Source of the DNA: Parvibaculaceae bacterium PLY_AMNH_Bact1
Lineage (GTDB): Bacteria; Pseudomonadota; Alphaproteobacteria; Parvibaculales; Parvibaculaceae
DNA: 64,000 nt
Reading direction: 5' to 3'
NCBI GenBank assembly: GCA_032881465.1
Contig: CP126168.1
Location: forward strand, 2,046,001 to 2,110,000
The notes beneath the pieces were generated by a model that had not been told where the DNA came from, made no database searches, and worked only from the letters and a program-made list of their open reading frames with translations. Position numbers and translations under genes: made by a program. This document shows positions 1 through 64,000 of the stretch, one piece after another (position 1 is the stretch's first letter; every line of letters begins with the position of its first letter).

Positions 1-1083
1 GCTGAGCAGGAAGTCCAGATCATCTCCCTCCAAGCCGTCATAGCTCGTCAACAGGCGCTCCAGCATCCGCAGGCGGAAATTGTAGCGGTCGCTCTCTTCC
101 CCCGTGTAATCCATCTCCTGATAGATATCGACGGCGGCCCGAAATGCAGGGAAAAGAACCTGCGGCAGCCTTGCGCGCGCATAGAGCGCTTTCAAGCCTA
201 AGGGCCCCTTATCATGCATAAGAGACCAGACTTTAGGCTCAGGCAGCCCGGTAAGCTGAACGAAGATTGCTTCGGCGAAACGCATCTCGCCTAAACACAT
301 AGCACGCAGAAGCAGAGACGATGTCATACGACCGGTGGAAGCAAGCTGTTCCACAAGCTTAGGAATGTCCTTGCTCTCAATGCCATCGACCAAATCGATC
401 GTCGTACGCTCGCGGCTGTCTTTTATGACCTGAGCTGCAACGTCTTCACTAATGTCGTGACGCTCAATCAAGTATCCTCGCAGCTCATCAGAGACGGCAG
501 TAACCAAGTGCTCCACTACTGTCACTGGCAGATCAGCACGTTTCACGAGTTTCTTGGCAATGGCTTCATCATCACCAAATCGGTCAGCGACAGCGACGAG
601 AGTGCCCTCCCAGAAACTAGCACCCTCATTGCCCGTGAGGCACAGAACAACGTCTCGGTTGTCGGTTGAAACAAGGGCATCTGATACTTCTGGCGAAACG
701 GTCGGGCGACTGGCAATAGAGAGCTGCTTAGCCCGTGACCCACTATTCACAATAGAAATCAACGCCTCGTCACTAAAGACAGGTGATGCTTCAAGAACCG
801 GGCGCGCCACCTCATCAATATCAGCCGCCAGTGAATCAAGAATGTCTTTTGGGGCGCCAGGCATGGAGCATAAAGACTTGGCCAGGCTCTCACGCACCAT
901 CTGCGCTGTGTCTTGGACAAGAAGCGCCAGAATTTCGTGGGCCAATTCTCGCTCACGATGGGTGATCAGCGCGTTATCAAAACGCTCCGCGACTTTTGTG
1001 CCAACTTCTACTCTGGCCTCAGGCGACGGGTCGCGGGCCAGCGCGGCGACATCGAAAGCACTCAAAACTGGGGTATCTGTCAT
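1..1083 (-). CDS. DUF2336 domain-containing protein (3' end outside window)
   Basis: An open frame runs from an ATG at 1083 to the window edge with no stop (361 codons seen), so the C-terminus is missing. The product is acidic and helical, starts MTDTPVLSAFDVAALARD, and carries HEAT-like alternating helices through the first 300 residues. This matches the alphaproteobacterial DUF2336 (COG5330) family, whose biochemical role is unknown. There is no signal peptide or membrane segment, so it is probably cytoplasmic. The gene stands alone, reading away from the fatty acid hydroxylase gene. The family call rests on overall sequence character rather than a catalytic motif. Confidence 0.75.
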   Translation of the reverse strand, partial: MTDTPVLSAFDVAALARDPSPEARVEVGTKVAERFDNALITHRERELAHEILALLVQDTAQMVRESLAKSLCSMPGAPKDILDSLAADIDEVARPVLEASPVFSDEALISIVNSGSRAKQLSIASRPTVSPEVSDALVSTDNRDVVLCLTGNEGASFWEGTLVAVADRFGDDEAIAKKLVKRADLPVTVVEHLVTAVSDELRGYLIERHDISEDVAAQVIKDSRERTTIDLVDGIESKDIPKLVEQLASTGRMTSSLLLRAMCLGEMRFAEAIFVQLTGLPEPKVWSLMHDKGPLGLKALYARARLPQVLFPAFRAAVDIYQEMDYTGEESDRYNFRLRMLERLLTSYDGLEGDDLDFLLS

Positions 1084-1220
1084 GGGTGTCTCGCTCCTAT
1101 TCCCTCTCCCGCAAACGCAGGAGACATGGATCATTCCGGTAATAGTAGCCAGCACGGGTTAACGAAGACTTCAGGTGGTGTGTATAAACGGCGCTAGAAC
1201 GCAAGAAAGTGGAAACCACA

Positions 1221-1235
1221 AAAAACGCCGTTTTT
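1221..1235. other. Short perfect palindrome with A and T tracts
   Basis: AAAAACG and CGTTTTT flank a single C, giving seven-base perfect arms. It lies about 100 bases downstream of the hydroxylase stop and about 140 bases upstream of the DUF2336 start. It could be a weak terminator for the hydroxylase gene or an operator for the DUF2336 gene. The stem is too AT-rich to be a convincing terminator. Confidence 0.25.
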
Positions 1236-1338
1236 AACGTTTTCAGGACCGCGCGCACCGATCCTCAGGATATCGGGTCACCTTTTGACTTCTGCAGAAA
1301 ACGTAAAAGTTTACCAATCCGCCTGTCCTCAAGATGGA

Positions 1339-2253
1339 TCAGTCTGAAGGCGGTTTCCTGAACGGAAAGACCAATTGCTCGGTGAAACCTGCAGGCATAG
1401 GCCCATGAATCCCAATTTTCGCTGGGGGCCGACGATCTGCATCAAAATAGGTGCGAAACAGAATGTCCCAAAGCATCAGGTTTTCACCGTAATTCTTGTT
1501 GCCTTCATTCAGGTCAAGAGAGTGGTGCCAACGATGCATCCCAGGTGTGTTGAACACATAATTGAGGGGTCCAGTGCGCGTCTCAATGTTGCAATGGGTC
1601 AAAATGCCCATAAACGCCGTAAACGCACTGACCCACAAAAAGACTTCCATCGGCGCGCCCATCAGAAAGAGCAGAGGCTGACTCAAAATGATGCTGAAGA
1701 AAGAATCCACAAAATGAAAGCGCCCAGTATTGATGAACCATAAACGCGTGACAGAATGATGCACCGCATGGAAGCGCCAGATGAGAGGGATCTCGTGGGC
1801 GAGCCGGTGCGCCCAATAGAGCCCAAACTCAGCGAGCACCAATCCCAGAACCACCTGCGCCAGCATTGGCCAACTACCAGGCCAGAGCCCGTCCGTAGAC
1901 CCGGCTGGTGGCTGAACAGCACCTGCAATTCCAACAGTCGCCGTAACCACCACAAGGATCTGAACGAGCCCCTTGTTCAGAAGCGTATGCGCAAGATTCG
2001 CAAAAGTCTGCTTGTCATCTTTGAGCCAGGAGCGTTCGTGGGGCATCACCCGTTCCAGAATGCCAACACAGAGCGCAAAGCTCAGATAGACAATATTGAA
2101 AATAAGGATGGGTGAGTCCGTCGTCATCCCCCATCCTGTCAAAGTGACACCTGCGGCAAGCAGGCCAGGCCAGACAATGAAGGAAGCCAAAAAGCGAACC
2201 CGCCCGCTGTCCGCATACCCGCTTTTCACCACACTCTGGTCCGTCACACTCAC
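1339..2253 (-). CDS. Fatty acid hydroxylase / sterol desaturase family membrane protein
   Basis: This 304-residue protein has four or five hydrophobic segments and the histidine clusters of the di-iron fatty acid hydroxylase superfamily (PF04116): HRLAHEIPLIWRFHAVHH near residues 155-175, an HCN site near 225, and HRWHHSLDLNEGNKNYG near 250. These clusters bind two irons on the cytoplasmic side and hydroxylate or desaturate a lipid or sterol-like chain. The substrate cannot be read from sequence. It begins at GTG, with a second GTG two codons later. The gene lies 18 bases downstream of the zinc finger gene and is probably cotranscribed with it. Confidence 0.88.
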   Translation of the reverse strand: MSVTDQSVVKSGYADSGRVRFLASFIVWPGLLAAGVTLTGWGMTTDSPILIFNIVYLSFALCVGILERVMPHERSWLKDDKQTFANLAHTLLNKGLVQILVVVTATVGIAGAVQPPAGSTDGLWPGSWPMLAQVVLGLVLAEFGLYWAHRLAHEIPLIWRFHAVHHSVTRLWFINTGRFHFVDSFFSIILSQPLLFLMGAPMEVFLWVSAFTAFMGILTHCNIETRTGPLNYVFNTPGMHRWHHSLDLNEGNKNYGENLMLWDILFRTYFDADRRPPAKIGIHGPMPAGFTEQLVFPFRKPPSD

Positions 2254-2271
2254 TCCTGAACCCTCTTCTCT

Positions 2272-2616
2272 CTACTTCGCATGAGCGACACAGGTCGCTG
2301 CAGCGGGATCCAAATCCAACCGGCCCCGCTCAATAGCGTCGCCGCAAACAGCACAATACCCGAATTCGCCTTCGTCGATACGGACGAGCGCCGCGTCAAT
2401 TTTGCGCAGATCAAGCATCCGTCGGCGATCAGTCTCTTGAGCCATTGCTTGGGCTTGTAGCGCATCCATCCGGCTGAGACGCCCCACAATTTGTTGATCA
2501 AGCTGAACCACGGCACTCGCATCTTTGGAAGACGCCTGAACTTCCTCCAATTCAGCCTTCATGGAATGCAAACGCACCGTAAAGTCCGCGAGATCCTGAT
2601 CAGTCAAATCAGCCAT
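2272..2616 (-). CDS. TraR/DksA-type zinc finger protein
   Basis: This 114-residue protein has an N-terminal coiled-coil-like helical half (residues 5-75) and a C-terminal zinc finger. I chose the ATG at 2616 because family similarity begins there; a longer open frame upstream has no family character. The finger is C88-x2-C91-x17-C109-x2-H112. DksA-family members normally end with a second Cys pair, so the fourth ligand is His here. DksA relatives bind the RNA polymerase secondary channel, but the acidic coiled-coil tip needed for that is not clear in this short version. It is probably cotranscribed with the downstream hydroxylase. Confidence 0.8.
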   Translation of the reverse strand: MADLTDQDLADFTVRLHSMKAELEEVQASSKDASAVVQLDQQIVGRLSRMDALQAQAMAQETDRRRMLDLRKIDAALVRIDEGEFGYCAVCGDAIERGRLDLDPAAATCVAHAK

Positions 2617-2748
2617 ACCGCAGCGTAACACGAGAAGTAAAATCCCCGAAAACCAGCCATTTTGACACCATGGCGGAAGTGTGGATGATCCGCCGCAACA
2701 AGAAACAACAGGCCCGGCCCAATAGTGGCCGGCTTTCGGGGGGGTCTT

Positions 2749-3954
2749 ATGCTCGACGGCATTCGCGTGATTGAAATGGCAACTTACATCGCAGCACCCG
2801 GCGCAGGCGGCATTATGGCCGATTGGGGCGCAGACGTAGTCAAGGTTGAGCCGCTGCACGGTTGCCCGATGCGCCATTTCCTATCAAACATCGGATCTGA
2901 AGGTCTGCAAGGGAACCCTGTCTTCACCATCGACAATCGGGGCAAAAAAGGTGTGGCACTCGACACCAGCAAACCTGAAGGCGTTGCAGCGCTTAAGAAG
3001 CTGGTGGCGGACGCCGATGTGTTCCTGACCAATGTCCGCCCTGGCGGGTTGGAGCGATCAGGCCTCGACTATGAAAGCCTCAAAGCGATCAACCCCAAGC
3101 TCATCTATGCAAGCGTCACGGGCTACGGTCTGACAGGTCCAGATCGTGACAAGCCAGGCTTTGACGTTGCTGCTTTTTATGCCCGCTCGGGCATTGGCCG
3201 CATGGCGACCCCAAAGGGTCAAGAGCCCGCACCGCTGCGTATGGCAAACGGTGACCACACCACGGCTATGGCGACAGTTGCTGGCATTCTGGCCGCGATC
3301 ATTGAGCGAGGCAAAACCGGCGAAGGCAAACTTGTGGAATCTTCGCTCCTGCGCACGGGCATCTATACAGGCGGATCGGACATGTCGATCCAACTTATGT
3401 TCGGCAAGCTCGCAACGTCGAAATCACGCCATGAGGCCATCAGCCCCACATCAAATTTTTTCCTGACAAAGGATGATTATTGGCTCGCGCTGGTCCCTCG
3501 GCAGGGCCAGAAAGACTGGGCCGGTGTTTGCCGTGCGTTGGGGCATCCCGACCTGATCGATGACGAACGGTTTGCCAGCCCCAAAGCCCGACGCATTCAT
3601 GCAGCGGCCCTCGTCGACATCATGGATGCAACCTTCCGTGAGCACGACTTGGACTATTGGCGTGAGCGCCTGGATGCTGAAGACCAGATCTGGTCACCCA
3701 TGCAGCATCCAAAGGACGTCATTGAAGATGAACAAGCTCATGCCGCCGGAGGCTTTGTCGACATTGCCGGCCCTGATGGCAAACCGGCCTTCAAGTCACC
3801 AGCAGGTCCTATTCGCTTCTCAGATGTGGAAGATGGAATGAAAGCCCCTGCCCCGGGCCTCGGTGAACACACAGAAGAAGTGTTGAAGGCCGCTGGCGTC
3901 ACGGAAGAAGAATGGGAAGCGCTGAGAGCAACAGGAACGGTCCCCGGCGCTTAG
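2749..3954 (+). CDS. CaiB/BaiF family (class III) CoA-transferase
   Basis: The 401-residue product has the class III CoA-transferase fold from its N-terminus: DGIRVIEMATYIAAPGAG, then ADWGADVVKVEP, and the catalytic aspartate D169 in NGDHTTAM, at the position used by formyl-CoA transferase. The C-terminal region LGEHTEEVLKAAGVTEEE is also typical. The enzyme moves CoA between carboxylic acids; the acid is unknown. I prefer the ATG at 2749, which has a run of G about six bases upstream, over an in-frame GTG at 2725. It is divergent from the zinc finger gene. It could feed the acyl-CoA enzymes encoded further along. Confidence 0.9.
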   Translation: MLDGIRVIEMATYIAAPGAGGIMADWGADVVKVEPLHGCPMRHFLSNIGSEGLQGNPVFTIDNRGKKGVALDTSKPEGVAALKKLVADADVFLTNVRPGGLERSGLDYESLKAINPKLIYASVTGYGLTGPDRDKPGFDVAAFYARSGIGRMATPKGQEPAPLRMANGDHTTAMATVAGILAAIIERGKTGEGKLVESSLLRTGIYTGGSDMSIQLMFGKLATSKSRHEAISPTSNFFLTKDDYWLALVPRQGQKDWAGVCRALGHPDLIDDERFASPKARRIHAAALVDIMDATFREHDLDYWRERLDAEDQIWSPMQHPKDVIEDEQAHAAGGFVDIAGPDGKPAFKSPAGPIRFSDVEDGMKAPAPGLGEHTEEVLKAAGVTEEEWEALRATGTVPGA

Positions 3955-3965
3955 AAAAGAAGAGT

Positions 3966-4832
3966 TTAGGACGCAGACGCGCTGAGTCTCAGATCGTCAT
4001 AGGCCTGGCTCTGACGGCGCGCCGCCTCAGCATCACCCCGTTCAGGCGCTTCCAGAGACGCGAGAATATTCACAACCATCGGGCTCATCTCCATAGCAGG
4101 CCGCGAATAGCCTGTTGCAACCCGCAGCGGTGGGACCGCCGGGCCACCTGGGTCTCGGCGGGCTGGTTCCGGTATGGAATCTCCGGGCAGTGCGGGAGCT
4201 GGATCCAGAGTCCCGCCATCGTGACGGGAAATGAGATTCCGATAGACCTCGCGCATAGACTTCGCGCGGCCCTCGCCGTCAAAGAAAATGGACTTATTGG
4301 CACTTGCTGCCCGTGGGAAGAGATCCGCTGCTGATCGCCCAGGTGCGACTTCTGTCGCCTGAATGAAGTCGATTGCCCCGCCCGTGCCTAAGAAGTGGGA
4401 CATGTAGAGCTCACCATCACTGACCTCCCGGTCAAGCTCGCGCTCCATGCGGTTCTCCGCACCCCGTGTCATAGCACCTGCCATGAGTGCAGCACTGGTG
4501 GGATTATAACGCTCGGCAAGAATTTCCTGCTTCATGGCTGGATCGGCCACAAAATGCCGACCTCGACCATCAACCTCAATGGCCGCTGCATAGTCCCCGA
4601 GCCCGTGCTCCGCACCATTTTGTTTCACTGTGCTCAGCCACGTCTGATCGATGAACTGAAACAGCCCCGCAGCACTGGAAGTCCTTGCTTTTGCTGTACT
4701 TTCCAGGCTCGACTCGCGCATGGCAGTCTGCATCAGATAGTCAAAATCGACCCCTGTTGCATCGCTTGCTTGGGCAATCGCGCCGGTCACTTCTCGCGGC
4801 GTTGCCGCTATCTGCATGTGTATCGAAGTCAT
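3966..4832 (-). CDS. Lytic transglycosylase (SLT domain) protein
   Basis: This 288-residue protein has a goose-lysozyme-like SLT domain at residues 15-170. The probable catalytic Glu is E40 in MQTAMRESSLE, followed by the SSAAGLFQFIDQTW core and a late GELYMSHFLGTGGA segment. Such enzymes cleave the peptidoglycan glycan strand, forming 1,6-anhydromuramyl ends. No clear signal peptide is seen at the N-terminus (MTSIHMQIAAT), which resembles flagellum- or secretion-associated transglycosylases that are exported another way. The C-terminal 110 residues are Pro- and charge-rich and probably disordered. It converges on the CoA-transferase gene 11 bases away. Confidence 0.82.
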   Translation of the reverse strand: MTSIHMQIAATPREVTGAIAQASDATGVDFDYLMQTAMRESSLESTAKARTSSAAGLFQFIDQTWLSTVKQNGAEHGLGDYAAAIEVDGRGRHFVADPAMKQEILAERYNPTSAALMAGAMTRGAENRMERELDREVSDGELYMSHFLGTGGAIDFIQATEVAPGRSAADLFPRAASANKSIFFDGEGRAKSMREVYRNLISRHDGGTLDPAPALPGDSIPEPARRDPGGPAVPPLRVATGYSRPAMEMSPMVVNILASLEAPERGDAEAARRQSQAYDDLRLSASAS

Positions 4833-4974
4833 GTCTCACCTTTTCCCGACATCAACTTCGCAAAGCCCGTGCCAAAACCTCCCCGACCTGTGATCGACAA
4901 AAAACCCCACTTTCCCTAGCCCTTCCTGGATAAGTCGGTAAGCTCGGATTCGGGGAAATCAAGAGGAGGAAAGA

Positions 4975-6402
4975 ATGTCGGAGACCGAAGTCGCAGCGGA
5001 AGTGTCGGAAACGCTGCATCATCCAGGCACATCAATCCCAGGCGAAAAGCCTTACCCCAATCCTATCTATGCCTGGTACGTGGTCGCCGTTCTGGTCGTC
5101 GCCTACACCTTCTCCTTCATTGACCGCCAGATCTTGAGCCTGCTGGTCGGACCTATGAAGCGGGATCTGAGTATTTCCGACTTTGAAATGAGCCTGCTGC
5201 AAGGCTTTGCCTTTGCGATCTTCTACGCCGTGCTGGGCCTCCCCATTGGGCGCATGGTCGACAGCAAGAAACGTGTGACCATCATCTCAGTCGGAATTCT
5301 CGTCTGGAGTGTCATGACGGCCCTGTGCGGCACCGCACGCTCTTATTGGCAGCTCTTCCTCTATCGAATGGGGGTCGGCGTTGGAGAAGCCGCTTTGTCG
5401 CCGGCCGCCTACTCCATGCTTGCTGATTATTTCAAACCAGAACGTATGGGCTTTGCCCTCGGTGTTTACGGTATGGGGGTCTATATCGGCGCAGGCCTCG
5501 CCCTGATAATTGGGGCTCAAGTCATCGGCATCGTGGACGCGGCAGGTGCTAGCGCCACGACGCTGCCGATCATTGGCGAGATATTTCCCTGGCAGGTCGT
5601 CTTCCTGGCGGTTGGCCTGCCGGGCATTCTGGTCGCCCTCTGGATGTGGACCATCAAGGAGCCCGAGCGCCGCGGTCATATGCGCACAGAAACCAATGAG
5701 GATGGCGAAGAAACCCATGCACCCCTGCCGCTCGGCGAAGTCGTGGACTTCATGTGGCAGAACCGTGCCACCCTCGTCTCCCACCACCTTTGTTATGCGC
5801 TCGGCGCTATGATGGCCTATGGCGTGGCCGCCTGGATCCCGACCTTCCTCGTCCGCACACATGGCTGGGGCGTAGTAGACGCGGGCACCTATTACGGCAC
5901 TGTTGTCATGGTCTTTGGTACGGCAGGCGTGGTTGCTGGCGGCTGGATGGGCGATAAAGTTACCGCCTCAGGACGACCGAACGGACGCCTGCTCGTGATG
6001 GGCCTTGGCTGCCTTGCCGCAGCGCCCTTCGCCCTTACCTATCCACTCGTCGAGAACATTCCCTTGTTGTTTGTATTGCTTTGCTTCGCAACATTCTTCT
6101 CAACCTTCGCAATCTCTCCAGGTGCCGCCGCCATTCAGGAACTCATGCCTAATCAGATGCGGGGTTTTGCCTCCGCCTTCATGATTTTTGTAATCACGCT
6201 GATCGGTCTGGGGCTAGGGCCCTCGATCATCGCAGCCACGACCGACTTCATCTATCAAGATGAGATGATGGTCCGCTATTCCCTAGCTTACCCTTCCACA
6301 ATCATGCTTTTGCTCGGCGGATTGATTGGCCTCGCAGGGCTCAAACCCTATCTGGTCAGCCGGGAGCGCGTGATCGCCTGGTCAAAGCAGCACGAAGCCT
6401 AA
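4975..6402 (+). CDS. MFS transporter, spinster-like
   Basis: The 475-residue protein has about twelve hydrophobic segments. The first contains SFIDRQILSLLVGPMKRDL and the loop after it LPIGRMVDSKKR, which matches the Major Facilitator Superfamily cytoplasmic loop 2-3 signature. The sequence resembles the spinster/hexuronate branch of bacterial MFS carriers. An acidic insert (residues 235-255) lies between the two six-helix halves. A GAGGAGG Shine-Dalgarno sits just before the ATG. No enzyme gene is linked closely enough to suggest a substrate. Confidence 0.88.
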   Translation: MSETEVAAEVSETLHHPGTSIPGEKPYPNPIYAWYVVAVLVVAYTFSFIDRQILSLLVGPMKRDLSISDFEMSLLQGFAFAIFYAVLGLPIGRMVDSKKRVTIISVGILVWSVMTALCGTARSYWQLFLYRMGVGVGEAALSPAAYSMLADYFKPERMGFALGVYGMGVYIGAGLALIIGAQVIGIVDAAGASATTLPIIGEIFPWQVVFLAVGLPGILVALWMWTIKEPERRGHMRTETNEDGEETHAPLPLGEVVDFMWQNRATLVSHHLCYALGAMMAYGVAAWIPTFLVRTHGWGVVDAGTYYGTVVMVFGTAGVVAGGWMGDKVTASGRPNGRLLVMGLGCLAAAPFALTYPLVENIPLLFVLLCFATFFSTFAISPGAAAIQELMPNQMRGFASAFMIFVITLIGLGLGPSIIAATTDFIYQDEMMVRYSLAYPSTIMLLLGGLIGLAGLKPYLVSRERVIAWSKQHEA

Positions 6403-6503
6403 ACACCGAGAAAAATCAGAATGCTAGAAGGTGAACCGGATTCAAATTGAGAACCAACCCTCAACCTGTGGATGATTCCAAAATCAGATTCTGTTTCAAC
6501 GGC

Positions 6504-6513
6504 TTAGCGCTAA
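6504..6513. other. Perfect 10-base palindrome between convergent genes
   Basis: TTAGCGCTAA lies in the 114-base gap between the MFS gene and the convergent receiver-domain gene, next to the latter's stop codon. It has no T run and is too short to call a terminator. I see nothing else in this gap. Confidence 0.2.
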
Positions 6514-6516
6514 GTG

Positions 6517-7002
6517 TTAGCGCCAATCAGACAGGCGAATAATATTGCCGCCGTTGGTGATTTGGCTGTCCACAGGGCTGCGTTGGGATGACATGTCAGA
6601 CTGGCCAACTGCGATCCGATCAGACGGATGAGGCATCCGGATTTTGCGGGCAAGGGTCGCATCATCGATCGGCTTGCGGATGTGATCATCGGCGCCTGCA
6701 ATGCGGGCATCGTCGATCATGTCCGGCGTGAGCTCGTGGCCGGTCAGCAAAATGATCCCATCGCGCCCATTCAGATCACGAAGTCCACCCAGCCCAAAGC
6801 GCAGAGAGACGATCAAAGCGCCTACATCTTCACCGCAGACAGATTGATCCACGATCGTCAGGTCAGGCTGAAAACGCCGAAATGCTTTTTTGAGCCCGTC
6901 ACCAGAGGAGACTTCCATGCTCCGAAAGCCCAACCGTCCGCAAACACGCGCCGCAACGCGTCGCGCGAGATGGGATGAATCAGCAATAAGGCAAGTCCGC
7001 AT
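6517..7002 (-). CDS. Single-domain response regulator-like protein
   Basis: The 161-residue protein has a CheY-like receiver fold. D8 lies at the end of the first strand, D52 in LTIVDQS is the likely phosphoacceptor, LLTGHE carries the switch Thr, and HIRKPID has the conserved Lys-Pro. The 45-residue tail has no output domain. I chose the ATG at 7002 because MRTCLIADSS starts the first strand; a GTG nine codons upstream is possible. No histidine kinase gene is adjacent. The 89 bases to the AraC gene stop show nothing distinctive. Confidence 0.78.
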   Translation of the reverse strand: MRTCLIADSSHLARRVAARVCGRLGFRSMEVSSGDGLKKAFRRFQPDLTIVDQSVCGEDVGALIVSLRFGLGGLRDLNGRDGIILLTGHELTPDMIDDARIAGADDHIRKPIDDATLARKIRMPHPSDRIAVGQSDMSSQRSPVDSQITNGGNIIRLSDWR

Positions 7003-7091
7003 AACAGCGCCCCCGAAATTTGAGAGCACAGAAAGCGCTCCCCTAACGCAGAAACGCTAGCGCGGAGACCTGAAGTTTTTATTAACCATAA

Positions 7092-8162
7092 TCAGACGGG
7101 CTGGGTCAGTTCCAAATCGCTGGTACCGAGCCGGTACGCACTGGGTGTCATCCCTTCGCGTTCCTTGAAGGCGCGATTGAACGGTCCGATAGAGCCGTAG
7201 CCCAGGTCCATTGCAATGGTCAGGATGGGGAGTCGCGCCAACTCCGGGTCTCGAAGGCGCTCTTTGGCCTCCTCAATCCTGTATTGATTGAGGAAATCAT
7301 TGAAATTCCTGAAATTGAGCTCCTGATTGATCAACCGCCGCAGTCTGTGTTCTGGAATTTTCAGCTGCTCCCCTAGCCCTCCAATCGTCAAGGAGGCAGT
7401 AAACAGCCCCTCCCTGTTCGCGATCCACCTGCCTAGGGCGGCGAGATCACGGCGCGCGATCTGCGCGGCAGCACTCGGCAGGTTGTTTTCGACCCCAGAT
7501 GTCTGTCGTGGCTCCGGAAAAAACATGGCATCGGGCGCCAAAGAGGCAGCACGCAACAACAAAGAGACAACAACCAGCCAGATGACAACCGATTGCAGCG
7601 CCTGAATGGGAACAAACACAGGACCAATGTCGACAGCTAGCTCATAGATGGAAACGACAGTCATCATCAAGACAAGGAACGAAATAAAATAGAGCCGGAA
7701 ACGTCGACGAGCCTCCAACAAATCATCTGCGCGCCCTCGCCACGCGACCCACCCGAGATGAAGCGCAAGACCGATAACAATCACCTGGTGCAAATTGTCG
7801 AACACTGATTGCTCTTGGTGTCCGGTAAGAACGTCAGGCACCACCCGCCATAGGCCAAAGACAAGGATGAAGCTCAAAAGCCCCCAATGAACCGGACCAG
7901 GCTTGAACCGATCTTCGAAAAGCGAAAGCCCGAAAATCCACAACACCACTGAGTTGGCAATACAGGCAGGCAGCAACAGCACCTCAACCCAGAAATTATC
8001 GGTACTCGAGCAGAAGAGATAGGCGGCGGTACAGAGCGCCGACGCGACCCCAAGCCTGCCGGGCCAAGAGGCCCGATGGTCACGCAGCAATAGAACCGCA
8101 AGAGCCAAGAGGCTGGTTACCGCCCCATAGCGAAATACCGCATCAAATGTCACAAGATCCAT
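7092..8162 (-). CDS. Membrane-anchored AraC-family transcriptional regulator
   Basis: The 356-residue protein has seven hydrophobic helices in its first 200 residues and an AraC-type double helix-turn-helix in the last 100, including LNQYRIEEAKERL, ILTIAMDLGYGSIGPFNRAF and GMTPSAYR. Family members of this layout sense a ligand through the membrane part and bind DNA from the membrane. I chose the ATG at 8162, preceded by AAGGTGG, over an ATG twelve codons upstream. It is divergent from the MFS gene at 8363 across a 200-base gap, so that transporter is the best guess for its target. Confidence 0.85.
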   Translation of the reverse strand: MDLVTFDAVFRYGAVTSLLALAVLLLRDHRASWPGRLGVASALCTAAYLFCSSTDNFWVEVLLLPACIANSVVLWIFGLSLFEDRFKPGPVHWGLLSFILVFGLWRVVPDVLTGHQEQSVFDNLHQVIVIGLALHLGWVAWRGRADDLLEARRRFRLYFISFLVLMMTVVSIYELAVDIGPVFVPIQALQSVVIWLVVVSLLLRAASLAPDAMFFPEPRQTSGVENNLPSAAAQIARRDLAALGRWIANREGLFTASLTIGGLGEQLKIPEHRLRRLINQELNFRNFNDFLNQYRIEEAKERLRDPELARLPILTIAMDLGYGSIGPFNRAFKEREGMTPSAYRLGTSDLELTQPV

Positions 8163-8362
8163 CAGCCACCACCTTTTCCACAACGATCCCGCGATCATCC
8201 CGCCAAATCAATCCTCTGCCTCATGCGCAGCGAGCCAAAAACCTTGCCGAATTCCCGAAAGACTGGCTTTTTCCGGAAATCGACCGGCAAGTGGAGCATT
8301 AAGCGAGCCCCAATAGGGTCATAGGGGCCATGTGGACCTTCCAATGAGAAGAAGGACCAACC

Positions 8363-9700
8363 ATGACAATTGATACCCGCAAATACCCGCTTGCCCGCGC
8401 CTCCTGGGTCGCCTTCGCGCCGGGCATTGAGAGCGTCAATGTACTGCTGCTCTATTTCATTTTTGCGCCCTATATGGTCCAGACCGTGCTCGGGGGCGGC
8501 TCAGATGCCCAAACCATCTGGGGTATCGTCACCGCAATCGGCGGCATCTGCGTTGCCTTACTGGGCCCGATCATCGGAACGATCTCAGACACGGTGGGAG
8601 GCCAAAAAAGGTTCCTGACGGCTTTTGTAGCCCTGGGGGCCGTGGCTAGTGCCACGCTATGGTTTGCCGTCCCGGGCATCCCCATCGAAGGCGTCGTGAC
8701 GCTGAGTTTTGTCGCCATTCTGCTGATGATTGGCGTTGAACTGGCCGGGGTTACCTACAGCTCTCTTCTGCCCAATCTGGGGACACCAGCGACCGTTGGC
8801 CGTTTGAGTGGAAACGCAATCGGGTTTGGGATTGCCTGGGGCCTTTTCCTGCTTGGCGGGTACATCGCAGCCTTCATGCTCGGCGAGACCCCGTTTATCG
8901 GACTGGATCGGGAAGCTCACGAGCACAGCCGCATCGCTGGGCCCATTGTTGCAGCCGCCCTGCTCTTCTTCCTTCTGCCGCTGCTTGCCTTCACACCTCC
9001 AACACCCATCCGTCGTGTCTGCCTTCCCGTCGGGCGCATCGTGCGCGGCGTACTGAAAGATGCTTATCTCGCCATGCGGGCAAACCCCGCCATCGCACGG
9101 TTTGTGATCGCGCGTGTGATTTATCAGGACGGGATTGGTGTCGCTCTCACCTTCGGTTCGATTTACGCCGCAGGACTGTTTGACTGGGACACATTAGAAC
9201 TGGCGGTGTTCGGGATCTGCATCCTTGGCGCAGCAGCAATTGGCGCCACCATTGGTGGTCAAGTTGATGACCGCATCGGGGCGAAGAATACAATCCTCCT
9301 GGCCCTTCTCATTCTCGTCTTGGGAATGATCGCCCTGCTCAGCTTTCCCGCACCCACAGACGTCTCCGAAGGGTTCCTATCAACACCCAGCGAACAGGCT
9401 TTCATCGGCGTAGCTCTTCTTCTCGGCTTAGGCATTGGCCCGGCCGGTGGCTCTGGCAGAACCATGATGGCGCGGATTGCCCCCGAAGGTCAGGCAGGCA
9501 AATGGTTCGGCATCATGGCACTTGCTGGCAATGCCGTTGCCTTCACCGGCCCTGCGCTGGTCGCGCTGGTTTCATACCTTACTGAAAGTGAGCGCAGCGG
9601 CATGATGGTAGCCCCCGTTATCATAGGGCTTGGTGCCATCCTGATGTTGTTTGTGAAATCAGACCGGCCACTGCTGAACAAGCATTTGGTTACTGCTTAG
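8363..9700 (+). CDS. MFS transporter (UMF1/Atg22-like)
   Basis: The 445-residue protein has about twelve membrane segments and the loop GTISDTVGGQKR after helix 2, an MFS signature. The overall pattern, with a second half opening FVIARVIYQDGIGVALTFGS, resembles the UMF1 family named after yeast Atg22. A GAAGAAGG ribosome site precedes the ATG. It is probably controlled by the divergent membrane-bound AraC regulator. Its last codons overlap the convergent HIT gene by 11 bases. Its substrate is unknown. Confidence 0.85.
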   Translation: MTIDTRKYPLARASWVAFAPGIESVNVLLLYFIFAPYMVQTVLGGGSDAQTIWGIVTAIGGICVALLGPIIGTISDTVGGQKRFLTAFVALGAVASATLWFAVPGIPIEGVVTLSFVAILLMIGVELAGVTYSSLLPNLGTPATVGRLSGNAIGFGIAWGLFLLGGYIAAFMLGETPFIGLDREAHEHSRIAGPIVAAALLFFLLPLLAFTPPTPIRRVCLPVGRIVRGVLKDAYLAMRANPAIARFVIARVIYQDGIGVALTFGSIYAAGLFDWDTLELAVFGICILGAAAIGATIGGQVDDRIGAKNTILLALLILVLGMIALLSFPAPTDVSEGFLSTPSEQAFIGVALLLGLGIGPAGGSGRTMMARIAPEGQAGKWFGIMALAGNAVAFTGPALVALVSYLTESERSGMMVAPVIIGLGAILMLFVKSDRPLLNKHLVTA

Positions 9701-10103
9701 CGGCTTCACGCAGGGCCACAATTAACGCATCAACCTGAAGTGTGGTGTAGGGGATGGCTTCCCCTACCCCCCAGACCGGAGCGGGCCAGGCCGCGTCGGC
9801 CGAAAAGCGCGCGACCACATGCACATGCAACTGCGGCACCATATTGCCCAACGCTGCCACATTGAGCTTCTCCGCTGATGTCTCAGAACGCAGTGCGCGG
9901 CTGGCCCGATCAATCTCAGCAAGGAAGCTTGGTTTGTCACTCTCTGCAATTTCGTCAAAGTCGCGAAGACCATCCTGCCGCGGCACAAGAATGAGCCAGG
10001 GAAACCGTGCATCATTCATCAGGAGCACACGACAAAGAGACCAATCATCAACGTGGAATGTATCGGCAGCGAGTTTTGGGTGTAGGGAAAATTTTTCAGA
10101 CAT
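9690..10103 (-). CDS. HIT family protein
   Basis: The 137-residue product contains the histidine triad segment QLHVHVVARF near residues 100-110, and the family's early strand pattern VLLMNDARFPWLILVPR. HIT proteins hydrolyse nucleotide conjugates, with the central His forming a nucleotidyl intermediate. I placed the start at the ATG at 10103 (MSEKFSLHPKL); a longer open frame upstream overlaps the membrane protein gene and has no family similarity. It follows that gene with a one-base gap, which suggests cotranscription. Confidence 0.87.
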   Translation of the reverse strand: MSEKFSLHPKLAADTFHVDDWSLCRVLLMNDARFPWLILVPRQDGLRDFDEIAESDKPSFLAEIDRASRALRSETSAEKLNVAALGNMVPQLHVHVVARFSADAAWPAPVWGVGEAIPYTTLQVDALIVALREAAKQ

Positions 10104-10104
10104 A

Positions 10105-10401
10105 TCAATCTGAAGATGCCACCGATCTCTGAGAAACACCATCAGCAACACCGCCGGTAAATCCATACCACCGACGTCCCAACACAACACCGGAAATGCC
10201 CCCAAGGATCAGCGCCCAGACAACCAGAAGACCACTCCAGATAATGATCAAGGTCCAGTCACTGGCACCAAAGCGCGAAGCGACGTCAGTCCCGTACCGG
10301 CTCAGTTGAAGGACTGAGTTGATAAGCCCGAGGCCAGCCCCGATGGCCAGCAACCAGACGACCCAGCCGTTCCAATGTCGATCTCTCTTAGGCAACGTCA
10401 T
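10105..10401 (-). CDS. Small two-helix membrane protein, unknown function
   Basis: The 98-residue product has two hydrophobic segments, about residues 14-34 and 52-74, with a basic N-terminus and a short polar tail. I do not recognise a family. The start is uncertain: the ATG at 10401 gives a compact protein, and an ATG at 10491 would add a Cys- and Val-rich stretch. It lies directly upstream of the HIT gene and downstream of the acyl-CoA dehydrogenase on the same strand, so all three may be one transcript. Confidence 0.55.
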   Translation of the reverse strand: MTLPKRDRHWNGWVVWLLAIGAGLGLINSVLQLSRYGTDVASRFGASDWTLIIIWSGLLVVWALILGGISGVVLGRRWYGFTGGVADGVSQRSVASSD

Positions 10402-10491
10402 AAACACACCCAGCCAAACGACGCACAGGCGGGGCATACCCCCAGCACCGATTCTGCTGAGGAAAATATACAGTTCACCGGAAGTATTCAA

Positions 10492-11661
10492 TCAGTAAGA
10501 TTTTGGTAAACCCAAGACTCTCTCAGCGATAAAACTTAAGACTAGTTCCCGACTTACTGGAGCAATTCTAGCGATCATCACTTCACGCAAGTAACGTTCG
10601 ACGTGAAACTCCTTGGCATAGCCCATACCACCATGTGTCATAACCGACGTTTCACAGGCCCGGAACGCTGCTTCGGCGGCAAGATATTTCGCTGAATTAG
10701 CCTCGGCGCCACAGGCAACGTCCGCGTCATAAAGCGCTGCCGCCTTAAAAACCATCAGATTGGCAGCTTCCAGTTCCGCCCAGGACTTTGCCAACGGATG
10801 TTGGATTGCTTGGTTCTGCCCAATAGGCCGCCCAAAGACTTCTCGCTCACGCGCGTAAGTCGTGGCCTTCTCCAGAGCGATGCGACCAATACCGACAGCC
10901 TCGGCTGCTATCAGAACCCGCTCCGGATTGAGCCCATGAAGCAGGTAGCGAAAGCCTTTCCCTTCTTCTCCGATGAGGTCTTCCTTGGGCACGCGTAAGC
11001 AATCAAAAAACACCGCATTAGAGTCGACCGCTTTGCGGCCCATTTTGCCGATCTCCTGGACCTCCGTTGCGCCGCCGCGATCAAGGTCTGTGTAGAAAAG
11101 GCTGAGCCCCTCAGTCGCCTTTTTGCAATCCTCTTTTGGAGTTGTGCGCGCAAGCAGAAGGATCTTGTTTGCTGTCTGTGCGGTCGACGTCCACATCTTC
11201 CGGCCGTGCACCACATAATGATCACCGTCGCGCTCCGCCTTGGTCGTAATGGCCATGGTGTTGAGACCGGCATCAGGTTCAGTCACCCCAAAGCAGCAGC
11301 GGTCCGTCCCGGCAATCAGGGGCGGAAGGTTTTTTGCTTTCTGCTCATCCGTGCCAAACACGACGATGGGCATGGGCCCAAAGAGATTGATATGGATGGA
11401 TGATGCGCCGGAAAGACAAGCACCGGACTGTGCAATTGTTTGCGCGACGATTGCTGCTTCCGTGACACCGAGCCCCGCCCCGCCATGGGCCTCTGGCATT
11501 GCGATGCCGAGCCACCCGCCAGCAGCGATATCTTTGACAAAGTCTTCGGGAAACTCCCCGTCAGTGTCGCGGGCGAGCCAGTAATCGTCGCCATACTTGG
11601 CGCAGACTTTCGCAATGGCATCCCGAATGGCCTGCTGGTCGGCGGAAAACTCAAAATCCAC
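10492..11661 (-). CDS. Acyl-CoA dehydrogenase
   Basis: This 389-residue flavoenzyme has the standard three-part fold: an N-terminal helical domain opening FSADQQAIRDAIAKV, the FAD-contacting strand segment CFGVTEPDAGLNT with HGRKMWTSTA, and a C-terminal helical domain ending with MTHGGMGYAKEFHVERYLRE. It oxidises an acyl-CoA to the 2-enoyl-CoA and passes electrons to ETF. The start is GTG, preceded by GGGGAGA. It is divergent from the MaoC hydratase gene across 96 bases, so the dehydrogenase, hydratase and CoA-ester lyase form a likely catabolic set. Confidence 0.93.
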   Translation of the reverse strand: MDFEFSADQQAIRDAIAKVCAKYGDDYWLARDTDGEFPEDFVKDIAAGGWLGIAMPEAHGGAGLGVTEAAIVAQTIAQSGACLSGASSIHINLFGPMPIVVFGTDEQKAKNLPPLIAGTDRCCFGVTEPDAGLNTMAITTKAERDGDHYVVHGRKMWTSTAQTANKILLLARTTPKEDCKKATEGLSLFYTDLDRGGATEVQEIGKMGRKAVDSNAVFFDCLRVPKEDLIGEEGKGFRYLLHGLNPERVLIAAEAVGIGRIALEKATTYAREREVFGRPIGQNQAIQHPLAKSWAELEAANLMVFKAAALYDADVACGAEANSAKYLAAEAAFRACETSVMTHGGMGYAKEFHVERYLREVMIARIAPVSRELVLSFIAERVLGLPKSY

Positions 11662-11757
11662 AATCTGTCTCCCCTACAGTTTTGAGGTATAACTTACCCA
11701 AAGACGGAAGACGGCGACAGGTCGTCCGGAAAACAAACAAAAACACAGGGAAACCTC

Positions 11758-12216
11758 ATGCCAGGGCTCTATTTCGAAGAATGTAAAGAAGGTCTCGTCA
11801 TTAAACACGCGATCCACCGCACGATCACGGAAACAGATAATACACTCTTCTCCGCGATGACCATGAACCCGGCCGCACTCCACCTTGACCATCATTACGC
11901 GGAAACGGAAACCGAGTTCGGCAAACCCCTGGTCAACAGCCTGTTCACCCTTGGCCTGGTGATTGGTATCTCAGTGCATGAAACAACCCACGGCACCACA
12001 ATCGCAAACCTCGGTATGACCGACGTCTCCTTTCCCAAACCGGTTTTTCATGGCGACACGATGCGGGTTGAAACCAGCATCATCTCAAAGCGCCGATCCA
12101 AGTCTCGCCCGAAAGCTGGCATCGTGACCTTCGAGCATCGGGGCTACAACCAACGCGACGAACTTGTTGCGCAGTGCACCCGGCAGGCTTTCATGATTGC
12201 AAAGACGGACGGTTAA
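11758..12216 (+). CDS. MaoC family (R)-hydratase
   Basis: The 152-residue single hot-dog-fold protein carries the hydratase-2-like segment [14 protein letters not shown] with the Asn/Asp/His region used to add water to an enoyl-CoA. Single-domain MaoC proteins beside a CitE-like lyase and an acyl-CoA dehydrogenase are a recurring set, also seen as Rv2498c-Rv2500c in mycobacteria. The following lyase gene starts three bases after the stop, so the two are translationally linked. The probable reaction is hydration of a branched or dicarboxylic enoyl-CoA to a 3-hydroxyacyl-CoA. Confidence 0.88.
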
Positions 12217-12219
12217 TCC

Positions 12220-13095
12220 ATGCGTTCATTTCTTTTCGTTCCTGCAGACAGCGACCGCAAACTCGCAAAAGGAGCAGGCTCTGGCGCCGACGCGCTCATC
12301 CTTGACCTGGAAGATGCTGTTGCCCTCGACAACAAACCAGCCGCTCGGCAAGGCGCGATTGACTATCTTCAATCGCGCGCACCAGGTGACGCCCAAACAG
12401 TCTTGGTGCGCATGAATGCGCTCGACAGCAATTTCTGGCAACAGGATCTCGCAAGCGTCGTCCCGGCGAAACCGGACGCCATCATGGTTCCCAAGACCAT
12501 TTCCGGTGAGTGCATTGCCAAAGTCTGCGCCCATCTCAGCGAACTCGAGAAGGAGCATGGCCTGCAACAAGGTTCGATTAGACTCATGAATGTCGCGACA
12601 GAAACCGCAGCCTCCATGTTCAACCTTGGGACCTATGGAAATACAAGTGAACGTTTCTTCGCCATGACCTGGGGCGCAGAGGACCTCTCTGCGGACCTAG
12701 GTGCCCGGTCCAACCGCGACGAAGAAGGAAACTACACAGACCCTTATAGACTGGCCCGAACGCTTTGCCTTTTAGGCGCAGTTGCCGCCGACGTCATGCC
12801 CATCGATGGCATTTGCAAAGATTTTCGGGACGAAGCGGCCCTGGAAGCAGAAGCCCGCGCCGCCATTCGGGACGGCTTTACCGGCAAGGTCGCCATCCAT
12901 CCGGCACAGGTCGCCATTATCAACGCCGTCTTCACGCCAACGGAAGAAGACATTGCCGAAGCGCGAGCTGTGGTAAAAGCCTTCGCAGACGCTGGCAATC
13001 CGGGCGTCGTCGGCCTTGACGGCAAAATGCTGGACCGCCCCCACCTGCGTCAGGCCGAAAGTGTTATTGCGCGTGCCGAGGCAATGGAGCTCTAA
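12220..13095 (+). CDS. HpcH/HpaI-type CoA-ester lyase (CitE-like)
   Basis: The 291-residue TIM-barrel protein opens MRSFLFVPADSDRKLAKG, then shows ADALILDLEDAV, VRMNALDS, IMVPKT and the metal-site region TWGAEDLSADLGA. These are the signatures of the citrate lyase beta-like family, which includes malyl-CoA, citramalyl-CoA and 3-hydroxy-3-methylglutaryl-CoA lyases. It would split a 3-hydroxyacyl-CoA made by the MaoC enzyme into acetyl-CoA or propionyl-CoA and a keto acid. The exact substrate is not readable. Confidence 0.9.
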   Translation: MRSFLFVPADSDRKLAKGAGSGADALILDLEDAVALDNKPAARQGAIDYLQSRAPGDAQTVLVRMNALDSNFWQQDLASVVPAKPDAIMVPKTISGECIAKVCAHLSELEKEHGLQQGSIRLMNVATETAASMFNLGTYGNTSERFFAMTWGAEDLSADLGARSNRDEEGNYTDPYRLARTLCLLGAVAADVMPIDGICKDFRDEAALEAEARAAIRDGFTGKVAIHPAQVAIINAVFTPTEEDIAEARAVVKAFADAGNPGVVGLDGKMLDRPHLRQAESVIARAEAMEL

Positions 13096-13125
13096 TAACC
13101 GCGGTTCAGTGGAGGAGAGACAAAA

Positions 13126-13941
13126 ATGCCCCACGCGACAACGGAAGAACACCTGGCAAAGATAGAAGAGCAAGGCTACACGCTCGTTCACGATGCGTTT
13201 GATGCGGCGTTCGCTGATGAAATTTGCGCAGCACTTAAAGAAATCGAAATCGCCAACAACATCACCCCGGCGAAAAATCTCTTCGAAGGCCATAATACGG
13301 TTCGAATTTATAATCTGGTTGCCCGCCATGCGGTCTTTCAGAAGGTTCCGGTAAACCCAAATGTTTTGAATATCGTCGAAGGAGTGCTCGACGACGGCTG
13401 CCTCATCTCCTCTCTCTCCTCAATCTCCATCGCCCCAGGTGAAAGAGCCCAACCAATCCACGCCGACGATCAACTGATCGGCCTTGCCAGACCCCACCCA
13501 GCGCTTGTCTGCAATTCCATGTGGGCTCTGACGGATTTTACGGAAGAAAATGGGGCAACCCGGATCATCCCAGGATCGCACAAGACCAACACTTTCCCGG
13601 AATACGGGCCCGATATCCGTTACGATTCCATCCCTGCGGAGATGAAACGCGGAAGCGTCCTGATATGGAATGGATCGCTCTGGCACGGCGGCGGTGCAAA
13701 CCGGTCCCAAGAAACCCGCATCGGCCTTGCGATGAACTACTGCGCGGGTTTCATCCGCCAGCAGGAAAATCAGCAGCTCGGCATCCCTATTGAGCTTGCA
13801 AAAACCTTCGAGCCGAGATTGCAGGATCTCTGCGGTTTTGGCACCTACCGCGACCTCATGGGCCATATCGACAAACTAAGCCCCGCGATACGCCTTTTGC
13901 AGCGTAGCGAAAACTTCTCATCTGTCTGGGACAAAGGCTGA
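13126..13941 (+). CDS. Phytanoyl-CoA dioxygenase family protein
   Basis: The 271-residue protein has the PhyH cupin fold with the iron facial triad H112-x-D114 and H187 (in SLWHGGG), plus R198 as the likely 2-oxoglutarate anchor. Members hydroxylate carboxylate or CoA-linked substrates using Fe(II), oxygen and 2-oxoglutarate. A GTGGAGGAGAG ribosome site precedes the ATG. It follows the lyase gene by 30 bases on the same strand. The proximity suggests it modifies a branched acyl chain before the dehydrogenase-hydratase-lyase steps, but that is inference. Confidence 0.88.
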   Translation: MPHATTEEHLAKIEEQGYTLVHDAFDAAFADEICAALKEIEIANNITPAKNLFEGHNTVRIYNLVARHAVFQKVPVNPNVLNIVEGVLDDGCLISSLSSISIAPGERAQPIHADDQLIGLARPHPALVCNSMWALTDFTEENGATRIIPGSHKTNTFPEYGPDIRYDSIPAEMKRGSVLIWNGSLWHGGGANRSQETRIGLAMNYCAGFIRQQENQQLGIPIELAKTFEPRLQDLCGFGTYRDLMGHIDKLSPAIRLLQRSENFSSVWDKG

Positions 13942-13982
13942 CGTCCATTGCCGACACTGCTAGGCTACACGGGCGGTAACCC

Positions 13983-14297
13983 ATGCAGCAGCGCAAGGAA
14001 GACCCATATGTCGATCGTCAAAAAGCAATTGCGGCCCTCATCCTGGCAGCCGGATTTTATGTGGCATACGAGATTTATCAGCAGAGCCAACTCGCCGGAG
14101 TCCTGTTTGTGATCCTCGCCTTGACCGTGGCAGTACCTCTTGCGGTCGGCACAGTCCGCCGGAACAATGCAATCAAAACCAATATCGGCGAAATGCCGGA
14201 CAGCAAAATGGATGTCGGCGTGCGTCAGGCAAGAGCGACCATTATGCGCGAAGATGGGGAAATCAGAGGCGCACCTGCACGCAAGCAGCCCTCATGA
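13983..14297 (+). CDS. Small inner-membrane protein, unknown function
   Basis: The 104-residue product has a basic start (MQQRKEDPYVDRQK), two hydrophobic helices at about residues 15-32 and 38-57, and a polar cytoplasmic tail rich in charged residues. No family is recognised. It follows the dioxygenase gene by 41 bases and overlaps the convergent nitroreductase gene by six bases at its 3' end. Confidence 0.6.
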   Translation: MQQRKEDPYVDRQKAIAALILAAGFYVAYEIYQQSQLAGVLFVILALTVAVPLAVGTVRRNNAIKTNIGEMPDSKMDVGVRQARATIMREDGEIRGAPARKQPS

Positions 14298-14864
14298 TTC
14301 TGACCAACGGATGATACGCTCTGCAAGGTCAGGACGAACCCGTTCTGTCGGCTGAGCCTCTTTGCCGCCGAGATAGATAAAACCGGCGACCCGCTCGCCA
14401 GTACCAAGCCCCAGCGCATCGACAACATTCTCGTCAAACGCATACCACTCGGTGAGCCATTGCGCGGCATACCCAAGCGCCGTGGCAGCGACCAGCATGT
14501 TTTGGCAAACCGCTCCTGCGGCTAGCTGCTGCTCCCAAACCGGGATCTTGATGTTTTCGGTGACACACGACACGACCGTAACCACCGTGGGGGCTCGCAC
14601 AAAGCGCAGTGTTTCCAGATCCGCACGATCAGCACCAGCGTCTGGATTGGCCTTCGCAAAAGCGTCCCGCAACTTAGCCCCAAACGCCGCGCGCGCCTCA
14701 CCCTCAAACACAATGAACCGCCAGGGTCCAAGCTTCCCATGATCTGGCACCCTGTGCCCCGCTGCAAGAATGGTTTCCAGCTGGTCGGCAGTAGGTCCCT
14801 GTTGCGTCATACTGCCCGCGACAACTGAGCGTCGGGAGAGCAACAGGTCGATCATCTCATTCAT
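14292..14864 (-). CDS. Nitroreductase family protein
   Basis: The 190-residue product opens with MIDLLLSRRSVVAG, the phosphate-binding RRS motif of FMN-dependent nitroreductases, and continues with HGKLGPWRFIVFEG and the late YLGGKEAQPTERVRPDL, resembling the short YdjA-like branch. Such enzymes bind FMN as dimers and reduce nitro compounds or quinones with NAD(P)H. I chose the ATG at 14864 because AAAGGA lies before it; the open frame runs further upstream without similarity. Confidence 0.85.
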   Translation of the reverse strand: MNEMIDLLLSRRSVVAGSMTQQGPTADQLETILAAGHRVPDHGKLGPWRFIVFEGEARAAFGAKLRDAFAKANPDAGADRADLETLRFVRAPTVVTVVSCVTENIKIPVWEQQLAAGAVCQNMLVAATALGYAAQWLTEWYAFDENVVDALGLGTGERVAGFIYLGGKEAQPTERVRPDLAERIIRWSES

Positions 14865-14950
14865 ATTCGTTCCTTTAGCAAACCAGGTATGCACCATGAC
14901 ATAAGGCACATGGCAGAAATTGCAAATGGTTCGCAAATATTTTGTTGGAC

Positions 14951-14990
14951 ATTCCCCCTAATTGAAATTTCTATTTCTTCATGGGGGAAT
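14951..14990 (+). promoter_or_regulatory. Inverted repeat that could mask the start codon of the barrel gene
   Basis: ATTCCCCC at 14951-14958 is perfectly complementary to GGGGGAAT at 14983-14990. The right arm overlaps the ATG (14981) and codons 2-4 of the downstream gene. The 24-base loop is AT-rich and holds no Shine-Dalgarno. If transcribed, the hairpin would pair the translation start region. This is seen in the sequence; regulation is inference. Confidence 0.35.
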
Positions 14991-15796
14991 TCTCGCAGAA
15001 GTTGTTGTTTGGTTGCACCTGCATGTTTTGGGGCGGCATGTCAGTTGCCGAACCAGTACAAGCAGGTGCCTGGCCTCAACCCAAAGGGGATACGGAAATT
15101 ATCGTCTCTATTACCCAGGCCCTCGCCCATAGAACATTTGACCCAGCCGGAAACGCGGTCTCCCAAGGTCGATTTAAAAAGGTCGAAACACAGGTTTATG
15201 CGGAACATGGACTGACCGACCGGATAACCCTTTTAGGCGAAGTTGCCCGCTCAAGAGACAAGAGGGAGGCCTTCAACCGCCAATTCACAGACACGGAGTT
15301 TCGCCGTGTCGGAGTGGGTGCGCGTGCCTATCTTTTTACCTGGGATGAAACCCTCTATTCTGTAGACGCACTTACGGTGCTCAACACATCTCCTGGCGGA
15401 GATTACCCTGCCGACACACAATCCGGTGACCTGGACTATGAGCTTGCGGTTTCCACCGGAGCCCCCATCATGTTGATGGGCTTGCCGGGTTTCAACACCC
15501 AACGGTTTGCATACCGGTACCGGCCAGGCATTCGTCCATCCATTACCAGCGCTGACATTACTCTCGGTCTCAACTGGGGACCGGATTGGATGACCTTGTT
15601 GAAATCAAACACCGAATACTCAGTCGGCAGACCCCCCTCCCCTCGTGGCCATTATTGGTCAACCAAGGCAGAGTTCGGTGTCGTCCATCGACTTGAACCA
15701 GGTTTTGCCATTGAAGCCGGAGCCTTCAGAACATTTTGGGGAACAAATGTCCTGAAGGAAACCGGGCTCAAACTTGCACTCTGGTACGATTTTTAG
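14981..15796 (+). CDS. Predicted outer-membrane beta-barrel protein
   Basis: The 271-residue product has an N-terminal signal-like segment (residues 7-29, LLFGCTCMFWGGMS followed by VQAGA) and then alternating polar and hydrophobic strands separated by turns. It ends in F (LALWYDF), the pattern recognised by the BAM machinery. No named family is recognised. Its role could be a porin or surface protein. It is divergent from the nitroreductase gene and convergent with thrS, stop codons three bases apart. There is no usable Shine-Dalgarno at the ATG, so the start is moderately certain. Confidence 0.65.
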   Translation: MGEFSQKLLFGCTCMFWGGMSVAEPVQAGAWPQPKGDTEIIVSITQALAHRTFDPAGNAVSQGRFKKVETQVYAEHGLTDRITLLGEVARSRDKREAFNRQFTDTEFRRVGVGARAYLFTWDETLYSVDALTVLNTSPGGDYPADTQSGDLDYELAVSTGAPIMLMGLPGFNTQRFAYRYRPGIRPSITSADITLGLNWGPDWMTLLKSNTEYSVGRPPSPRGHYWSTKAEFGVVHRLEPGFAIEAGAFRTFWGTNVLKETGLKLALWYDF

Positions 15797-15799
15797 TTT

Positions 15800-17767
15800 C
15801 TATGCAGACTCGGCCAAATCAGGCGGCGTAGCCTCCGCGACCAGCGCCGCGATAGCTTCGTCAACACTGACCACCGTCTGGTCTTTCGACCCAAGGCGGC
15901 GGATGGAGACTTTGCCCTCTTCTGCTTCCTTCATGCCCACCACCATAATGACAGGCACCTTGCCGACAGAATGCTCGCGGACTTTGTAGTTGATCTTCTC
16001 GTTCCGCGTATCGCTCTCGACACGAAGCCCAGCAGCTTTAAGCTTTTCAACCACTTCCAGACCATACGTATCGGCTTCCGACGTAATCGTCGCAACCACC
16101 GCCTGAACAGGTGCGAGCCACAGAGGCAGCTTGCCCGCACAGCTCTCAATCATGATGCCAATAAAGCGTTCCAACGTTCCTAGGATCGCTCGGTGAAGCA
16201 TGACCGCTGTTTTGCGTGATCCGTCTTCTGCCACATAGGTGGCATTCAACCGTTCAGGCAAGACATAGTCGAGCTGCAACGTCCCGACTTGCCACGACCG
16301 GCCAATCGCATCTTTCAGATGGAACTCAAGCTTCGGTGCATAAAAAGCACCATCGCCTTCCGCGATCACGAAATCATAGCCTGTCGCGCGCAGCGCATCG
16401 CCCAACGCTTTTTCTGCAGCATCCCAACGCTCAATCGTGCCGCCGAATTTCTCTGGACGCGTTGCGAGCCGGATGACCACATCGTCAAAACCCATGTCTT
16501 CATAAACAGAGTACAGCAGATTGACGAAATGCTCCGTCTCCGCCTGGATCTGCTCTTCCGTACAGAAAACGTGTGCATCGTCCTGGGTCATCTGACGCAC
16601 ACGCATCAGACCATGAAGCGCCCCATGGGCCTCGTTCCGATGACAGCAACCAAATTCCGCCATCCGCATGGGCAGATCGCGATAGGACTTGATACCTTGA
16701 TTGAATATCTGCACATGGGCCGGGCAGTTCATGGGTTTGATCGCCATGAGGTCGCCCTTGCCTGAGAAGATTTCGCCCTCGTCTTCCGTGTTTGGCACTT
16801 CGTCAGGCACCACGAACATGTTTTCGCGATATTTGCCCCAGTGGCCGGACTGTTCCCAGAACTTCGATGCCATCAATTGCGGCGTCTTCACTTCTTCATA
16901 ACCCGCCTTACTGATCTTGCGACGGATATAGGCTTCCAGCTGATTATAAATGACAAAACCTTTTGGATGCCAGAAGACAGAGCCTTGGGCTTCTTCCTGG
17001 AAATGGTAGAGGTCCATTTCGCGACCGATCTTCCGGTGATCGCGCTTCTCAGCCTCTTCAATCATATGAAGATAGGCTTTGAGCTCTTTGTCACTGGACC
17101 AGCATGTGCCGTAAATGCGCTGCAGCATTTCGTTGCTGCTGTCGCCGCGCCAATAAGCACCGGCAAGTTTCGTCAGTTTGAAAGACTTACCAAGCTTACC
17201 CGTCGAGGGCAGGTGTGGGCCGCGACAAAGATCAAGCCAATCACCCTGGCGATAGACACTCACATCTTCACCAGCAGGAATGCTGGAGATGATTTCGGCT
17301 TTGTAGTCTTCGCCAATCTTCTTGAAATAAGCGATCGCCTCGTCCCGATCCCAAACTTCTCGTGTGATCGGTTCGTTCCGGTCGACGATCTCTTTCATCA
17401 TCGCTTCGATCTTTTCCAGATCTTCCAGATGGAAAGGCTCTGAGCGCGCGAAGTCATAGAAGAAACCATTTTCGATTACCGGGCCAATCGTGACCTGCGT
17501 GCCTGGGAAAAGCTCCTGCACAGCTTCTGCCATCACGTGAGCCGCGTCATGCCGGAGCAATTCAAGCCCATCTGGCGTATTGGCCGTCACAATTTCAACC
17601 GCGACATCCTTGTCGAGCACGGTGGCAAGATCAACGACCTCTCCGTCAGTCTTCAGCGCAATCGCCTTTTTGGCGAGCGAATTAGAGATGCTCTTGGCGA
17701 GCGCCAGCCCATCAAGCGGCTGCGCTTCTTCACGGATTGAGCCATCTGGCATCGTCAACTTAATCAT
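15800..17767 (-). CDS. thrS: Threonyl-tRNA synthetase
   Basis: The 655-residue enzyme has the full bacterial layout: a TGS domain (residues 1-60), the editing domain with [17 protein letters not shown], the class II catalytic core with [14 protein letters not shown] and [16 protein letters not shown], and the C-terminal anticodon-binding domain. It charges tRNA-Thr with threonine and clears mischarged Ser-tRNA. I use the ATG at 17767, a GTG directly before it being the alternative, because AGGAAGA then has normal spacing. It follows yidD on the same strand, a common alphaproteobacterial order. Confidence 0.97.
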
Positions 17768-17788
17768 CACTTCTTCCTTTCAACTGCC

Positions 17789-18121
17789 TTACTCTTTCGC
17801 AGGCGGCAGTTCATTCTTTTCAGACGGCATTTGACGAAGCTCCCGTGACCAATGTCCATAGCGCCAAGGCGCATAAAACGGTTGGTCAGCAAGTTCGACC
17901 GGAACCGGATCAAATCCGTGAGACCCCCAGGGGTGGCATCGCGCAATGCGCGAAAGTGCCAACCAGCCACCGCGCCAGCCGCCATGTTGGCGGACTGCAT
18001 CCAGGGCATATTCCGAACAGCTCGGCATGTGCCGACATCGGGGCCCAAGAAGTGGAGACAGAACCAGCCGGTAAAACTGGACAAGTCCCAACATCACTAT
18101 GGCAAGCGGACTGCGCCGCAT
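17789..18121 (-). CDS. yidD: Membrane protein insertion efficiency factor YidD
   Basis: The 110-residue product has the YidD core: VQFYRLVLSPLLGPRCRHMP followed by SCSEYALDAVRQHG, ALSRIARCHPW and GFDPVP. YidD is a small amphipathic inner-membrane-associated protein that helps the YidC insertase. The family usually sits beside rpmH-rnpA-yidC, but in many alphaproteobacteria it sits near thrS, as here. The C-terminal 25 residues are charged and variable. It probably shares a transcript with thrS, 21 bases downstream. Confidence 0.94.
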   Translation of the reverse strand: MRRSPLAIVMLGLVQFYRLVLSPLLGPRCRHMPSCSEYALDAVRQHGGWRGGWLALSRIARCHPWGSHGFDPVPVELADQPFYAPWRYGHWSRELRQMPSEKNELPPAKE

Positions 18122-18288
18122 GGGTTTCTCTCTAGTTCCGGCTAAGGTCGATTCGTAAAAACCGCATAGCTTTAAGTATCGTGTAAGTCAGCGCCGCTCA
18201 ACAGACGGTGGGGACAGTTGAATACCCCAAATTGCCCAGAAAGCTTGCTGATTTAGAGCATTTCCGATTCACAGAGACCAAACCTTCA

Positions 18289-18321
18289 TCACAAAACGCG
18301 TAAACTTGGCGCGTTTTGTGA
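18289..18321. repeat. Inverted repeat, 12-base perfect arms
   Basis: TCACAAAACGCG at 18289-18300 and its exact complement CGCGTTTTGTGA at 18310-18321 flank a nine-base loop. It has the form of an extragenic palindromic element rather than a terminator, because no T run follows on either strand. Confidence 0.7.
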
Positions 18322-18393
18322 TCCCATTTGATCTGATAACGCTCATATTTTGGTAGATTTGCGACCCGGCGCGACCATCGCTCGGGGCCATCA

Positions 18394-18428
18394 GGCTCAG
18401 TGAGCCAGGCTCGGTCTCAGACCGAGCC
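18394..18428. repeat. Two adjacent perfect palindromes
   Basis: GGCTCA-G-TGAGCC (18394-18406) is followed one base later by GGCTCGGTCT-C-AGACCGAGCC (18408-18428). Both start with GGCTC and have a one-base centre. They could fold as back-to-back hairpins or act as protein-binding sites. I know no named element with this exact layout. Confidence 0.6.
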
Positions 18429-18595
18429 GGTGCTAGTGAGGGTGGTGCCGGTTGCGACCCCCAGCTTGAACACGCGCACGATGGAAGCGGCTGTTGGGCC
18501 ACCCGTCCAGTGCCTATTTTGCGTATCTGTCAGCATGTCATCCTCAGATTTGAGGCCCAATCTATAGCAGCATGGTAAGCGAGAGGTAAATAGGT

Positions 18596-19261
18596 CTAGG
18601 AACGAAGCCCCCTCTCCACGGGGAGCTTTGCTACTTTCCAGGCTGGAAATCCATTTTCCAGATGGCGCGCGTCCAATCCCTTCTCTCGAAGAAGCTTCAG
18701 GGCATCTAGCGAGAACAGGCAATTCGGCCCCCGGCAATAAGCAACGATTTCATGTTCTGTAGGGATTTCGGCCAACCTGTCTTTCAGCGCTTCAAACGGA
18801 ATATTGATCGCATTGGGCAGATGCCCTTGATCGAACTCAGCCTCGGGACGGACATCGAGTACCGTCACGGACCCTTCTGCAAGTCGGTCCAACAATTCTT
18901 CCCGAGAAATAGCTTCCAACTTTTCTGGCTGGCCAGCATGGTCTGAGATGAGGGACGCGATCTCAGCTCGGTTATGATCGACGCAAGATTGTAAGGCTGC
19001 CAAAACATCCAGCACCGGACCAATGCCTAACCGATAGATCACCCGCTTCCCGTCTCTGCGAGATAGGACGAAACCGGCTCGTTTTAAATGCTGGAGGTGC
19101 TGGGATGCATTCGCCACAGAGAGACCTGACAGGTGCGCGAGCTGCTCAACTGAGCTTTCTCCCTGAGCGATATGTTCCAGGAGTTTGATCCGATGCACCT
19201 GCCCCAGCACCTTTGCAAGGTCAGCAGCAGCAGCCACTTTCTCTAAATCAATATCAGCCAT
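18596..19261 (-). CDS. ArsR-family regulator fused to a rhodanese domain
   Basis: The product, about 221 residues, has a winged helix-turn-helix domain of ArsR type (residues 5-90, with LAHLSGLSVANASQHLQHLK as the recognition region) and a C-terminal rhodanese domain with VTVLDVRPEAEFDQGHLPNA and the active-site loop CRGPNC. The fusion suggests a regulator that senses a sulfane-sulfur or thiol signal through the rhodanese cysteine. It could also start at the ATG at 19273. It is divergent from a DUF2938 membrane protein gene, with a candidate operator between. Confidence 0.88.
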   Translation of the reverse strand: MADIDLEKVAAAADLAKVLGQVHRIKLLEHIAQGESSVEQLAHLSGLSVANASQHLQHLKRAGFVLSRRDGKRVIYRLGIGPVLDVLAALQSCVDHNRAEIASLISDHAGQPEKLEAISREELLDRLAEGSVTVLDVRPEAEFDQGHLPNAINIPFEALKDRLAEIPTEHEIVAYCRGPNCLFSLDALKLLREKGLDARHLENGFPAWKVAKLPVERGLRS

Positions 19262-19302
19262 TGGCCTGAGCATAGCCCATCTTCAAACTTCAATCAAAGA
19301 AT

Positions 19303-19320
19303 CAATTGAATATTAAATTG
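19303..19320. promoter_or_regulatory. Candidate ArsR-type operator between divergent genes
   Basis: CAATTGAATATTAAATTG is an AT-rich imperfect palindrome (CAAT...ATTG outer arms) preceded by overlapping TCAATC and AATCAATTG repeats. It resembles the AATTGAATATT-type boxes bound by BigR-like ArsR proteins that sense reactive sulfur. It lies 42 bases upstream of the regulator ATG used here (19261) and 12 bases before the DUF2938 ATG, so binding would block both promoters. Confidence 0.5.
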
Positions 19321-19332
19321 GAGTAGAAGCGG

Positions 19333-19827
19333 ATGACTGGCTTTGAAGATTTCCTTCTCGCTGCAGGCACAATCGGCGTTGGAGCGACCCTTGTGATGGA
19401 TCTCTGGGCGCTCTTCCTTTCAAAGGCCTTCAACATCCCATCTCTCAACTACGCGATGGTCGGTCGCTGGATCGGACACATCCCACGCGGGCGCATAGTC
19501 CACACAAACATCTCGGATGCGCTCCCGGTCTCAAGCGAACATGCCCTGGGTTGGGCTGCTCACTATGCAATCGGCGTCCTCTTCGCCGGCTTGTTGATTT
19601 TCATATGGGGAATAAATTGGACGGTAACCCCCACCCCAATCCCAGCACTCGCTATCGGGTTAGGGACGCTCGCCGCACCGTTTTTCGTTCTGCAACCAGG
19701 CATGGGCGCAGGCATTGCTGCCTCCAAGACACCAGCACCAAACATCGCCCGCCTTCGAAGCCTATCAGCGCATATGAGTTTTGGGGCCGGGCTCTACCTG
19801 TCGGCTCTTGTCTACAGCCGTCTATAG
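19333..19827 (+). CDS. DUF2938 family membrane protein
   Basis: The 164-residue protein has four hydrophobic segments and the family-typical stretches GATLVMDLWALFL, GRWIGHIPRG and FFVLQPGMGAGIAASKTP, recognised as DUF2938. Its function is unknown. The divergent ArsR-rhodanese gene suggests a part in sulfur-compound transport or stress, since DUF2938 genes often neighbour sulfur-related regulators. It starts at ATG 13 bases after the candidate operator and converges on the Fe-S scaffold gene 11 bases away. Confidence 0.82.
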   Translation: MTGFEDFLLAAGTIGVGATLVMDLWALFLSKAFNIPSLNYAMVGRWIGHIPRGRIVHTNISDALPVSSEHALGWAAHYAIGVLFAGLLIFIWGINWTVTPTPIPALAIGLGTLAAPFFVLQPGMGAGIAASKTPAPNIARLRSLSAHMSFGAGLYLSALVYSRL

Positions 19828-19838
19828 AGAAGCAATGG

Positions 19839-20270
19839 CTATTCAGCAGCCATCGCCTCATCCACAGCATCGCAGGTAGCATTGAAGGTAAGCAGTGTGG
19901 ACGTGTGGCGGGCCTTATAGTCGCGCACTGGCGTCAGCACTTCTGCATCCACCCACTTGCCGGTGGGGGGCTCGCCGCCTTCCTTCAACATTGCCGTCAT
20001 CTGATCGCGAAGCGCATGGAGTTCCTCAGCAGTAGAACCGATCACATGGGCAGCCATGATGGAAGAAGACGCCTGACCCAAGGCGCAAGCTTTCACGTCA
20101 TGGGCGAAGTCAGTGACCACATCGCCATCCATCTTCACTTCAACAGAGACTTTGGAGCCACAGAGTTTGGAGACAGCGGTCGCCGAGCCATCCGGCGCAT
20201 CCAAATGCCCGATCCGCGGAATGTCCGCAGCGAGCTTCAAAATGCGCTTGTTGTAGATGTCGTCTAACAT
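19839..20270 (-). CDS. IscU/NifU-like Fe-S cluster assembly scaffold protein
   Basis: The 143-residue product matches the alphaproteobacterial IscU-like family. C37 (SKLCGSK) and C62 (VKACALGQASSS) match the first two cluster-ligand cysteines. The usual third ligand in the R-x-x-C position is replaced by RHTS, and the last Cys is at 133. It would therefore bind a cluster differently from IscU. Linkage with yidD, thrS, cysS and folE is usual in the class. The first codons overlap the end of the HNH gene by seven bases. Confidence 0.88.
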   Translation of the reverse strand: MLDDIYNKRILKLAADIPRIGHLDAPDGSATAVSKLCGSKVSVEVKMDGDVVTDFAHDVKACALGQASSSIMAAHVIGSTAEELHALRDQMTAMLKEGGEPPTGKWVDAEVLTPVRDYKARHTSTLLTFNATCDAVDEAMAAE

Positions 20271-20830
20271 TGTTTTTGACCAGCACTCAGGTCGACCTGG
20301 TCGCGAATCTGGTCCGCTATTCGGTCTGCCTCGGCCATAAGCTCCAAAATTTTGGATTGCGTTTGGTAATACTCACCCATCAAATCAGGGCATATGTCCT
20401 TGATTGCTGCAGCGGAAATTGCCCCCTCTTCAACATCTCTGGAGTACTCAGAGAGAAGTTCAACTAAGCTCTCGGAATTTGCAGTACATTTCGTGGCAAC
20501 AAAATCGCGCCAGTCCTTGTTTCCCTTGCTGCTGTTGCAGCTAGCGCAACAGGGAACGAGGTTCCGCATCTGATGACCAAAGCCCGTGTATTCTTTGTTT
20601 CGGGTTATGCCATACAGGTGGTCCCAGCCACTTGCTGGATTCCGACAGTAAACACACACCAGATCTCTGCTGGGGTCTTGCCCAAGAGCAAGAATTGCTT
20701 CCTTAACTACTTCCTCGTCAAACCTATCGTAGGATGCGATAGCCCGGCTGAATTGACTATTAATGGTACTGTTTCTGCTCTGAACTTTGTCCGGCTTACC
20801 AAGTTTCCTCTTTAATGAGTCAATTCTCAT
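20264..20830 (-). CDS. HNH endonuclease family protein
   Basis: The 188-residue product has a clear HNH/McrA-type nuclease core: structural zinc cysteines C59-x2-C62, WDH at 69-71 with the catalytic His, then NLVPCCASCNSSKGNKDW (90-107) carrying the second zinc pair and the HNH Asn. The rest is helical with no known domain. It sits between cysS and the Fe-S scaffold gene, six bases after the cysS stop and overlapping the scaffold start by seven, and its base use is more AT-rich than both. This looks like an acquired gene that kept operon spacing. Confidence 0.85.
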   Translation of the reverse strand: MRIDSLKRKLGKPDKVQSRNSTINSQFSRAIASYDRFDEEVVKEAILALGQDPSRDLVCVYCRNPASGWDHLYGITRNKEYTGFGHQMRNLVPCCASCNSSKGNKDWRDFVATKCTANSESLVELLSEYSRDVEEGAISAAAIKDICPDLMGEYYQTQSKILELMAEADRIADQIRDQVDLSAGQKQC

Positions 20831-20836
20831 TGCTGC

Positions 20837-22237
20837 CTATCCTGCCAATTTCCACTTTGTGCCTTCCGGCCCATCTTCAATCAGCACGCCCGCGTCTGCC
20901 AGCGCGTCCCTGATCCGGTCAGCCTCTGCAAAGTCTTTCGCCGCCCGAGCGGCATTCCTCGCTTCTATTTGGGTTTCAATCGCGTCTGCATCAAGGTCGG
21001 AGGAACCACTGCCCCCCTCAAACCATTGATTGGCATCCTGCTGTAAAAGCCCGATCAGGAAACCTGACTGCAGCAAAGCTGCTTTGACCTGAGCTTTCTC
21101 CTCGCGATCTGTCGCTTGATTGGCAAGCTTGGCTAGCTGGAAAAGTTCCGCCAACGCCTTTGGCGTATTGAGGTCATCCAACAGAGCGTCAAGGAAGGTG
21201 TCGGGCACATGATCACCCTCTGCGGCCTCAACATCATCCAGCTGACGCAACGCCCCATAAAGACGATCCAACTGCGCCTTGGCCTGCGGCAGCACATCAT
21301 CATTCCAGTCGAGAGGCTGACGGTAATGCCCATTCAAGAGTGCAAGCCGAATGGCTTCGCCCGGTGCCTGTTCAACCAGATCATGCACCAGAAGCACATT
21401 GCCGAGCGACTTCGACATTTTCTCCGAGTTCATATTGAGGAACCCATTATGTAGCCAGTAGTTGGCGAACGGCGCCCCCTCATGACTGCAGCAGCTCTGC
21501 GCCAACTCATTCTCATGGTGCGGGAACTGCAAATCAATGCCACCACCGTGAATATCGATGGTCTCACCCAGATGCTTCTCAATCATGGCCGAGCATTCAA
21601 TGTGCCAGCCTGGGCGGCCCCGTCCCCAGGGGCTGTCCCAACCCGGTTGCTCGTCTGAACTGGGCTTCCAAAGCACAAAGTCAGCAGGGTCTTTTTTGTA
21701 AGGGGCAACTTCTACCCGCGCGCCCGCGACCATTTCATCCATCGGACGGCGCGAAAGCCGTCCATAGTCAGGGAAGCTCGGCACGTTGAAGAGCACATGG
21801 CCCTCCGCCTCATAGGCATGCCCTGCTTCAATGAGGCGTTCCATCATGGCGATCATCTCGGGGATGGTCTCCGTCGCCTTCGGCTCAATATCAGGCAGAA
21901 TGACGCCGAGAGCACCCATGTCTGCCCGGTAAATATCCGCATAGCGCTCGGTGATCACAGAAATCTCGACACCTTCCTGCGCCGCCATTTCAATGATCTT
22001 GTCCTCAATATCGGTGATGTTCCGGGCATAGACGACATTGGGATAAAGACGCCGCAGCACCCGCGCCAACATGTCGAAAATCACGGCAGGACGGGCATTC
22101 CCGATATGGGCGTGGTTATAGACCGTCGGCCCGCAGACATACATCGTCACCCGATCCGGATTGATCGGCTTAAACACGTCTTTGTGACGGGTGAGCGTAT
22201 TGTAGAGAGTAAGAGTTTTGGAGGATGTCTCGGTCAT
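20837..22237 (-). CDS. cysS: Cysteinyl-tRNA synthetase
   Basis: The 466-residue class I synthetase shows the first zinc Cys and HIGH motif in [19 protein letters not shown], the later zinc-site HHENELAQS region and the KMSKS loop in EKMSKSLGN. It charges tRNA-Cys using a zinc-bound cysteine. Length and domain order are normal, with the helical anticodon-binding tail at residues 340-466. It probably heads the transcript running through the HNH and scaffold genes. Confidence 0.97.
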
Positions 22238-22449
22238 CTGGGTATCTCGTCGCGTATCAGGTCAAGCAAAGGCCCTGCTCCAGGGCCCGCAACCGCGCGA
22301 AATCCCCTAAGCCAGTGATTCTGTGGTGTTTTTTCTACAACATCGACAGGTCATAAGCAGTCTCCTGACGCTCAACCTAACCACCTCAAAGGTTAATTTC
22401 CAGTTCTATTCATCTATTTGGCTTTGCGTGAGGTATGGTAGACGCCCAC

Positions 22450-22477
22450 TTGATAGGCTTTTTTGCAACGCTATATG
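22450..22477 (+). promoter_or_regulatory. Candidate sigma-70-type promoter of folE
   Basis: TTGATA at 22450-22455 is separated by 16 bases from TATATG at 22472-22477. A start near 22484 would give a leader of about 160 bases that contains both predicted hairpins before the folE ATG. Confidence 0.4.
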
Positions 22478-22540
22478 CATGCTTTAGAAGGTGTCGCATC
22501 AAGAACAGCATGGCATAAGACCCGTGCTTGATGGGCAAAT

Positions 22541-22623
22541 GGACTGGATCCGAAGTTAGACCTTCGCCCAGTCCGTGACTTGACCCGACCGTTCATCAGC
22601 GTGCGCATGCACGTGCGGTTGGG
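22541..22623 (+). ncRNA. Structured 5' leader of folE (possible folE RNA motif)
   Basis: Two long stems stand next to each other. The first pairs GGACTGG (22541-22547) with CCAGTCC (22568-22574) and, inside, CGAAG (22551-22555) with CTTCG (22562-22566). The second pairs CCCGACCG (22584-22591) with CGGTTGGG (22616-22623) with one G-U pair and, inside, CGTGC (22600-22604) with GCACG (22609-22613) around a GCAT loop. The structure ends 23 bases before the folE ATG. A folE RNA motif has been described upstream of folE in alphaproteobacteria; I could not compare its consensus here. Confidence 0.55.
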
Positions 22624-22646
22624 AAACCCCAAAAGAGATTGGTCAA

Positions 22647-23276
22647 ATGGACATGAATTCTATAGTCGACGACGTGCTTGAGAATATCGAAAAAAGCGAC
22701 AACCCAAACCGCCCCAGCCGCACAGAAGCTGAAGCAGCGGTACGGACCCTCATTTCATGGGCGGGCGACGATCCGGCCCGCGAAGGTCTGATTGAGACTC
22801 CGAAGCGGGTGGTCAAAGCCTATGAGGAGTTTTTCGCCGGTTATGACGAGGACCCAGATCTCGTTCTCGGCAAGACATTCGAGGAAGTCGAAGGCTATGA
22901 CGATATGGTCATGCTGCGCGACATCGATCTGGAAAGCCATTGTGAGCACCACATGGTTGCAATCCTCGGCAAGGCCCACATCGCCTACGTGCCAACATCC
23001 AAGGTAGTTGGGATCTCCAAACTGGCCCGCGTGATTGAAATTTACGCAAAACGACTCCAGACCCAGGAGACAATGACCGCACAGGTTGCAGACTCGATCA
23101 ATCGGGTGCTTGCACCAAAAGGCGTTGCTATTCTGATCGAAGCAAAGCATCAATGCATGACAACCCGCGGCATCAAGAAGCCTGATGTTGCAACGATTAC
23201 AACGCAGTTTACCGGCGTCTTCAAAGAAGACCCGAATATGGAACGGCGTTTCCTGTCGATGATCCGGGGCTACTAA
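22647..23276 (+). CDS. folE: GTP cyclohydrolase I
   Basis: The 209-residue enzyme shows the zinc and active-site region [20 protein letters not shown], the [18 protein letters not shown] segment and the late [12 protein letters not shown] motif of FolE. It converts GTP to dihydroneopterin triphosphate, the first step towards folate and queuosine-type pterins. The N-terminal 30 residues are acidic and variable. Expression may be controlled by the structured leader in front. hisI follows on the same strand. Confidence 0.97.
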
Positions 23277-23318
23277 GCATTTCCAGTAAAAGTTGCAGAC
23301 TTTTACGTCCCGAAATGC
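23277..23318. repeat. RIME-like nested palindrome between folE and hisI
   Basis: Outer arms GCATTTC (23277-23283) and GAAATGC (23312-23318) enclose inner arms GTAAAAGT (23286-23293) and ACTTTTAC (23299-23306) around TGCAG. The plan is very close to the dispersed GCATTTTCCAGCAAAAG-type extragenic palindromes common in Rhizobiales. It begins right after the folE stop and could act as a terminator or mRNA-stabilising element. Confidence 0.65.
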
Positions 23319-23381
23319 AGCAACAAATGTAGCCCAAATCTCCGCCGGGACGCTGCTCCATCCACAATAGGAGCCGTCCCG

Positions 23382-23828
23382 GTGAGTGATCTCCCAACAT
23401 TTTCCAAAGCCCCAACCTTCTCTAAAAACTTGTCTAAAGACGAACTCGAGAACGGCACTCTGTTTGCGCCCAAATTTGACGCGAATGGGCTGATCCCGGC
23501 CGTCACCACCGATGCTAAATCCGGTGAACTGCTTATGCATGCCTGGATGAATGAAGAGGCGCTCGCCCGCACAATTGAAAGCGGCGAAGCCTGGTATTGG
23601 AGCCGCAGCCGGGGCGAGCTGTGGCACAAGGGCGCCACCAGCGGACAAATCCAAACTGTTGTTGAGATACGGACCGACTGCGATCAGGACACGGTTTGGC
23701 TCAAAGTCGAGCCTCAGGGCGACGGTGGCTGCTGTCACGTGGGCTACCGGTCATGCTTCTATCGCGTGAGTCCAGCAGGCCAATCAGATGGCCCTGCAAC
23801 ACTAATTACCGATCAGGAAAAACTCTGA
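23382..23828 (+). CDS. hisI: Phosphoribosyl-AMP cyclohydrolase
   Basis: The 148-residue product has the HisI core: [37 protein letters not shown], the metal-site [12 protein letters not shown] and the zinc cysteines in [14 protein letters not shown]. It opens the purine ring of PR-AMP in histidine synthesis. The start is GTG. The first 30 residues are a variable extension. No PR-ATP pyrophosphohydrolase (HisE) domain is fused, as is usual in alphaproteobacteria. Confidence 0.95.
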
Positions 23829-23849
23829 AGCCTCTCGGAGCCCAGATCA

Positions 23850-24386
23850 ATGCAGCTCGAAACAGATCGTCTGCTGATCCGTCCCTGGATGGAGAATGAT
23901 CTCGCGGCCTTTGCCGCCATCAATGCAGACGCAGACGTACGCCGCTACTACTACCCCGCCATTCTGACCCGGTCGCAATCAGACAAGGTGGTGGCTGAAT
24001 GCATGCGTCACATGGACGAACATGGCTTCGCCTTTTTCGCGACAACCCGAAAAGAAGATGGCGCATTGATCGGCGGCACCGGCCTCTCCTGGACAACCGA
24101 TGTGCCAGGCGGTCCAGCGATCGAAATTGGCTGGATACTGGGCCGGCCCTATTGGCGACAAGGCTACGCCCGTGAGACAGGCCAAGCCTGGTTTGCCCAT
24201 GCACGCAAGCTCGGGATCAAAGAAGTCATAGGGTTCACCTCTGAGATCAATCTTCCATCACGTGCGCAGATGGAGACACTTGGCATGACCCGCGACCCAG
24301 GCGACGATTTCGCTGATCCCACTGTCCCCATCGATCATCCCCTCAGTCCTCATGTCCTTTATCGCATAGCGGCTCCATTTAGCTGA
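23850..24386 (+). CDS. GNAT family N-acetyltransferase (RimJ/RimL type)
   Basis: The 178-residue protein opens ETDRLLIRPWMENDLAAFA, typical of the RimJ/RimL branch. It carries an acetyl-CoA-binding region around IEIGWILGRPYWRQGYARE, though the classic R/Q-x-x-G-x-G/A is reduced to WRQGYA. It would acetylate an amino group on a protein or small molecule; the target is unknown. It follows hisI by 21 bases and may share its transcript. Confidence 0.85.
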   Translation: MQLETDRLLIRPWMENDLAAFAAINADADVRRYYYPAILTRSQSDKVVAECMRHMDEHGFAFFATTRKEDGALIGGTGLSWTTDVPGGPAIEIGWILGRPYWRQGYARETGQAWFAHARKLGIKEVIGFTSEINLPSRAQMETLGMTRDPGDDFADPTVPIDHPLSPHVLYRIAAPFS

Positions 24387-24504
24387 TCAGCCAAACCTTA
24401 ACGAGGTCCAAACACCATCTTCAATATTGGGTCAGCAGCCCCCACCTAGTCTTTGCAATTTAGAAATCCATAGCCGTCATACTAACGGCACAATGGGGGC
24501 CAGA

Positions 24505-25464
24505 ATGGCTAAGATGAAGATAGGTATAGCGTTTGGTTCGGGCGTCGCCCGCGGATGGGCCCATATTGGGGTCATCAAAGGCCTCATGAAGGCCGGTTAC
24601 AATCCCGACATTATTTCAGGCACCTCCATCGGCGCTCTTGTCGGCGGCAGTTTTGCCGCAGGAAAGCTTGGCGAACTGGAAGAGTTCGCCCTTTCTTTTC
24701 ATGGTCGCAAACTCATCAACTTCATGGACTTAAGACTTGGCGGTGCAGGCCTTATCGGTGGCAAGCGCTTTACAAAACTAATGAACGATCATCTGGGCGA
24801 AACCAAGATCGAAGACTTGAACCACACCTTCGTCGCCGTCGCAACTGAACTGGCGACAGGACACGAAGCCTGGCTTCGCAAAGGTTCCCTCGTCGACGCC
24901 ATCAGTGCGTCCTACGCCCTACCGGGGCTCTTTGAGCCTGTCCGCCATGACGGACGCTGGTTGATCGACGGTGCTCTCACCAATCCCATTCCGGTGTCTG
25001 TCTGTCGGGCACTGGGCGCTCGCCTGGTGATCGCTGTAAATCTCAACACAGATGCTGTGGGAAAGAGCAATCATCACGACGGCCACATGATCGAAACTTT
25101 CCATTCGGACGATCATGATGCTGCCTGGCGGAAGAAGTTACTCGACACAGGACGGACAGAGCGAACCATCGCGCGTCAATTTTTTGGAAAGAAGAAAGAG
25201 TCCCCCGGCATCGTCAATGTGATGATGGGCTCCCTCAACATCATGCAGGATCGGCTTTCACGCTCACGTCTTGCGACAGACCCAGCTGACGTTCTCATCG
25301 CCCCTCATGTCGGGCACATCAGTCTCATCGATTTCGACAAAGCGCCGGAGCTCATCGCTCAGGGCGAAGCCGCAGCAGCCCACGCGCTCCCCTTCATTGA
25401 GGACGCACTGGTCCGCCTAAACGGTCATGACGTGGCAGACGAAACTCAACCGCTAGCGATATAG
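24505..25464 (+). CDS. Patatin-like phospholipase
   Basis: The 319-residue protein has the patatin catalytic dyad: nucleophile S41 in GTSIG and D155 in LIDGAL, with the oxyanion-hole glycine loop FGSGVARG at residues 10-17. It hydrolyses acyl ester bonds in phospholipids or related lipids and resembles the RssA/YchK bacterial group. I chose the ATG at 24505; upstream in-frame ATGs at 24493 and 24427 are possible but add no family sequence. Its 3' end overlaps the convergent CBS gene by 19 bases. Confidence 0.88.
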   Translation: MAKMKIGIAFGSGVARGWAHIGVIKGLMKAGYNPDIISGTSIGALVGGSFAAGKLGELEEFALSFHGRKLINFMDLRLGGAGLIGGKRFTKLMNDHLGETKIEDLNHTFVAVATELATGHEAWLRKGSLVDAISASYALPGLFEPVRHDGRWLIDGALTNPIPVSVCRALGARLVIAVNLNTDAVGKSNHHDGHMIETFHSDDHDAAWRKKLLDTGRTERTIARQFFGKKKESPGIVNVMMGSLNIMQDRLSRSRLATDPADVLIAPHVGHISLIDFDKAPELIAQGEAAAAHALPFIEDALVRLNGHDVADETQPLAI

Positions 25465-25874
25465 AGCCGCAATTGCTCTGCTTCCATTTCGGTCTCGGCG
25501 ATACGGTGCTTCACCACGTCACCAATCGAGACAATGCCAATGAGCTTGTCCTCTTCAATCACGGGAATATGGCGGAACCGACCACCGGTCATCGCATCCA
25601 TCAACTGATCAAGCGTATCGCTGCGCGTGCACGTGATCACATTCGCGGTCATCACTTGAGCAACGGGCAAATCCATTGCTTCTGCACCGGCAACATTAAT
25701 CGATTTGATGATATCGCGTTCCGACAGGATGCCTCGCACCCGTCCGTCATCGACAACAACAACCGCACCGATTTTCTTGCCACAAAGAAGCGTCACCGCG
25801 TTAGCGAGCGTTTCAGACGACGAAATCGTCGTGACATCGGCACCTTTGGTTTTCAGAATTACTTCAACATTCAT
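25446..25874 (-). CDS. CBS-domain pair protein
   Basis: The 142-residue product is essentially a tandem CBS module. The first motif spans residues 10-65 (GAVVVVDDGRVRGILSERDI) and the second 75-135 (HIPVIEEDKLIGIVSIGDVV). CBS pairs bind adenine nucleotides and sense energy state. It starts at the ATG at 25874, which has GGGAG upstream; a longer open frame upstream is unrelated. It is a stand-alone sensor with no attached catalytic domain. Confidence 0.9.
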   Translation of the reverse strand: MNVEVILKTKGADVTTISSSETLANAVTLLCGKKIGAVVVVDDGRVRGILSERDIIKSINVAGAEAMDLPVAQVMTANVITCTRSDTLDQLMDAMTGGRFRHIPVIEEDKLIGIVSIGDVVKHRIAETEMEAEQLRLYIASG

Positions 25875-26184
25875 GCGTTTTCTCCCAGGTCGTGGGTCAG
25901 AAAACGACAAGGCCTCCAACAAATCGGTCAACGTCCCTGCCCTTGACGGGGAAACGATGCCCGGCTTGAAGACAGACAAGCGAGGTATAAAAGAAACTTA
26001 TCCATGCCTTGCCGCCGTTGAGTAAAATCATGATCGACCAAGACAAATCGCGCAAGGGCTGGAAGGTGATTTAGGTAAACAGGACAGCCATTCTGCCTCA
26101 TTTCCGCCCCAGTCGACGCCAAACTGAGACATAACAAGAAAACCTGACGCATCCGTCATGATTATCCGTTCCCGGAGAAACACC
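25875..26184. other. 310-base divergent gap without a gene
   Basis: This region separates the CBS gene and the DUF2157 gene. I see no convincing open frame, strong inverted repeat or promoter in it beyond the ribosome sites at its ends. Confidence 0.5.
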
Positions 26185-27462
26185 ATGTGGCCCACATCAT
26201 ACGCAAAACGAGTCGCAAGCGATCTTGAATCTTGGATCGAAAAGGGATGGGTGTCTGCTGACAATGCGCCGAACATTATCGCCTCTCTCAACAAGGAAGA
26301 TGCCCCAAGCAAACTACCTGTCGTGATCACCATTTTGGGCGCTGTACTAATTGGCTTTTCGGCAATGGCTTTTGTTGCAGCCAATTGGGCCGAAATGTCG
26401 AAGGGCCTTCGTCTCGGTATTCTTGGCCTAGCCATGTGGTCGGCCTACGGCGCGGCCGCCTTTCTTCACTTGCGAAACCAAGTCGCCTTTACAGAAGCGG
26501 CCTTTGTGGTGGGTGTGGCCCTCTTTGGTGCCAACATCATGTTGATCGGCCAGATGTATCACCTGCAGCAGGATTTTCCCGCTGGCCTGCTCGCCTGGTC
26601 GCTGGGGGGACTGGTGACTGCCTGGGCGGTTCAGTCGCGTGCCGCGCTCGCGGCAACTCAACTATTGCTTATGGGATGGACAATAGCCGTCATCTCCGAA
26701 GGAGACATCCATCTGATGTACCTGTTGCCTTGGGCGGCTGCCGCTCTGTTGGCATTCCGCCTTGATTGGGGGCCGGCGAAACACTTAGCCCTTATCGGTC
26801 TCATCGTTTGGCTTCTCGGCAATTCACCCAACCTTGCCGAAAATCTCGACTGGGGACCCATCGAGTTGCTGACAGTCCTATCGTCACTGTTCGGAGTTAT
26901 CTGGCTCGTAGGGACCGTCGGCGAAGAAAGCCAGCAGCCCTTCGCGCGCGCGCTACAAGGATACGCAGCAATCACCCTTCTGGTGATGTTCTGGCTGGGC
27001 CATATCGTCGATGATGGGTTCGAAGATGGCGCGGGTTATCTGATACCCGTCCTCTCTGTCGTCATCCTGCTGGGTGCTGCTGTTTTCGCATTTGCTCGCT
27101 CGGCAATCCTCGCCCCACAGGACATCATCGCCTTTGCGGCCTTCCCTATTGGCATTCTTTTGTCGGGAGCCCTCACCAGCAGTGACGGCGATGTGCCCCT
27201 CATCCTCACCGCCCCCCTTCTCCTGGCACTCTGTGTGTGGCTCGTGACGCTTGGGACCAGACTGCACAACCGTTTCCTGATCAATCTGGGCTTTGCTGCT
27301 TTCGGCGGGGAAGCGCTCTATCTCTATCTTGAAACATTCGGCACCCTCCTCGACACTGCCGCCTTTTTTGCCATTGGCGGCATCCTCTTGATTGCTGGCG
27401 GCTTTGTCTGGGAGCGACTACGCCGTCGAGCGACCGCACCCCAAGCGGAGGCAACATCATGA
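26185..27462 (+). CDS. DUF2157 domain-containing membrane protein
   Basis: The 425-residue protein has a soluble N-terminal 50 residues (DLESWIEKGWVSADNAPNII), then about twelve hydrophobic helices. The DUF2157 portion covers the first third, including FSAMAFVAANWAEMSKGLR. Function is unknown; the family is a polytopic inner-membrane protein. I use the ATG at 26185, preceded by GGAGAAAC. It overlaps the following GDYXXLXY gene by four bases, so the two are translationally coupled. Confidence 0.85.
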   Translation: MWPTSYAKRVASDLESWIEKGWVSADNAPNIIASLNKEDAPSKLPVVITILGAVLIGFSAMAFVAANWAEMSKGLRLGILGLAMWSAYGAAAFLHLRNQVAFTEAAFVVGVALFGANIMLIGQMYHLQQDFPAGLLAWSLGGLVTAWAVQSRAALAATQLLLMGWTIAVISEGDIHLMYLLPWAAAALLAFRLDWGPAKHLALIGLIVWLLGNSPNLAENLDWGPIELLTVLSSLFGVIWLVGTVGEESQQPFARALQGYAAITLLVMFWLGHIVDDGFEDGAGYLIPVLSVVILLGAAVFAFARSAILAPQDIIAFAAFPIGILLSGALTSSDGDVPLILTAPLLLALCVWLVTLGTRLHNRFLINLGFAAFGGEALYLYLETFGTLLDTAAFFAIGGILLIAGGFVWERLRRRATAPQAEATS

Positions 27463-28049
27463 GCCAGACACGCATCCTGATCGGCATTGCCATCGCAGTT
27501 CTCTTTCAGTCCGCCATTTTGGGCCAAATGGTGTGGGCGCAAATCGCACTGTTGAGCTCACCGATTGAAGTCGTGCTCAAAACAACACCTGTCGACCCTC
27601 GCGACATCTTCCGCGGCGACTATGTGATCCTCAATTATGAGATTTCAGCTTTTGATGGCAACAAAGTGCCCATCGCCGATAATCTTGAGTCAAGCGACGA
27701 CGCCTATGTGCTCCTGAGCACCAAGGGAAGCATCGCCATGCCATTGGAAGTCCTGGCTGCGGCACCTGAAGACCTGCCCGAGGGTCAGGCGGTTATTCGT
27801 GGCCGGGTCAACTACGTCCTACGAGATGAAGTTACAACCACGGGCGCAGACTGCGACGATTGCACCAGCATCCTCATCGCCTATCCTATCGACAGCTACT
27901 TCGTGCCAGAGGGCACGGGGACAGAGCTTGAGCAGTATCGCGATGAACGCGCGCTTGGCGTGATCGTCGCCCTTAATGAAAAGGGCGACTCTGCCATTAA
28001 AGGACTGATGATCGAAGGTCAGAAGATCTACGACGAACCCTTGTTCTAA
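27459..28049 (+). CDS. GDYXXLXY domain-containing protein
   Basis: The 196-residue product has one N-terminal membrane anchor (residues 5-28), then a periplasmic domain with PVDPRDIFRGDYVILNYEIS, which contains the GDY-x-x-L-x-Y signature that names the family. The family almost always follows a DUF2157 protein, and the two likely form a complex. Function is unknown. The start ATG overlaps the upstream stop codon. Confidence 0.9.
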   Translation: MSQTRILIGIAIAVLFQSAILGQMVWAQIALLSSPIEVVLKTTPVDPRDIFRGDYVILNYEISAFDGNKVPIADNLESSDDAYVLLSTKGSIAMPLEVLAAAPEDLPEGQAVIRGRVNYVLRDEVTTTGADCDDCTSILIAYPIDSYFVPEGTGTELEQYRDERALGVIVALNEKGDSAIKGLMIEGQKIYDEPLF

Positions 28050-28063
28050 GCGGTGCGGCTACC

Positions 28064-29488
28064 TTAAACCGCATCCGCCCAATTGCCGTGGAAGCCAAAC
28101 GGCACCCGCGTTGGCAGCTCAGCCCGCGCAATGGGGCCTTTCGAGATATCGTCCGTATCAAGGACCACCAGATCTGACAGGTTCTTCGATCCGTCATAGA
28201 CGAGTGAAACAAGATACCCATCACCCTCCTCCGCTCTCTCGGTGCGCGGCACAAAGACCGGCTCATGAACGAAGCAACCCTCACCGGGCTCATAGGTCTT
28301 GGTGTTGCCAGTTTTCAGATCAACATGAACAAACGTGTCGAACGGCGCCCCTTCAGCCTCTGGGCGCGCCATCGTTGCATAGTAGCCATGACGATACTCA
28401 TGACCCACAAAGCGCTCATCAAATCGGGGGAACTCTCCACCAATGTCGTTGAGATCAGTCTCTGTATAGTCGTTGGTGTTGCCGTCAAGGTCGAACGTCC
28501 ACCGCACAAGCTTTCCAAGCTCTGCACCAAGGTCCATGACTTTGTTACCGTCAACATCCGGGAACAGCGGTACACGCGAATATTTCATCATGTCGGCAAC
28601 AACTTTGGTCTTACCGCCCTCATGCGTCGTATACGCATTCATCGGATGATAGACGTAGCAAGGATCGCCCTCAAACCACCGAATGCTGTCCACGCCCTCG
28701 TTGCGTCCCATAATGCCAACCCATGTGGACTGGCTAGGGTCCCAGGCAATCATCGGTCCGCCCTTCATGATACGGTCTATATCAATAGTGGCTGGGAAGA
28801 TTGGGAAGATCACATGTTCATCTGTGGTGATAAAATCATGCATCATGCAGGCATAGGGAGCTTGAAACATTTCTGAACGTGTCAGGTTTCCCTGTGCATC
28901 AACGACCTGATAGGAAATGTCGGGCGAGCCAGGTCCAGCAGCCATATAGCCGAAGAACAACATCTCCCCCGTTTTGGGATCAAACTTCGGATGCGCCGTC
29001 ATCGGCCCCTGGTATTTGCCACCGAAATCGTTCGGCCCTTCCGTTTCAAGTGTCTTCATATCCATCATGACCGGACTGGAGCCCTCATCCAGCGCCCAGA
29101 GTTTACCGGCATGCGCGACAATGTTCGTATTGGCCACATTTGTCGGAATGTTTTCAGTACCAGGCTTGCGTGGTTCGCCAAATGCAGTCCCCACAAGACG
29201 TTCACCTGCCTCACGCTGAGCGTTGTACTGCTCAGTGTGAACCCATCGGTTGCGGTAACTCGCCTTACCACCTTCTATATGGATCGCGTGCACCATGCCC
29301 TCACCAAGGAACCAATGGTGATGATGCGCCAGCGGCGGGAACATCGGGTTCGGCCCATTGCGGTAAAGCGTGCCAGCGAGCGTATCGGGCAAGTCCCCGC
29401 GAACAATCAGGTCAGGCGCATCACACTCTGCCATCACAGGGGCAAAATTGTTCTTCAGAACGGGATTATTCGGAAACGGCTTGGACAT
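28064..29488 (-). CDS. Carotenoid oxygenase family protein
   Basis: The 474-residue enzyme is a seven-bladed propeller of the RPE65/carotenoid-lignostilbene dioxygenase family. The four iron ligands can be placed at H166 (MTAHPKFD), H217 (MMHDFI), H281 (YHPMNAY) and H467 (GFHGNWA). It cleaves a double bond in a carotenoid, apocarotenoid or stilbene. No carotenoid synthesis gene is nearby, so a stilbene- or apocarotenoid-degrading role is possible. It is divergent from a TetR gene that probably controls it. Confidence 0.92.
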   Translation of the reverse strand: MSKPFPNNPVLKNNFAPVMAECDAPDLIVRGDLPDTLAGTLYRNGPNPMFPPLAHHHHWFLGEGMVHAIHIEGGKASYRNRWVHTEQYNAQREAGERLVGTAFGEPRKPGTENIPTNVANTNIVAHAGKLWALDEGSSPVMMDMKTLETEGPNDFGGKYQGPMTAHPKFDPKTGEMLFFGYMAAGPGSPDISYQVVDAQGNLTRSEMFQAPYACMMHDFITTDEHVIFPIFPATIDIDRIMKGGPMIAWDPSQSTWVGIMGRNEGVDSIRWFEGDPCYVYHPMNAYTTHEGGKTKVVADMMKYSRVPLFPDVDGNKVMDLGAELGKLVRWTFDLDGNTNDYTETDLNDIGGEFPRFDERFVGHEYRHGYYATMARPEAEGAPFDTFVHVDLKTGNTKTYEPGEGCFVHEPVFVPRTERAEEGDGYLVSLVYDGSKNLSDLVVLDTDDISKGPIARAELPTRVPFGFHGNWADAV

Positions 29489-29557
29489 GGGGATTGCTCC
29501 ATGAAAATGCGTGAGATGACCCCATGGCCACCTGGCGCGTTGTCTGTTGCAGTTAAA

Positions 29558-29570
29558 ATAACACTGTTAT
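29558..29570. promoter_or_regulatory. Candidate TetR operator
   Basis: ATAACA and TGTTAT flank a single C as a perfect 13-base palindrome in the gap between the divergent carotenoid oxygenase and TetR genes. Its place 70 bases upstream of the oxygenase ATG suits repression of both promoters. Confidence 0.55.
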
Positions 29571-29675
29571 ATAGAAGATCAACCAGATGTCTGCACAAAT
29601 GAAACGAGCACCGGACTCAAAAATGAACAGCCCGCAAAAGAGAAGGGCAGAAAGCCGCGTCGGATTTCAGCCGAA

Positions 29676-30311
29676 GTGCAGCGGTCAGAGCTGCTGGACG
29701 CCGCCAGTGAGATGCTGGCAAAGGGCGGGCCGGAAACCCTATCTGTTCGAAAACTGGCGACGGCTGTCGGAACGTCGACAATGACGATCTACACCGCGTT
29801 TGACGGCAAGGACGGTGTCATTGCTGCGCTGTATGAAGAAGCCTTCGCGCGCATGGCAGAGTTTCAGGAAGCCGTCCCTCGCCCCGATAATCCTCTGGAA
29901 TGGCTCGCAGGTCTGGGAGCTGCTTACCGGCGCTTCGCTCTGCAGCACCCATCCTACTACGCTCTCATCATGTCAGAGACCCTGCCCCTCTCTGAATTTG
30001 AGAAACCTGGCGCAGAACCTCTCGCCCGGGGTATTGCGCGACAGCGCGCCTACCGATCTCTATTTGAGGCAACAGAGGCCTGCCAGATCGGCGGTTTTAT
30101 GTCAGCCGATCTGACCACAGAGGAAATCACCGCAGTCCTGTGGGCCACAGTGCATGGACATGTGAGCCTGGAACTCGCTGGCTTCCATGAAAGCCGCGAC
30201 GTGGCAGACCAGCGCTTTCTTTTACTCACCCGCTCCGTCCTCTCTGGCTTACTCACGCCAAAGGGACAGAAAGCCTGGAAAGCTTTGGTGCCGCCTCAAA
30301 CGAACGCCTGA
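29676..30311 (+). CDS. TetR-family regulator with probably disrupted N-terminus
   Basis: From the GTG at 29676 the product has 211 residues and begins inside helix 1 (QRSELLDAASEMLAKGG), followed by a full helix-turn-helix (SVRKLATAVGTSTMTIYTAF) and a ligand-binding domain. Just upstream in the same frame lie codons for KGRKPRRISAEV, the basic arm typical of these regulators, but no start codon exists in that frame. An ATG at 29587 in the frame one base over would join it if the A5 run at 29619-29623 had six A. The gene is either frameshifted or read by slippage. Confidence 0.75.
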   Translation: MQRSELLDAASEMLAKGGPETLSVRKLATAVGTSTMTIYTAFDGKDGVIAALYEEAFARMAEFQEAVPRPDNPLEWLAGLGAAYRRFALQHPSYYALIMSETLPLSEFEKPGAEPLARGIARQRAYRSLFEATEACQIGGFMSADLTTEEITAVLWATVHGHVSLELAGFHESRDVADQRFLLLTRSVLSGLLTPKGQKAWKALVPPQTNA

Positions 30312-30319
30312 GAAAATGC

Positions 30320-30655
30320 TTAGTCATCGTCCCTATCACACGCGTCCGGAAACGGACCGAAAGGGAACGGCTTATCGTCACGATCAAACGTGATGAAGCT
30401 GAGACATTCGAAGACATAGGCAATCAGCCGTCGGCTGAAGCTCAGGAGCTCTTCATTCTTCCCGCCACTCAGGAACACAACAATCAACTGGACGGCGCCC
30501 AGAAGGATGGAAAGCGAGAAGGCAATGTTTCCGAGAAACCAGAAACCGGCCATGTAGAGCAGGCGTTGCCAGAGAGGTTCTTGCTCTTCCTGATCAATCG
30601 TGACGGTTTCAGGACGGGGAGCGTCAGGCTCGGAGGATGTCGAAGCATCACTCAT
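30320..30655 (-). CDS. DUF4389 family membrane protein
   Basis: The 111-residue product carries the DUF4389 pattern: QRLLYMAGFWFLGNIAFSLS, a second helix, then LLSFSRRLIAYVFECLSFITF and a DDKPFPFGPFP tail. There are two or three membrane helices. Function is unknown. It begins at an ATG close to a downstream-facing gap of about 100 bases after the rhomboid gene on the same strand, and converges on the TetR gene. Confidence 0.85.
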   Translation of the reverse strand: MSDASTSSEPDAPRPETVTIDQEEQEPLWQRLLYMAGFWFLGNIAFSLSILLGAVQLIVVFLSGGKNEELLSFSRRLIAYVFECLSFITFDRDDKPFPFGPFPDACDRDDD

Positions 30656-30758
30656 GGGGGGATCTCCATAGGTTAGGGCATCAAATATGGCGTTTCAGCC
30701 ACCCTTTACATTTGGGTGTCCCGCCCTCTTCCTTCAATGATCCAGGACAAAGGTTACC

Positions 30759-31547
30759 TTAGTCTCCGCGCCATTCTCCGTACCCGACATTACCAGGGCC
30801 GCCCGACGGCGACTGTTTCATGGGGTCAAAAAAGCCGAAAAGCAGCAGTCCGGCTGCAAAGCCCCCTAAATGAGCCTCCCAGGCAATAGAAACCGTTTCC
30901 CCCGACAAGGAGAGGCCCGAAAGTCCAAAGAGCAGATTAAGACCGAGCCAAACCCCTACAAACAGAAGGGTCCGACGGTCACTGAGCGCTTGAACGATGG
31001 TCGCCTGCGCCCGCGGCGCGCCCGGCAGCGAGGGATCGCGTGCCGCAATGAGCCCAAGAGGCCCACCAGCAAGGAAGACAAATCGTGCAGCGCCGCCCAT
31101 CAGGCCACTTACCGCGCCAGAGGCGCCAACGACAAAGACCAGTTCACCCGCATGAATAACCACGTGGGTAAGCCCGCCAATAATCCCGCAGATAAGAAAG
31201 AAGAGAAGAAACCGTGTCGCGCCAAACCGGCGGGCGACGGGCGTCCCAAAGGCAAGAAGCCAGATCGAGTTGAAGATCAGGTGGCCCCAATCCGCATGCA
31301 GAAAGATATGGGTCACAAACCCCGCCAGATCGACCAGCAATCCACCTGGCAATGACAAATACTCTCCAGAGACTGGCGGCGCATAGCGCGCGGGGCTTAG
31401 CGCAAAATAGGCAATCAGGCGATTGGCCTCTGCCGGGTCCATGAAAGTTGCCAGAAGATGGACGCCAAACAAGGCCCCGACGAGCCCCAGAACAACTGAA
31501 GGAGCATTGAAAGCAGGCGGTTCTGTACTCTGATTAAGATCAGCCAC
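30759..31547 (-). CDS. Rhomboid family intramembrane serine protease
   Basis: The 262-residue protein has about six membrane helices with the rhomboid signature. The H84-x4-H89-x3-N93 oxyanion region (HADWGHLIFN) is present, the nucleophile is S143 in GASGAVSG, and the general base is H226 in EAHLGG. It cleaves transmembrane segments of substrate proteins. The start is GTG and overlaps the stop of the upstream DsbA-like gene by eight bases, so expression is coupled. Confidence 0.92.
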   Translation of the reverse strand: MADLNQSTEPPAFNAPSVVLGLVGALFGVHLLATFMDPAEANRLIAYFALSPARYAPPVSGEYLSLPGGLLVDLAGFVTHIFLHADWGHLIFNSIWLLAFGTPVARRFGATRFLLFFLICGIIGGLTHVVIHAGELVFVVGASGAVSGLMGGAARFVFLAGGPLGLIAARDPSLPGAPRAQATIVQALSDRRTLLFVGVWLGLNLLFGLSGLSLSGETVSIAWEAHLGGFAAGLLLFGFFDPMKQSPSGGPGNVGYGEWRGD

Positions 31548-32142
31548 GGTTAAGAGCGTCCTCTACTAGCGGCAACCGGTCATTGCCAAAATACATGTCG
31601 TCTCTATTCACAAACATGGTGGGAGAGCCGAAGCCCCCCCGCTCTATCACTTCTTCAGTGTTTTGTCTGAGACGTGCCTTCACATCATCTTCCTTAATGC
31701 GTGCGGCAACATGCGCCGGATCGAGCCCCACCTTCTGACATATCTCAGCCAAAATGTCCGGTTGCGAGATGTCTTTCAAATCGCCCCAGTAAGCCTCAAA
31801 CACACCCCAGGCGAATTCAGGGAGCTTTCCCTCATCCAGAGCCACAATGGCTGCGCGCATAGGATCAACGGCGCGAACTGGGAAAACCGGCGGCTGACCG
31901 ATTTTCACACCGCAATAGCGCGCCCAATCCTGCAAATCCTTAACGTAATACCGACCCTTGACCGGATGGGGGTTCGCACGCTGCTCGTAAACGGATTCAT
32001 TAACTTTATTGAAGATGCCACCCACCAGAACAGGCTTCCACTGGATCTCTGCCTTCGTGCGTTCGACCATCGCTTCCACGCGGGCAAAACACAAATAGGT
32101 CCAAGGGCTCGAACAATCAAAATAGAACTCCAGCACCGCCAT
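31540..32142 (-). CDS. DsbA-family / 2-hydroxychromene-2-carboxylate isomerase-like protein
   Basis: The 200-residue product has the DsbA-like thioredoxin fold of the HCCA isomerase group. It opens VLEFYFDCSSPWTYLCFARVE, with S/C at the GSH-contact position, and has a late GGFGSPTMFVNRDDMYFGNDR. Members are glutathione-dependent isomerases of aromatic catabolism or of unknown acceptors. There is no signal peptide, so it is cytoplasmic. It is coupled to the rhomboid gene. Confidence 0.85.
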   Translation of the reverse strand: MAVLEFYFDCSSPWTYLCFARVEAMVERTKAEIQWKPVLVGGIFNKVNESVYEQRANPHPVKGRYYVKDLQDWARYCGVKIGQPPVFPVRAVDPMRAAIVALDEGKLPEFAWGVFEAYWGDLKDISQPDILAEICQKVGLDPAHVAARIKEDDVKARLRQNTEEVIERGGFGSPTMFVNRDDMYFGNDRLPLVEDALNRG

Positions 32143-32442
32143 CCTTCTCTCCCTTTAACCTGTCTTTTGACGCGGAGTGTGACGGTCTGCTCCCGGATTC
32201 GCAAACCCGCGTTAACACTTAGGCATCCCTGTTTCATTTCAGAACACAGCCGGCCCAACTGTTAACAAAGAGCGTTCCCGCACGAACCAATATTTGGCAC
32301 CACTGGCCTGGACGCAGATCGAGTGCAGTGCTCAAAAACGGCAGAAAACTGCAGAATTCTGAAGGGTGTTAACGCAGCGAAAAGGGTGGCACAGCGGTTG
32401 CAACCATCCTGGTGACTTTAACAGATGACCTAAGAAAAGATT
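32143..32442. other. 300-base divergent region upstream of the HfaB-type locus
   Basis: No gene is seen. Three TTAAC pentamers lie near 32211, 32259 and 32368. These resemble half-sites of the CtrA box, but none shows the TTAA-N7-TTAA spacing. The area must hold the promoter of the secreted peptide gene at 32443. Confidence 0.45.
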
Positions 32443-32640
32443 ATGACAACCCGTTTTCCACAGCTCAGCCTCGCGATCGCCCTCGGCGCCGCATTGGCAC
32501 TTCCGCTTCTGGCAGAAGATGTATTTGTGGCGAATGAAGGTACGGCTTCTGTTACCAGCGCATTTGGCACCGAAAACAACGACCAGAAAAATTCTGGCAC
32601 GCCGGCTGCACTGATCCTGCTCAACAACGAAAACAAGTAA
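32443..32640 (+). CDS. Small secreted protein (65 aa) upstream of hfaB
   Basis: The product has an N-terminal signal peptide (LSLAIALGAALALPLLA, cleavage after residue 24). The mature region of about 41 residues is rich in Asn, Thr, Ser and Ala (NEGTASVTSAFGTENNDQ) and ends LLNNENK. That composition, together with a position 13 bases before a CsgG-type secretion lipoprotein gene, suggests an exported adhesin or amyloid-like subunit. It is far shorter than Caulobacter HfaA. I do not recognise a family. Confidence 0.7.
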   Translation: MTTRFPQLSLAIALGAALALPLLAEDVFVANEGTASVTSAFGTENNDQKNSGTPAALILLNNENK

Positions 32641-32653
32641 ACGGAGAGATCCC

Positions 32654-33763
32654 GTGTTCTCTACGACAAAAAAAGCTCTCAGCTCTCAGAACGGCATTAA
32701 GAAAGCCGCAATCCTGCTTGGTCTCGGCGTAGCACTGACTGGCTGCATCAGCCCGACAGCAGGTAGCGATGGCCGTTACACGACACCGATCGGCAACGCA
32801 CCGGTGATCAATAATGAGACACCTTATTCAAGCGCCCTGCGCTGCATCGGCAGCCGCATGGCAGGCACAGCCGCCGCACCGCGCATCGCTGTCGGCAACA
32901 TCAAAGATTACACCGGCAAGGTAGAACTTGAAGGCGGCGCGAAGCTGACCCAGGGCGCTTCCCTGATGGCGATCTCCGGTCTGTCTAAAGCCGGCGTCAT
33001 GCTGGTGGAGCGTTTTGATACATCAGTCGCAGAACTTGAGTTGAAATATGCCAATGATCGCCTGATCTCGGATGCAAACCCGGACGAGTATCGTCAGATC
33101 CATGCCGGTTCAATTCGCGGTTCCGACTACTACATGGTTGGCGGCATCACTGAATTGAATTTTGACATCCGCAACGGTGGCATGGACAGCGCGTTCTCTG
33201 ACCTTGACCCAACAGGTCTGTCAGCAACGATCAGCGGTCGTCTCTTCGTCATGAATGTTGGCCTGGACCTTCGTCTTGTCGACAGCCGCTCTTTGGAAGT
33301 TGTGCATGTTGTTTCCTACCAGAAGCAGATCATCGGTCGCGAGATTGTCGCTGGTGTGTTCGACTTCCTGAATGGCAACACATTTGAGATCGGTGCGGGT
33401 GAACGCGCTAATGAGCCTCTGCAGCTTGGTGTTCGTTCAGTGATCGAACGCGCTATCCTGGAGATGATCGTTCCGCTCTATGGCACAAACCCAACAAACT
33501 GCACGAACTTCGGTGCAGAGGGTGATCCGCTCGGCGAAATCCACTACCGCTCAGCTCCGCAGAACTACGGTGTACAGCAGGCTCAGGTTACAGCACCAGC
33601 TCCGCAGGCTTATGCGCCAGCAGCTCCAGCAGCTCGCACAGCGCCAGTTCAGCCGCAGACAGTTGCAGCCCGTACGACAGTTGCTGCTCCAGTCATGAAC
33701 GACCCATATGGCTACTACTCTGAGCCAATCTTCTCAGACCGGCTCCGCAGCAGCCAGTACTAA
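32654..33763 (+). CDS. hfaB: CsgG/HfaB-family secretion lipoprotein
   Basis: The 369-residue lipoprotein has a lipobox ALTGC with acylated Cys31, then the HfaB segments GRYTTPIGNAPV, RIAVGNIKDYTGK, VERFDTSVAELELKYAN, DYYMVGGITELNF and YQKQIIGREIVAGVFDF. CsgG-type proteins form a nonameric outer-membrane pore that exports amyloid or attachment subunits; in Caulobacter HfaB anchors the holdfast. A C-terminal 60-residue tail is Ala/Pro/Gln-rich. The start is GTG, preceded by GGAGAG. hfaD is not adjacent here. Confidence 0.9.
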   Translation: MFSTTKKALSSQNGIKKAAILLGLGVALTGCISPTAGSDGRYTTPIGNAPVINNETPYSSALRCIGSRMAGTAAAPRIAVGNIKDYTGKVELEGGAKLTQGASLMAISGLSKAGVMLVERFDTSVAELELKYANDRLISDANPDEYRQIHAGSIRGSDYYMVGGITELNFDIRNGGMDSAFSDLDPTGLSATISGRLFVMNVGLDLRLVDSRSLEVVHVVSYQKQIIGREIVAGVFDFLNGNTFEIGAGERANEPLQLGVRSVIERAILEMIVPLYGTNPTNCTNFGAEGDPLGEIHYRSAPQNYGVQQAQVTAPAPQAYAPAAPAARTAPVQPQTVAARTTVAAPVMNDPYGYYSEPIFSDRLRSSQY

Positions 33764-33906
33764 ACGCTTGCCCGTCCGGGAAGCGACAAATCGAAAGACA
33801 CGAAACAGAATTTTCAAGAACCGGCCTAAGGCAAACGAAGCCCACGGGACCGGCGGATGAGGCGGCACGCCTGCCCTTCCAACACCAAGTTCGTTGAGAG
33901 CAACTT

Positions 33907-33936
33907 AGGGAGAGCTTCGGCTCTCCCTCTTTTTTT
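33907..33936 (+). terminator. Rho-independent terminator of the hfaB locus
   Basis: AGGGAGAGC and GCTCTCCCT form a nine-base-pair stem around a TTCG loop (33907-33928), followed by CTTTTTTT. It sits about 140 bases after the hfaB stop and ends the small two-gene unit. Confidence 0.9.
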
Positions 33937-34031
33937 GTGCGAGGGGTTTTTTGACACCCCTACGACATCTGATTGATTACAGAAAGAACGCCACTTGATA
34001 AACTCTCCATTTTCAATTGGGGAGATTTAGC

Positions 34032-35468
34032 GTGATAAATGAGAACACCCAAAATCTGGTCTATGTAGGATCGCTGGATGACTCCGTAAAACGCCACCCT
34101 TGGCAAGGGATCCCACAACCTAGTTTTAAAGAAATCATTTTCCGGCATGTCATCATTGGCGAGCCTGTCGCGATCAATGATGGGTATATATTTCAGTCCG
34201 AATGGGCCATCAACGACATCATCCTCGGTTCAGAATCAGCTCTAAGGCGCCTAGTCGAAGCCAAATTTCTGAAGGTCCTTTGTCGTGCAGACAATTTCGA
34301 AGATATGCCGGAAAAGATGGAAGGCGACGTAGCAACTCACAGCGCCCTAAAAATGAGGGGCGACTATCTAGACATACAAAGTGCCGCGCTCGACTTCGGA
34401 AAATCCCTTCTAGACAACAATGCATACGTGAACTGGCCAGACGTGGATATTGGGATGGGCTTCTACAGATTGTGTGGTGCAGCAAAGGACGCTATTCGCG
34501 GCAGGGTAACTCGCAAGGAGCTGGAGGAGCACGAAAGCATCAATGCGATGATGCAATCCGCACTCAGAGACCTCATTGAGCGATTTGAGAACACACCCAA
34601 AAGCATCCGCGGCACCCTTGAATCAGAGGTGATACCCTGTGTCATCAAATCATATAAGTGTCGGCCAGCCATCGCGAGAACCTTCACGAAAACGCTAATG
34701 GGCCTTGCAAACGAAATCTATCACATCAATTTTGCAGCTCTAATGTCTTCAGCAGAACTTGCCAAACACAACGCCGTTGGGATGGCGGTCGAAACACGGT
34801 CCTCTTGGCGGTTTCGCGAACTTCTCGACATCGGGACGGTTCCAGATGAGTTCTATGCGGAAGAACACATAGCGCCGATAAGTGTGCATATACCAGACGA
34901 CTTTGAGTCTATTCCGCTGGGGGGAATCTTAGATTTTGTCGAGCAGGGAAAATCAGCCGCTGAAACTAAACAGAACTTTCTAGACACCGAGAAGCGCATA
35001 TTCCACGGTGACAAACAGGCGTTGCAAGAGCGGTACAAATGCATAAGCGAATTGAACGCAGCAATAGATCTAACTCTTTTTGGCGAGAAGGACCGGAGAA
35101 CTGCACATGGGATCAACCGAACGCTTGTTGTCACCAGCACGTTAGTTGAATTGGGTGCAGCGATCGCTGGCCCGATGCTGGGATTCCTCAATCCACAATC
35201 AGATATCCCGCCTGACCTACCACCAGACAATACGTCTCAACAACTTTTAGCTTCACTAAAGCCCGAAGTCCCGAACATCGTTCGCAAGCTAGCTTACGAA
35301 ACAAGAACACGCAGTGTATCAGTCAGCAGCAGCACGTCAGCACAAGGCAGCTTAATCAACCTTCCCCTTCTTCCAAATAGATGTGAAGACTATTATTCGT
35401 CCATAGTCCAGGTTCAAGAGCAGTTCGGAAGAAGGTCCCTAAATGACGACGAACCTCTCTCAGGCTGA
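34032..35468 (+). CDS. Hypothetical protein, unknown family
   Basis: I see no recognisable domain in this 478-residue protein. It is mostly helical and acidic, with no signal peptide. One short hydrophobic stretch lies near residues 365-385 (TLVVTSTLVELGAAIAGPML), and a Ser-rich tail follows. I use the GTG at 34032 with GGGGAGA six bases upstream; an in-frame TTG lies five codons earlier. The codon and base use are more AT-rich than the neighbours, and no gene partner adjoins it, so recent acquisition is plausible. Confidence 0.75.
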   Translation: MINENTQNLVYVGSLDDSVKRHPWQGIPQPSFKEIIFRHVIIGEPVAINDGYIFQSEWAINDIILGSESALRRLVEAKFLKVLCRADNFEDMPEKMEGDVATHSALKMRGDYLDIQSAALDFGKSLLDNNAYVNWPDVDIGMGFYRLCGAAKDAIRGRVTRKELEEHESINAMMQSALRDLIERFENTPKSIRGTLESEVIPCVIKSYKCRPAIARTFTKTLMGLANEIYHINFAALMSSAELAKHNAVGMAVETRSSWRFRELLDIGTVPDEFYAEEHIAPISVHIPDDFESIPLGGILDFVEQGKSAAETKQNFLDTEKRIFHGDKQALQERYKCISELNAAIDLTLFGEKDRRTAHGINRTLVVTSTLVELGAAIAGPMLGFLNPQSDIPPDLPPDNTSQQLLASLKPEVPNIVRKLAYETRTRSVSVSSSTSAQGSLINLPLLPNRCEDYYSSIVQVQEQFGRRSLNDDEPLSG

Positions 35469-35742
35469 AGTATACACATGAGAGAGGGGCTACGGGGCGC
35501 AAATGGTCGATCTAGGTTCGATAAGTTCCGACTGCCCTCCGGTGAGTGCTTCAATATTTATGGACTTTCTCCGCTACCATGAGGTTGGAGAAACAGCTTG
35601 GCCTGTAGCCATTTAGACCTCACTTACCAAGACCCGAGAGGAACCCAGCAGACACAAAACAATGCTGAAAGCAGACAGACTTCAATTCGCCAAACCCTCT
35701 TTCCATTGAATTGATGTCCGCCGTCCCGCACCGAAATCTCAC
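35469..35742. other. Gap between convergent genes, nothing recognised
   Basis: The 274 bases between the orphan gene and the PAS gene show no clear open frame, terminator or repeat to my reading. Confidence 0.4.
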
Positions 35743-36195
35743 TCACTTTTCGTCCGGACGGTAAAACACCTGCGCGCCAATAACGCCAGAGATCGTTCCA
35801 TCGTCGGCGAACACAGGCAACCCGACGCTCTGCGTTCGCAAATACTCTTTACCCTTAATTATAGAATGCGAATCCGATGAAACAGGCTCCCCAGCCTCCA
35901 CAACAAGGTCAAAGAAAGCACCAACATATTGGTCCACAAGATTGTCGTCAGACCTTTCCAAGGGCTTTTGTGTCGGATCTTCGCCCCGCACACCGACGAT
36001 GTCCGATCCGAAGAAACGGCATACCCAGCTTTTGTCAGCCTGCAAATTGTACCAGAACACCAAAGGCAGGAAGCGGACCGCATCTAACAAATCGATGTTT
36101 GTCTCGTCAGGTCCCGCATGACAGGAGGTCCAACTTTTTGCGACATCCAAAAAGTCGACAAGAAACTGGTCCGTGAGCCGAAAGTCTGCCCCCAC
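35743..36195 (-). CDS. PAS_5-like protein, probably frameshifted at its N-terminus
   Basis: The 150-residue frame from the GTG at 36195 resembles PAS_5 sensor proteins (LTDQFLVDFLDVAKSW ... LPVFADDGTISGVIGAQVFYR). That GTG has no ribosome site. An ATG at 36251, with GGGGAGG eight bases upstream, opens a frame for MGTKESSDYGFDDHDGEAGW that would run straight into this one if the G5 run at 36189-36193 had six G. So the gene probably begins at 36251 and is split by a one-base indel. PAS_5 proteins bind a small ligand; the partner is unknown. Confidence 0.7.
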   Translation of the reverse strand: MGADFRLTDQFLVDFLDVAKSWTSCHAGPDETNIDLLDAVRFLPLVFWYNLQADKSWVCRFFGSDIVGVRGEDPTQKPLERSDDNLVDQYVGAFFDLVVEAGEPVSSDSHSIIKGKEYLRTQSVGLPVFADDGTISGVIGAQVFYRPDEK

Positions 36196-36454
36196 CCCGC
36201 TTCACCATCATGGTCGTCAAATCCGTAGTCCGACGATTCTTTGGTCCCCATACGCCTCCCCAAAGGGTTTAACCATATCGACTTGTTGGACGGTCCCACA
36301 GTTGGAGATTCGCCTCAAGGGCAGGAAATCACCGGTACATCATTGGGGATTTGCTCTAAAGAAGTGGCTCCCTGAATGCCAAAATTTGTGCTAAATTGCG
36401 CGAGAGGAATGCTGATCGGCCCTTTGATTCTAGAGAATTTTGGGGCTTTTGATC

Positions 36455-37198
36455 ATGAGTGGAATTGCGACAAAGACCATTGAGGCAAGTATCAAGGCAC
36501 GCCCTGCACGACGGCGCGGGCGACCTCTGAGAAACAGCCCTGATCGACGTGCAGATATCATTCGGGCCTCGACAGTTCTTTTTCTAAAAGACGGCTATAC
36601 AAACACAACACTCCGGCGCATTGCGCGTGCCGCAGATGTGAACGTAGCGTTGGTGCACTATTACTTCACGAGCAAACAAGGCCTCTATCAGGAGGTCCTC
36701 AATGCAGCACTCAAGACAACGTTCACAGCTCTGAAGGAGCCTCAGAAGGCCCCCTTGTCGGTTGATGAGATCGCCAGGACGCTGACAGCACCGCCCTATA
36801 AGCACCCGGGCTTGGTGCACAGATTGAGCGCAGTCAACACACCACCCGAGGCCCGCGAAGCGACAGCGGCCGTGATGCGACGCCTGTCACTTAGGCTCAC
36901 AGCCTGCATCAGGTCACTACAACGGCTTGGAAGCGTCCGCCGTGATCTGGACGCTGAATTGTTCACACAAACATGTCTGGACTTATGCTGGTCACCCTTT
37001 AGGCGCGATCAAATACAGTCAGAGGAGAACAAAGAGAAGGCACAAACACCCTTCACTAAGGTACTCCTTGCGCGCCATGTGGAACAAAACATTCTCATAC
37101 TGACGAGCGCAGCTACGAGCACGCCTGGCGGATCAAATTGTACAGAAAAAAGGGGGACCCAGATGGCCCCCCTTTCCGCCACTTCCCCGAAAGCGTAA
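36455..37198 (+). CDS. TetR-family transcriptional regulator
   Basis: The 247-residue product has an Arg-rich arm (RPARRRGRPLRNSPDRR) and a textbook TetR helix-turn-helix (TTLRRIARAADVNVALVHYYF). A ligand-binding region follows, related to CecR-type regulators with their C-terminal Cys-containing segment. I use the ATG at 36455; an in-frame TTG lies five codons earlier. The gene's last 20 codons overlap the likely terminator of the convergent secreted-protein gene, so the extreme C-terminus is dubious. It is divergent from the PAS gene. Confidence 0.85.
   Translation: MSGIATKTIEASIKARPARRRGRPLRNSPDRRADIIRASTVLFLKDGYTNTTLRRIARAADVNVALVHYYFTSKQGLYQEVLNAALKTTFTALKEPQKAPLSVDEIARTLTAPPYKHPGLVHRLSAVNTPPEAREATAAVMRRLSLRLTACIRSLQRLGSVRRDLDAELFTQTCLDLCWSPFRRDQIQSEENKEKAQTPFTKVLLARHVEQNILILTSAATSTPGGSNCTEKRGTQMAPLSATSPKA
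37146..37175 (-). terminator. Rho-independent terminator of the low-complexity protein gene
   Basis: Read on the minus strand, AAAGGGGG pairs with CCCCCTTT around GCCATCTGGGT, and is followed by a run of six T. It lies directly after the stop of the gene at 37200-38186 and overlaps the last codons of the convergent TetR gene. Confidence 0.75.
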
Positions 37199-37199
37199 T

Positions 37200-38186
37200 T
37201 TAGTAGCCAACACCACCATTGAAGGTCGTCGCACCCCGGAAGGCGGTTGTTTCCGAGGCATACCCGCTTGATTTACGGTTGAGAAATACCTCAGCATACC
37301 GAACATGTGACTGGCGATCAGAGCCTGCGAAGTAGGCATTGCTGCTTGGACCACAAGCCAGACGACCTTCATTGCCATAGTGAAGAGACTGACCGTCCAG
37401 GCACTCAATCACCTGACCATGAGTATAGTCGGGCTGCCCGCCACCATCTGGCACTTCACCAATGGTCGCAACAAGCGCGTCGCCCATCTGGCAATACATC
37501 AATTCGCCACTGCCGGTCGCAATGTCAATCTGAGAAGACGACACTGCAAGGTAGGCCGCTTCCTCAAGGCCTTTTGCGTCAAGACACACACCACGAACGG
37601 CGCGGCTCTTAACACGCTCTTCCTTCACAACAACCCGCAAAGGACCAATGGAGATAGGTGCGCGAGCCGCATTCACAATTGTCCCTCCAGCACCACGACG
37701 TTCGTCACCAAAGACATTGTTGCGAAGATTACGCGTATTCAGGCGACCACCTGCGCGCGATGCTGCTGTCGCAGCGCTGACCGCGTTGGCGTTAGAAATC
37801 GCCTCGGCGTTGGCGATAGCTTCTGCACTGGCAGTATTGTTTATGTTCGTATTGCCGTCGCCGCCATTTTCGACGTTTACGGTGATGTTGTTGACGTTGT
37901 TATTATTGTTCGTGTTGTTGTTGGTATTATTGTTGGTGTTGTTGTTCTCAACATCAACGTCTACCTCAACCTCGACGTCCACTTCGACTTTCACGTCGCC
38001 ATCGTCATCATCGTGACAACCGCAATCATCGTCCCAGCCGTCATCCCATTCTGGTTCTTCCCAACCGCCACCGCAGTCGTCTTCATACCCGCATGCCTGT
38101 GCCTGATCGGCTGTGAGGGTCATTACTATCGTGCCTGCAGCAAAAGCGAACAGGCCGAGAAAGAGAAATGTATAAAGTCGTGTCAT
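37200..38186 (-). CDS. Secreted low-complexity protein, unknown function
   Basis: The 328-residue product has an N-terminal signal segment (residues 4-24) ending before ADQAQACGYEDDC. An acidic Cys/Trp-rich stretch (residues 32-62) and an alternating Val/acid run (VKVEVDVEVEVDVDVE) follow. Next come a repeated NNNT block, an Ala/Asn-rich stretch, and a C-terminal domain of about 160 residues with several Cys (RGVCLDAKGLEEAAY, ELMYCQMGD). The repeats suggest an extended, surface-exposed spacer. The C-terminal domain is not one I recognise. It starts at ATG; a terminator follows. Confidence 0.75.
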   Translation of the reverse strand: MTRLYTFLFLGLFAFAAGTIVMTLTADQAQACGYEDDCGGGWEEPEWDDGWDDDCGCHDDDDGDVKVEVDVEVEVDVDVENNNTNNNTNNNTNNNNNVNNITVNVENGGDGNTNINNTASAEAIANAEAISNANAVSAATAASRAGGRLNTRNLRNNVFGDERRGAGGTIVNAARAPISIGPLRVVVKEERVKSRAVRGVCLDAKGLEEAAYLAVSSSQIDIATGSGELMYCQMGDALVATIGEVPDGGGQPDYTHGQVIECLDGQSLHYGNEGRLACGPSSNAYFAGSDRQSHVRYAEVFLNRKSSGYASETTAFRGATTFNGGVGY

Positions 38187-38645
38187 TTTGGCACTCCGGA
38201 GAGCTGTTGCTGCTCCATTTTTGGAGCTTTTGGGTTTCTTGACCCGATCAATGCAGAAGCCATGCCGTTTAGCGAAGTCAGTATCGTGTCCCTATAACAG
38301 ACATGGGTCATCTCTTTTCTGCAACTTCGCAGCCAGCCGGATGGTTAAAAGGTTAACGCCAGGCGCCTCCCCAAAACCAAACACAACGACACTCCACCCC
38401 ATAAACTCCAGAAAACTGCTGCTCGCCATTTGCTGAGCTTAGTTGTTTCAATGCTGTCGTTAAGTTTTGGCATGCTTTTCGCTGAATACCCGTCCAAGCA
38501 GGCCAGCGCCGTTCCCCACTGTTCTAAAACGGGATTGGTGCCGGTGGTATGAGACAGTTAGTAAGGGACCAGCGGTCGAGGGTTCTGGACAGAGAGAGGC
38601 GATATGACAGCCCTCTCCTACCGGCACCAAGATCTGGAAGTGTAA
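38187..38645. other. 459-base gap between divergent genes
   Basis: The region between the secreted protein gene and the PAS gene contains a GGTTAAAAGGTTAA direct repeat near 38343. I see no gene or strong hairpin. Small open frames here look incidental. Confidence 0.45.
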
Positions 38646-39311
38646 ATGACGCATCAGACGGTACAGGGGCTACTTGACTATTGGAATGAGCTGCGCGGCA
38701 GCCGCCCTGCTCCCAAACGCAGTGAAATCGAACCGCGAGACCTAAAGCGCGTGTTACCACACGTTTTCATTCTGGAACGCAATGATCGATGGACCTACAG
38801 GTTTCGTTTAGCAGGAACAGGACTCTGCAACGTCTACGGAATGGAATTCCGGCGTCACAATATGGCAGCGCTCTGGCAGGATGAGAGCCAACAGGAAATT
38901 CTCAAACTCCTGAATGATGTCACGGGCACAGGCGCGATTGGCCTTGTAGAATACACTGCAGAAACGCCAGATAATCGTCAGCTATCGCTTGAAATGGTCC
39001 TGCTGCCCCTCGCGCAAGACAATGGGGCGGTGACCCGTGTACTCGGTGCCATCGTCGCCCTCGATGAGTTTCCATGGGTCGGAGAACATATGCTGGTACG
39101 CCAGTGGGTCGATCGCATTCAGCGCTTGGATCCTGAAGAACTGCCCGCGGCCCCGCCAGTAATTTCACCCGCACGCAAAGTCATCCAGGCAATGCCTCCG
39201 CGTCACTCTCCAATACCAAGCCTTGGAACAAGGCGACAGAAGCATACGGCCGAGCGGCCTTACTTGCGCCTTGTGCGTGATGCAAGTCTTGAGATTGATA
39301 AGGCGAAGTAA
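38646..39311 (+). CDS. PAS_5 domain protein
   Basis: The 221-residue protein opens with the PAS_5 (PF07310) pattern LLDYWNELRGSRPAPKRSEIEP, continues LKRVLPHVFILERNDRWTYRF, and ends the domain with TRVLGAIVALDEFPW at about residue 150. The last 70 residues are basic and probably disordered. Family members bind a ligand in a PAS pocket and are widespread in alphaproteobacteria, often with c-di-GMP proteins. The true ligand is unknown. It is convergent with the pentapeptide gene, 10 bases apart. Confidence 0.88.
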   Translation: MTHQTVQGLLDYWNELRGSRPAPKRSEIEPRDLKRVLPHVFILERNDRWTYRFRLAGTGLCNVYGMEFRRHNMAALWQDESQQEILKLLNDVTGTGAIGLVEYTAETPDNRQLSLEMVLLPLAQDNGAVTRVLGAIVALDEFPWVGEHMLVRQWVDRIQRLDPEELPAAPPVISPARKVIQAMPPRHSPIPSLGTRRQKHTAERPYLRLVRDASLEIDKAK

Positions 39312-39321
39312 CGCTGGGAGA

Positions 39322-40713
39322 TCAGCCTGCCGCAACCTTGGCGGCAGGTGCACTGGCTTTCTTTTTCTCTTGAGCCACTGACACATCTATGCCCATCACG
39401 TCCGTAAGGTTGCATGAGCTGAAATTAACGCCATCGACGACAGCGTCCGTCAGGTCTGCGCCTTCGAAGTTTGCTCCACTCACATCAACGGACGTGAGAT
39501 CCGCTCCTTGAAGAGTGGCACCAGTGAAATCACACTGGCTTAAATCTGCATGCGTGAGATCCGCATCAACCAGGTTGGCCCCACGTAAGTTTGTCGGCCA
39601 GGTTCGCCCACCACCGCCGGCAATCGGCATCGCGGACAAATCCGCAGATACCAGCGAGATATTGCTCATCTTCGCACATTGGAATTTGGCACCACGAAGG
39701 TCCACATGGGAAAAATTCGCCTGCGCCAACATAGCGCCTGAAAAATTCGCCATCGAAAAGAAACTATGCTCAAAGTTCGCGTGGGTCAGGATCGCATCGC
39801 TAAACTCAGCAGCTGACAGAGCAATACCGGGATGAGCAAACCCCGTCAGGTCAACACCCTTAAAAACTGCCTGCTCGCCTTTTGCGCCCCCTGACATCAT
39901 CCAGGCTTTGTGTTCAGACATCAGCTCATCAACAGAAATCCCCAGATCTTCCGCCGTTCTTGGCATGATGGCGCCTTCAACAGACTTCGCAGCCATAATT
40001 TCAGACCGACGGAAACGTGCCGCGGTGAGATCGACTCCCTCAAGACAGGCGCCATCCAACACCACGCCAATCATTTCCGCACCCTTAAGGTTGGCGCGCG
40101 CAAGATTGGCATCTGTCAGGTCAGCACCATCCAAAACGGCACCAGAGAGATCTGCGCCGGTAAAGTCACAACCGGACAGACGCGCGCCTTTAAGATTTGC
40201 TTGAAACAGATCCGTCCCCGAGCCCATAGCCCGTCCCATGCGCACTTTCTCAAGATTTGAGTGACGCAGATTGGCATCGTCAAATCGTGAGTCCGCACCG
40301 CCATTGTCAACATATGAAAGTTCGCCCTCATCGGACTGACGCATAATCTGACCTTCACGCAGATCACTATCTGTCAGGTCAGCACCTTCCAGATTAGCCC
40401 GAGCAAAACGGGCGCCTCGCAGGTCTGCCCGCGTCAGATCAGCGTTCGAAAAATCTACGCCGGTTAGGTCAGCACCAAACAAATTGGCACGAGTGAGGAG
40501 CGCGCCCTTGAAACTAGCGTTTGCGGCGTGAAGCCCCACCAACTCAGCATCCGACAGATCAATTTTGTCGAAACGAAGCTCTTCGACATTTTTGTGACTG
40601 AGATTGAGACGGTCACCACCGCTTTGGCGCTTAACAAACTTCATGTGAAGTTGAAGCGCTTTTTTAAGCTCTTGGATATTCATCCGAGCATAATCACCAG
40701 CAGAGTCCGACAT
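39322..40713 (-). CDS. Pentapeptide repeat protein
   Basis: The 463-residue product is built largely of A(D/N)LxxA-type pentapeptides, for example ANLEGADLTDSDLREG, ADLSGAVLDGADLTDANLAR and ADLTSVDVSGANFEGADLTD. They are split into two blocks, about residues 65-235 and 280-440, joined by a helical linker. Such repeats fold as a right-handed quadrilateral helix. An N-terminal helix (residues 8-30) precedes the first block. No clear partner is adjacent and no function can be assigned. I use the ATG at 40713. Confidence 0.9.
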   Translation of the reverse strand: MSDSAGDYARMNIQELKKALQLHMKFVKRQSGGDRLNLSHKNVEELRFDKIDLSDAELVGLHAANASFKGALLTRANLFGADLTGVDFSNADLTRADLRGARFARANLEGADLTDSDLREGQIMRQSDEGELSYVDNGGADSRFDDANLRHSNLEKVRMGRAMGSGTDLFQANLKGARLSGCDFTGADLSGAVLDGADLTDANLARANLKGAEMIGVVLDGACLEGVDLTAARFRRSEIMAAKSVEGAIMPRTAEDLGISVDELMSEHKAWMMSGGAKGEQAVFKGVDLTGFAHPGIALSAAEFSDAILTHANFEHSFFSMANFSGAMLAQANFSHVDLRGAKFQCAKMSNISLVSADLSAMPIAGGGGRTWPTNLRGANLVDADLTHADLSQCDFTGATLQGADLTSVDVSGANFEGADLTDAVVDGVNFSSCNLTDVMGIDVSVAQEKKKASAPAAKVAAG

Positions 40714-40790
40714 AAGCGGGCCTTTTCCCAATACGACCCCTACTATCGCTCTATTCCTGTTTATTTTTCGTAAATCATACCCGTAATGCA

Positions 40791-40825
40791 CAGGGCCATG
40801 CCCCGTGTTCCCGGACATGGCCCTG
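40791..40825. repeat. Perfect 10-base inverted repeat downstream of the GMC gene
   Basis: CAGGGCCATG (40791-40800) pairs with CATGGCCCTG (40816-40825) across 15 bases. It lies just after the GMC oxidoreductase stop on its own strand and could terminate that transcript, though no T run follows. It also precedes the pentapeptide gene start. Confidence 0.55.
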
Positions 40826-40849
40826 CAATGTTAAGTATTGAGTAAGAAT

Positions 40850-42496
40850 TTAGGCAGCGCTTGCTGCATCGTCTTCCGCGATACGGACATGCTCCGCAGG
40901 AAGAGGGGCTTTCCCCAACATATCATCAGAGATTTTCTCTGCGATCATGATGGTTGGGGCATTGGTGTTGCCACCGACAAGGGTCGGCATCACAGACGCA
41001 TCAACTACCCGCAGACCTTCAAGCCCGCGCACGCGGCACCGATGATCGACGACAGCCATGTCGTCATTACCCATCTTCGCCGTCCCAACCGGGTGATAAA
41101 TGGTTTCCGCCTTTTCACGGATCCAGGAATCGATCTGCTCGTCGGTTTGCACGTGAGCACCCGGCATGACTTCATCCCCAGAGTATGGCGCCATCGCAGG
41201 TTGTTTAAGAATATTCCGAACCATTTTCACACCATCACGCATGACCGTGCGGTCATTCAAGGATTCCAGATAGTTGGGTTGAATGAGCGCAGGCGCTTCA
41301 GGGTCCGTTGATTTCAGACCGATATAGCCACGGCTTTCCGGCCGCAGCTGACAAACGTGAACTGTGTAGGCATGTCCCTCCGACTTGACGCGCGCGTGAT
41401 CTTGCATGCTTGCGGCAACAAAGTGGATTTGAACATCGGGCATTTCCAGCTCTGGTCGCGTTTTCAGGAAGGCACCGGCTTCAAGGCCGTTGGATGTCCC
41501 CAGACCAGTTTTAAAGAATACATATTGCATCCCAGTCATCAGCATACGCGCAGGGTTTGTTTGGCTGTGCAGTGAGATCGGCTGAAGGCACTTTTCGATA
41601 ACTGTCGCGTCCAGGTGGTCCTGCATGTTCTGCCCGACACCAGGAAGGTCAGCCACAACATCAATACCAAACTTTCGCAGATACTCACCATTACCAATGC
41701 CTGACAGCATAAGGGTTTGCGGTGAATTGATTGCTCCACCACTCAGCACCACCTCTTTGCCAGCCCGCGCTTGCACGGTGTTACCCTTTTGGGCGTACTC
41801 AACACCAACAGCCTTTTTGCCCTCAAAGAGAATGCGTGATGTGAGCGCTTCAGTCTCAACCGTCAGATTTGGGCGATCCAGAATAGGGGTGAGATAGCCC
41901 TTCGCAGCACTGCACCGCTGATTGTTTTTAATTGTCAGGTGATACGGACCGACACCTTCCTGTTGAGGACCGTTGAAATCCTTCGTCGCCGGATGCCCTG
42001 CCTGAACGCCAGCATCCCTAAAGGCATCGAACAACACATTCGTGTTCTGCACGTCAGAAACGCCAAGTGGGCCTTCGCTGCCGTGGAATTCGTCTGATGC
42101 GTCGTCATAGCCTTCCGACCGTTTGAAATAGGGAAGCACGTCGGCAAATCCCCAGCCTTCAAGGCCCAACTGGCGCCAATGATCATAGTCGCGGGCATGA
42201 CCGCGAATATAGATCATGCCATTAATGGAAGAGGAACCACCAAGCACCTTACCGCGGGGCCAGAACAAACGACGGTTGTTGAGATGCGGCTGGCCCTCAG
42301 TGTCATAGTTCCAATTGGTCTTGGTATTATTGCCGATCAGTTGCCCAACACCTGCGGGCATATGAATCATAACGCTCTTGTCCTTCGGACCCGCTTCCAG
42401 CAAAAGAACTTTGTTCTTTGGGTCTGAGGACAATCGGTTAGCGAGCACGCAGCCAGCACTACCCGCACCAATAATGATGTAGTCAAATTCGCTCAT
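40850..42496 (-). CDS. GMC family oxidoreductase (choline dehydrogenase-like)
   Basis: The 548-residue flavoenzyme opens DYIIIGAGSAGCVLANRL, the ADP-binding Rossmann motif, and then has GGSSSINGMIYIRGH, SGGAINSPQTLMLSGIG, and the C-terminal active-site region IYHPVGTAKMG with GNTNAPTIMIAEK. His in HPVGT is the likely base, and the second active-site residue is Asn in GNTNAP. It oxidises an alcohol to an aldehyde using FAD; the substrate is unknown. I use the ATG at 42496, which has GAGAAGG upstream. Confidence 0.93.
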   Translation of the reverse strand: MSEFDYIIIGAGSAGCVLANRLSSDPKNKVLLLEAGPKDKSVMIHMPAGVGQLIGNNTKTNWNYDTEGQPHLNNRRLFWPRGKVLGGSSSINGMIYIRGHARDYDHWRQLGLEGWGFADVLPYFKRSEGYDDASDEFHGSEGPLGVSDVQNTNVLFDAFRDAGVQAGHPATKDFNGPQQEGVGPYHLTIKNNQRCSAAKGYLTPILDRPNLTVETEALTSRILFEGKKAVGVEYAQKGNTVQARAGKEVVLSGGAINSPQTLMLSGIGNGEYLRKFGIDVVADLPGVGQNMQDHLDATVIEKCLQPISLHSQTNPARMLMTGMQYVFFKTGLGTSNGLEAGAFLKTRPELEMPDVQIHFVAASMQDHARVKSEGHAYTVHVCQLRPESRGYIGLKSTDPEAPALIQPNYLESLNDRTVMRDGVKMVRNILKQPAMAPYSGDEVMPGAHVQTDEQIDSWIREKAETIYHPVGTAKMGNDDMAVVDHRCRVRGLEGLRVVDASVMPTLVGGNTNAPTIMIAEKISDDMLGKAPLPAEHVRIAEDDAASAA

Positions 42497-42662
42497 TCTG
42501 GACCTTCTCCCGTTCAGCCAATCCCGCCTGCCGCTGGCAAAAACCACCGCGTGCCGCATTGTGGCTCACTTTTTCTTTGTATCCATAATCGACCGAGTTC
42601 AATCTTGACGCAAGCGTCAACTTTGTATTTTCGGCAGAAAACGGTGGACTAGAGGCACTAGG

Positions 42663-43562
42663 TCAGGGAACGAGTGTGACCATTGTCCGTCGGTTCAACG
42701 GTTCACGTACGCCGTCACCAGTCTGCACAGCAAGACGACTTTCGCCATACCCAACAACCTCAACAGCGTCGGCCAAAGCACCCATCTCCACCAAGGTGAG
42801 TTTCACCACTTCTGCGCGACGCACAGAGAGCTCATCATTGTAAAAAGATGATCCGGAGGTATCTGTGTGGCCCGCCGCAATGATCTTGCTGTGACCACCT
42901 GCACGGGCAGCATCAATCGCCGTAGAGAGAACTTCCAATGCCTCCGCGGACAGGAACCATTCGTCGAACCCGAAATACACTGTGAATTCCGCAGCGTCAG
43001 GAAGGGTTACGACAGGTTCTGGTTCAGGCGCCAGATCAACTTCAAGCCGTCCCATCAGCGTCAGGAAGCGGGCACGGCATTGATAAAACTGCACCGCAGG
43101 CGCTCCCTGCGCCAGTTCGTGGGCCCAGCAATCATAAGCCGCCTGGGCACGAGCAGTCATATCCGGAGCGATTTCCTTAGCACCACGTGAAAATGCGCTG
43201 GTCAGCCGACCTCGCGCTTTTTGTAGATCTTCCCGGCCCGCCCCTTCTCCGGTTGGCTGCATCGGGGTCACATCTGCGCCGTTGCCAGCCAGAATGGCCC
43301 GCTCAGCATAAAAATCAGCGCTGTCCCCGGAGCCCAAACTGTTCCCACGGCTAACCGCAAGATCAAGATAATGCTTGTAAAGAGCTTGCTGAAACGCCGT
43401 GCCGGACGGGTTCAGATCCTCTGCATCATCCACCAGCGACGCACAGCTGGCCAGAAACACGGCAGTCAGCCCCATGACAAGGGATCTCAGCAGAGAGGAC
43501 GCGCCACTCTTTCTGGAATTATGGTTAATTATGCGTTGCCCCAAACTCTGCGCATCTGACAT
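42663..43562 (-). CDS. OmpA-family lipoprotein
   Basis: The 299-residue protein has a lipobox VFLASC with Cys near residue 40 and a helical central region. A C-terminal OmpA-like peptidoglycan-binding domain follows (residues 190-299) with FTVYFGFDEWFLS, IIAAGHTDTSGS and ELSVRRAEVVKLTL. It would tether the outer membrane to peptidoglycan. It could also start at a later ATG nearer the signal (MGLTAVFLASC). The 216 bases to the divergent PilZ gene show nothing distinctive. Confidence 0.87.
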   Translation of the reverse strand: MSDAQSLGQRIINHNSRKSGASSLLRSLVMGLTAVFLASCASLVDDAEDLNPSGTAFQQALYKHYLDLAVSRGNSLGSGDSADFYAERAILAGNGADVTPMQPTGEGAGREDLQKARGRLTSAFSRGAKEIAPDMTARAQAAYDCWAHELAQGAPAVQFYQCRARFLTLMGRLEVDLAPEPEPVVTLPDAAEFTVYFGFDEWFLSAEALEVLSTAIDAARAGGHSKIIAAGHTDTSGSSFYNDELSVRRAEVVKLTLVEMGALADAVEVVGYGESRLAVQTGDGVREPLNRRTMVTLVP

Positions 43563-43778
43563 GGATTTCGCCCTTTATTGACCCAATTTTGCCGCGTACG
43601 CCCCTGTACACGTGCAATTTTGTTTATAGCGCGATGAATGAGGCGCTGACTAGCCATTCTCCCACTTCACACCTTGGGTGTATTTCCGCGCGATAAGACC
43701 TCTTTAACATCCAATCTCTAGCGTGAAACCAGCAATTGCCACCTTGTGCTGGCAGCTGAGTTGCGGAGGATGAAACGC

Positions 43779-44387
43779 ATGTCTCAATCCGTTTCGGTGC
43801 AGACACGTGAAAACAGTGCGAACAGACGCCAGTACGAGCGGACCAACCTCTCAGTCGCGGGTCGTCTCATGTTGCCTTCCGGCGGTGAATTTCCCTGCGA
43901 TGTTGAAGACATTTCAGAAGGCGGCATTGCCCTTCATAGCCAGGCGGACGGAGAGATTGGCGATCGAGTGATTGTCTATCTCGACAGACTTGGCCGGTTT
44001 GAGGGAAACCTGGTGCGCCGTTTTGCCGGTGGTTTTGCCATTGAAACGCGTCTCCAAACAAACCAACGGGCCCGGTTGATCGAGCGGATTGAACTGCTAA
44101 AAAACCACGCCGACGGCGAAGAGATCGCACACCTTCCCCAACGCGCCCTAAGACGCGCGCCGACCAGTGAAGAAGCAAATGATGGGGCTCGCCTGACAAT
44201 TGACAACGGCGAAGAGATTGCCTGCAAGATCCTCGACATCTCGCTGACAGGAGCCCACATCAGGCTCAAGAACCGCCCTAAGATCGGCACCCATGTCACC
44301 GTCGGTAGAACGCTTGGTCGTGTCGTGCGCCACACAGACGAAGGCATCGGCGTCGAATTTCTCCCGACGGGCAAACTCGCAAGCTAA
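43779..44387 (+). CDS. Tandem PilZ domain protein
   Basis: The 202-residue product has two PilZ-type domains. The first carries the full c-di-GMP signature: R17-x3-R21 in RRQYER and D44-x-S46-x2-G49 in VEDISEGG. The second has only the strand motif ILDISLTGAHIRLK and may not bind nucleotide. It is a likely c-di-GMP effector. I use the ATG at 43779, which has GGAGG nine bases upstream; the ATG at 43770 is too close to it. The divergent neighbour is the OmpA lipoprotein. Confidence 0.9.
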   Translation: MSQSVSVQTRENSANRRQYERTNLSVAGRLMLPSGGEFPCDVEDISEGGIALHSQADGEIGDRVIVYLDRLGRFEGNLVRRFAGGFAIETRLQTNQRARLIERIELLKNHADGEEIAHLPQRALRRAPTSEEANDGARLTIDNGEEIACKILDISLTGAHIRLKNRPKIGTHVTVGRTLGRVVRHTDEGIGVEFLPTGKLAS

Positions 44388-44462
44388 CCTGCACAAACAA
44401 CGCTCCCCTTTTTGACGCAAGCTAACTAGACTTCCGCGCAATCAAAACAAGCGAGGTGCGGA

Positions 44463-45164
44463 ATGTCTGAGTCAATCCTGAACTACGATCTAAAAAATGG
44501 TGTGGCTGTTCTCCACATGGATGATGGCAAAGCAAACGCCTTGGGTCATGACATGATCGCGGCGCTTTCAGAAGCGTTGGACCGTGCAGAGACCGAAGCA
44601 AATGCAGTTGTCTTGATCGGACGCGAGAAGCGCTTTTGCGCAGGCTTCGACCTCTCCGTCATGTCTTCCGGCCCTGAGGCAGTGAATAAACTTGTGTCCA
44701 GTGGTGCCCATCTCATGACCCGGCTGTATACCTACAAGCTCCCCATTATTGCTGCCTGCACTGGCCATGCGCTTGCCGCAGGCGGGCTCCTTCTCCTGGC
44801 GTCAGACTATCGGGTGGGTACAAAAGGCGACTTCAGGATTGGACTGAATGAAGTCTCAATCGGCATGACTACACCTCAATTCCTGATTGATTTTGCACGC
44901 GACCGTGTCCCCACCCGCCTGCTTGCCCAGGCCGTAATACACGCACGCCTTTTCTCGCCAGACGAAGCAATAGAAGCCGGGTTTTTGGACGACGCAGTTG
45001 CAGGCGATGCCCTTGAAACATCAGCCCTTGCCGTTGCGGAACGATTGGGCGCTCTCCCACAACCGGCATTCGGAAACTCGAAGAAGAAGGTCAATGCAGA
45101 CACAGTGGCGCACATCAACGCGACACTAGATGCCGATTCCTCAACGTTTGACGGAGCGTCATAA
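44463..45164 (+). CDS. Enoyl-CoA hydratase/isomerase (crotonase) family protein
   Basis: The 233-residue product has the crotonase fold, with the oxyanion-hole segment CAGFDLSVM and IIAACTGHALAAGGLLLLAS. It lacks the canonical second catalytic Glu pair, resembling shorter family members that act on varied acyl-CoAs. It is one of three crotonases in the window. The start ATG follows AAGCGAGG. It is followed by the glycine-zipper gene after 75 bases. Confidence 0.88.
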   Translation: MSESILNYDLKNGVAVLHMDDGKANALGHDMIAALSEALDRAETEANAVVLIGREKRFCAGFDLSVMSSGPEAVNKLVSSGAHLMTRLYTYKLPIIAACTGHALAAGGLLLLASDYRVGTKGDFRIGLNEVSIGMTTPQFLIDFARDRVPTRLLAQAVIHARLFSPDEAIEAGFLDDAVAGDALETSALAVAERLGALPQPAFGNSKKKVNADTVAHINATLDADSSTFDGAS

Positions 45165-45239
45165 GACTGGCCCTGCTCCCCCTCACACGGTATGATTCTC
45201 TCGCAGGTAGTCGATGATGCCCCATCGAGAGGAGCTGTC

Positions 45240-45797
45240 ATGCACCAATCAAACGCCAAAGCGATCACGCAAAACAAGTGCGCGCAGACCGCATCAAACA
45301 GTGTCACATGGGGAGCCATCGCAGGCGCGACCGCGTTGACATTCATGATTTCTCTCTCAACACCAGCAAAAGCCGCATGCGACCCAACTAGCACTGAAGG
45401 TGTTATTGGCGGCCTCGCTGGAGCTGCAATTGGCGGCTTTCTTGGATCAAAAGTCGGCAGCGGGAGCGGGCGCACATTTGCTACCATCGGCGGCGTGCTC
45501 GCAGGTGGCCTCCTGGGCAATCAGGCGGCAACGCGCCTGACATGTCAGGATCAGCAGGAAGTCTATTCAACCACCCAATCAACGCTTGAAGACTATCCCA
45601 GCGGCAGATCCGCAACCTGGAACAATCCCGACAGCGGGCACTGGGGCACGGTGACGCCAACCAAGACCTATGTCGACGGTCGAGGCCAGAACTGCCGTGA
45701 GTTCGAGCAAACCATCTATATCGGCGGTCGCCCCGAAAAAGGTGTTGGGGAGGCCTGCCGTCAGCCGGATGGGTCCTGGCGCATCATTGAGGGCTAA
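45240..45797 (+). CDS. Glycine-zipper 2TM surface protein
   Basis: The 185-residue product has a signal-like hydrophobic region (residues 20-45). It is followed by the glycine zipper GGLAGAAIGGFLGSKVGSG and TIGGVLAGGLLGNQAA, as in the Rickettsia 17-kDa antigen family, then a polar C-terminal domain with paired Cys. It is probably an outer-membrane lipoprotein-like or periplasmic protein. I use the ATG at 45240, which has GAGAGGAGC upstream; a longer open frame upstream is less likely. Confidence 0.82.
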   Translation: MHQSNAKAITQNKCAQTASNSVTWGAIAGATALTFMISLSTPAKAACDPTSTEGVIGGLAGAAIGGFLGSKVGSGSGRTFATIGGVLAGGLLGNQAATRLTCQDQQEVYSTTQSTLEDYPSGRSATWNNPDSGHWGTVTPTKTYVDGRGQNCREFEQTIYIGGRPEKGVGEACRQPDGSWRIIEG

Positions 45798-45874
45798 GCG
45801 CCCTCTCCTTTCCAAAAAACCATACTGGCCCAGCCTCTCTGCTGATCGAGGCTCTCTGCGTGCTTGCGTACAAT

Positions 45875-45931
45875 TTGAATCGAATTCCAGTATTTAAAAC
45901 TATAATGGAATTTTATTCTATAATTATTCAA
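45875..45931 (+). promoter_or_regulatory. AT-rich nested inverted repeats with TATAAT, upstream of the peptidase gene
   Basis: TTGAAT (45875-45880) mirrors ATTCAA (45926-45931), and inside it AATTCCA (45883-45889) mirrors TGGAATT (45906-45912). TATAAT at 45901-45906 could be a -10 box. This strongly AT-rich stretch lies about 50 bases before the peptidase ATG and may be a promoter with an operator. Confidence 0.4.
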
Positions 45932-45984
45932 ATGAAATTAAATAACCACAAGTAATATAGACTTGATGTCAAAATATCAAGGGC

Positions 45985-46776
45985 ATGGTGACCAATACAA
46001 ATCGACAGATTGGGATTGGTTACATGTATTTATTGCGTATCACTGCAGGGTTTGCGGGAGCCCTCCTTCTCGCGGCCTGCGGGACGGGCTCGGCAGATCT
46101 ACCGGGATCTACTGCCACCATTGGCGGATTTTCGTCCGATGTACCATTTGTTGCGCCATCAACAGCGCCCACCTTCATTGCACGGGGAAATGCGATGCCG
46201 GTTGGTGCAGAAACTTCGCCCCCCTTTGGGTTTGTTGGATTTTGCCAGCGCCACCCAAACGATTGCACCGGGAGCTCCGTCAGACCCACCTCGCTGGCTT
46301 TGACGGACAATCGCTGGAGCCAGCTCCAGCAAATCAACAGGCAGGTCAACAAGACGGTCACGCCCGTTGAAGATGCAGACCTCTACAACACGCCTGAATG
46401 GTGGGCATATCCAGCCTCAAGCGGTGGCGACTGCGAAGATTATGTTCTCCTGAAGCGTCGACTGCTCTTAGAGCAGGGCTGGCCTGCGGACGCCCTCTTA
46501 ATCTCGGTCGTCAAAGAGCGAAGCGGTGCAGGACACGCGGTCCTTTTGGTTGTTACCGCTGAAGGAGAGTATGTGCTCGATAACAAAACCCGCCAAATCC
46601 GCCTATGGCAGGAAACGCCCTACACATGGGTGAAACGGCAGTCCCGCCACCATCCATATGTTTGGGTAAGAACTGGTGATGGACGCGGTGGCAAAAGTGC
46701 AGCGCTCGATGGCCACGACCTTATGGCACCCATTTCAGAACCCGTGACGACACTTCGACCGGCACTATTCTCGTAA
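45985..46776 (+). CDS. Transglutaminase-like cysteine peptidase (BTLCP, LapG-like) lipoprotein
   Basis: The 263-residue protein has a lipobox LLLAAC (Cys32) and a C-terminal bacterial transglutaminase-like peptidase domain. The catalytic triad is C150 (GGDCEDYVLLK), H184 (GAGHAVLL) and D199 (YVLDN). LapG, of this family, cuts a surface adhesin under c-di-GMP control. Here it could act on a surface protein of this window, though that is inference. The start may instead be the ATG at 46024. A strong terminator follows. Confidence 0.88.
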   Translation: MVTNTNRQIGIGYMYLLRITAGFAGALLLAACGTGSADLPGSTATIGGFSSDVPFVAPSTAPTFIARGNAMPVGAETSPPFGFVGFCQRHPNDCTGSSVRPTSLALTDNRWSQLQQINRQVNKTVTPVEDADLYNTPEWWAYPASSGGDCEDYVLLKRRLLLEQGWPADALLISVVKERSGAGHAVLLVVTAEGEYVLDNKTRQIRLWQETPYTWVKRQSRHHPYVWVRTGDGRGGKSAALDGHDLMAPISEPVTTLRPALFS

Positions 46777-46820
46777 TTCCCCGATCAGACTGACCCCCCA
46801 TCGGTCTGATCCTGTCGAGA

Positions 46821-46861
46821 CCGGCCCTGCTTTCCCAGGCAGGGCCGGAACTCGGTTTTTC
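46821..46861 (+). terminator. Rho-independent terminator after the BTLCP gene
   Basis: CCGGCCCTGC (46821-46830) and GCAGGGCCGG (46839-46848) form a perfect ten-base stem with an eight-base loop, followed by a T run near 46856. It closes the peptidase transcript and may serve the convergent crotonase gene as well. Confidence 0.85.
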
Positions 46862-46880
46862 TATACTGCGTAAGGTCGCC

Positions 46881-47660
46881 TCAACGCCCTTTCCATTGCG
46901 GTGCACGCTTTTCTGCAAATGCCATTGGACCCTCAATCAGGTCTTCACTCTTAAAGAGAGCGCCAACAGCTGGATAATGACCAGTGACCGCTTTCTCAAG
47001 ATTAGCCTCATCAAGCCCCTGATAGACGGATTCCTTAGACGCACGGATCGACATAGGCGAACAGGCCACGATTTGGGCAGCCCATTTTTTTGCAGTGTCC
47101 ATGAGATCGCTCGCAGGCACGACTTCGTTGACAAAACCCAGTGACTGTCCTTCTGCCGCCGGAACCACCCGGCCGGTAAGGATCATCCCCATAGCCTGTT
47201 TCACAGGGATCTGACGGGGCAGACGGTGAAGACCACCAGCCAGCGCGGCAAGACCAACTTTTGGCTCTGGCAGCGCGAACGTCGCCTTGTCCGAAGCAAT
47301 AATCAGGTCAGCAGCCAGAGCAATTTCAAAACCGCCCCCCATCGCAACGCCATTCACAGCGGCAATAACCGGCTTTGCCATGTCATAGCGAGCGGTGAGG
47401 CCAGCAAAACCCGTCGCTGGGACTTCCAACTTGTTACCTTCAGCCTGCCACTTAAGATCATTACCAGCACTGAATGCGCGATCACCCGCGCCTGTGATGA
47501 TCGCAACCCAAAGGTCAGGATCTGCGGCGAAATCATCAAACGCCTTGGCCAATTCAAAGTTTGCCGGCGGGTGGAGCGCATTCATCCGATCAGGTCTGTT
47601 CATTGTCACAATGAGCAGATGTCCATCCTTTTCGACGGTGCAGTGTTCATAGTCAGCCAT
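46881..47660 (-). CDS. Enoyl-CoA hydratase (crotonase) family protein
   Basis: The 259-residue product has the full crotonase layout: MNRPDRMNALHP, FSAGNDLKW as the first oxyanion loop, and AAVNGVAMGGGFEIALAADL as the second. It ends PMAFAEKRAPQWKGR, the typical F-x-E-K-R tail. It probably hydrates a 2-enoyl-CoA. I use the ATG at 47660, which has GGAGGCG upstream; the longer open frame is unrelated. It is divergent from the GYF_2 gene. Confidence 0.92.
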   Translation of the reverse strand: MADYEHCTVEKDGHLLIVTMNRPDRMNALHPPANFELAKAFDDFAADPDLWVAIITGAGDRAFSAGNDLKWQAEGNKLEVPATGFAGLTARYDMAKPVIAAVNGVAMGGGFEIALAADLIIASDKATFALPEPKVGLAALAGGLHRLPRQIPVKQAMGMILTGRVVPAAEGQSLGFVNEVVPASDLMDTAKKWAAQIVACSPMSIRASKESVYQGLDEANLEKAVTGHYPAVGALFKSEDLIEGPMAFAEKRAPQWKGR

Positions 47661-47880
47661 AAGACGCCTCCAAATGTCGTTTTGAGCCCAATTTGGCGCG
47701 ACTTTGCCTTGCGACAAACACTCTCGCAACCGTTCAGCCAAAAACGCAGGGGATTGCGCCAATCTGGAAACGAATTCTAAACCACAAATTCATAAAGTAT
47801 GAACGGGTGGAAGCTCATACTGACCCGCGGTTTACAAAATCGGCGTTGCCCGTAAGTCGGCGCGCCTGCGATCAGAGCAA

Positions 47881-48522
47881 ATGACGATGCAAAACAGTGC
47901 CGACCAGATGGATGACATGGCTCCTGAAGCCCAGGCCGATGTGCCTGAAGACCGTGTACTCGCAGACGGGCATTGGTCACTGAAACATGGCGAAGAAGTC
48001 TATGGTCCCTACACGTTCGAGGCGATGGAGACATATATCGCTGAAGGACGCGTCGCCGGACATTCTGTGATTGCACCCTCTGGCACTGAAGATTGGACTG
48101 AAGCCAAAGACGTAGCCATGTTTGCCGGGTTTTTCGATGAGGAAAAATCAAAAGTAACCGCAAGTACGCCGTCACACCCCCAGGACAGGCGGACGGTTTA
48201 TGGCCCCAAAAAGGGTCAGGTTGATCGACGCAAGCGGCCTGATACATCAAACTTCCTGATCATTACCGACGTCAAATCCCGTCACGGCGCCACACTTGAA
48301 CAATCCATCATGTCATTGGGCGCAGCACTCAAAGTGGCCAACAATGCTTGGGTCGTGAACTGTAAGGGTACGGCACCAGGGCTCCTGAACCAGCTCTCGA
48401 AAGTGCTCTCAAGTCAGGATGGGTTGTTCATCGCTGACGCGACACGAGATCGGACGGCCTGGTACAATTTTGGTCCGGAAACAGACGCAAAGATCCGTCG
48501 CGTCTGGCGCCGCCCTGTCTGA
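47881..48522 (+). CDS. GYF_2 (DUF4339) domain protein
   Basis: The 213-residue product carries a GYF_2-like domain at residues 29-85, recognisable as HGEEVYGPYTFEAMETYI followed by SGTEDWTEAKD. The domain is known to bind proline-rich peptides in related proteins. The C-terminal 80 residues (SNFLIITDVKSRHGATLEQ) form an unknown alpha/beta region. The function is unknown. It converges on the following secreted protein gene 10 bases away. Confidence 0.75.
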   Translation: MTMQNSADQMDDMAPEAQADVPEDRVLADGHWSLKHGEEVYGPYTFEAMETYIAEGRVAGHSVIAPSGTEDWTEAKDVAMFAGFFDEEKSKVTASTPSHPQDRRTVYGPKKGQVDRRKRPDTSNFLIITDVKSRHGATLEQSIMSLGAALKVANNAWVVNCKGTAPGLLNQLSKVLSSQDGLFIADATRDRTAWYNFGPETDAKIRRVWRRPV

Positions 48523-48532
48523 TCCCATTTGG

Positions 48533-49612
48533 CTAATTGAGACTTGGCCTGGCTCGAGGCAGATAGCCTTGCGTTGGCACTGAACTTCCGATGTTGCGGG
48601 TGCCGGGACGCATGCGTGGTATCCTGGCCACCCCTGCACCAACATCGCCTTCACCGGTAGGCACTTGTCCTTCTGAGCTCGCTCCTACCGGCGACGTTGA
48701 TGTCGGCGAAATTGGCACTGGCTCTCCCAGCACAACTTGCGGCGACTCATGAGTGTCATCCCCAACAAGGGCACGCATAACATCTTCTGCGCGGCGCCAG
48801 CGCAGCATGAGCGGCCCACTCATTGCGCTCACATCAGCGCATTTGGTTTCTGGCGAAAGCCCCCTGTCGCACTTCACTGTTTCGCGAATGAGTTCCAACT
48901 GAAAATTCGATTTCCTCAAAAACTCATTGAGCAATCCTGCATCACGGACCGCCGTGATTGAGCTCAAATAGGACCTGCAATCCGTCCGCTGTCGCTCCAA
49001 CATCTGATCCAGATCCTGAGCGGTAAAGACATCGTTGGGCGGCGATGTGGTGCACACGCGCCACACCACTTCAGCAGCAGCATGATCAAACAGCTGGATG
49101 AGCTCTCTGTAGCGCCCCTCTAGTGAGACATAGATCCGTGCCATATCAGCCGGGTCCCAATCACGAAACGCGTCGACAAACTGAATGATATCGACATCAA
49201 TCCCGCGCGGTGGCGCCGGGCGATAAACTGAGGGCTTCGGCAGCTGAAGGCCTTTTTGCACGAAAGAATAATCGGTCGCGCCGGCGATATCAGGCTCCTG
49301 CTCGGGTGTTTTGGGGATCAGCAAAAACTGAACTCCCAATGGACGCTCTTCTAGATGAAAGAAGAAGCTCTGCCCGGAACGTTCAACAGATCCCTGAGCC
49401 GCGTCGCCGGTCCGGCGCCCATTCAGCGAGAAAGCCTCGCCCCGCCCCGAATGAAAACGTCCGACAACGCGGTCGCTTGATTCCTGCAGGGTGAGCGTCA
49501 TACCGCCCGCGGTACCAATTCCCTCAAACTGGCCTGAGAAGCCGGACGCAATTGCTGGAGATGCCCCCACAAGGCCGACCGCAAGAACGCACCACCTGAC
49601 TATCTTCAACAC
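48533..49612 (-). CDS. Secreted hypothetical protein
   Basis: The product of about 359 residues has a signal peptide (VRWCVLAVGLVGASPAIA), then a beta-strand region resembling a lipocalin-like or DUF-type domain (SGQFEGIGTAGGMTLTLQ). A helical segment with four Cys (residues 185-265) and a disordered Pro/Ser/Gly tail follow. No family is recognised. The first codon could be TTG (49621) or, more plausibly by spacing from GGGAG, GTG at 49612. Confidence 0.6.
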   Translation of the reverse strand: MLKIVRWCVLAVGLVGASPAIASGFSGQFEGIGTAGGMTLTLQESSDRVVGRFHSGRGEAFSLNGRRTGDAAQGSVERSGQSFFFHLEERPLGVQFLLIPKTPEQEPDIAGATDYSFVQKGLQLPKPSVYRPAPPRGIDVDIIQFVDAFRDWDPADMARIYVSLEGRYRELIQLFDHAAAEVVWRVCTTSPPNDVFTAQDLDQMLERQRTDCRSYLSSITAVRDAGLLNEFLRKSNFQLELIRETVKCDRGLSPETKCADVSAMSGPLMLRWRRAEDVMRALVGDDTHESPQVVLGEPVPISPTSTSPVGASSEGQVPTGEGDVGAGVARIPRMRPGTRNIGSSVPTQGYLPRARPSLN

Positions 49613-49672
49613 AAGGCCCAAGCTCCCATCGATGCGGGCTTACACGAACACATACTCTACACGGAAGCCTCT

Positions 49673-50488
49673 TTACCGGCCTTTAAAGTCCGGATCCCGT
49701 TTCTCAACGAAGGCCGCCATGCCTTCTTTTACATCTTCAGTGCGCAGCAAGGGCAGTAACTGCAGATAGACATGGTTTACATGCTCGCCAAAGGGCTCAT
49801 TAAGGCCCATACGCATCATCCGTTTTGCTGACTGAACAGCCAGGGGCGCGTTGGCAGCAATCTCCGAGGCAAGCGCTCTTGCCCGCCCCATAAGCTGATC
49901 GCCCGGAACCACTTCAGAGGCAAGGCCCCATTCAACAGCTTCGTCGGCTGTCAACGTCCGGCCAGTGAAAATGAGCTCAGATGCTTTCGACCAGCCGAGC
50001 AACCGGGGCAGGATCCAAGTCCCACCGGATTCTGGCACGATTCCACGCTTAGTGAATGCCGCTGCGAGCTTAGCTGTGTCAGCCATAATTCGAATGTCAC
50101 AGCCGAGCGCCGTATCCAGGCCATAACCAGCCGCGCCACCATTGACCGCACAAATAGACGGCGTGTCCATGGCCTGCAAGGTCGTTGGCGGCGCATTGCG
50201 CAGGTCAAGATTTCTAAACCCGCGATCTTCTTTGAGCATCCCAGTACCACCGGCTTGCGCTTTCACATCAAGGCCCGCACAAAATGCCCGCCCGTTTCCG
50301 GTCAGTACCATCACCCGGACATCCGGGTCTTCATCCGCCTGAACAAACCTCTCCGCCATCGCCCTCAACATGGTAGGAGATATGGTGTTCATCCGCTCCG
50401 GTGCATTGAGCGTGATCGTCGCAATATGATCAGAGACCTCATAGAGAACTTCATCTGATCCTTGGTCCAAATTATGTGCTTCGCTCAT
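49673..50488 (-). CDS. Enoyl-CoA hydratase (crotonase) family protein
   Basis: The 271-residue product shows LNAPERMNTISP, FCAGLDVKA and SICAVNGGAAGYGLDTALGCD as crotonase oxyanion elements, and ends MAAFVEKRDPDFKGR. It is the third crotonase in the window and the one closest to the classic enoyl-CoA hydratase pattern. It follows the gamma carbonic anhydrase gene on the same strand, 44 bases downstream, so the two could be cotranscribed. Confidence 0.93.
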   Translation of the reverse strand: MSEAHNLDQGSDEVLYEVSDHIATITLNAPERMNTISPTMLRAMAERFVQADEDPDVRVMVLTGNGRAFCAGLDVKAQAGGTGMLKEDRGFRNLDLRNAPPTTLQAMDTPSICAVNGGAAGYGLDTALGCDIRIMADTAKLAAAFTKRGIVPESGGTWILPRLLGWSKASELIFTGRTLTADEAVEWGLASEVVPGDQLMGRARALASEIAANAPLAVQSAKRMMRMGLNEPFGEHVNHVYLQLLPLLRTEDVKEGMAAFVEKRDPDFKGR

Positions 50489-50532
50489 CCTGTTCCTCGC
50501 TCAATTCAATCATTGCGGCGCAACTATTTCAG

Positions 50533-51063
50533 TCAGTCAATCCGTTTAAGGTCTCGCGCATAACGCTGCCAGTTCTCAACATAGTGGGCGGCGGAAAACT
50601 CAAGGCCAGCCGCCTGCTCGTCGGTCAGCTGTCGCACCACTTTCCCAGGGGCACCTAGAACCATCGAATTGTCGGGAATATCCTTGCCCTCAGCGATCAG
50701 GGTGTTTGCACCTATGAGGCAGTTTTTCCCGATCTTTGTATTATTCAGAATGATGCTGCCGATGCCGATCAGAGAATTGTCACCAACGCTACAGCCATGC
50801 AGCATGACCTTATGACCAATCGTGACGTTCTTCCCCAACGTCAGCGGTGATCCTGGGTCTGTATGAAGAACAGAGGCGTCCTGTACGTTGGAGTTTTCGC
50901 CTATCGTAATCATTTCATTGTCACCGCGGAGCACCGCGCCAAACCAGACGCTAGCATTCTTGTGGAGGGTCACATTCCCCATGACCTGGGCATCAGGTGC
51001 CACCCAATAATCTCCTTCAGCAGGCAGCGTCGGTTGGGTATCACCCAAAGCATAAATCGGCAT
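50533..51063 (-). CDS. Gamma carbonic anhydrase family protein
   Basis: The 176-residue product is a left-handed beta-helix of hexapeptide repeats. It carries the gamma carbonic anhydrase signatures [21 protein letters not shown]... [16 protein letters not shown], with zinc-binding His residues. Members hydrate CO2 or bind acyl-CoA. It is of the YrdA/CaiE-like type with no signal peptide, so cytoplasmic. It precedes a crotonase gene on the same strand. Confidence 0.9.
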
Positions 51064-51230
51064 GAAAATCTCTCTTCTTCATCTCACAATGAGCAGCACT
51101 ATCGCATGGACGCAGGCCAATGTCTCGGTACCGGCAACCTGCCTTTGCCCCCCCGGACCCGAGCTTTGCCCTATGTCATAGCCCCTTCATCAGAAGCAAT
51201 GTAAGCTCCCGCCAAACATCCGAGGGCCTC

Positions 51231-53195
51231 ATGACCGACAAATCGTACGAAGAAATGGAAGACATTCCAGTCGATCGCTCCATGGGTAAACCCTTGGGAG
51301 CCATCTGGGAAACCCGCCTCAACCGCCGGGGCTTTCTCAAAAGTTCCACAAGCACGCTCGCTGTGGCCGCAACAGGGCTCGCACTTCCCGTTTCCCTTGC
51401 TGCCTGCAGTCAGCAGCTTCCCTCTTTCGACTTTGTAGAGATTGAACATGGCGTCGACGAAACCCACCATGTGGCGGCGGATCATAATGCTGACATCCTT
51501 ATCCGCTGGGGCGACCCCGTCACCTCTGACGCCCCTGTATTTGATCCGGAGAACCAAACTGCAGCAGCCCAGGCAAAACAGTTCGGCTACAATAACGACT
51601 TCATTGGTTTCATCCCGTTGCCCCTCGGCTCTGAACTCAAAGACAATGCCCTACTCTGCGTCAACCATGAGTTCACCAATGACAACCTGATGCACGCCAT
51701 TTTTGACGGGGCAGAAAATCCTCTGGCCGTCTACACACGGGAAATTGCAGAAATCTCTATGGCGGCCCATGGAGGGTCCGTTCTTGAAATCACCCGCGAC
51801 GCTGCTGGCAAATGGCAGGTCGTCGCAGACAGCCCCTTTAATCGTCGGATTACCGCGTCGACCACAGAGATGGAGATATCCGGTCCAGCTGCTGGCCACC
51901 CGCGCCTTCAAACAAATCGCGACCCATCCGGGCACTCTGTAATCGGCACTATGAACAACTGCGCCGGTGGCATCACGCCATGGGGAACCTACCTCATGGC
52001 AGAAGAAAACATTCACGGCTATTTCATGGGCTCGCTCGACGCGCATCCGGAAAAAGCCAACTACAAGCGCATGGGCATCCCAGGACAGTTTTATCCATGG
52101 GGTCTCTACGACGAGCGGTTCAACATCAACAAGGAACCCAATGAGGCAAACCGCTTTGGGTGGATCGTAGAAGTTGATCCCTTTGACCCAACATCCAAAC
52201 CAGTCAAGCGCACAGCGCTTGGACGCTTCAAGCACGAGGGGTGCGAAACAGCACAGTGTCCCCTGGGACGGGTCGTCGTTTATTCAGGTGATGATCAACA
52301 GTTCGAGTATCTCTACCGTTTCGTCAGCGACAATGTCCTCAGCCCCGGCAATCGCGAAGCAAATCTCAATCTGTTGGACAACGGAACGCTCTCTGTTGCC
52401 CGGTTCAACGAAGACGGTACCGGAAGCTGGGAACCGCTGGTTTTTGGACAAAGTCCACTCACGCCAGAAAATGGATTTGAAAGCCAGGCTGACGTTCTCA
52501 TTGAAACACGCCGCGCCGCAGACCTGTTGGGAGCAACTCCGCTTGATCGCCCCGAAGATGTTCAGCCGAATGTAAAGTCTGGCAAAGTGTATGTGGCTCT
52601 CACCAACAATTCAAAACGCACAGAAACACAGACCGACGCCGTCAATCCACGGGGGCCAAATCTCTGGGGCCAGATTGTTGAACTTTCGCCAGAAGCAGAA
52701 AACCACGCCGCCACCAATTTTACCTGGGATATGTTGGCGGTCTGCGGCAACCCAGCCGACGAAGCTATAGACGCAAGATGGAACTCAAAAACGAGCGACA
52801 ATGGCTGGTTTGCCTGCCCCGACAATCTGGCGGTGGATCCTGTTGGCCGTCTTTGGGTCGCAACAGACCAGGGCAAAAACTGGGCAACAACAACAGGTAC
52901 GGCAGACGGCTTATGGGCAATCGACACCGAGGGTGACTTACGTGGTCGGGGAAAGATGTTCTTCCGTGTGCCAATCGGCGCAGAAATGTGTGGCCCGTGT
53001 TTTTCCGATGATGGACAGACACTCTTCGTCGCCGTCCAGCACCCTGCAACCGACGGCACAGAAGCTTTCCCTGGGTTTGAACGGAAATCCACCTATGGTG
53101 ACCCGGCAACCCGCTGGCCGGACTTTGACGCTGCCATGCCGCCCAGACCCTCTGTTGTAGCGATCAGACGGAACTCAGGCGGTTCTGTAGGATAA
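51231..53195 (+). CDS. PhoX-family (DUF839) alkaline phosphatase-like protein
   Basis: The 654-residue product has a twin-arginine signal (LNRRGFLKSS, residues 27-36) and then the PhoX/DUF839 propeller: TIMNNCAGGITPWGTYLMAEEN-type segments, AEENIHGYF, VEVDPFDPTSKP, and LWVATDQGKNW. PhoX enzymes use calcium and iron in the periplasm to release phosphate. The iron-coordinating Cys and Glu are not proven here. I use the ATG at 51231 (GAGGGCC upstream). It is divergent from the carbonic anhydrase gene. Confidence 0.88.
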   Translation: MTDKSYEEMEDIPVDRSMGKPLGAIWETRLNRRGFLKSSTSTLAVAATGLALPVSLAACSQQLPSFDFVEIEHGVDETHHVAADHNADILIRWGDPVTSDAPVFDPENQTAAAQAKQFGYNNDFIGFIPLPLGSELKDNALLCVNHEFTNDNLMHAIFDGAENPLAVYTREIAEISMAAHGGSVLEITRDAAGKWQVVADSPFNRRITASTTEMEISGPAAGHPRLQTNRDPSGHSVIGTMNNCAGGITPWGTYLMAEENIHGYFMGSLDAHPEKANYKRMGIPGQFYPWGLYDERFNINKEPNEANRFGWIVEVDPFDPTSKPVKRTALGRFKHEGCETAQCPLGRVVVYSGDDQQFEYLYRFVSDNVLSPGNREANLNLLDNGTLSVARFNEDGTGSWEPLVFGQSPLTPENGFESQADVLIETRRAADLLGATPLDRPEDVQPNVKSGKVYVALTNNSKRTETQTDAVNPRGPNLWGQIVELSPEAENHAATNFTWDMLAVCGNPADEAIDARWNSKTSDNGWFACPDNLAVDPVGRLWVATDQGKNWATTTGTADGLWAIDTEGDLRGRGKMFFRVPIGAEMCGPCFSDDGQTLFVAVQHPATDGTEAFPGFERKSTYGDPATRWPDFDAAMPPRPSVVAIRRNSGGSVG

Positions 53196-53314
53196 ACTGG
53201 CCGCTGATTAACCACGCGACTTGGCAAAAAGGCCAGCCTGTCGCACTCTAGACATGCAAACCGGCCAGCCTTTGTAGGGACGGTTGCCGCAGGGGTGCGG
53301 AATGGGGTTTTGAT

Positions 53315-54373
53315 ATGCGTCTTTTCAACTTTCTCTTTGTCGTTCTTGTGGCATTGCCGATGGCCTTTGCCCTCGCCTTTGAAGCGGGCCTCCTCGATGA
53401 TTATGTCGATGAAAATCTCATCCCTGCTGAGCCCTTCATCCGCGCCGAAATAAAAGCGACGGTGCCGCCAGAAGAGCTGGATCTCGCCGTGAATGATGCA
53501 CTCGACACGGGCGAGTATGAAGATGCGCTCATGTATGCCGAAATAGCGGAATATGCAGGCATTGCCCTCGCACCAGAGACAACCAAACGCCTGGAAGACG
53601 CAGGAACACTGCTCCTTCGTGTGACCCGAGACACAGGCTCCTTCTTTGAGGGGTTCCTCACAGGGGAAGGCAGCGACACGGCTGGCTTTGTTGGCGCCAT
53701 TACATCTGACCTAACAGTTGTGGGGGATGTGCGGGACATTGGGCGCGAAGGCTCAAAGCTTGTTGCCGGCGAGGATTATTCCCAACTCATTTTGGGGCTT
53801 TCAGTCGTCGGCGTGGCCGCTACCGGCGCAACTGTCGCGACGGGCGGCGGCGCCCTGCCCGTCAAAGTGGGCGTGTCATTGATGAAAGTCGCCAAAAAGA
53901 CAGGTGCACTAACGGCTGCCTTTGCCCGACAGCTAGGTGATCTGATGCGCAAAGCCATCGACTTCCCGGGTCTTCGCCGCACTCTCTCAAATGTAAGCCT
54001 CGCCGATAGCACGGCCACGCGGCGCGCCGTCACCAATTATGCGAGCGGCGTAAACCTCAAACCCCTGACTCCGGTGTTGGATGACATGGCAGCCCTTCAG
54101 CGCAACACAGGACCAGCAGAAAGTGTGCGCCTCCTGTCGCGCGTTGAAGATACAAACGATCTACGTCGGATTACGGAGATGAGCGGAACACTGGGTGTGA
54201 AGACACGAGGCGTTATGGCTCTCACCGGCAAAACCAGCCTCCGCGCCTTTAAGACCTTCGCCAACATGATGCGCTGGCTGCTGGAATGGGTCTGGGCCAT
54301 CGCTGCAGGCATTGCGACCCTGATCTTTGGCGCAGGGTCCAGGCGCGTCGTGCGGCGGGTCCGCCGAGCCTAA
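53315..54373 (+). CDS. Membrane protein of unknown function
   Basis: The 352-residue product has an N-terminal hydrophobic segment (residues 1-21). A central hydrophobic region follows (LILGLSVVGVAATGATVATG, near 160-180), and a final membrane helix (WLLEWVWAIAAGIATLIFG) ends in a strongly basic tail. Between them lie acidic and helical domains. I recognise no family. A strong terminator follows directly, so it is a single-gene unit. Confidence 0.6.
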   Translation: MRLFNFLFVVLVALPMAFALAFEAGLLDDYVDENLIPAEPFIRAEIKATVPPEELDLAVNDALDTGEYEDALMYAEIAEYAGIALAPETTKRLEDAGTLLLRVTRDTGSFFEGFLTGEGSDTAGFVGAITSDLTVVGDVRDIGREGSKLVAGEDYSQLILGLSVVGVAATGATVATGGGALPVKVGVSLMKVAKKTGALTAAFARQLGDLMRKAIDFPGLRRTLSNVSLADSTATRRAVTNYASGVNLKPLTPVLDDMAALQRNTGPAESVRLLSRVEDTNDLRRITEMSGTLGVKTRGVMALTGKTSLRAFKTFANMMRWLLEWVWAIAAGIATLIFGAGSRRVVRRVRRA

Positions 54374-54375
54374 AA

Positions 54376-54407
54376 AAACCCGCCCTGCTTGTATGCAGAG
54401 CGGGTTT
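54376..54407. terminator. Bidirectional-type terminator hairpin
   Basis: AAACCCGC (54376-54383) pairs with GCGGGTTT (54400-54407), with CTGC and GCAG pairing inside around TTGTAT. A runs on the left and T on the right suit both strands. It ends the gene at 53315-54373. Confidence 0.85.
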
Positions 54408-54491
54408 CGTTGGTTTGGGACCTTCTTTCGTTACCGAAAGCGCTCAACCGGATCAAATGACCGCGGGAACTGTCCCGATTTCTTTAAAGGT

Positions 54492-54782
54492 TCAAGCGAA
54501 AGTCAGAGCCTGAGCAACAACCAGCGTGCTCAATCCAACGACCACCAGACCTGACAGATAGCCGACTGACGAGCTGTGGCTAGCCGGTTTGGTGAAAATA
54601 GACGCAAAAGCCTGCCCGAGTGGCTGGTTTTCGCGCGCCAGCAACTGATTGCCTGTGTAAATCGCCAGAACGGTGAAGGCGATGAAGAACGCGTCGCGAG
54701 GAGCGACATAACCGACTTCAAAAGCAACGGTCGAGAGGACCACGACTGAGACGGCAACAATATTCCAAATGAGAGAGCGCAT
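54492..54782 (-). CDS. Small membrane protein (96 aa), unknown
   Basis: The product has about three hydrophobic segments, beginning WNIVAVSVVVLSTVAFEVGY, then FIAFTVLAIYTGNQLL and GYLSGLVVVGLSTLVV. I use the ATG at 54782 (AGGAGTGACCCC upstream). No family is recognised. It is probably independent of the two-gene unit upstream on the same strand. Confidence 0.55.
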   Translation of the reverse strand: MRSLIWNIVAVSVVVLSTVAFEVGYVAPRDAFFIAFTVLAIYTGNQLLARENQPLGQAFASIFTKPASHSSSVGYLSGLVVVGLSTLVVAQALTFA

Positions 54783-54930
54783 TGGGGGGTCACTCCTGTT
54801 TACTTCGCGGTGCAACAAAAGGGGTTTGCATTGCACAGAAGAGTAAATAGGTACCAACTGACAAATAGTCAAGTATTGAAGGCAAATTTTGCGCTGAGAA
54901 TTTTTATTAGACTTTACAAGGGGTTAATGA

Positions 54931-55230
54931 TCATACCAGCAACAAACTAATAACAAAAAGCCCAACCAGGAAGCTCCATAACCCCGCCATGAGGGAACTG
55001 ACGACCAGCCAGCCAGGAGGCCGGTTTTCAATCACCTGCGCTCTCAGCGCATTGCGCATAATCACGCTTGGTCCAGCGAGCATCAGGGTCAACACGCCAC
55101 CAATGAGGCCAGCGGTTGTTTCCTGCCACATCTGAAAGCTGGGCGGTTTGTTGGTTATCAGCCGGTAGAGGCTGGACACGAGGCCCGCCGTCACAACGCC
55201 TGTCACTAAGCTCCAAAAGAAAGCAGTCAT
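54931..55230 (-). CDS. Small membrane protein (99 aa), unknown
   Basis: The product opens MTAFFWSLVTGVVTAGLVSS, with three hydrophobic segments (residues 4-20, 38-55, 75-97) and a polar loop between the first two. No family is recognised. Its ATG overlaps the TAA stop of the upstream gene (TAATG), so the two are coupled. Confidence 0.6.
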   Translation of the reverse strand: MTAFFWSLVTGVVTAGLVSSLYRLITNKPPSFQMWQETTAGLIGGVLTLMLAGPSVIMRNALRAQVIENRPPGWLVVSSLMAGLWSFLVGLFVISLLLV

Positions 55231-55517
55231 TATTGCTCAAACCCTATCCCTGAGCGCAACCCCACTTCCATCACGGAAACTGCACTATTTTGAACTTCAT
55301 TATCAACAAACAGATCTGTGCCCGCTACCACCCGATGCCCAGCCGCCACAGCGTGAAAAGCCGACAACTGGGGCCCAGGAGCGATATGCTCAACCAACAC
55401 TTCTCGTGATTGAGGGACATTTTCTCCCTGCACGATCAGGGTCACCGCATCAATGGGACCACCTGCATAGAGGACAACCCCCAATAGAGTGAGCATTTTG
55501 GCAACGAAAGCAGTCAT
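55230..55517 (-). CDS. Small exported or membrane protein (95 aa), unknown
   Basis: The product starts MTAFVAKMLTLLGVVLYAGG, a hydrophobic anchor or signal region. A polar region of about 70 residues follows with beta-rich character (GHRVVAGTDLFVDNEVQ). No family is recognised. It overlaps the next gene by one base through TAATG. Both genes begin with codons for MTAF. I use the ATG at 55517. Confidence 0.55.
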   Translation of the reverse strand: MTAFVAKMLTLLGVVLYAGGPIDAVTLIVQGENVPQSREVLVEHIAPGPQLSAFHAVAAGHRVVAGTDLFVDNEVQNSAVSVMEVGLRSGIGFEQ

Positions 55518-55758
55518 CGACGTAAGTATCCCTAAACAGCAGACAATCCTTGTGACTCGCAAGGTCGCAAACGTCGTACCAGAGGCCCTTTCCGAAGAAA
55601 GCCTTTGGAAACCTTAGAAAAATCAAAAGGTTGGCTGAAATGCTAGGAGCGGTATGCTGGGTGAAAGGACATCAACGTTTCAAACCGGCTTTCCGAGCAT
55701 GTCCATAGTGTCCCAAAACAGGCCACCCGCCGCCGCAACCTAATTAAGATTAGAGAAC

Positions 55759-56514
55759 ATGAGCAACGGATCAGACCAATACGTAAAGGAGCGGCCTGCC
55801 TGGCTAATCCCGGCCACAGTCGCATTGGGTGTCACCCTCTTCTCTGCTCTGTTCGGATATTATTATTTCGGCCCAACGCCCTCAGAAATTTTAGGGCTCG
55901 ACCCGCGCGCGAGTGACAGCAGCGAAAAGGTCGACATGATGATCGGCGACGAGCGCTTTCTTATCCCGGCAAACTTCACCCGCTATCCCCTGCAACGCGT
56001 CGGTGGCACGCAGGATGAGATAGATCTGCACGCACTCCTACCGGAGCTGGCACCCTATACCGCGAACCGCCAGGCGGCATTCGAAAACAACACGCCAGAC
56101 GCCATCGTGGTCCACATCAAAATTCACCTCGCACAGGGCCTCATGCCCGCCGCCAGACGATTGGACGATATCTACGCCAGGCATCTTCTCAGCCGCACGC
56201 CTGACAGCGGCGGTGCCGGACTTGACCTCTACAGGTTCGCCGAAGGGACAGGCTACAAGGATCAGGAACTCTACGTTGCGGAGCAATCAAATGAGCAACC
56301 ACTTTTGCTCCTGTGTTTCAAATACTCTGATGTAATCTTCAGCCCGAATTGCACACGCACTTTTCATCTGACCGATACCGTCGCAATCACCTATCGCTAC
56401 AAGCGTGCGCAGCTAGAGAACTGGCAGTCCGCAGACCAAGCAATCATCGCGCTCGTTCGGAGCTTCATCACAGAGCCCCTGCCTGAGAGCGACGCAGCAG
56501 AAGAAGCCCCATAA
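55759..56514 (+). CDS. Membrane-anchored hypothetical protein
   Basis: The 251-residue product has a single N-terminal anchor (residues 15-37, PATVALGVTLFSALFGYYYF). A periplasmic domain with two Cys (LLLLCFKYSDVIFSPNCTR) follows, ending in an acidic tail. No family is recognised. The gene stands alone, convergent with the RND exporter 17 bases away. Confidence 0.6.
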   Translation: MSNGSDQYVKERPAWLIPATVALGVTLFSALFGYYYFGPTPSEILGLDPRASDSSEKVDMMIGDERFLIPANFTRYPLQRVGGTQDEIDLHALLPELAPYTANRQAAFENNTPDAIVVHIKIHLAQGLMPAARRLDDIYARHLLSRTPDSGGAGLDLYRFAEGTGYKDQELYVAEQSNEQPLLLLCFKYSDVIFSPNCTRTFHLTDTVAITYRYKRAQLENWQSADQAIIALVRSFITEPLPESDAAEEAP

Positions 56515-56531
56515 GCGAGGTGCAATGAGAG

Positions 56532-58886
56532 TTAAGCCTCTGCGGTTTCCGGACGGCTCTTGCTGTATTTCGGGAACCGTCGGTGCAAAACAGCAGCAAG
56601 TGCTGGAAGACCAGTAACCGCCCCGATCATGTTCGCGAAGAACATGAAACTCAATAACAGCCCCATATCAGCCTGGAACTTCAATTCAGAGAAGACCCAG
56701 CTTGCTACGCCCAGTGAAAGTGTCAGGCCTGTAAAGATCACCGCCATGCCTGTCTCTTGCATCGCAAGGGTGAACGCGCTGACGATTTCTTCTCCTGCTT
56801 CCAGATGGAACTGCAGTCGCGTGTAGATATAGAACGCATAGTCCACACCGATCCCAACTGCGAGCACCAGAACCGGCAGCGTCGATACTTTGAGACCGAT
56901 CTCCAACCAACTCATCAGCCAATAACCCATGAAGGTCGCGACCAGCAGCGGCGCGCAGCAACAAATGATTGCGCGCCAGTCACGATAGGCGACCAGAACC
57001 AGAAAGATGATAACGCCAAAGACGTAGAACAGAATTGGAAGCTCGGAGGCTTCAATCACGTCGTTTGTCGCAGCGATGAGCCCCACATTGCCTGACGCAA
57101 GTCGGAAAGTGTGCTCTGGATATTGGGGGCCGTTCTCCGCAATCCATTCATCGGCCGCACCGATCAGGCGATTGATGGTCTCCGCCTTGTGGTCCTCGGT
57201 GAAAACAACAACGCTCAGGAAGTTACAGTTGCGGTCGGTGAGGCCGGAACTCGGTCCAAAACTGTTGGTGGTCAGAACCAGCGTGTATCGATTGCGCGGC
57301 AACTCGCGGAACTTAGGATTGCCCTCCATCCAGACGCTATAAACGGTCTTGGCAGCCTCCGGCAGCGACACAACCGATCTCACACCTTCAACATTCATCA
57401 GATGGTAACCGAATTTTTCGACAGGCTTCATCAGCTCCCAGCTAATGCAGGAATTCTCTGGTGTTTCTACAAGCGCAACGAAGGCATCCAGGTTCACGTC
57501 AAAGTTTTGAACGATGTAGCGCGAATCGACATTGAAGCGGGCATCTTCGCGAAGCTCTGCTGCACCGGCATGCACATCCCCAATATTACGATCCCGGCTC
57601 TGGTAGACAGCAACAACAAATAGCGAGCCAATCACAACGAGAGTGATCGCTGCTGGCGTAGGACGCGTAATTTGCGCGACACGGGCCATAAGGCGGACGC
57701 GGCGCTCGCGAAGTTGCGACGCCTTCTCGACATACCCCTTGGGAACCGAGAAATACGCCGCTGCCAAAGGCAACATGATCAGATTGGAGACAATCTTCAG
57801 CGCAACACCGATCGAGGCAACAATTGCCATCTCCTGGATCATCGGCACCGGTATGAGAAAAAGCGTCGCGAAGCCAGCCAGGTCGGTCACCAGCGCCATC
57901 GAGCCTGGAACGAGCAAGCGCGAAAAGGTGGCTCTTGCCGCTGTATCTGCATTCGCGCCGGCAACGACCTGCGCTGAAATCAGATTGATCTGCTGAATGC
58001 CATGGCTCACACCAATGGCATAGACAAGGAATGGCACCAGGATCGCCAATGGATCGAGCCCGTATCCCAGAAGATCCAAAATACCGAATTGCCAGACCAC
58101 AGAGATCAGCGACGAGCCAACCGCGAGCGATGTCAGAACGACGGACCGGCAATAGATGAACACCGCTGCCGTTGTTAGGAAAAAGGAGATCACGAAGAAG
58201 AAGACAACCCCGCCTGCCCCATCAGCAATGTCGCCAATCATTTTGGCAAAGCCGATGATGCGGATATTAATGTCCTCACTTTCATATTTATCGCGAATGT
58301 CAGTCTCAATCCGCTGCGCGAAATCGATATAATCGAGCTGCTCGCGCGTAATCGGATGAATTTCCTGAAGTTCAAAACGGATCAGTGCTGCAGAACTATC
58401 GTTGGAGAAGAGCGTACCCTTAAATCCCCAACGGTCTGCGTCTTCCTGGATTTCCTCAATTGCCTCCTGATCAATATTCGTGCGGGTGACGTTTGATGGG
58501 ATCAGGTTATAGGCGAGAAAACCTTCCTCGGTGATCTGAAACACCCGCGTATTCGGTGTCCACATGGACTTGACCGAGCCGCGAAACACACCGGGTAAGA
58601 AGAAAATGTCGTCAGTGACATCGTAGAGCACCTTCATGAATTCGGGTGTCCAGATGTTGCCATTCTTCGCCTCAACGGCAACCATGAGGGCATTGCCGCC
58701 CGGAAGCTTTTCCCGATACTCTAAAAACGTCTCAATATACGGGTGATCTGTAGGGAGTTGCTTGAGGTAGCCAGCATCAGGTCGTAGCTGGATAGCTTGG
58801 TAACCCATCCAGATAGTGAAAACGCCGAGCGCGACCAAAACGATCGCCTTCAGACGAAATAATATGTTTTCAAGCAACTTGACCAT
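56532..58886 (-). CDS. RND/MMPL family exporter
   Basis: The 784-residue protein has twelve hydrophobic helices in two halves, each with a long periplasmic loop. The first loop opens with a segment around QLPTDHPYIETFLEYREKL, and the second half has GIGVDYAFYIYTRLQFHLEAG. This matches RND/MMPL transporters related to HpnN and bacterial sterol/lipid exporters. It is a likely lipid or hydrophobic-solute exporter using proton flow. I use the ATG at 58886 (GAGAGGG upstream). DUF3126 lies upstream on the same strand. Confidence 0.9.
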   Translation of the reverse strand: MVKLLENILFRLKAIVLVALGVFTIWMGYQAIQLRPDAGYLKQLPTDHPYIETFLEYREKLPGGNALMVAVEAKNGNIWTPEFMKVLYDVTDDIFFLPGVFRGSVKSMWTPNTRVFQITEEGFLAYNLIPSNVTRTNIDQEAIEEIQEDADRWGFKGTLFSNDSSAALIRFELQEIHPITREQLDYIDFAQRIETDIRDKYESEDINIRIIGFAKMIGDIADGAGGVVFFFVISFFLTTAAVFIYCRSVVLTSLAVGSSLISVVWQFGILDLLGYGLDPLAILVPFLVYAIGVSHGIQQINLISAQVVAGANADTAARATFSRLLVPGSMALVTDLAGFATLFLIPVPMIQEMAIVASIGVALKIVSNLIMLPLAAAYFSVPKGYVEKASQLRERRVRLMARVAQITRPTPAAITLVVIGSLFVVAVYQSRDRNIGDVHAGAAELREDARFNVDSRYIVQNFDVNLDAFVALVETPENSCISWELMKPVEKFGYHLMNVEGVRSVVSLPEAAKTVYSVWMEGNPKFRELPRNRYTLVLTTNSFGPSSGLTDRNCNFLSVVVFTEDHKAETINRLIGAADEWIAENGPQYPEHTFRLASGNVGLIAATNDVIEASELPILFYVFGVIIFLVLVAYRDWRAIICCCAPLLVATFMGYWLMSWLEIGLKVSTLPVLVLAVGIGVDYAFYIYTRLQFHLEAGEEIVSAFTLAMQETGMAVIFTGLTLSLGVASWVFSELKFQADMGLLLSFMFFANMIGAVTGLPALAAVLHRRFPKYSKSRPETAEA

Positions 58887-58924
58887 CTTATCCCTCTCCC
58901 GCGGCATGCCCCACATTACCGCCC

Positions 58925-58940
58925 ACGGTCTTACGACCGT
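58925..58940. other. Small hairpin between the DUF3126 and RND genes
   Basis: ACGGTC (58925-58930) pairs with GACCGT (58935-58940) around TTAC. No T run follows, so attenuation is uncertain. Confidence 0.25.
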
Positions 58941-58991
58941 CTAAACATGCCACAGGCGGGTAAACGAAACCCGATCAAGCGCCAGGTCCAA

Positions 58992-59207
58992 TCAATCCTC
59001 AGGTAAGTCAATATCGAGGATGGCCATGTTGAAGGCGTAAGACACTTCACCTTCATCCTCGTCCTTGAATAAGACGCCGATGAACTCTTCACCGATGCTT
59101 ACTTCGGCTGAATCATCCTTATTGGGGCGACCCTGAACGACAATCGTGTCGAGCCGGAAGAGCTTACGAAAGTATGATTCCAACCGATTGATTTCCGATT
59201 TGTCCAC
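58992..59207 (-). CDS. DUF3126 family protein
   Basis: The 71-residue product matches the short DUF3126 family common in Rhizobiales: KSEINRLESYFRKLF, NKDDSAEVSIGEEFIGVLF and SYAFNMAILDIDLPED. Function is unknown. I use the GTG at 59207, preceded by GGAG, because family similarity begins there; the open frame extends further upstream without similarity. It precedes the RND exporter on the same strand. Confidence 0.9.
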   Translation of the reverse strand: MDKSEINRLESYFRKLFRLDTIVVQGRPNKDDSAEVSIGEEFIGVLFKDEDEGEVSYAFNMAILDIDLPED

Positions 59208-59468
59208 GAGGAGTGCTCCGCATTCGATAAATGAGTTAGGGAAGTTACTGACCCGTTTTGTAGCGGTTCGCCCCCATCGGCGCAAATCACCTTGTTTCGT
59301 TATCTCTCAGAACCAAAATGAATGATCGCAGCCCACCTTCCCCTGCGGCGGATCGTCCGATTGCTGCGGAGATACAGCCTGTGAAAGGATAGGTAACGCA
59401 AAAAGTGGGCCTCCAGGCAGTGCCAGAAGAGGCCCAAAATGCTCAACGAAGTGATCGGGAGGATCAGG

Positions 59469-60005
59469 ATGGAGCATAGATATACAACGAAATGGCTCGC
59501 CGTGGCGGCTGCATTGATCACGGTGGGAGCCTTGGCTGCCCTCGCCCGTGCCGCTGAGCCTGAAATCGGGCTCTCTGACGCCTGGGCGCGGCCCACCTTG
59601 GGTGCGGGACGGACCACTGCAGCCTACGTCACCATCACAAATTTGGGTTCAAACGCTGACAGGTTGACCGCCGTAGACACACCGGGAGCTGGATCCGTTG
59701 AAATCCACACCGCTGGCATGGAAAATGGTGTCATGCGGATGCGCCGTCTGGAAGGTCTCGACATTCCTGCGGGTGAAACAGTCGCCATGGCACCAGGCGG
59801 CTTCCACATTATGATCATAGACGTGGAGGAGCCCGTTCAGGTTGGATCCACCGTGCCCCTGACCCTCACATTCGAGACATCCGGGAACGTCACCATAGAC
59901 GCATCCGTTTCCATGGCAGCACCAACATCATCCGACGCAGCCCCAGTTGAGAACATGGGGGAGAGCATGGGTGACCATCAGGGCATGATGCATGATGGTC
60001 ACTAA
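59469..60005 (+). CDS. PCu(A)C copper chaperone
   Basis: The 178-residue product has a signal peptide (LAVAAALITVGALAALARA) and the PCuAC domain with the copper site IHTAGMENGVMRM followed by GFHIMIID, giving the H-x..M-x..M...H-x-M pattern of Cu(I) binding. A C-terminal Met/His-rich tail (MGDHQGMMHDGH) may bind extra copper. It delivers copper to cytochrome oxidase Cu(A) or other periplasmic proteins. I use the ATG at 59469, which has GGGAGGA upstream. Confidence 0.93.
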   Translation: MEHRYTTKWLAVAAALITVGALAALARAAEPEIGLSDAWARPTLGAGRTTAAYVTITNLGSNADRLTAVDTPGAGSVEIHTAGMENGVMRMRRLEGLDIPAGETVAMAPGGFHIMIIDVEEPVQVGSTVPLTLTFETSGNVTIDASVSMAAPTSSDAAPVENMGESMGDHQGMMHDGH

Positions 60006-60014
60006 GGCAGTCAC

Positions 60015-60806
60015 TTACCGAGCCGTATAGCCCCCATCAACGACCATTTCTGATCCAGTCATAAAGGACGACTCGTCTGACGCAAGAAACAGAATTGCGT
60101 TGGCAATTTCCTTCGGAAAGCCCAACCGTCCGATGGGATGAAGCATGGTGAGAAGCTCAATCGCTTCATTTGCGCTACCCATACGCCCCGCGATAACGCC
60201 TTCTTCCACCACATTGCGCACAAGCGGCGTGTCAATAAACCCTGGGTGTACGGAATTCACCCGAATGCCATACCCCGCGTCGGCGCACTCAAGCGCCGCC
60301 ACTTTCGTCAGCAAGCGCACGCCCCCTTTTGCAGCATTGTAGTCAGCCGCATTGGATGTTCCGACTAATCCCATGATGGATGAGATATTGATGATCGATC
60401 CGCCGCCTGATTGTTTCATCGCGCGGATACCGTGTTTGCACCCCAGAAAGACGCTATCGAGGTCAATCGCAATCGTGTTGCGCCAGGCGTCGAGCTCAAG
60501 GTCTTCAATCGGTGCCCCGGGAGGGGCAATACCGGCATTGTTCACAAGAATATCCAGCTGACCGAAACTATCGACAGCATGAGCAGCGACTTTCTCCCAC
60601 TCATCCTCACTGGTCACATTGTGCGCCATGAAGGTGGCCTTGCCACCGGTATTCTGAATAGCATCTGCAACCGCTTCACCGGCCGACACATCAATATCCG
60701 TACAGACAACGGACGCACCCTCCTCCGCGAGCAATCCAGACGCTGCGGCGCCAATGCCTTTTGCAGCCCCCGTTACGATCGCAACCTTCCCATCAAGTCG
60801 TCCCAT
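60015..60806 (-). CDS. SDR family oxidoreductase
   Basis: The 263-residue product has the classical short-chain dehydrogenase layout: VTGAAKGIGAAAS cofactor motif (residues 11-23), D38 suggesting NAD preference (CTDIDVS), ILVNNAGIAPPG, the Ser-Tyr-Lys active site in ISSIMG and YNAAKGG, and the C-terminal SSFMTGSEMVVDGGYTAR. It oxidises or reduces a hydroxy/keto group on an unknown substrate. It is convergent with the PCuAC gene, stops 9 bases apart. Confidence 0.93.
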   Translation of the reverse strand: MGRLDGKVAIVTGAAKGIGAAASGLLAEEGASVVCTDIDVSAGEAVADAIQNTGGKATFMAHNVTSEDEWEKVAAHAVDSFGQLDILVNNAGIAPPGAPIEDLELDAWRNTIAIDLDSVFLGCKHGIRAMKQSGGGSIINISSIMGLVGTSNAADYNAAKGGVRLLTKVAALECADAGYGIRVNSVHPGFIDTPLVRNVVEEGVIAGRMGSANEAIELLTMLHPIGRLGFPKEIANAILFLASDESSFMTGSEMVVDGGYTAR

Positions 60807-60938
60807 ATCTCATCTCCCTGTTTTTATTTGTGCACATAGTGGAAGAAGGAGCACATCCTTAACAAGGCCAAAAGCGCTTTCGATTGTGCGGCCGCGCTGA
60901 TATGACGACAACAGCAACCAACTTGGAGGGTACTAGGA

Positions 60939-61226
60939 ATGGCCATCGCTCATATGATCACCTATGAAACAAGTTCAGTCGACACGGTGATTGCACAGAC
61001 CGTCGCATACAAAGAGCGCGAACTAGACCGGTCCCCACCAGAAGGTTTCCTGAGCGTCCACATCTATGCAAACGAAGAGGCCAGCGCCGTGATTTTCCTC
61101 ACGGAATGGGAAAGCGCCGAACATCTGACTGAAACGGCAGACCAGGCGCCATGGGAAGCAGCCCAGGACCTGAATGAGACGTTCTCCGACAAAGTGACCG
61201 CCACCACGTTTAAAATCATAAGCTGA
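60939..61226 (+). CDS. Antibiotic biosynthesis monooxygenase (ABM)-like protein
   Basis: The 95-residue product has the ferredoxin-like ABM fold: GFLSVHIYANEEASAVIFLTEW is followed by helical SAEHLTETADQAPWEAAQ. Such small dimeric proteins are often heme- or quinol-oxygenases or have no known activity. It lies 52 bases before the FAD oxidoreductase gene on the same strand and may share its transcript. Confidence 0.75.
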   Translation: MAIAHMITYETSSVDTVIAQTVAYKERELDRSPPEGFLSVHIYANEEASAVIFLTEWESAEHLTETADQAPWEAAQDLNETFSDKVTATTFKIIS

Positions 61227-61278
61227 CGCTGAATAGAGCGGCTGGCGCTAAATCCTTTTGCCGGCCTATGATGTCTTC

Positions 61279-62595
61279 ATGACACGCGACGCATTTGCAG
61301 GCACCGATCACCCGCCCTCCTACTACACTGCAACAGCTAAGGGCGCGCCCTCCCTCAGCACACTTGATACTGATACCACCTGCGATGTTTGTATCGTGGG
61401 CGCAGGTTATACAGGCCTCTCCGCTGCCATTCACCTTGCAGAGCGCGGATATGACGTTGTCGTCCTGGAGGCCGCCCAAGTTGGTTGGGGCGCCTCTGGA
61501 CGCAATGGCGGCCAGCTCGGCACGACACTCCGCAAGAGCCAGCCGGAACTCGAAGAAATGCTGGGCCGCGATCATGGCCGCGCCCTATGGGATTTGGCGC
61601 AAGACTCAATCGCGACAACCAAAGCCCTTATCAATCGGTTTGAGATTGATTGCGATTTGACGCCAGGCATCATGCATACCGCCTGGAAGAAAGGCGACAT
61701 GTCCTGGCTCCGCGAAGAAGCGGACCACATGGCCGAGCACTATGGCTATGATCAACTCCGAGTTATTGAAAAAGACGAAGTCCGCGACATGGTCGCCACG
61801 GACCGCTATTGGGGCGGCGTTCTGGATGAGGAAGCCGCTCACCTCCACCCGCTGAACTATGCGCTCGGCCTTGCACGCGGGGCAATCAGCCTTGGCGCGC
61901 GAATCTTTGATCGAACACGGGTAAACAATATCTCAAATCGAACGCCGGCGGCGGTAGCAACAGACAATGGAACAGTTACCGCCAAACAAGTGATCCTGGC
62001 ATGCAATGGATATCTCGGCGGTTTGGAGCGCAAGGTGAACGGCTACATTATGCCGATCAACAACTTCATCATCGCCACCGAACCCTTGGGCGACGATGGC
62101 GCAAAGGCCCTTATTCGAGACAATGTCGCCATCGCAGACAGTAAATTCGTGATCGATTATTACCGGCTTTCAGCTGACGGTCGCCTGCTCTTTGGCGGTG
62201 GTGAAAACTACTCAAGCACCTTCCCCAAAGACATTGCAGCTTTCGTGAGTAAGCCCATGCTACGGGTGTTCCCGCAACTCAAAGACAAACGCATTGACTA
62301 TGCCTGGGGCGGAACCCTGGCAATCACGCTAAAGCGCATGCCGCAATTCGGCCGTGTCGGCCCCAATCGCTTCTTTGGTCATGGCTACTCAGGACAAGGA
62401 ATCAATGTGGCAACCCTTGGGGGAAAACTTCTGGCTGAAGCCGTCGCTGCTGAGGCGGAAGGCAAAGGATCACCAGAACGGTTTGATTTGATGGCGAACA
62501 TCAAGGCAACGAAATTCCCAGGCGGTACCCTGCTGCGATATCCGGGCCTGGTTGCAGGCATGTTGTTTTATGCCATGAAGGACCGACTGCCTTAG
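61279..62595 (+). CDS. FAD-dependent amine oxidoreductase (DAO family)
   Basis: The 438-residue flavoprotein opens TTCDVCIVGAGYTGLSAAIH (FAD-binding GxGxxG), then GASGRNGGQLGT, and near the end GHGYSGQGINVATLGGKLLAEAVA. This resembles the gamma-glutamylputrescine oxidase (PuuB) and related amine oxidases. It would oxidise a secondary or primary amine with release of ammonia or aldehyde. I use the ATG at 61279; a TTG seven codons upstream is unlikely. It is convergent with cysE, 18 bases away. Confidence 0.9.
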   Translation: MTRDAFAGTDHPPSYYTATAKGAPSLSTLDTDTTCDVCIVGAGYTGLSAAIHLAERGYDVVVLEAAQVGWGASGRNGGQLGTTLRKSQPELEEMLGRDHGRALWDLAQDSIATTKALINRFEIDCDLTPGIMHTAWKKGDMSWLREEADHMAEHYGYDQLRVIEKDEVRDMVATDRYWGGVLDEEAAHLHPLNYALGLARGAISLGARIFDRTRVNNISNRTPAAVATDNGTVTAKQVILACNGYLGGLERKVNGYIMPINNFIIATEPLGDDGAKALIRDNVAIADSKFVIDYYRLSADGRLLFGGGENYSSTFPKDIAAFVSKPMLRVFPQLKDKRIDYAWGGTLAITLKRMPQFGRVGPNRFFGHGYSGQGINVATLGGKLLAEAVAAEAEGKGSPERFDLMANIKATKFPGGTLLRYPGLVAGMLFYAMKDRLP

Positions 62596-62613
62596 CCGTC
62601 GGCTTTAACTCGA

Positions 62614-63441
62614 CTAGATGCCCTCGCCATCCTTACCGTCTTCTTCGATAATCTGGTTCATTGCCCGTGAAGGTTCATCGCAACCTGCGCACCCGACAAC
62701 CTTCGCAGGCACACCAGCAACAGTGCAGTTCGCAGGTACATCAGCAAGAACAACACTTCCAGCACCAACCCGCGCGCAATCACCGATCGTCAGATTGCCT
62801 AAGACTTTACAATCAGCGCCAAGAAGGACGCCGCGCCCGACTTTAGGATGACGATCGCCGGTCTCTTTGCCTGTACCACCAAGATTGACACCATGCAGCA
62901 TGGAAACATCGTCACCCACAACCGCGGTCTCACCAATGACAACGCCGGTTGCATGGTCCATCATTATCGCCTTGCCGAACTTCGCGGCGGGATGAATATC
63001 AACAGCAAAGAGCTCTGACACACGGCTCTGAATGAAGAGCGCCATGGGCTTACGGCCCTGGGTCCATAGCCAATGTGCTATGCGATGGGCTTGAAGACTG
63101 TTAAAGCCTTTAAAGAAGAGGAGTGGCTGGAGATAGGCGTCACATGCCGGGTCACGGTCAAACACGGCCACCGTGTCCGCACGGAACGCCTCAATGATTG
63201 CCGGATCTGCCTCATAGGCATCTTCAAACACTTCGCGGAGCACCATCGCGCTCACTTCCGCATTGGCAAGTTTCCGCGCGAGATGGAAGCTCAGCACTTC
63301 TGGCAATGCATCGTGATTGAGAACCGTCGCAAAGATAAAACTTGCCAGTACCGGCTCAGCTGCCGCCATGTCTCGCGCTTCGTTGCGCATGCGATCCCAT
63401 ACGGGATCCACCAACTTTACGTTCTCGATGGGTTTGGACAT
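62614..63441 (-). CDS. cysE: Serine O-acetyltransferase
   Basis: The 275-residue product has a helical N-terminal domain (residues 15-130) and a C-terminal left-handed beta-helix with GVVIGETAVVGDDVSMLHGV, LGGTGKETGDRHPKVG and VLADVPANCTVAGVPAKVV, typical of CysE. It acetylates serine in cysteine synthesis. The tail is long enough to engage the cysteine synthase active site. It is divergent from the alpha/beta hydrolase gene. Confidence 0.96.
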   Translation of the reverse strand: MSKPIENVKLVDPVWDRMRNEARDMAAAEPVLASFIFATVLNHDALPEVLSFHLARKLANAEVSAMVLREVFEDAYEADPAIIEAFRADTVAVFDRDPACDAYLQPLLFFKGFNSLQAHRIAHWLWTQGRKPMALFIQSRVSELFAVDIHPAAKFGKAIMMDHATGVVIGETAVVGDDVSMLHGVNLGGTGKETGDRHPKVGRGVLLGADCKVLGNLTIGDCARVGAGSVVLADVPANCTVAGVPAKVVGCAGCDEPSRAMNQIIEEDGKDGEGI

Positions 63442-63635
63442 GTGCCCTCCTCCTCGGGTCTCAACCTACCCGGACAGCGTTTCCAGCAAGCCTAGCACAT
63501 AGGCGTGAGCGCCAGCGAGTTCAACTTGTTTTTCTTAAGCCTAAGCCATTATCCCGAGCGACGGGTGACGGACAGAGAACCAATTGCTAGGCTTGAAACA
63601 TTGCAATTCAGAACTGTTCAAATGTGAGTCGTGCG

Positions 63636-64000
63636 ATGCCCCATCTTCAGACCGCGAGGTTGAAAATTTATTATGAAATCAAAGGATCGGGCGCCCCTCT
63701 CCTTTTCATAAGCGGCACCGGTTCAGATCTCAGAAACAAGCCCAATTTCCTGGATGGCCCCGCACCCTCGCAATTTGAAACACTTTCCTATGATCAACGC
63801 GGCCTTGGTCAAACCGAAAAGCCTGACCTGCCTTACACAATGGCAGATTATGCGGAAGATGCCGTCGCCCTCTTGGATGAGTTGGATTGGCAGCCGCCAG
63901 ATGTAATTGGGGTGTCCTTCGGGGGCATGGTGGCTCAGGAATTAGCGCTACGGCATCCAGACAGGGTTAACCGCCTGGTGCTCGCCTGCACATCCCCGGG
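63636..64000 (+). CDS. Alpha/beta hydrolase (3' end outside window)
   Basis: The 121 codons seen begin MPHLQTARLKIYYEIKGSG and contain LLFISGTGSDLRN (oxyanion region) and GVSFGGMV (nucleophile Ser), matching alpha/beta hydrolases related to lactonases and esterases. The catalytic acid and His lie outside. It is divergent from cysE across a 194-base gap that shows nothing else. Confidence 0.88.
   Translation, partial: MPHLQTARLKIYYEIKGSGAPLLFISGTGSDLRNKPNFLDGPAPSQFETLSYDQRGLGQTEKPDLPYTMADYAEDAVALLDELDWQPPDVIGVSFGGMVAQELALRHPDRVNRLVLACTSP

Follow-up and report, generated by a model that had tools for sequence, protein, structure and literature searches.

In Parvibaculaceae bacterium PLY_AMNH_Bact1, two stem-loops stand in tandem directly upstream of folE, the gene for GTP cyclohydrolase I, the enzyme that opens pterin synthesis. 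An initial annotation, made from a 64,000-nucleotide stretch of contig CP126168.1 (hereafter the window), placed the stem-loops at 22541-22646 and judged their position and taxon to fit the alphaproteobacterial folE RNA motif. The gene itself (22647-23276) and hisI (23382-23828), which is next after it, were identified by NCBIfam; both lie on the forward strand, as do all features of the window described below.

A conserved structured leader precedes folE

Comparison with the folE leaders of relatives shows that the two hairpins are the 3' half of a conserved leader extending over approximately 22484-22646. The whole leader RNA is conserved in 35 leaders, and its 5' end would lie at 22484 judging from the -10-like block. 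The conserved element starts about 60 bases 5' of the span first annotated, and 22491-22539 holds much of the invariant sequence. The blocks follow in the order TTGATA/TATATG (22450-22477), GUGUCGCAUCA (22491-22501), GCAUGGCAUAAGACCCGUGCUUGAUGGGCAAA (22508-22539), hairpin A, GUGACUUGA (22575-22583), hairpin B, GGAAACCCC, AAAAGAGAUUGGUC and the start codon. Blocks between the hairpins are nearly unchanging, and hairpins A and B themselves vary in both letters and length.

Both promoter-like blocks pointed out by the initial annotation are present and conserved across the 35 compared leaders. The -35-like TTGATA (22450-22455) and the -10-like TATATG (22472-22477) are 16 bases apart, with CTTGATA conserved in most leaders and YATATGC in 35/35 by construction of the anchor, and together they may serve as a promoter. 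The spacer at 22456-22471 is also conserved, with TTT and GCAA above 0.9 in the 35 leaders. This exceeds the needs of a plain promoter and may point to a regulator site within the spacer.

The segment 22541-22646 folds at -44.3 kcal/mol against a shuffle mean of -29.2 (sd 3.37; z -4.48), and none of 200 dinucleotide shuffles folds as well. Hairpin A (22541-22574) has the stem first described, with 7+5 pairs formed by GGACTGG/CCAGTCC (22541-22547 with 22568-22574) and CGAAG/CTTCG, and hairpin B (22584-22623) has 9+6 pairs rather than the 8+5 originally given. The compensating changes that the initial annotation proposed to look for occur in relatives' folE leaders, where two-sided changes are seen at 5/5 basal pairs of hairpin A and 2/5 of hairpin B. 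Folded singly, the window hairpins reach z -4.7 (A) and -3.2 (B); such folding is strong in many leaders and ordinary in some, for example hairpin B of L016, L026 and L030. By inspection hairpin A is absent in L064, L066 and L067, where the block after GGG runs straight into the CUUGA-like block, and hairpin A is therefore not part of a minimal core.

Statistics were taken from an alignment of 36 sources (34 distinct rows) that was fitted to the structure model and so leans towards it. In this alignment 94.7% of cells are paired compared with 89.4% in shuffles, and two-sided changes occur at nine pairs compared with 4.6. For four of five measures the observed value is never attained in 500 shuffles, and for pair types it is attained in 2/500; slid controls are only 26-59% paired. 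The nine pairs comprise five in hairpin A, two in hairpin B and one in each of two parts of the candidate helix P1 described below. Two further alignments were used: A1, with 28 leaders and without the last 19 bases, and A2, with 32 of the 35 leaders, from which L012, L017 and L068 were left out as near-identical. L021 is a non-member, and L025 is the same locus as L070.

The unpaired letters at the junction are close to invariant. CAAA (22536-22539) is found in 30 of the 34 distinct leaders, GUGACUUGA (22575-22583) takes the form UGACUUGA in 30/34 and UGAAUUGA in L065, and GGAAA (22622-22626) is kept in 29/34. The leader thus combines general features of a riboswitch, namely a covarying conserved structure (hairpins A and B), near-invariant unpaired junction letters and a steady association with folE (35/35 leaders). 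No intrinsic terminator was found when a T-run was sought after hairpins A and B in the window sequence. A leader-peptide attenuator was rejected since the reading frame from ATGGG is not conserved in the 35 leaders.

Distribution of the leader in and beyond Parvibaculaceae

Of 40 Parvibaculaceae genomes, 35 carry the leader upstream of folE. The remaining five all have a completeness below 90%, and in one of them (G004) the folE fragment starts at a contig edge; the 35 include all 27 genomes with a completeness of at least 90% and a contamination of no more than 5%. When the 40 genomes were searched with a covariance model made from 32 of these leaders, the same 35 each gave a single strong match (E 1.6e-13 or better). 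As these match by construction, the search mainly shows that each genome carries a single strong copy. Ten weaker matches (E 0.05 to 1) also occur within the family. An independent DNA pattern scan of genome contigs returned 39 stretches, with 27 assigned to Parvibaculaceae (Parvibaculum, Tepidicaulis, Rhodobiaceae and strain Mf 1.05b.01). Of these 27, 26 show folE and one locus (L088) ends before it; the other 12 stretches have no folE on their loci. In 22 of the 26 loci showing folE, hisI follows, three end inside folE, and the last (L108) lacks hisI in the next 500 bases or so.

Searches reaching beyond Parvibaculaceae, covering 385 genomes of the class, the contig pattern scan and 34 further loci, yielded no convincing copy. 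In the class genomes the model gives nine matches at E up to 0.1. Five of these are strongly scoring family members; the remaining four score weakly (E 0.004-0.096), and their loci as examined show no folE. The 34 further loci, comprising folE leaders outside the family and the loci L082 and L083, score at most 9.0 bits. L082 and L083 (from G006 and G024) are second folE copies within the family and have no such leader in the stretch examined. NCBI taxonomy places Parvibaculum in Hyphomicrobiales, Parvibaculaceae. In GTDB the Parvibaculum group forms an order of its own, in agreement with the same 40 genomes representing both family and order.

The leader is distinct from the THF-II riboswitch

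The folE motif (RF02977) is now the THF-II riboswitch. In the account given by the part of PMC6800512 used here, its 86 representatives come from Rhizobiales or metagenomes and invariably occur at folE, which hisI follows. The same part reports binding of THF, DHF, BH4 and dihydroneopterin, and leaves open which of these matters in the cell. The initial description of the ligand as unsettled is accordingly out of date as to binding, and still holds as to the compound relevant in the cell. THF-II is also the precedent for control of folE by an RNA of this kind (PMC6800512 and PMC9881143, both in the parts used).

A structured, covarying RNA leader before folE in an alphaproteobacterium is supported, and its identity with the folE motif did not survive comparison with the published covariance model, which matches neither the window nor the leaders of relatives. 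At the Rfam gathering cut-off of 41 bits there is no RF02977 match in the window, and a search around the leader that allowed E values up to 10 also gives none. The same permissive search of the bacterium's own genome, in which 150 of 1088 candidates were scored, gave none, and in relatives eight weak matches all fall outside the leaders. Two broader searches, each weak if taken alone, agree: five of the 40 family genomes contain matches at E up to 1, all of them short of the cut-off and away from folE contigs, and among 385 class genomes, with 16 candidates scored per genome, only G390 matches, at 27.6 bits and below the cut-off. Nor does any Rfam family reach gathering in the window or in leaders L001-L020, the THF-I riboswitch included. 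One of three weak matches around the leader, RAGATH-32 at 22603-22645 (14.1 bits, cut-off 41.8, E 0.85), was taken as chance.

The positive control works. All four THF-II leaders tested score 57.9-62.5 bits with RF02977 and stand before folE with hisI next; their four source genomes belong to a single genus of another order, presumably rhizobial to judge from the part of PMC6800512 used. These leaders are the four RF02977 matches among five of 219 genomes that carry a THF-II core pattern, the fifth (L172) having no match and not lying before folE with hisI. Further controls were sought in 20 sources with folE of other families, where only one tRNA matched, and at Shinella and Sinorhizobium folE loci, where none was found. 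A THF-II pattern in viral contigs gave eight stretches, with no folE by tblastn and no RF02977 match. The THF-II core written as GTTCAACTCG..CTACGGGAG, with the ligand-contacting C22 and U44, occurs in 0 of 385 class genomes, G000, G002, G003, G009 and G010 among them. Conversely, the model of the Parvibaculaceae leader reaches at best 0.9 bits over THF-II leaders and 5.8 bits anywhere on the four loci.

THF-II identity was therefore rejected, given the missing match alongside a working control and the differing conserved letters. The THF-II core CCGUUCAACUCG..CUACGGGAG is absent from the Parvibaculaceae leader, which instead has a P0 hairpin, a two-hairpin junction in most members and other invariant letters, and which at about 165 nt is far larger than the 39-position THF-II model. 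As each model misses the leaders of the other, two unrelated RNAs hold the same place before folE-hisI; they may work alike, and they are not one family.

Upstream hairpins and a candidate closing helix

Three further pairings involve the sequence on either side of hairpins A and B. The P0 hairpin (22491-22516), joining GUGUCG with UGGCAU, has 96.1% of cells paired over 34 distinct leaders, shows one-sided changes only and is not formed in the predicted ensemble of the window. The ALT hairpin (22492-22537; UGUC, CAUCA and GCAUGG with CC-GUGC, UUGAUG and GGCA) competes with both P0 and P1, and has 94.1% of cells paired with no two-sided change. P1 would join a 5' strand at 22519-22535 (GACC, CUU, GGG) to a 3' strand at 22628-22644 (CCC, GAG, GGUC), the latter with GAG and GGU as the likely ribosome-binding letters. 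Of the 34 distinct leaders, 31 can form all ten P1 pairs, two can form nine and one can form eight.

Support for P1 is thin. For 17 of the 20 distinct strand pairs, no more than 36 of 400 shuffles do as well, and the pairs of L006, L019 and L070 are ordinary (43, 85 and 126 of 400). Exchange of strands between species reveals no general preference for own over foreign partner, for P1 or for ALT. The P1 letters are nearly invariant, with one clear two-sided change in L066/L067, where GGG to AGG is matched by CCC to CCU in the alignment register and an alternative register leaves a mismatch; the other counted change (L029) depends on an imperfect placing.

P1 and ALT share one strand, and the energy difference between them ranges from -2.4 to +6.8 kcal/mol over 34 leaders. 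In the window P1 lies 4.8 kcal/mol above ALT, which is predicted to dominate with a probability of 0.98-0.99, the predicted probability of P1 being 0.00. P1 is the better in energy in five of 34 leaders (L005, L020, L029, L064 and L070), and predicted ensembles favour ALT in most leaders and P1 in few, for example L005 and L029. With ALT barred, the best fold has no P1 pair at all in 8/34. RNAalifold on A1 preferred ALT, with P1 not on offer in an alignment that lacks the last 19 bases. Averaged over the 34 leaders, barring P1 gives GAG a predicted openness of 0.65 and barring ALT one of 0.32; for GGUC the corresponding values are 0.42 and 0.13. The opening of GAG exceeds 0.3 in only 18/34. 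On this slender evidence P1 may close the junction with hairpins A and B and cover the ribosome-binding letters. Given the few changes in P1, the lack of preference for own strands, the predicted dominance of ALT and the eight leaders without P1, we therefore treat it as a candidate helix and not as a finding.

Proposed mechanism and alternatives

Our results establish the Parvibaculaceae folE leader as a conserved RNA with covarying hairpins, present in one strong copy per genome and distinct from THF-II. It is a real leader that Rfam does not list, it is probably a cis-acting switch, and it is possibly a third folate class. The reading that we favour, at close to an even chance, is a switch on folE translation, most probably a riboswitch through which plentiful reduced pterin or folate would bring FolE down. 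Somewhat more tentatively, it could define a third class of riboswitch for reduced pterins or folates with a structure independent of the other two, in which case the same control of folE would have arisen twice with different RNAs.

In the mechanism we propose, the 5' strand of P1 would pair upstream as ALT when ligand is scarce, precluding P1 and leaving the ribosome-binding site more open. A ligand seated among the near-invariant CAAA, GUGACUUGA and GGAAA would then stabilise P1, pairing GACC..CUU..GGG with CCC..GAG..GGUC, and the P1 fold would close the junction, cover the ribosome-binding letters and shut translation. A ligand that favours the repressing helix is the usual plan of a translational riboswitch. 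Solely from the gene association, we infer that the ligand would be a product of the pathway opened by FolE, such as THF, DHF or dihydroneopterin. The general plan, in which ligand binding hides the ribosome-binding site, is shared with SAM-II and preQ1-II (cited in the part of PMC9881143 used), neither of which has an Rfam match at the leader. The THF-I riboswitch for tetrahydrofolate in Gram-positive bacteria likewise places folate under RNA control; it is described with a three-way junction in the same part of PMC9881143, and differs in finding no match here.

Among the alternatives, the one that survives best, though we consider it unlikely, is a conserved structured leader bound by a protein or another RNA, for instance a translational repressor, rather than by a small molecule. 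Conservation and covariation do not separate a ligand from a protein, and the dispensability of hairpin A in some members would suit such a binder. We know of no candidate protein for the folE leader, which counts against this explanation, as does the single gene target at a pathway entry with known riboswitches (PMC6800512, in the part used). A riboswitch for some ligand other than a pterin or folate is less probable again: the leader is tied to folE by position only and hisI is its frequent second neighbour, yet FolE opens pterin synthesis and the known folE switches bind reduced pterins (again PMC6800512 in part). An RNA thermometer, or a leader governing mRNA stability or the basal level of translation, would account for a metastable helix over the ribosome-binding letters, but near-invariant junction letters are not expected of it and the leader matches no Rfam family, so that we regard it as improbable.

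A divergent member of THF-II is highly improbable. The two RNAs do have features in common: both lie immediately 5' of folE, which hisI follows; in the model both place ribosome-binding letters in the right arm of the helix that closes the structure; and an OFF switch is proposed for both. Hairpin B in the genus of the window starts CCGACCGUUCAUCAGCG (22585-22600 in the window), and its CCGUUCA resembles the letters that follow the first helix in THF-II. Against this stand the failure of either model to recognise the other RNA, with RF02977 proven on its own leaders, and the loss of CCGUUCA in L005 and L006 of the same genus, which makes the likeness probably one of chance. Conservation of a promoter or operator at the DNA level only would explain the strongly conserved promoter block and is scarcely credible given the two-sided changes in hairpins A and B.

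If the riboswitch reading is true, the leader would add a class of riboswitch where folate synthesis begins, and with THF-II it would make a natural pair for studying how related bacteria come to place one gene under the control of different RNA folds. The reading lends itself to direct testing: the transcript measures some 165 nt, Parvibaculum is among the hosts in culture, and the candidate ligands are commercially available. It would also provide an annotation for the folE leader throughout a family where Rfam has nothing at that place. No description of it was found in the literature searched, a search that was not exhaustive, and term searches of the main text of the motif surveys PMC8632094 and PMC2864571, as far as these sources were available, found neither folE nor Parvibaculum.

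Related 5' blocks and the folE start codon

Two folE leaders of an outside family (f18), at 2183-2244 of L021 and 293-341 of L137, both on the reverse strand, have by eye the promoter-like block and TGGCATAAG in common with the Parvibaculaceae leader, and not the rest. They score 5.8 and 5.5 bits, respectively, with the leader model, and the shared block may be an older 5' part of the leader. At the 3' end, the annotated first ATG of folE (22647) is absent in four of the 35 relatives (L020, L029, L066 and L067) and an ATG six bases downstream (22653) is present in all 35, which suggests that translation of folE may start at 22653.
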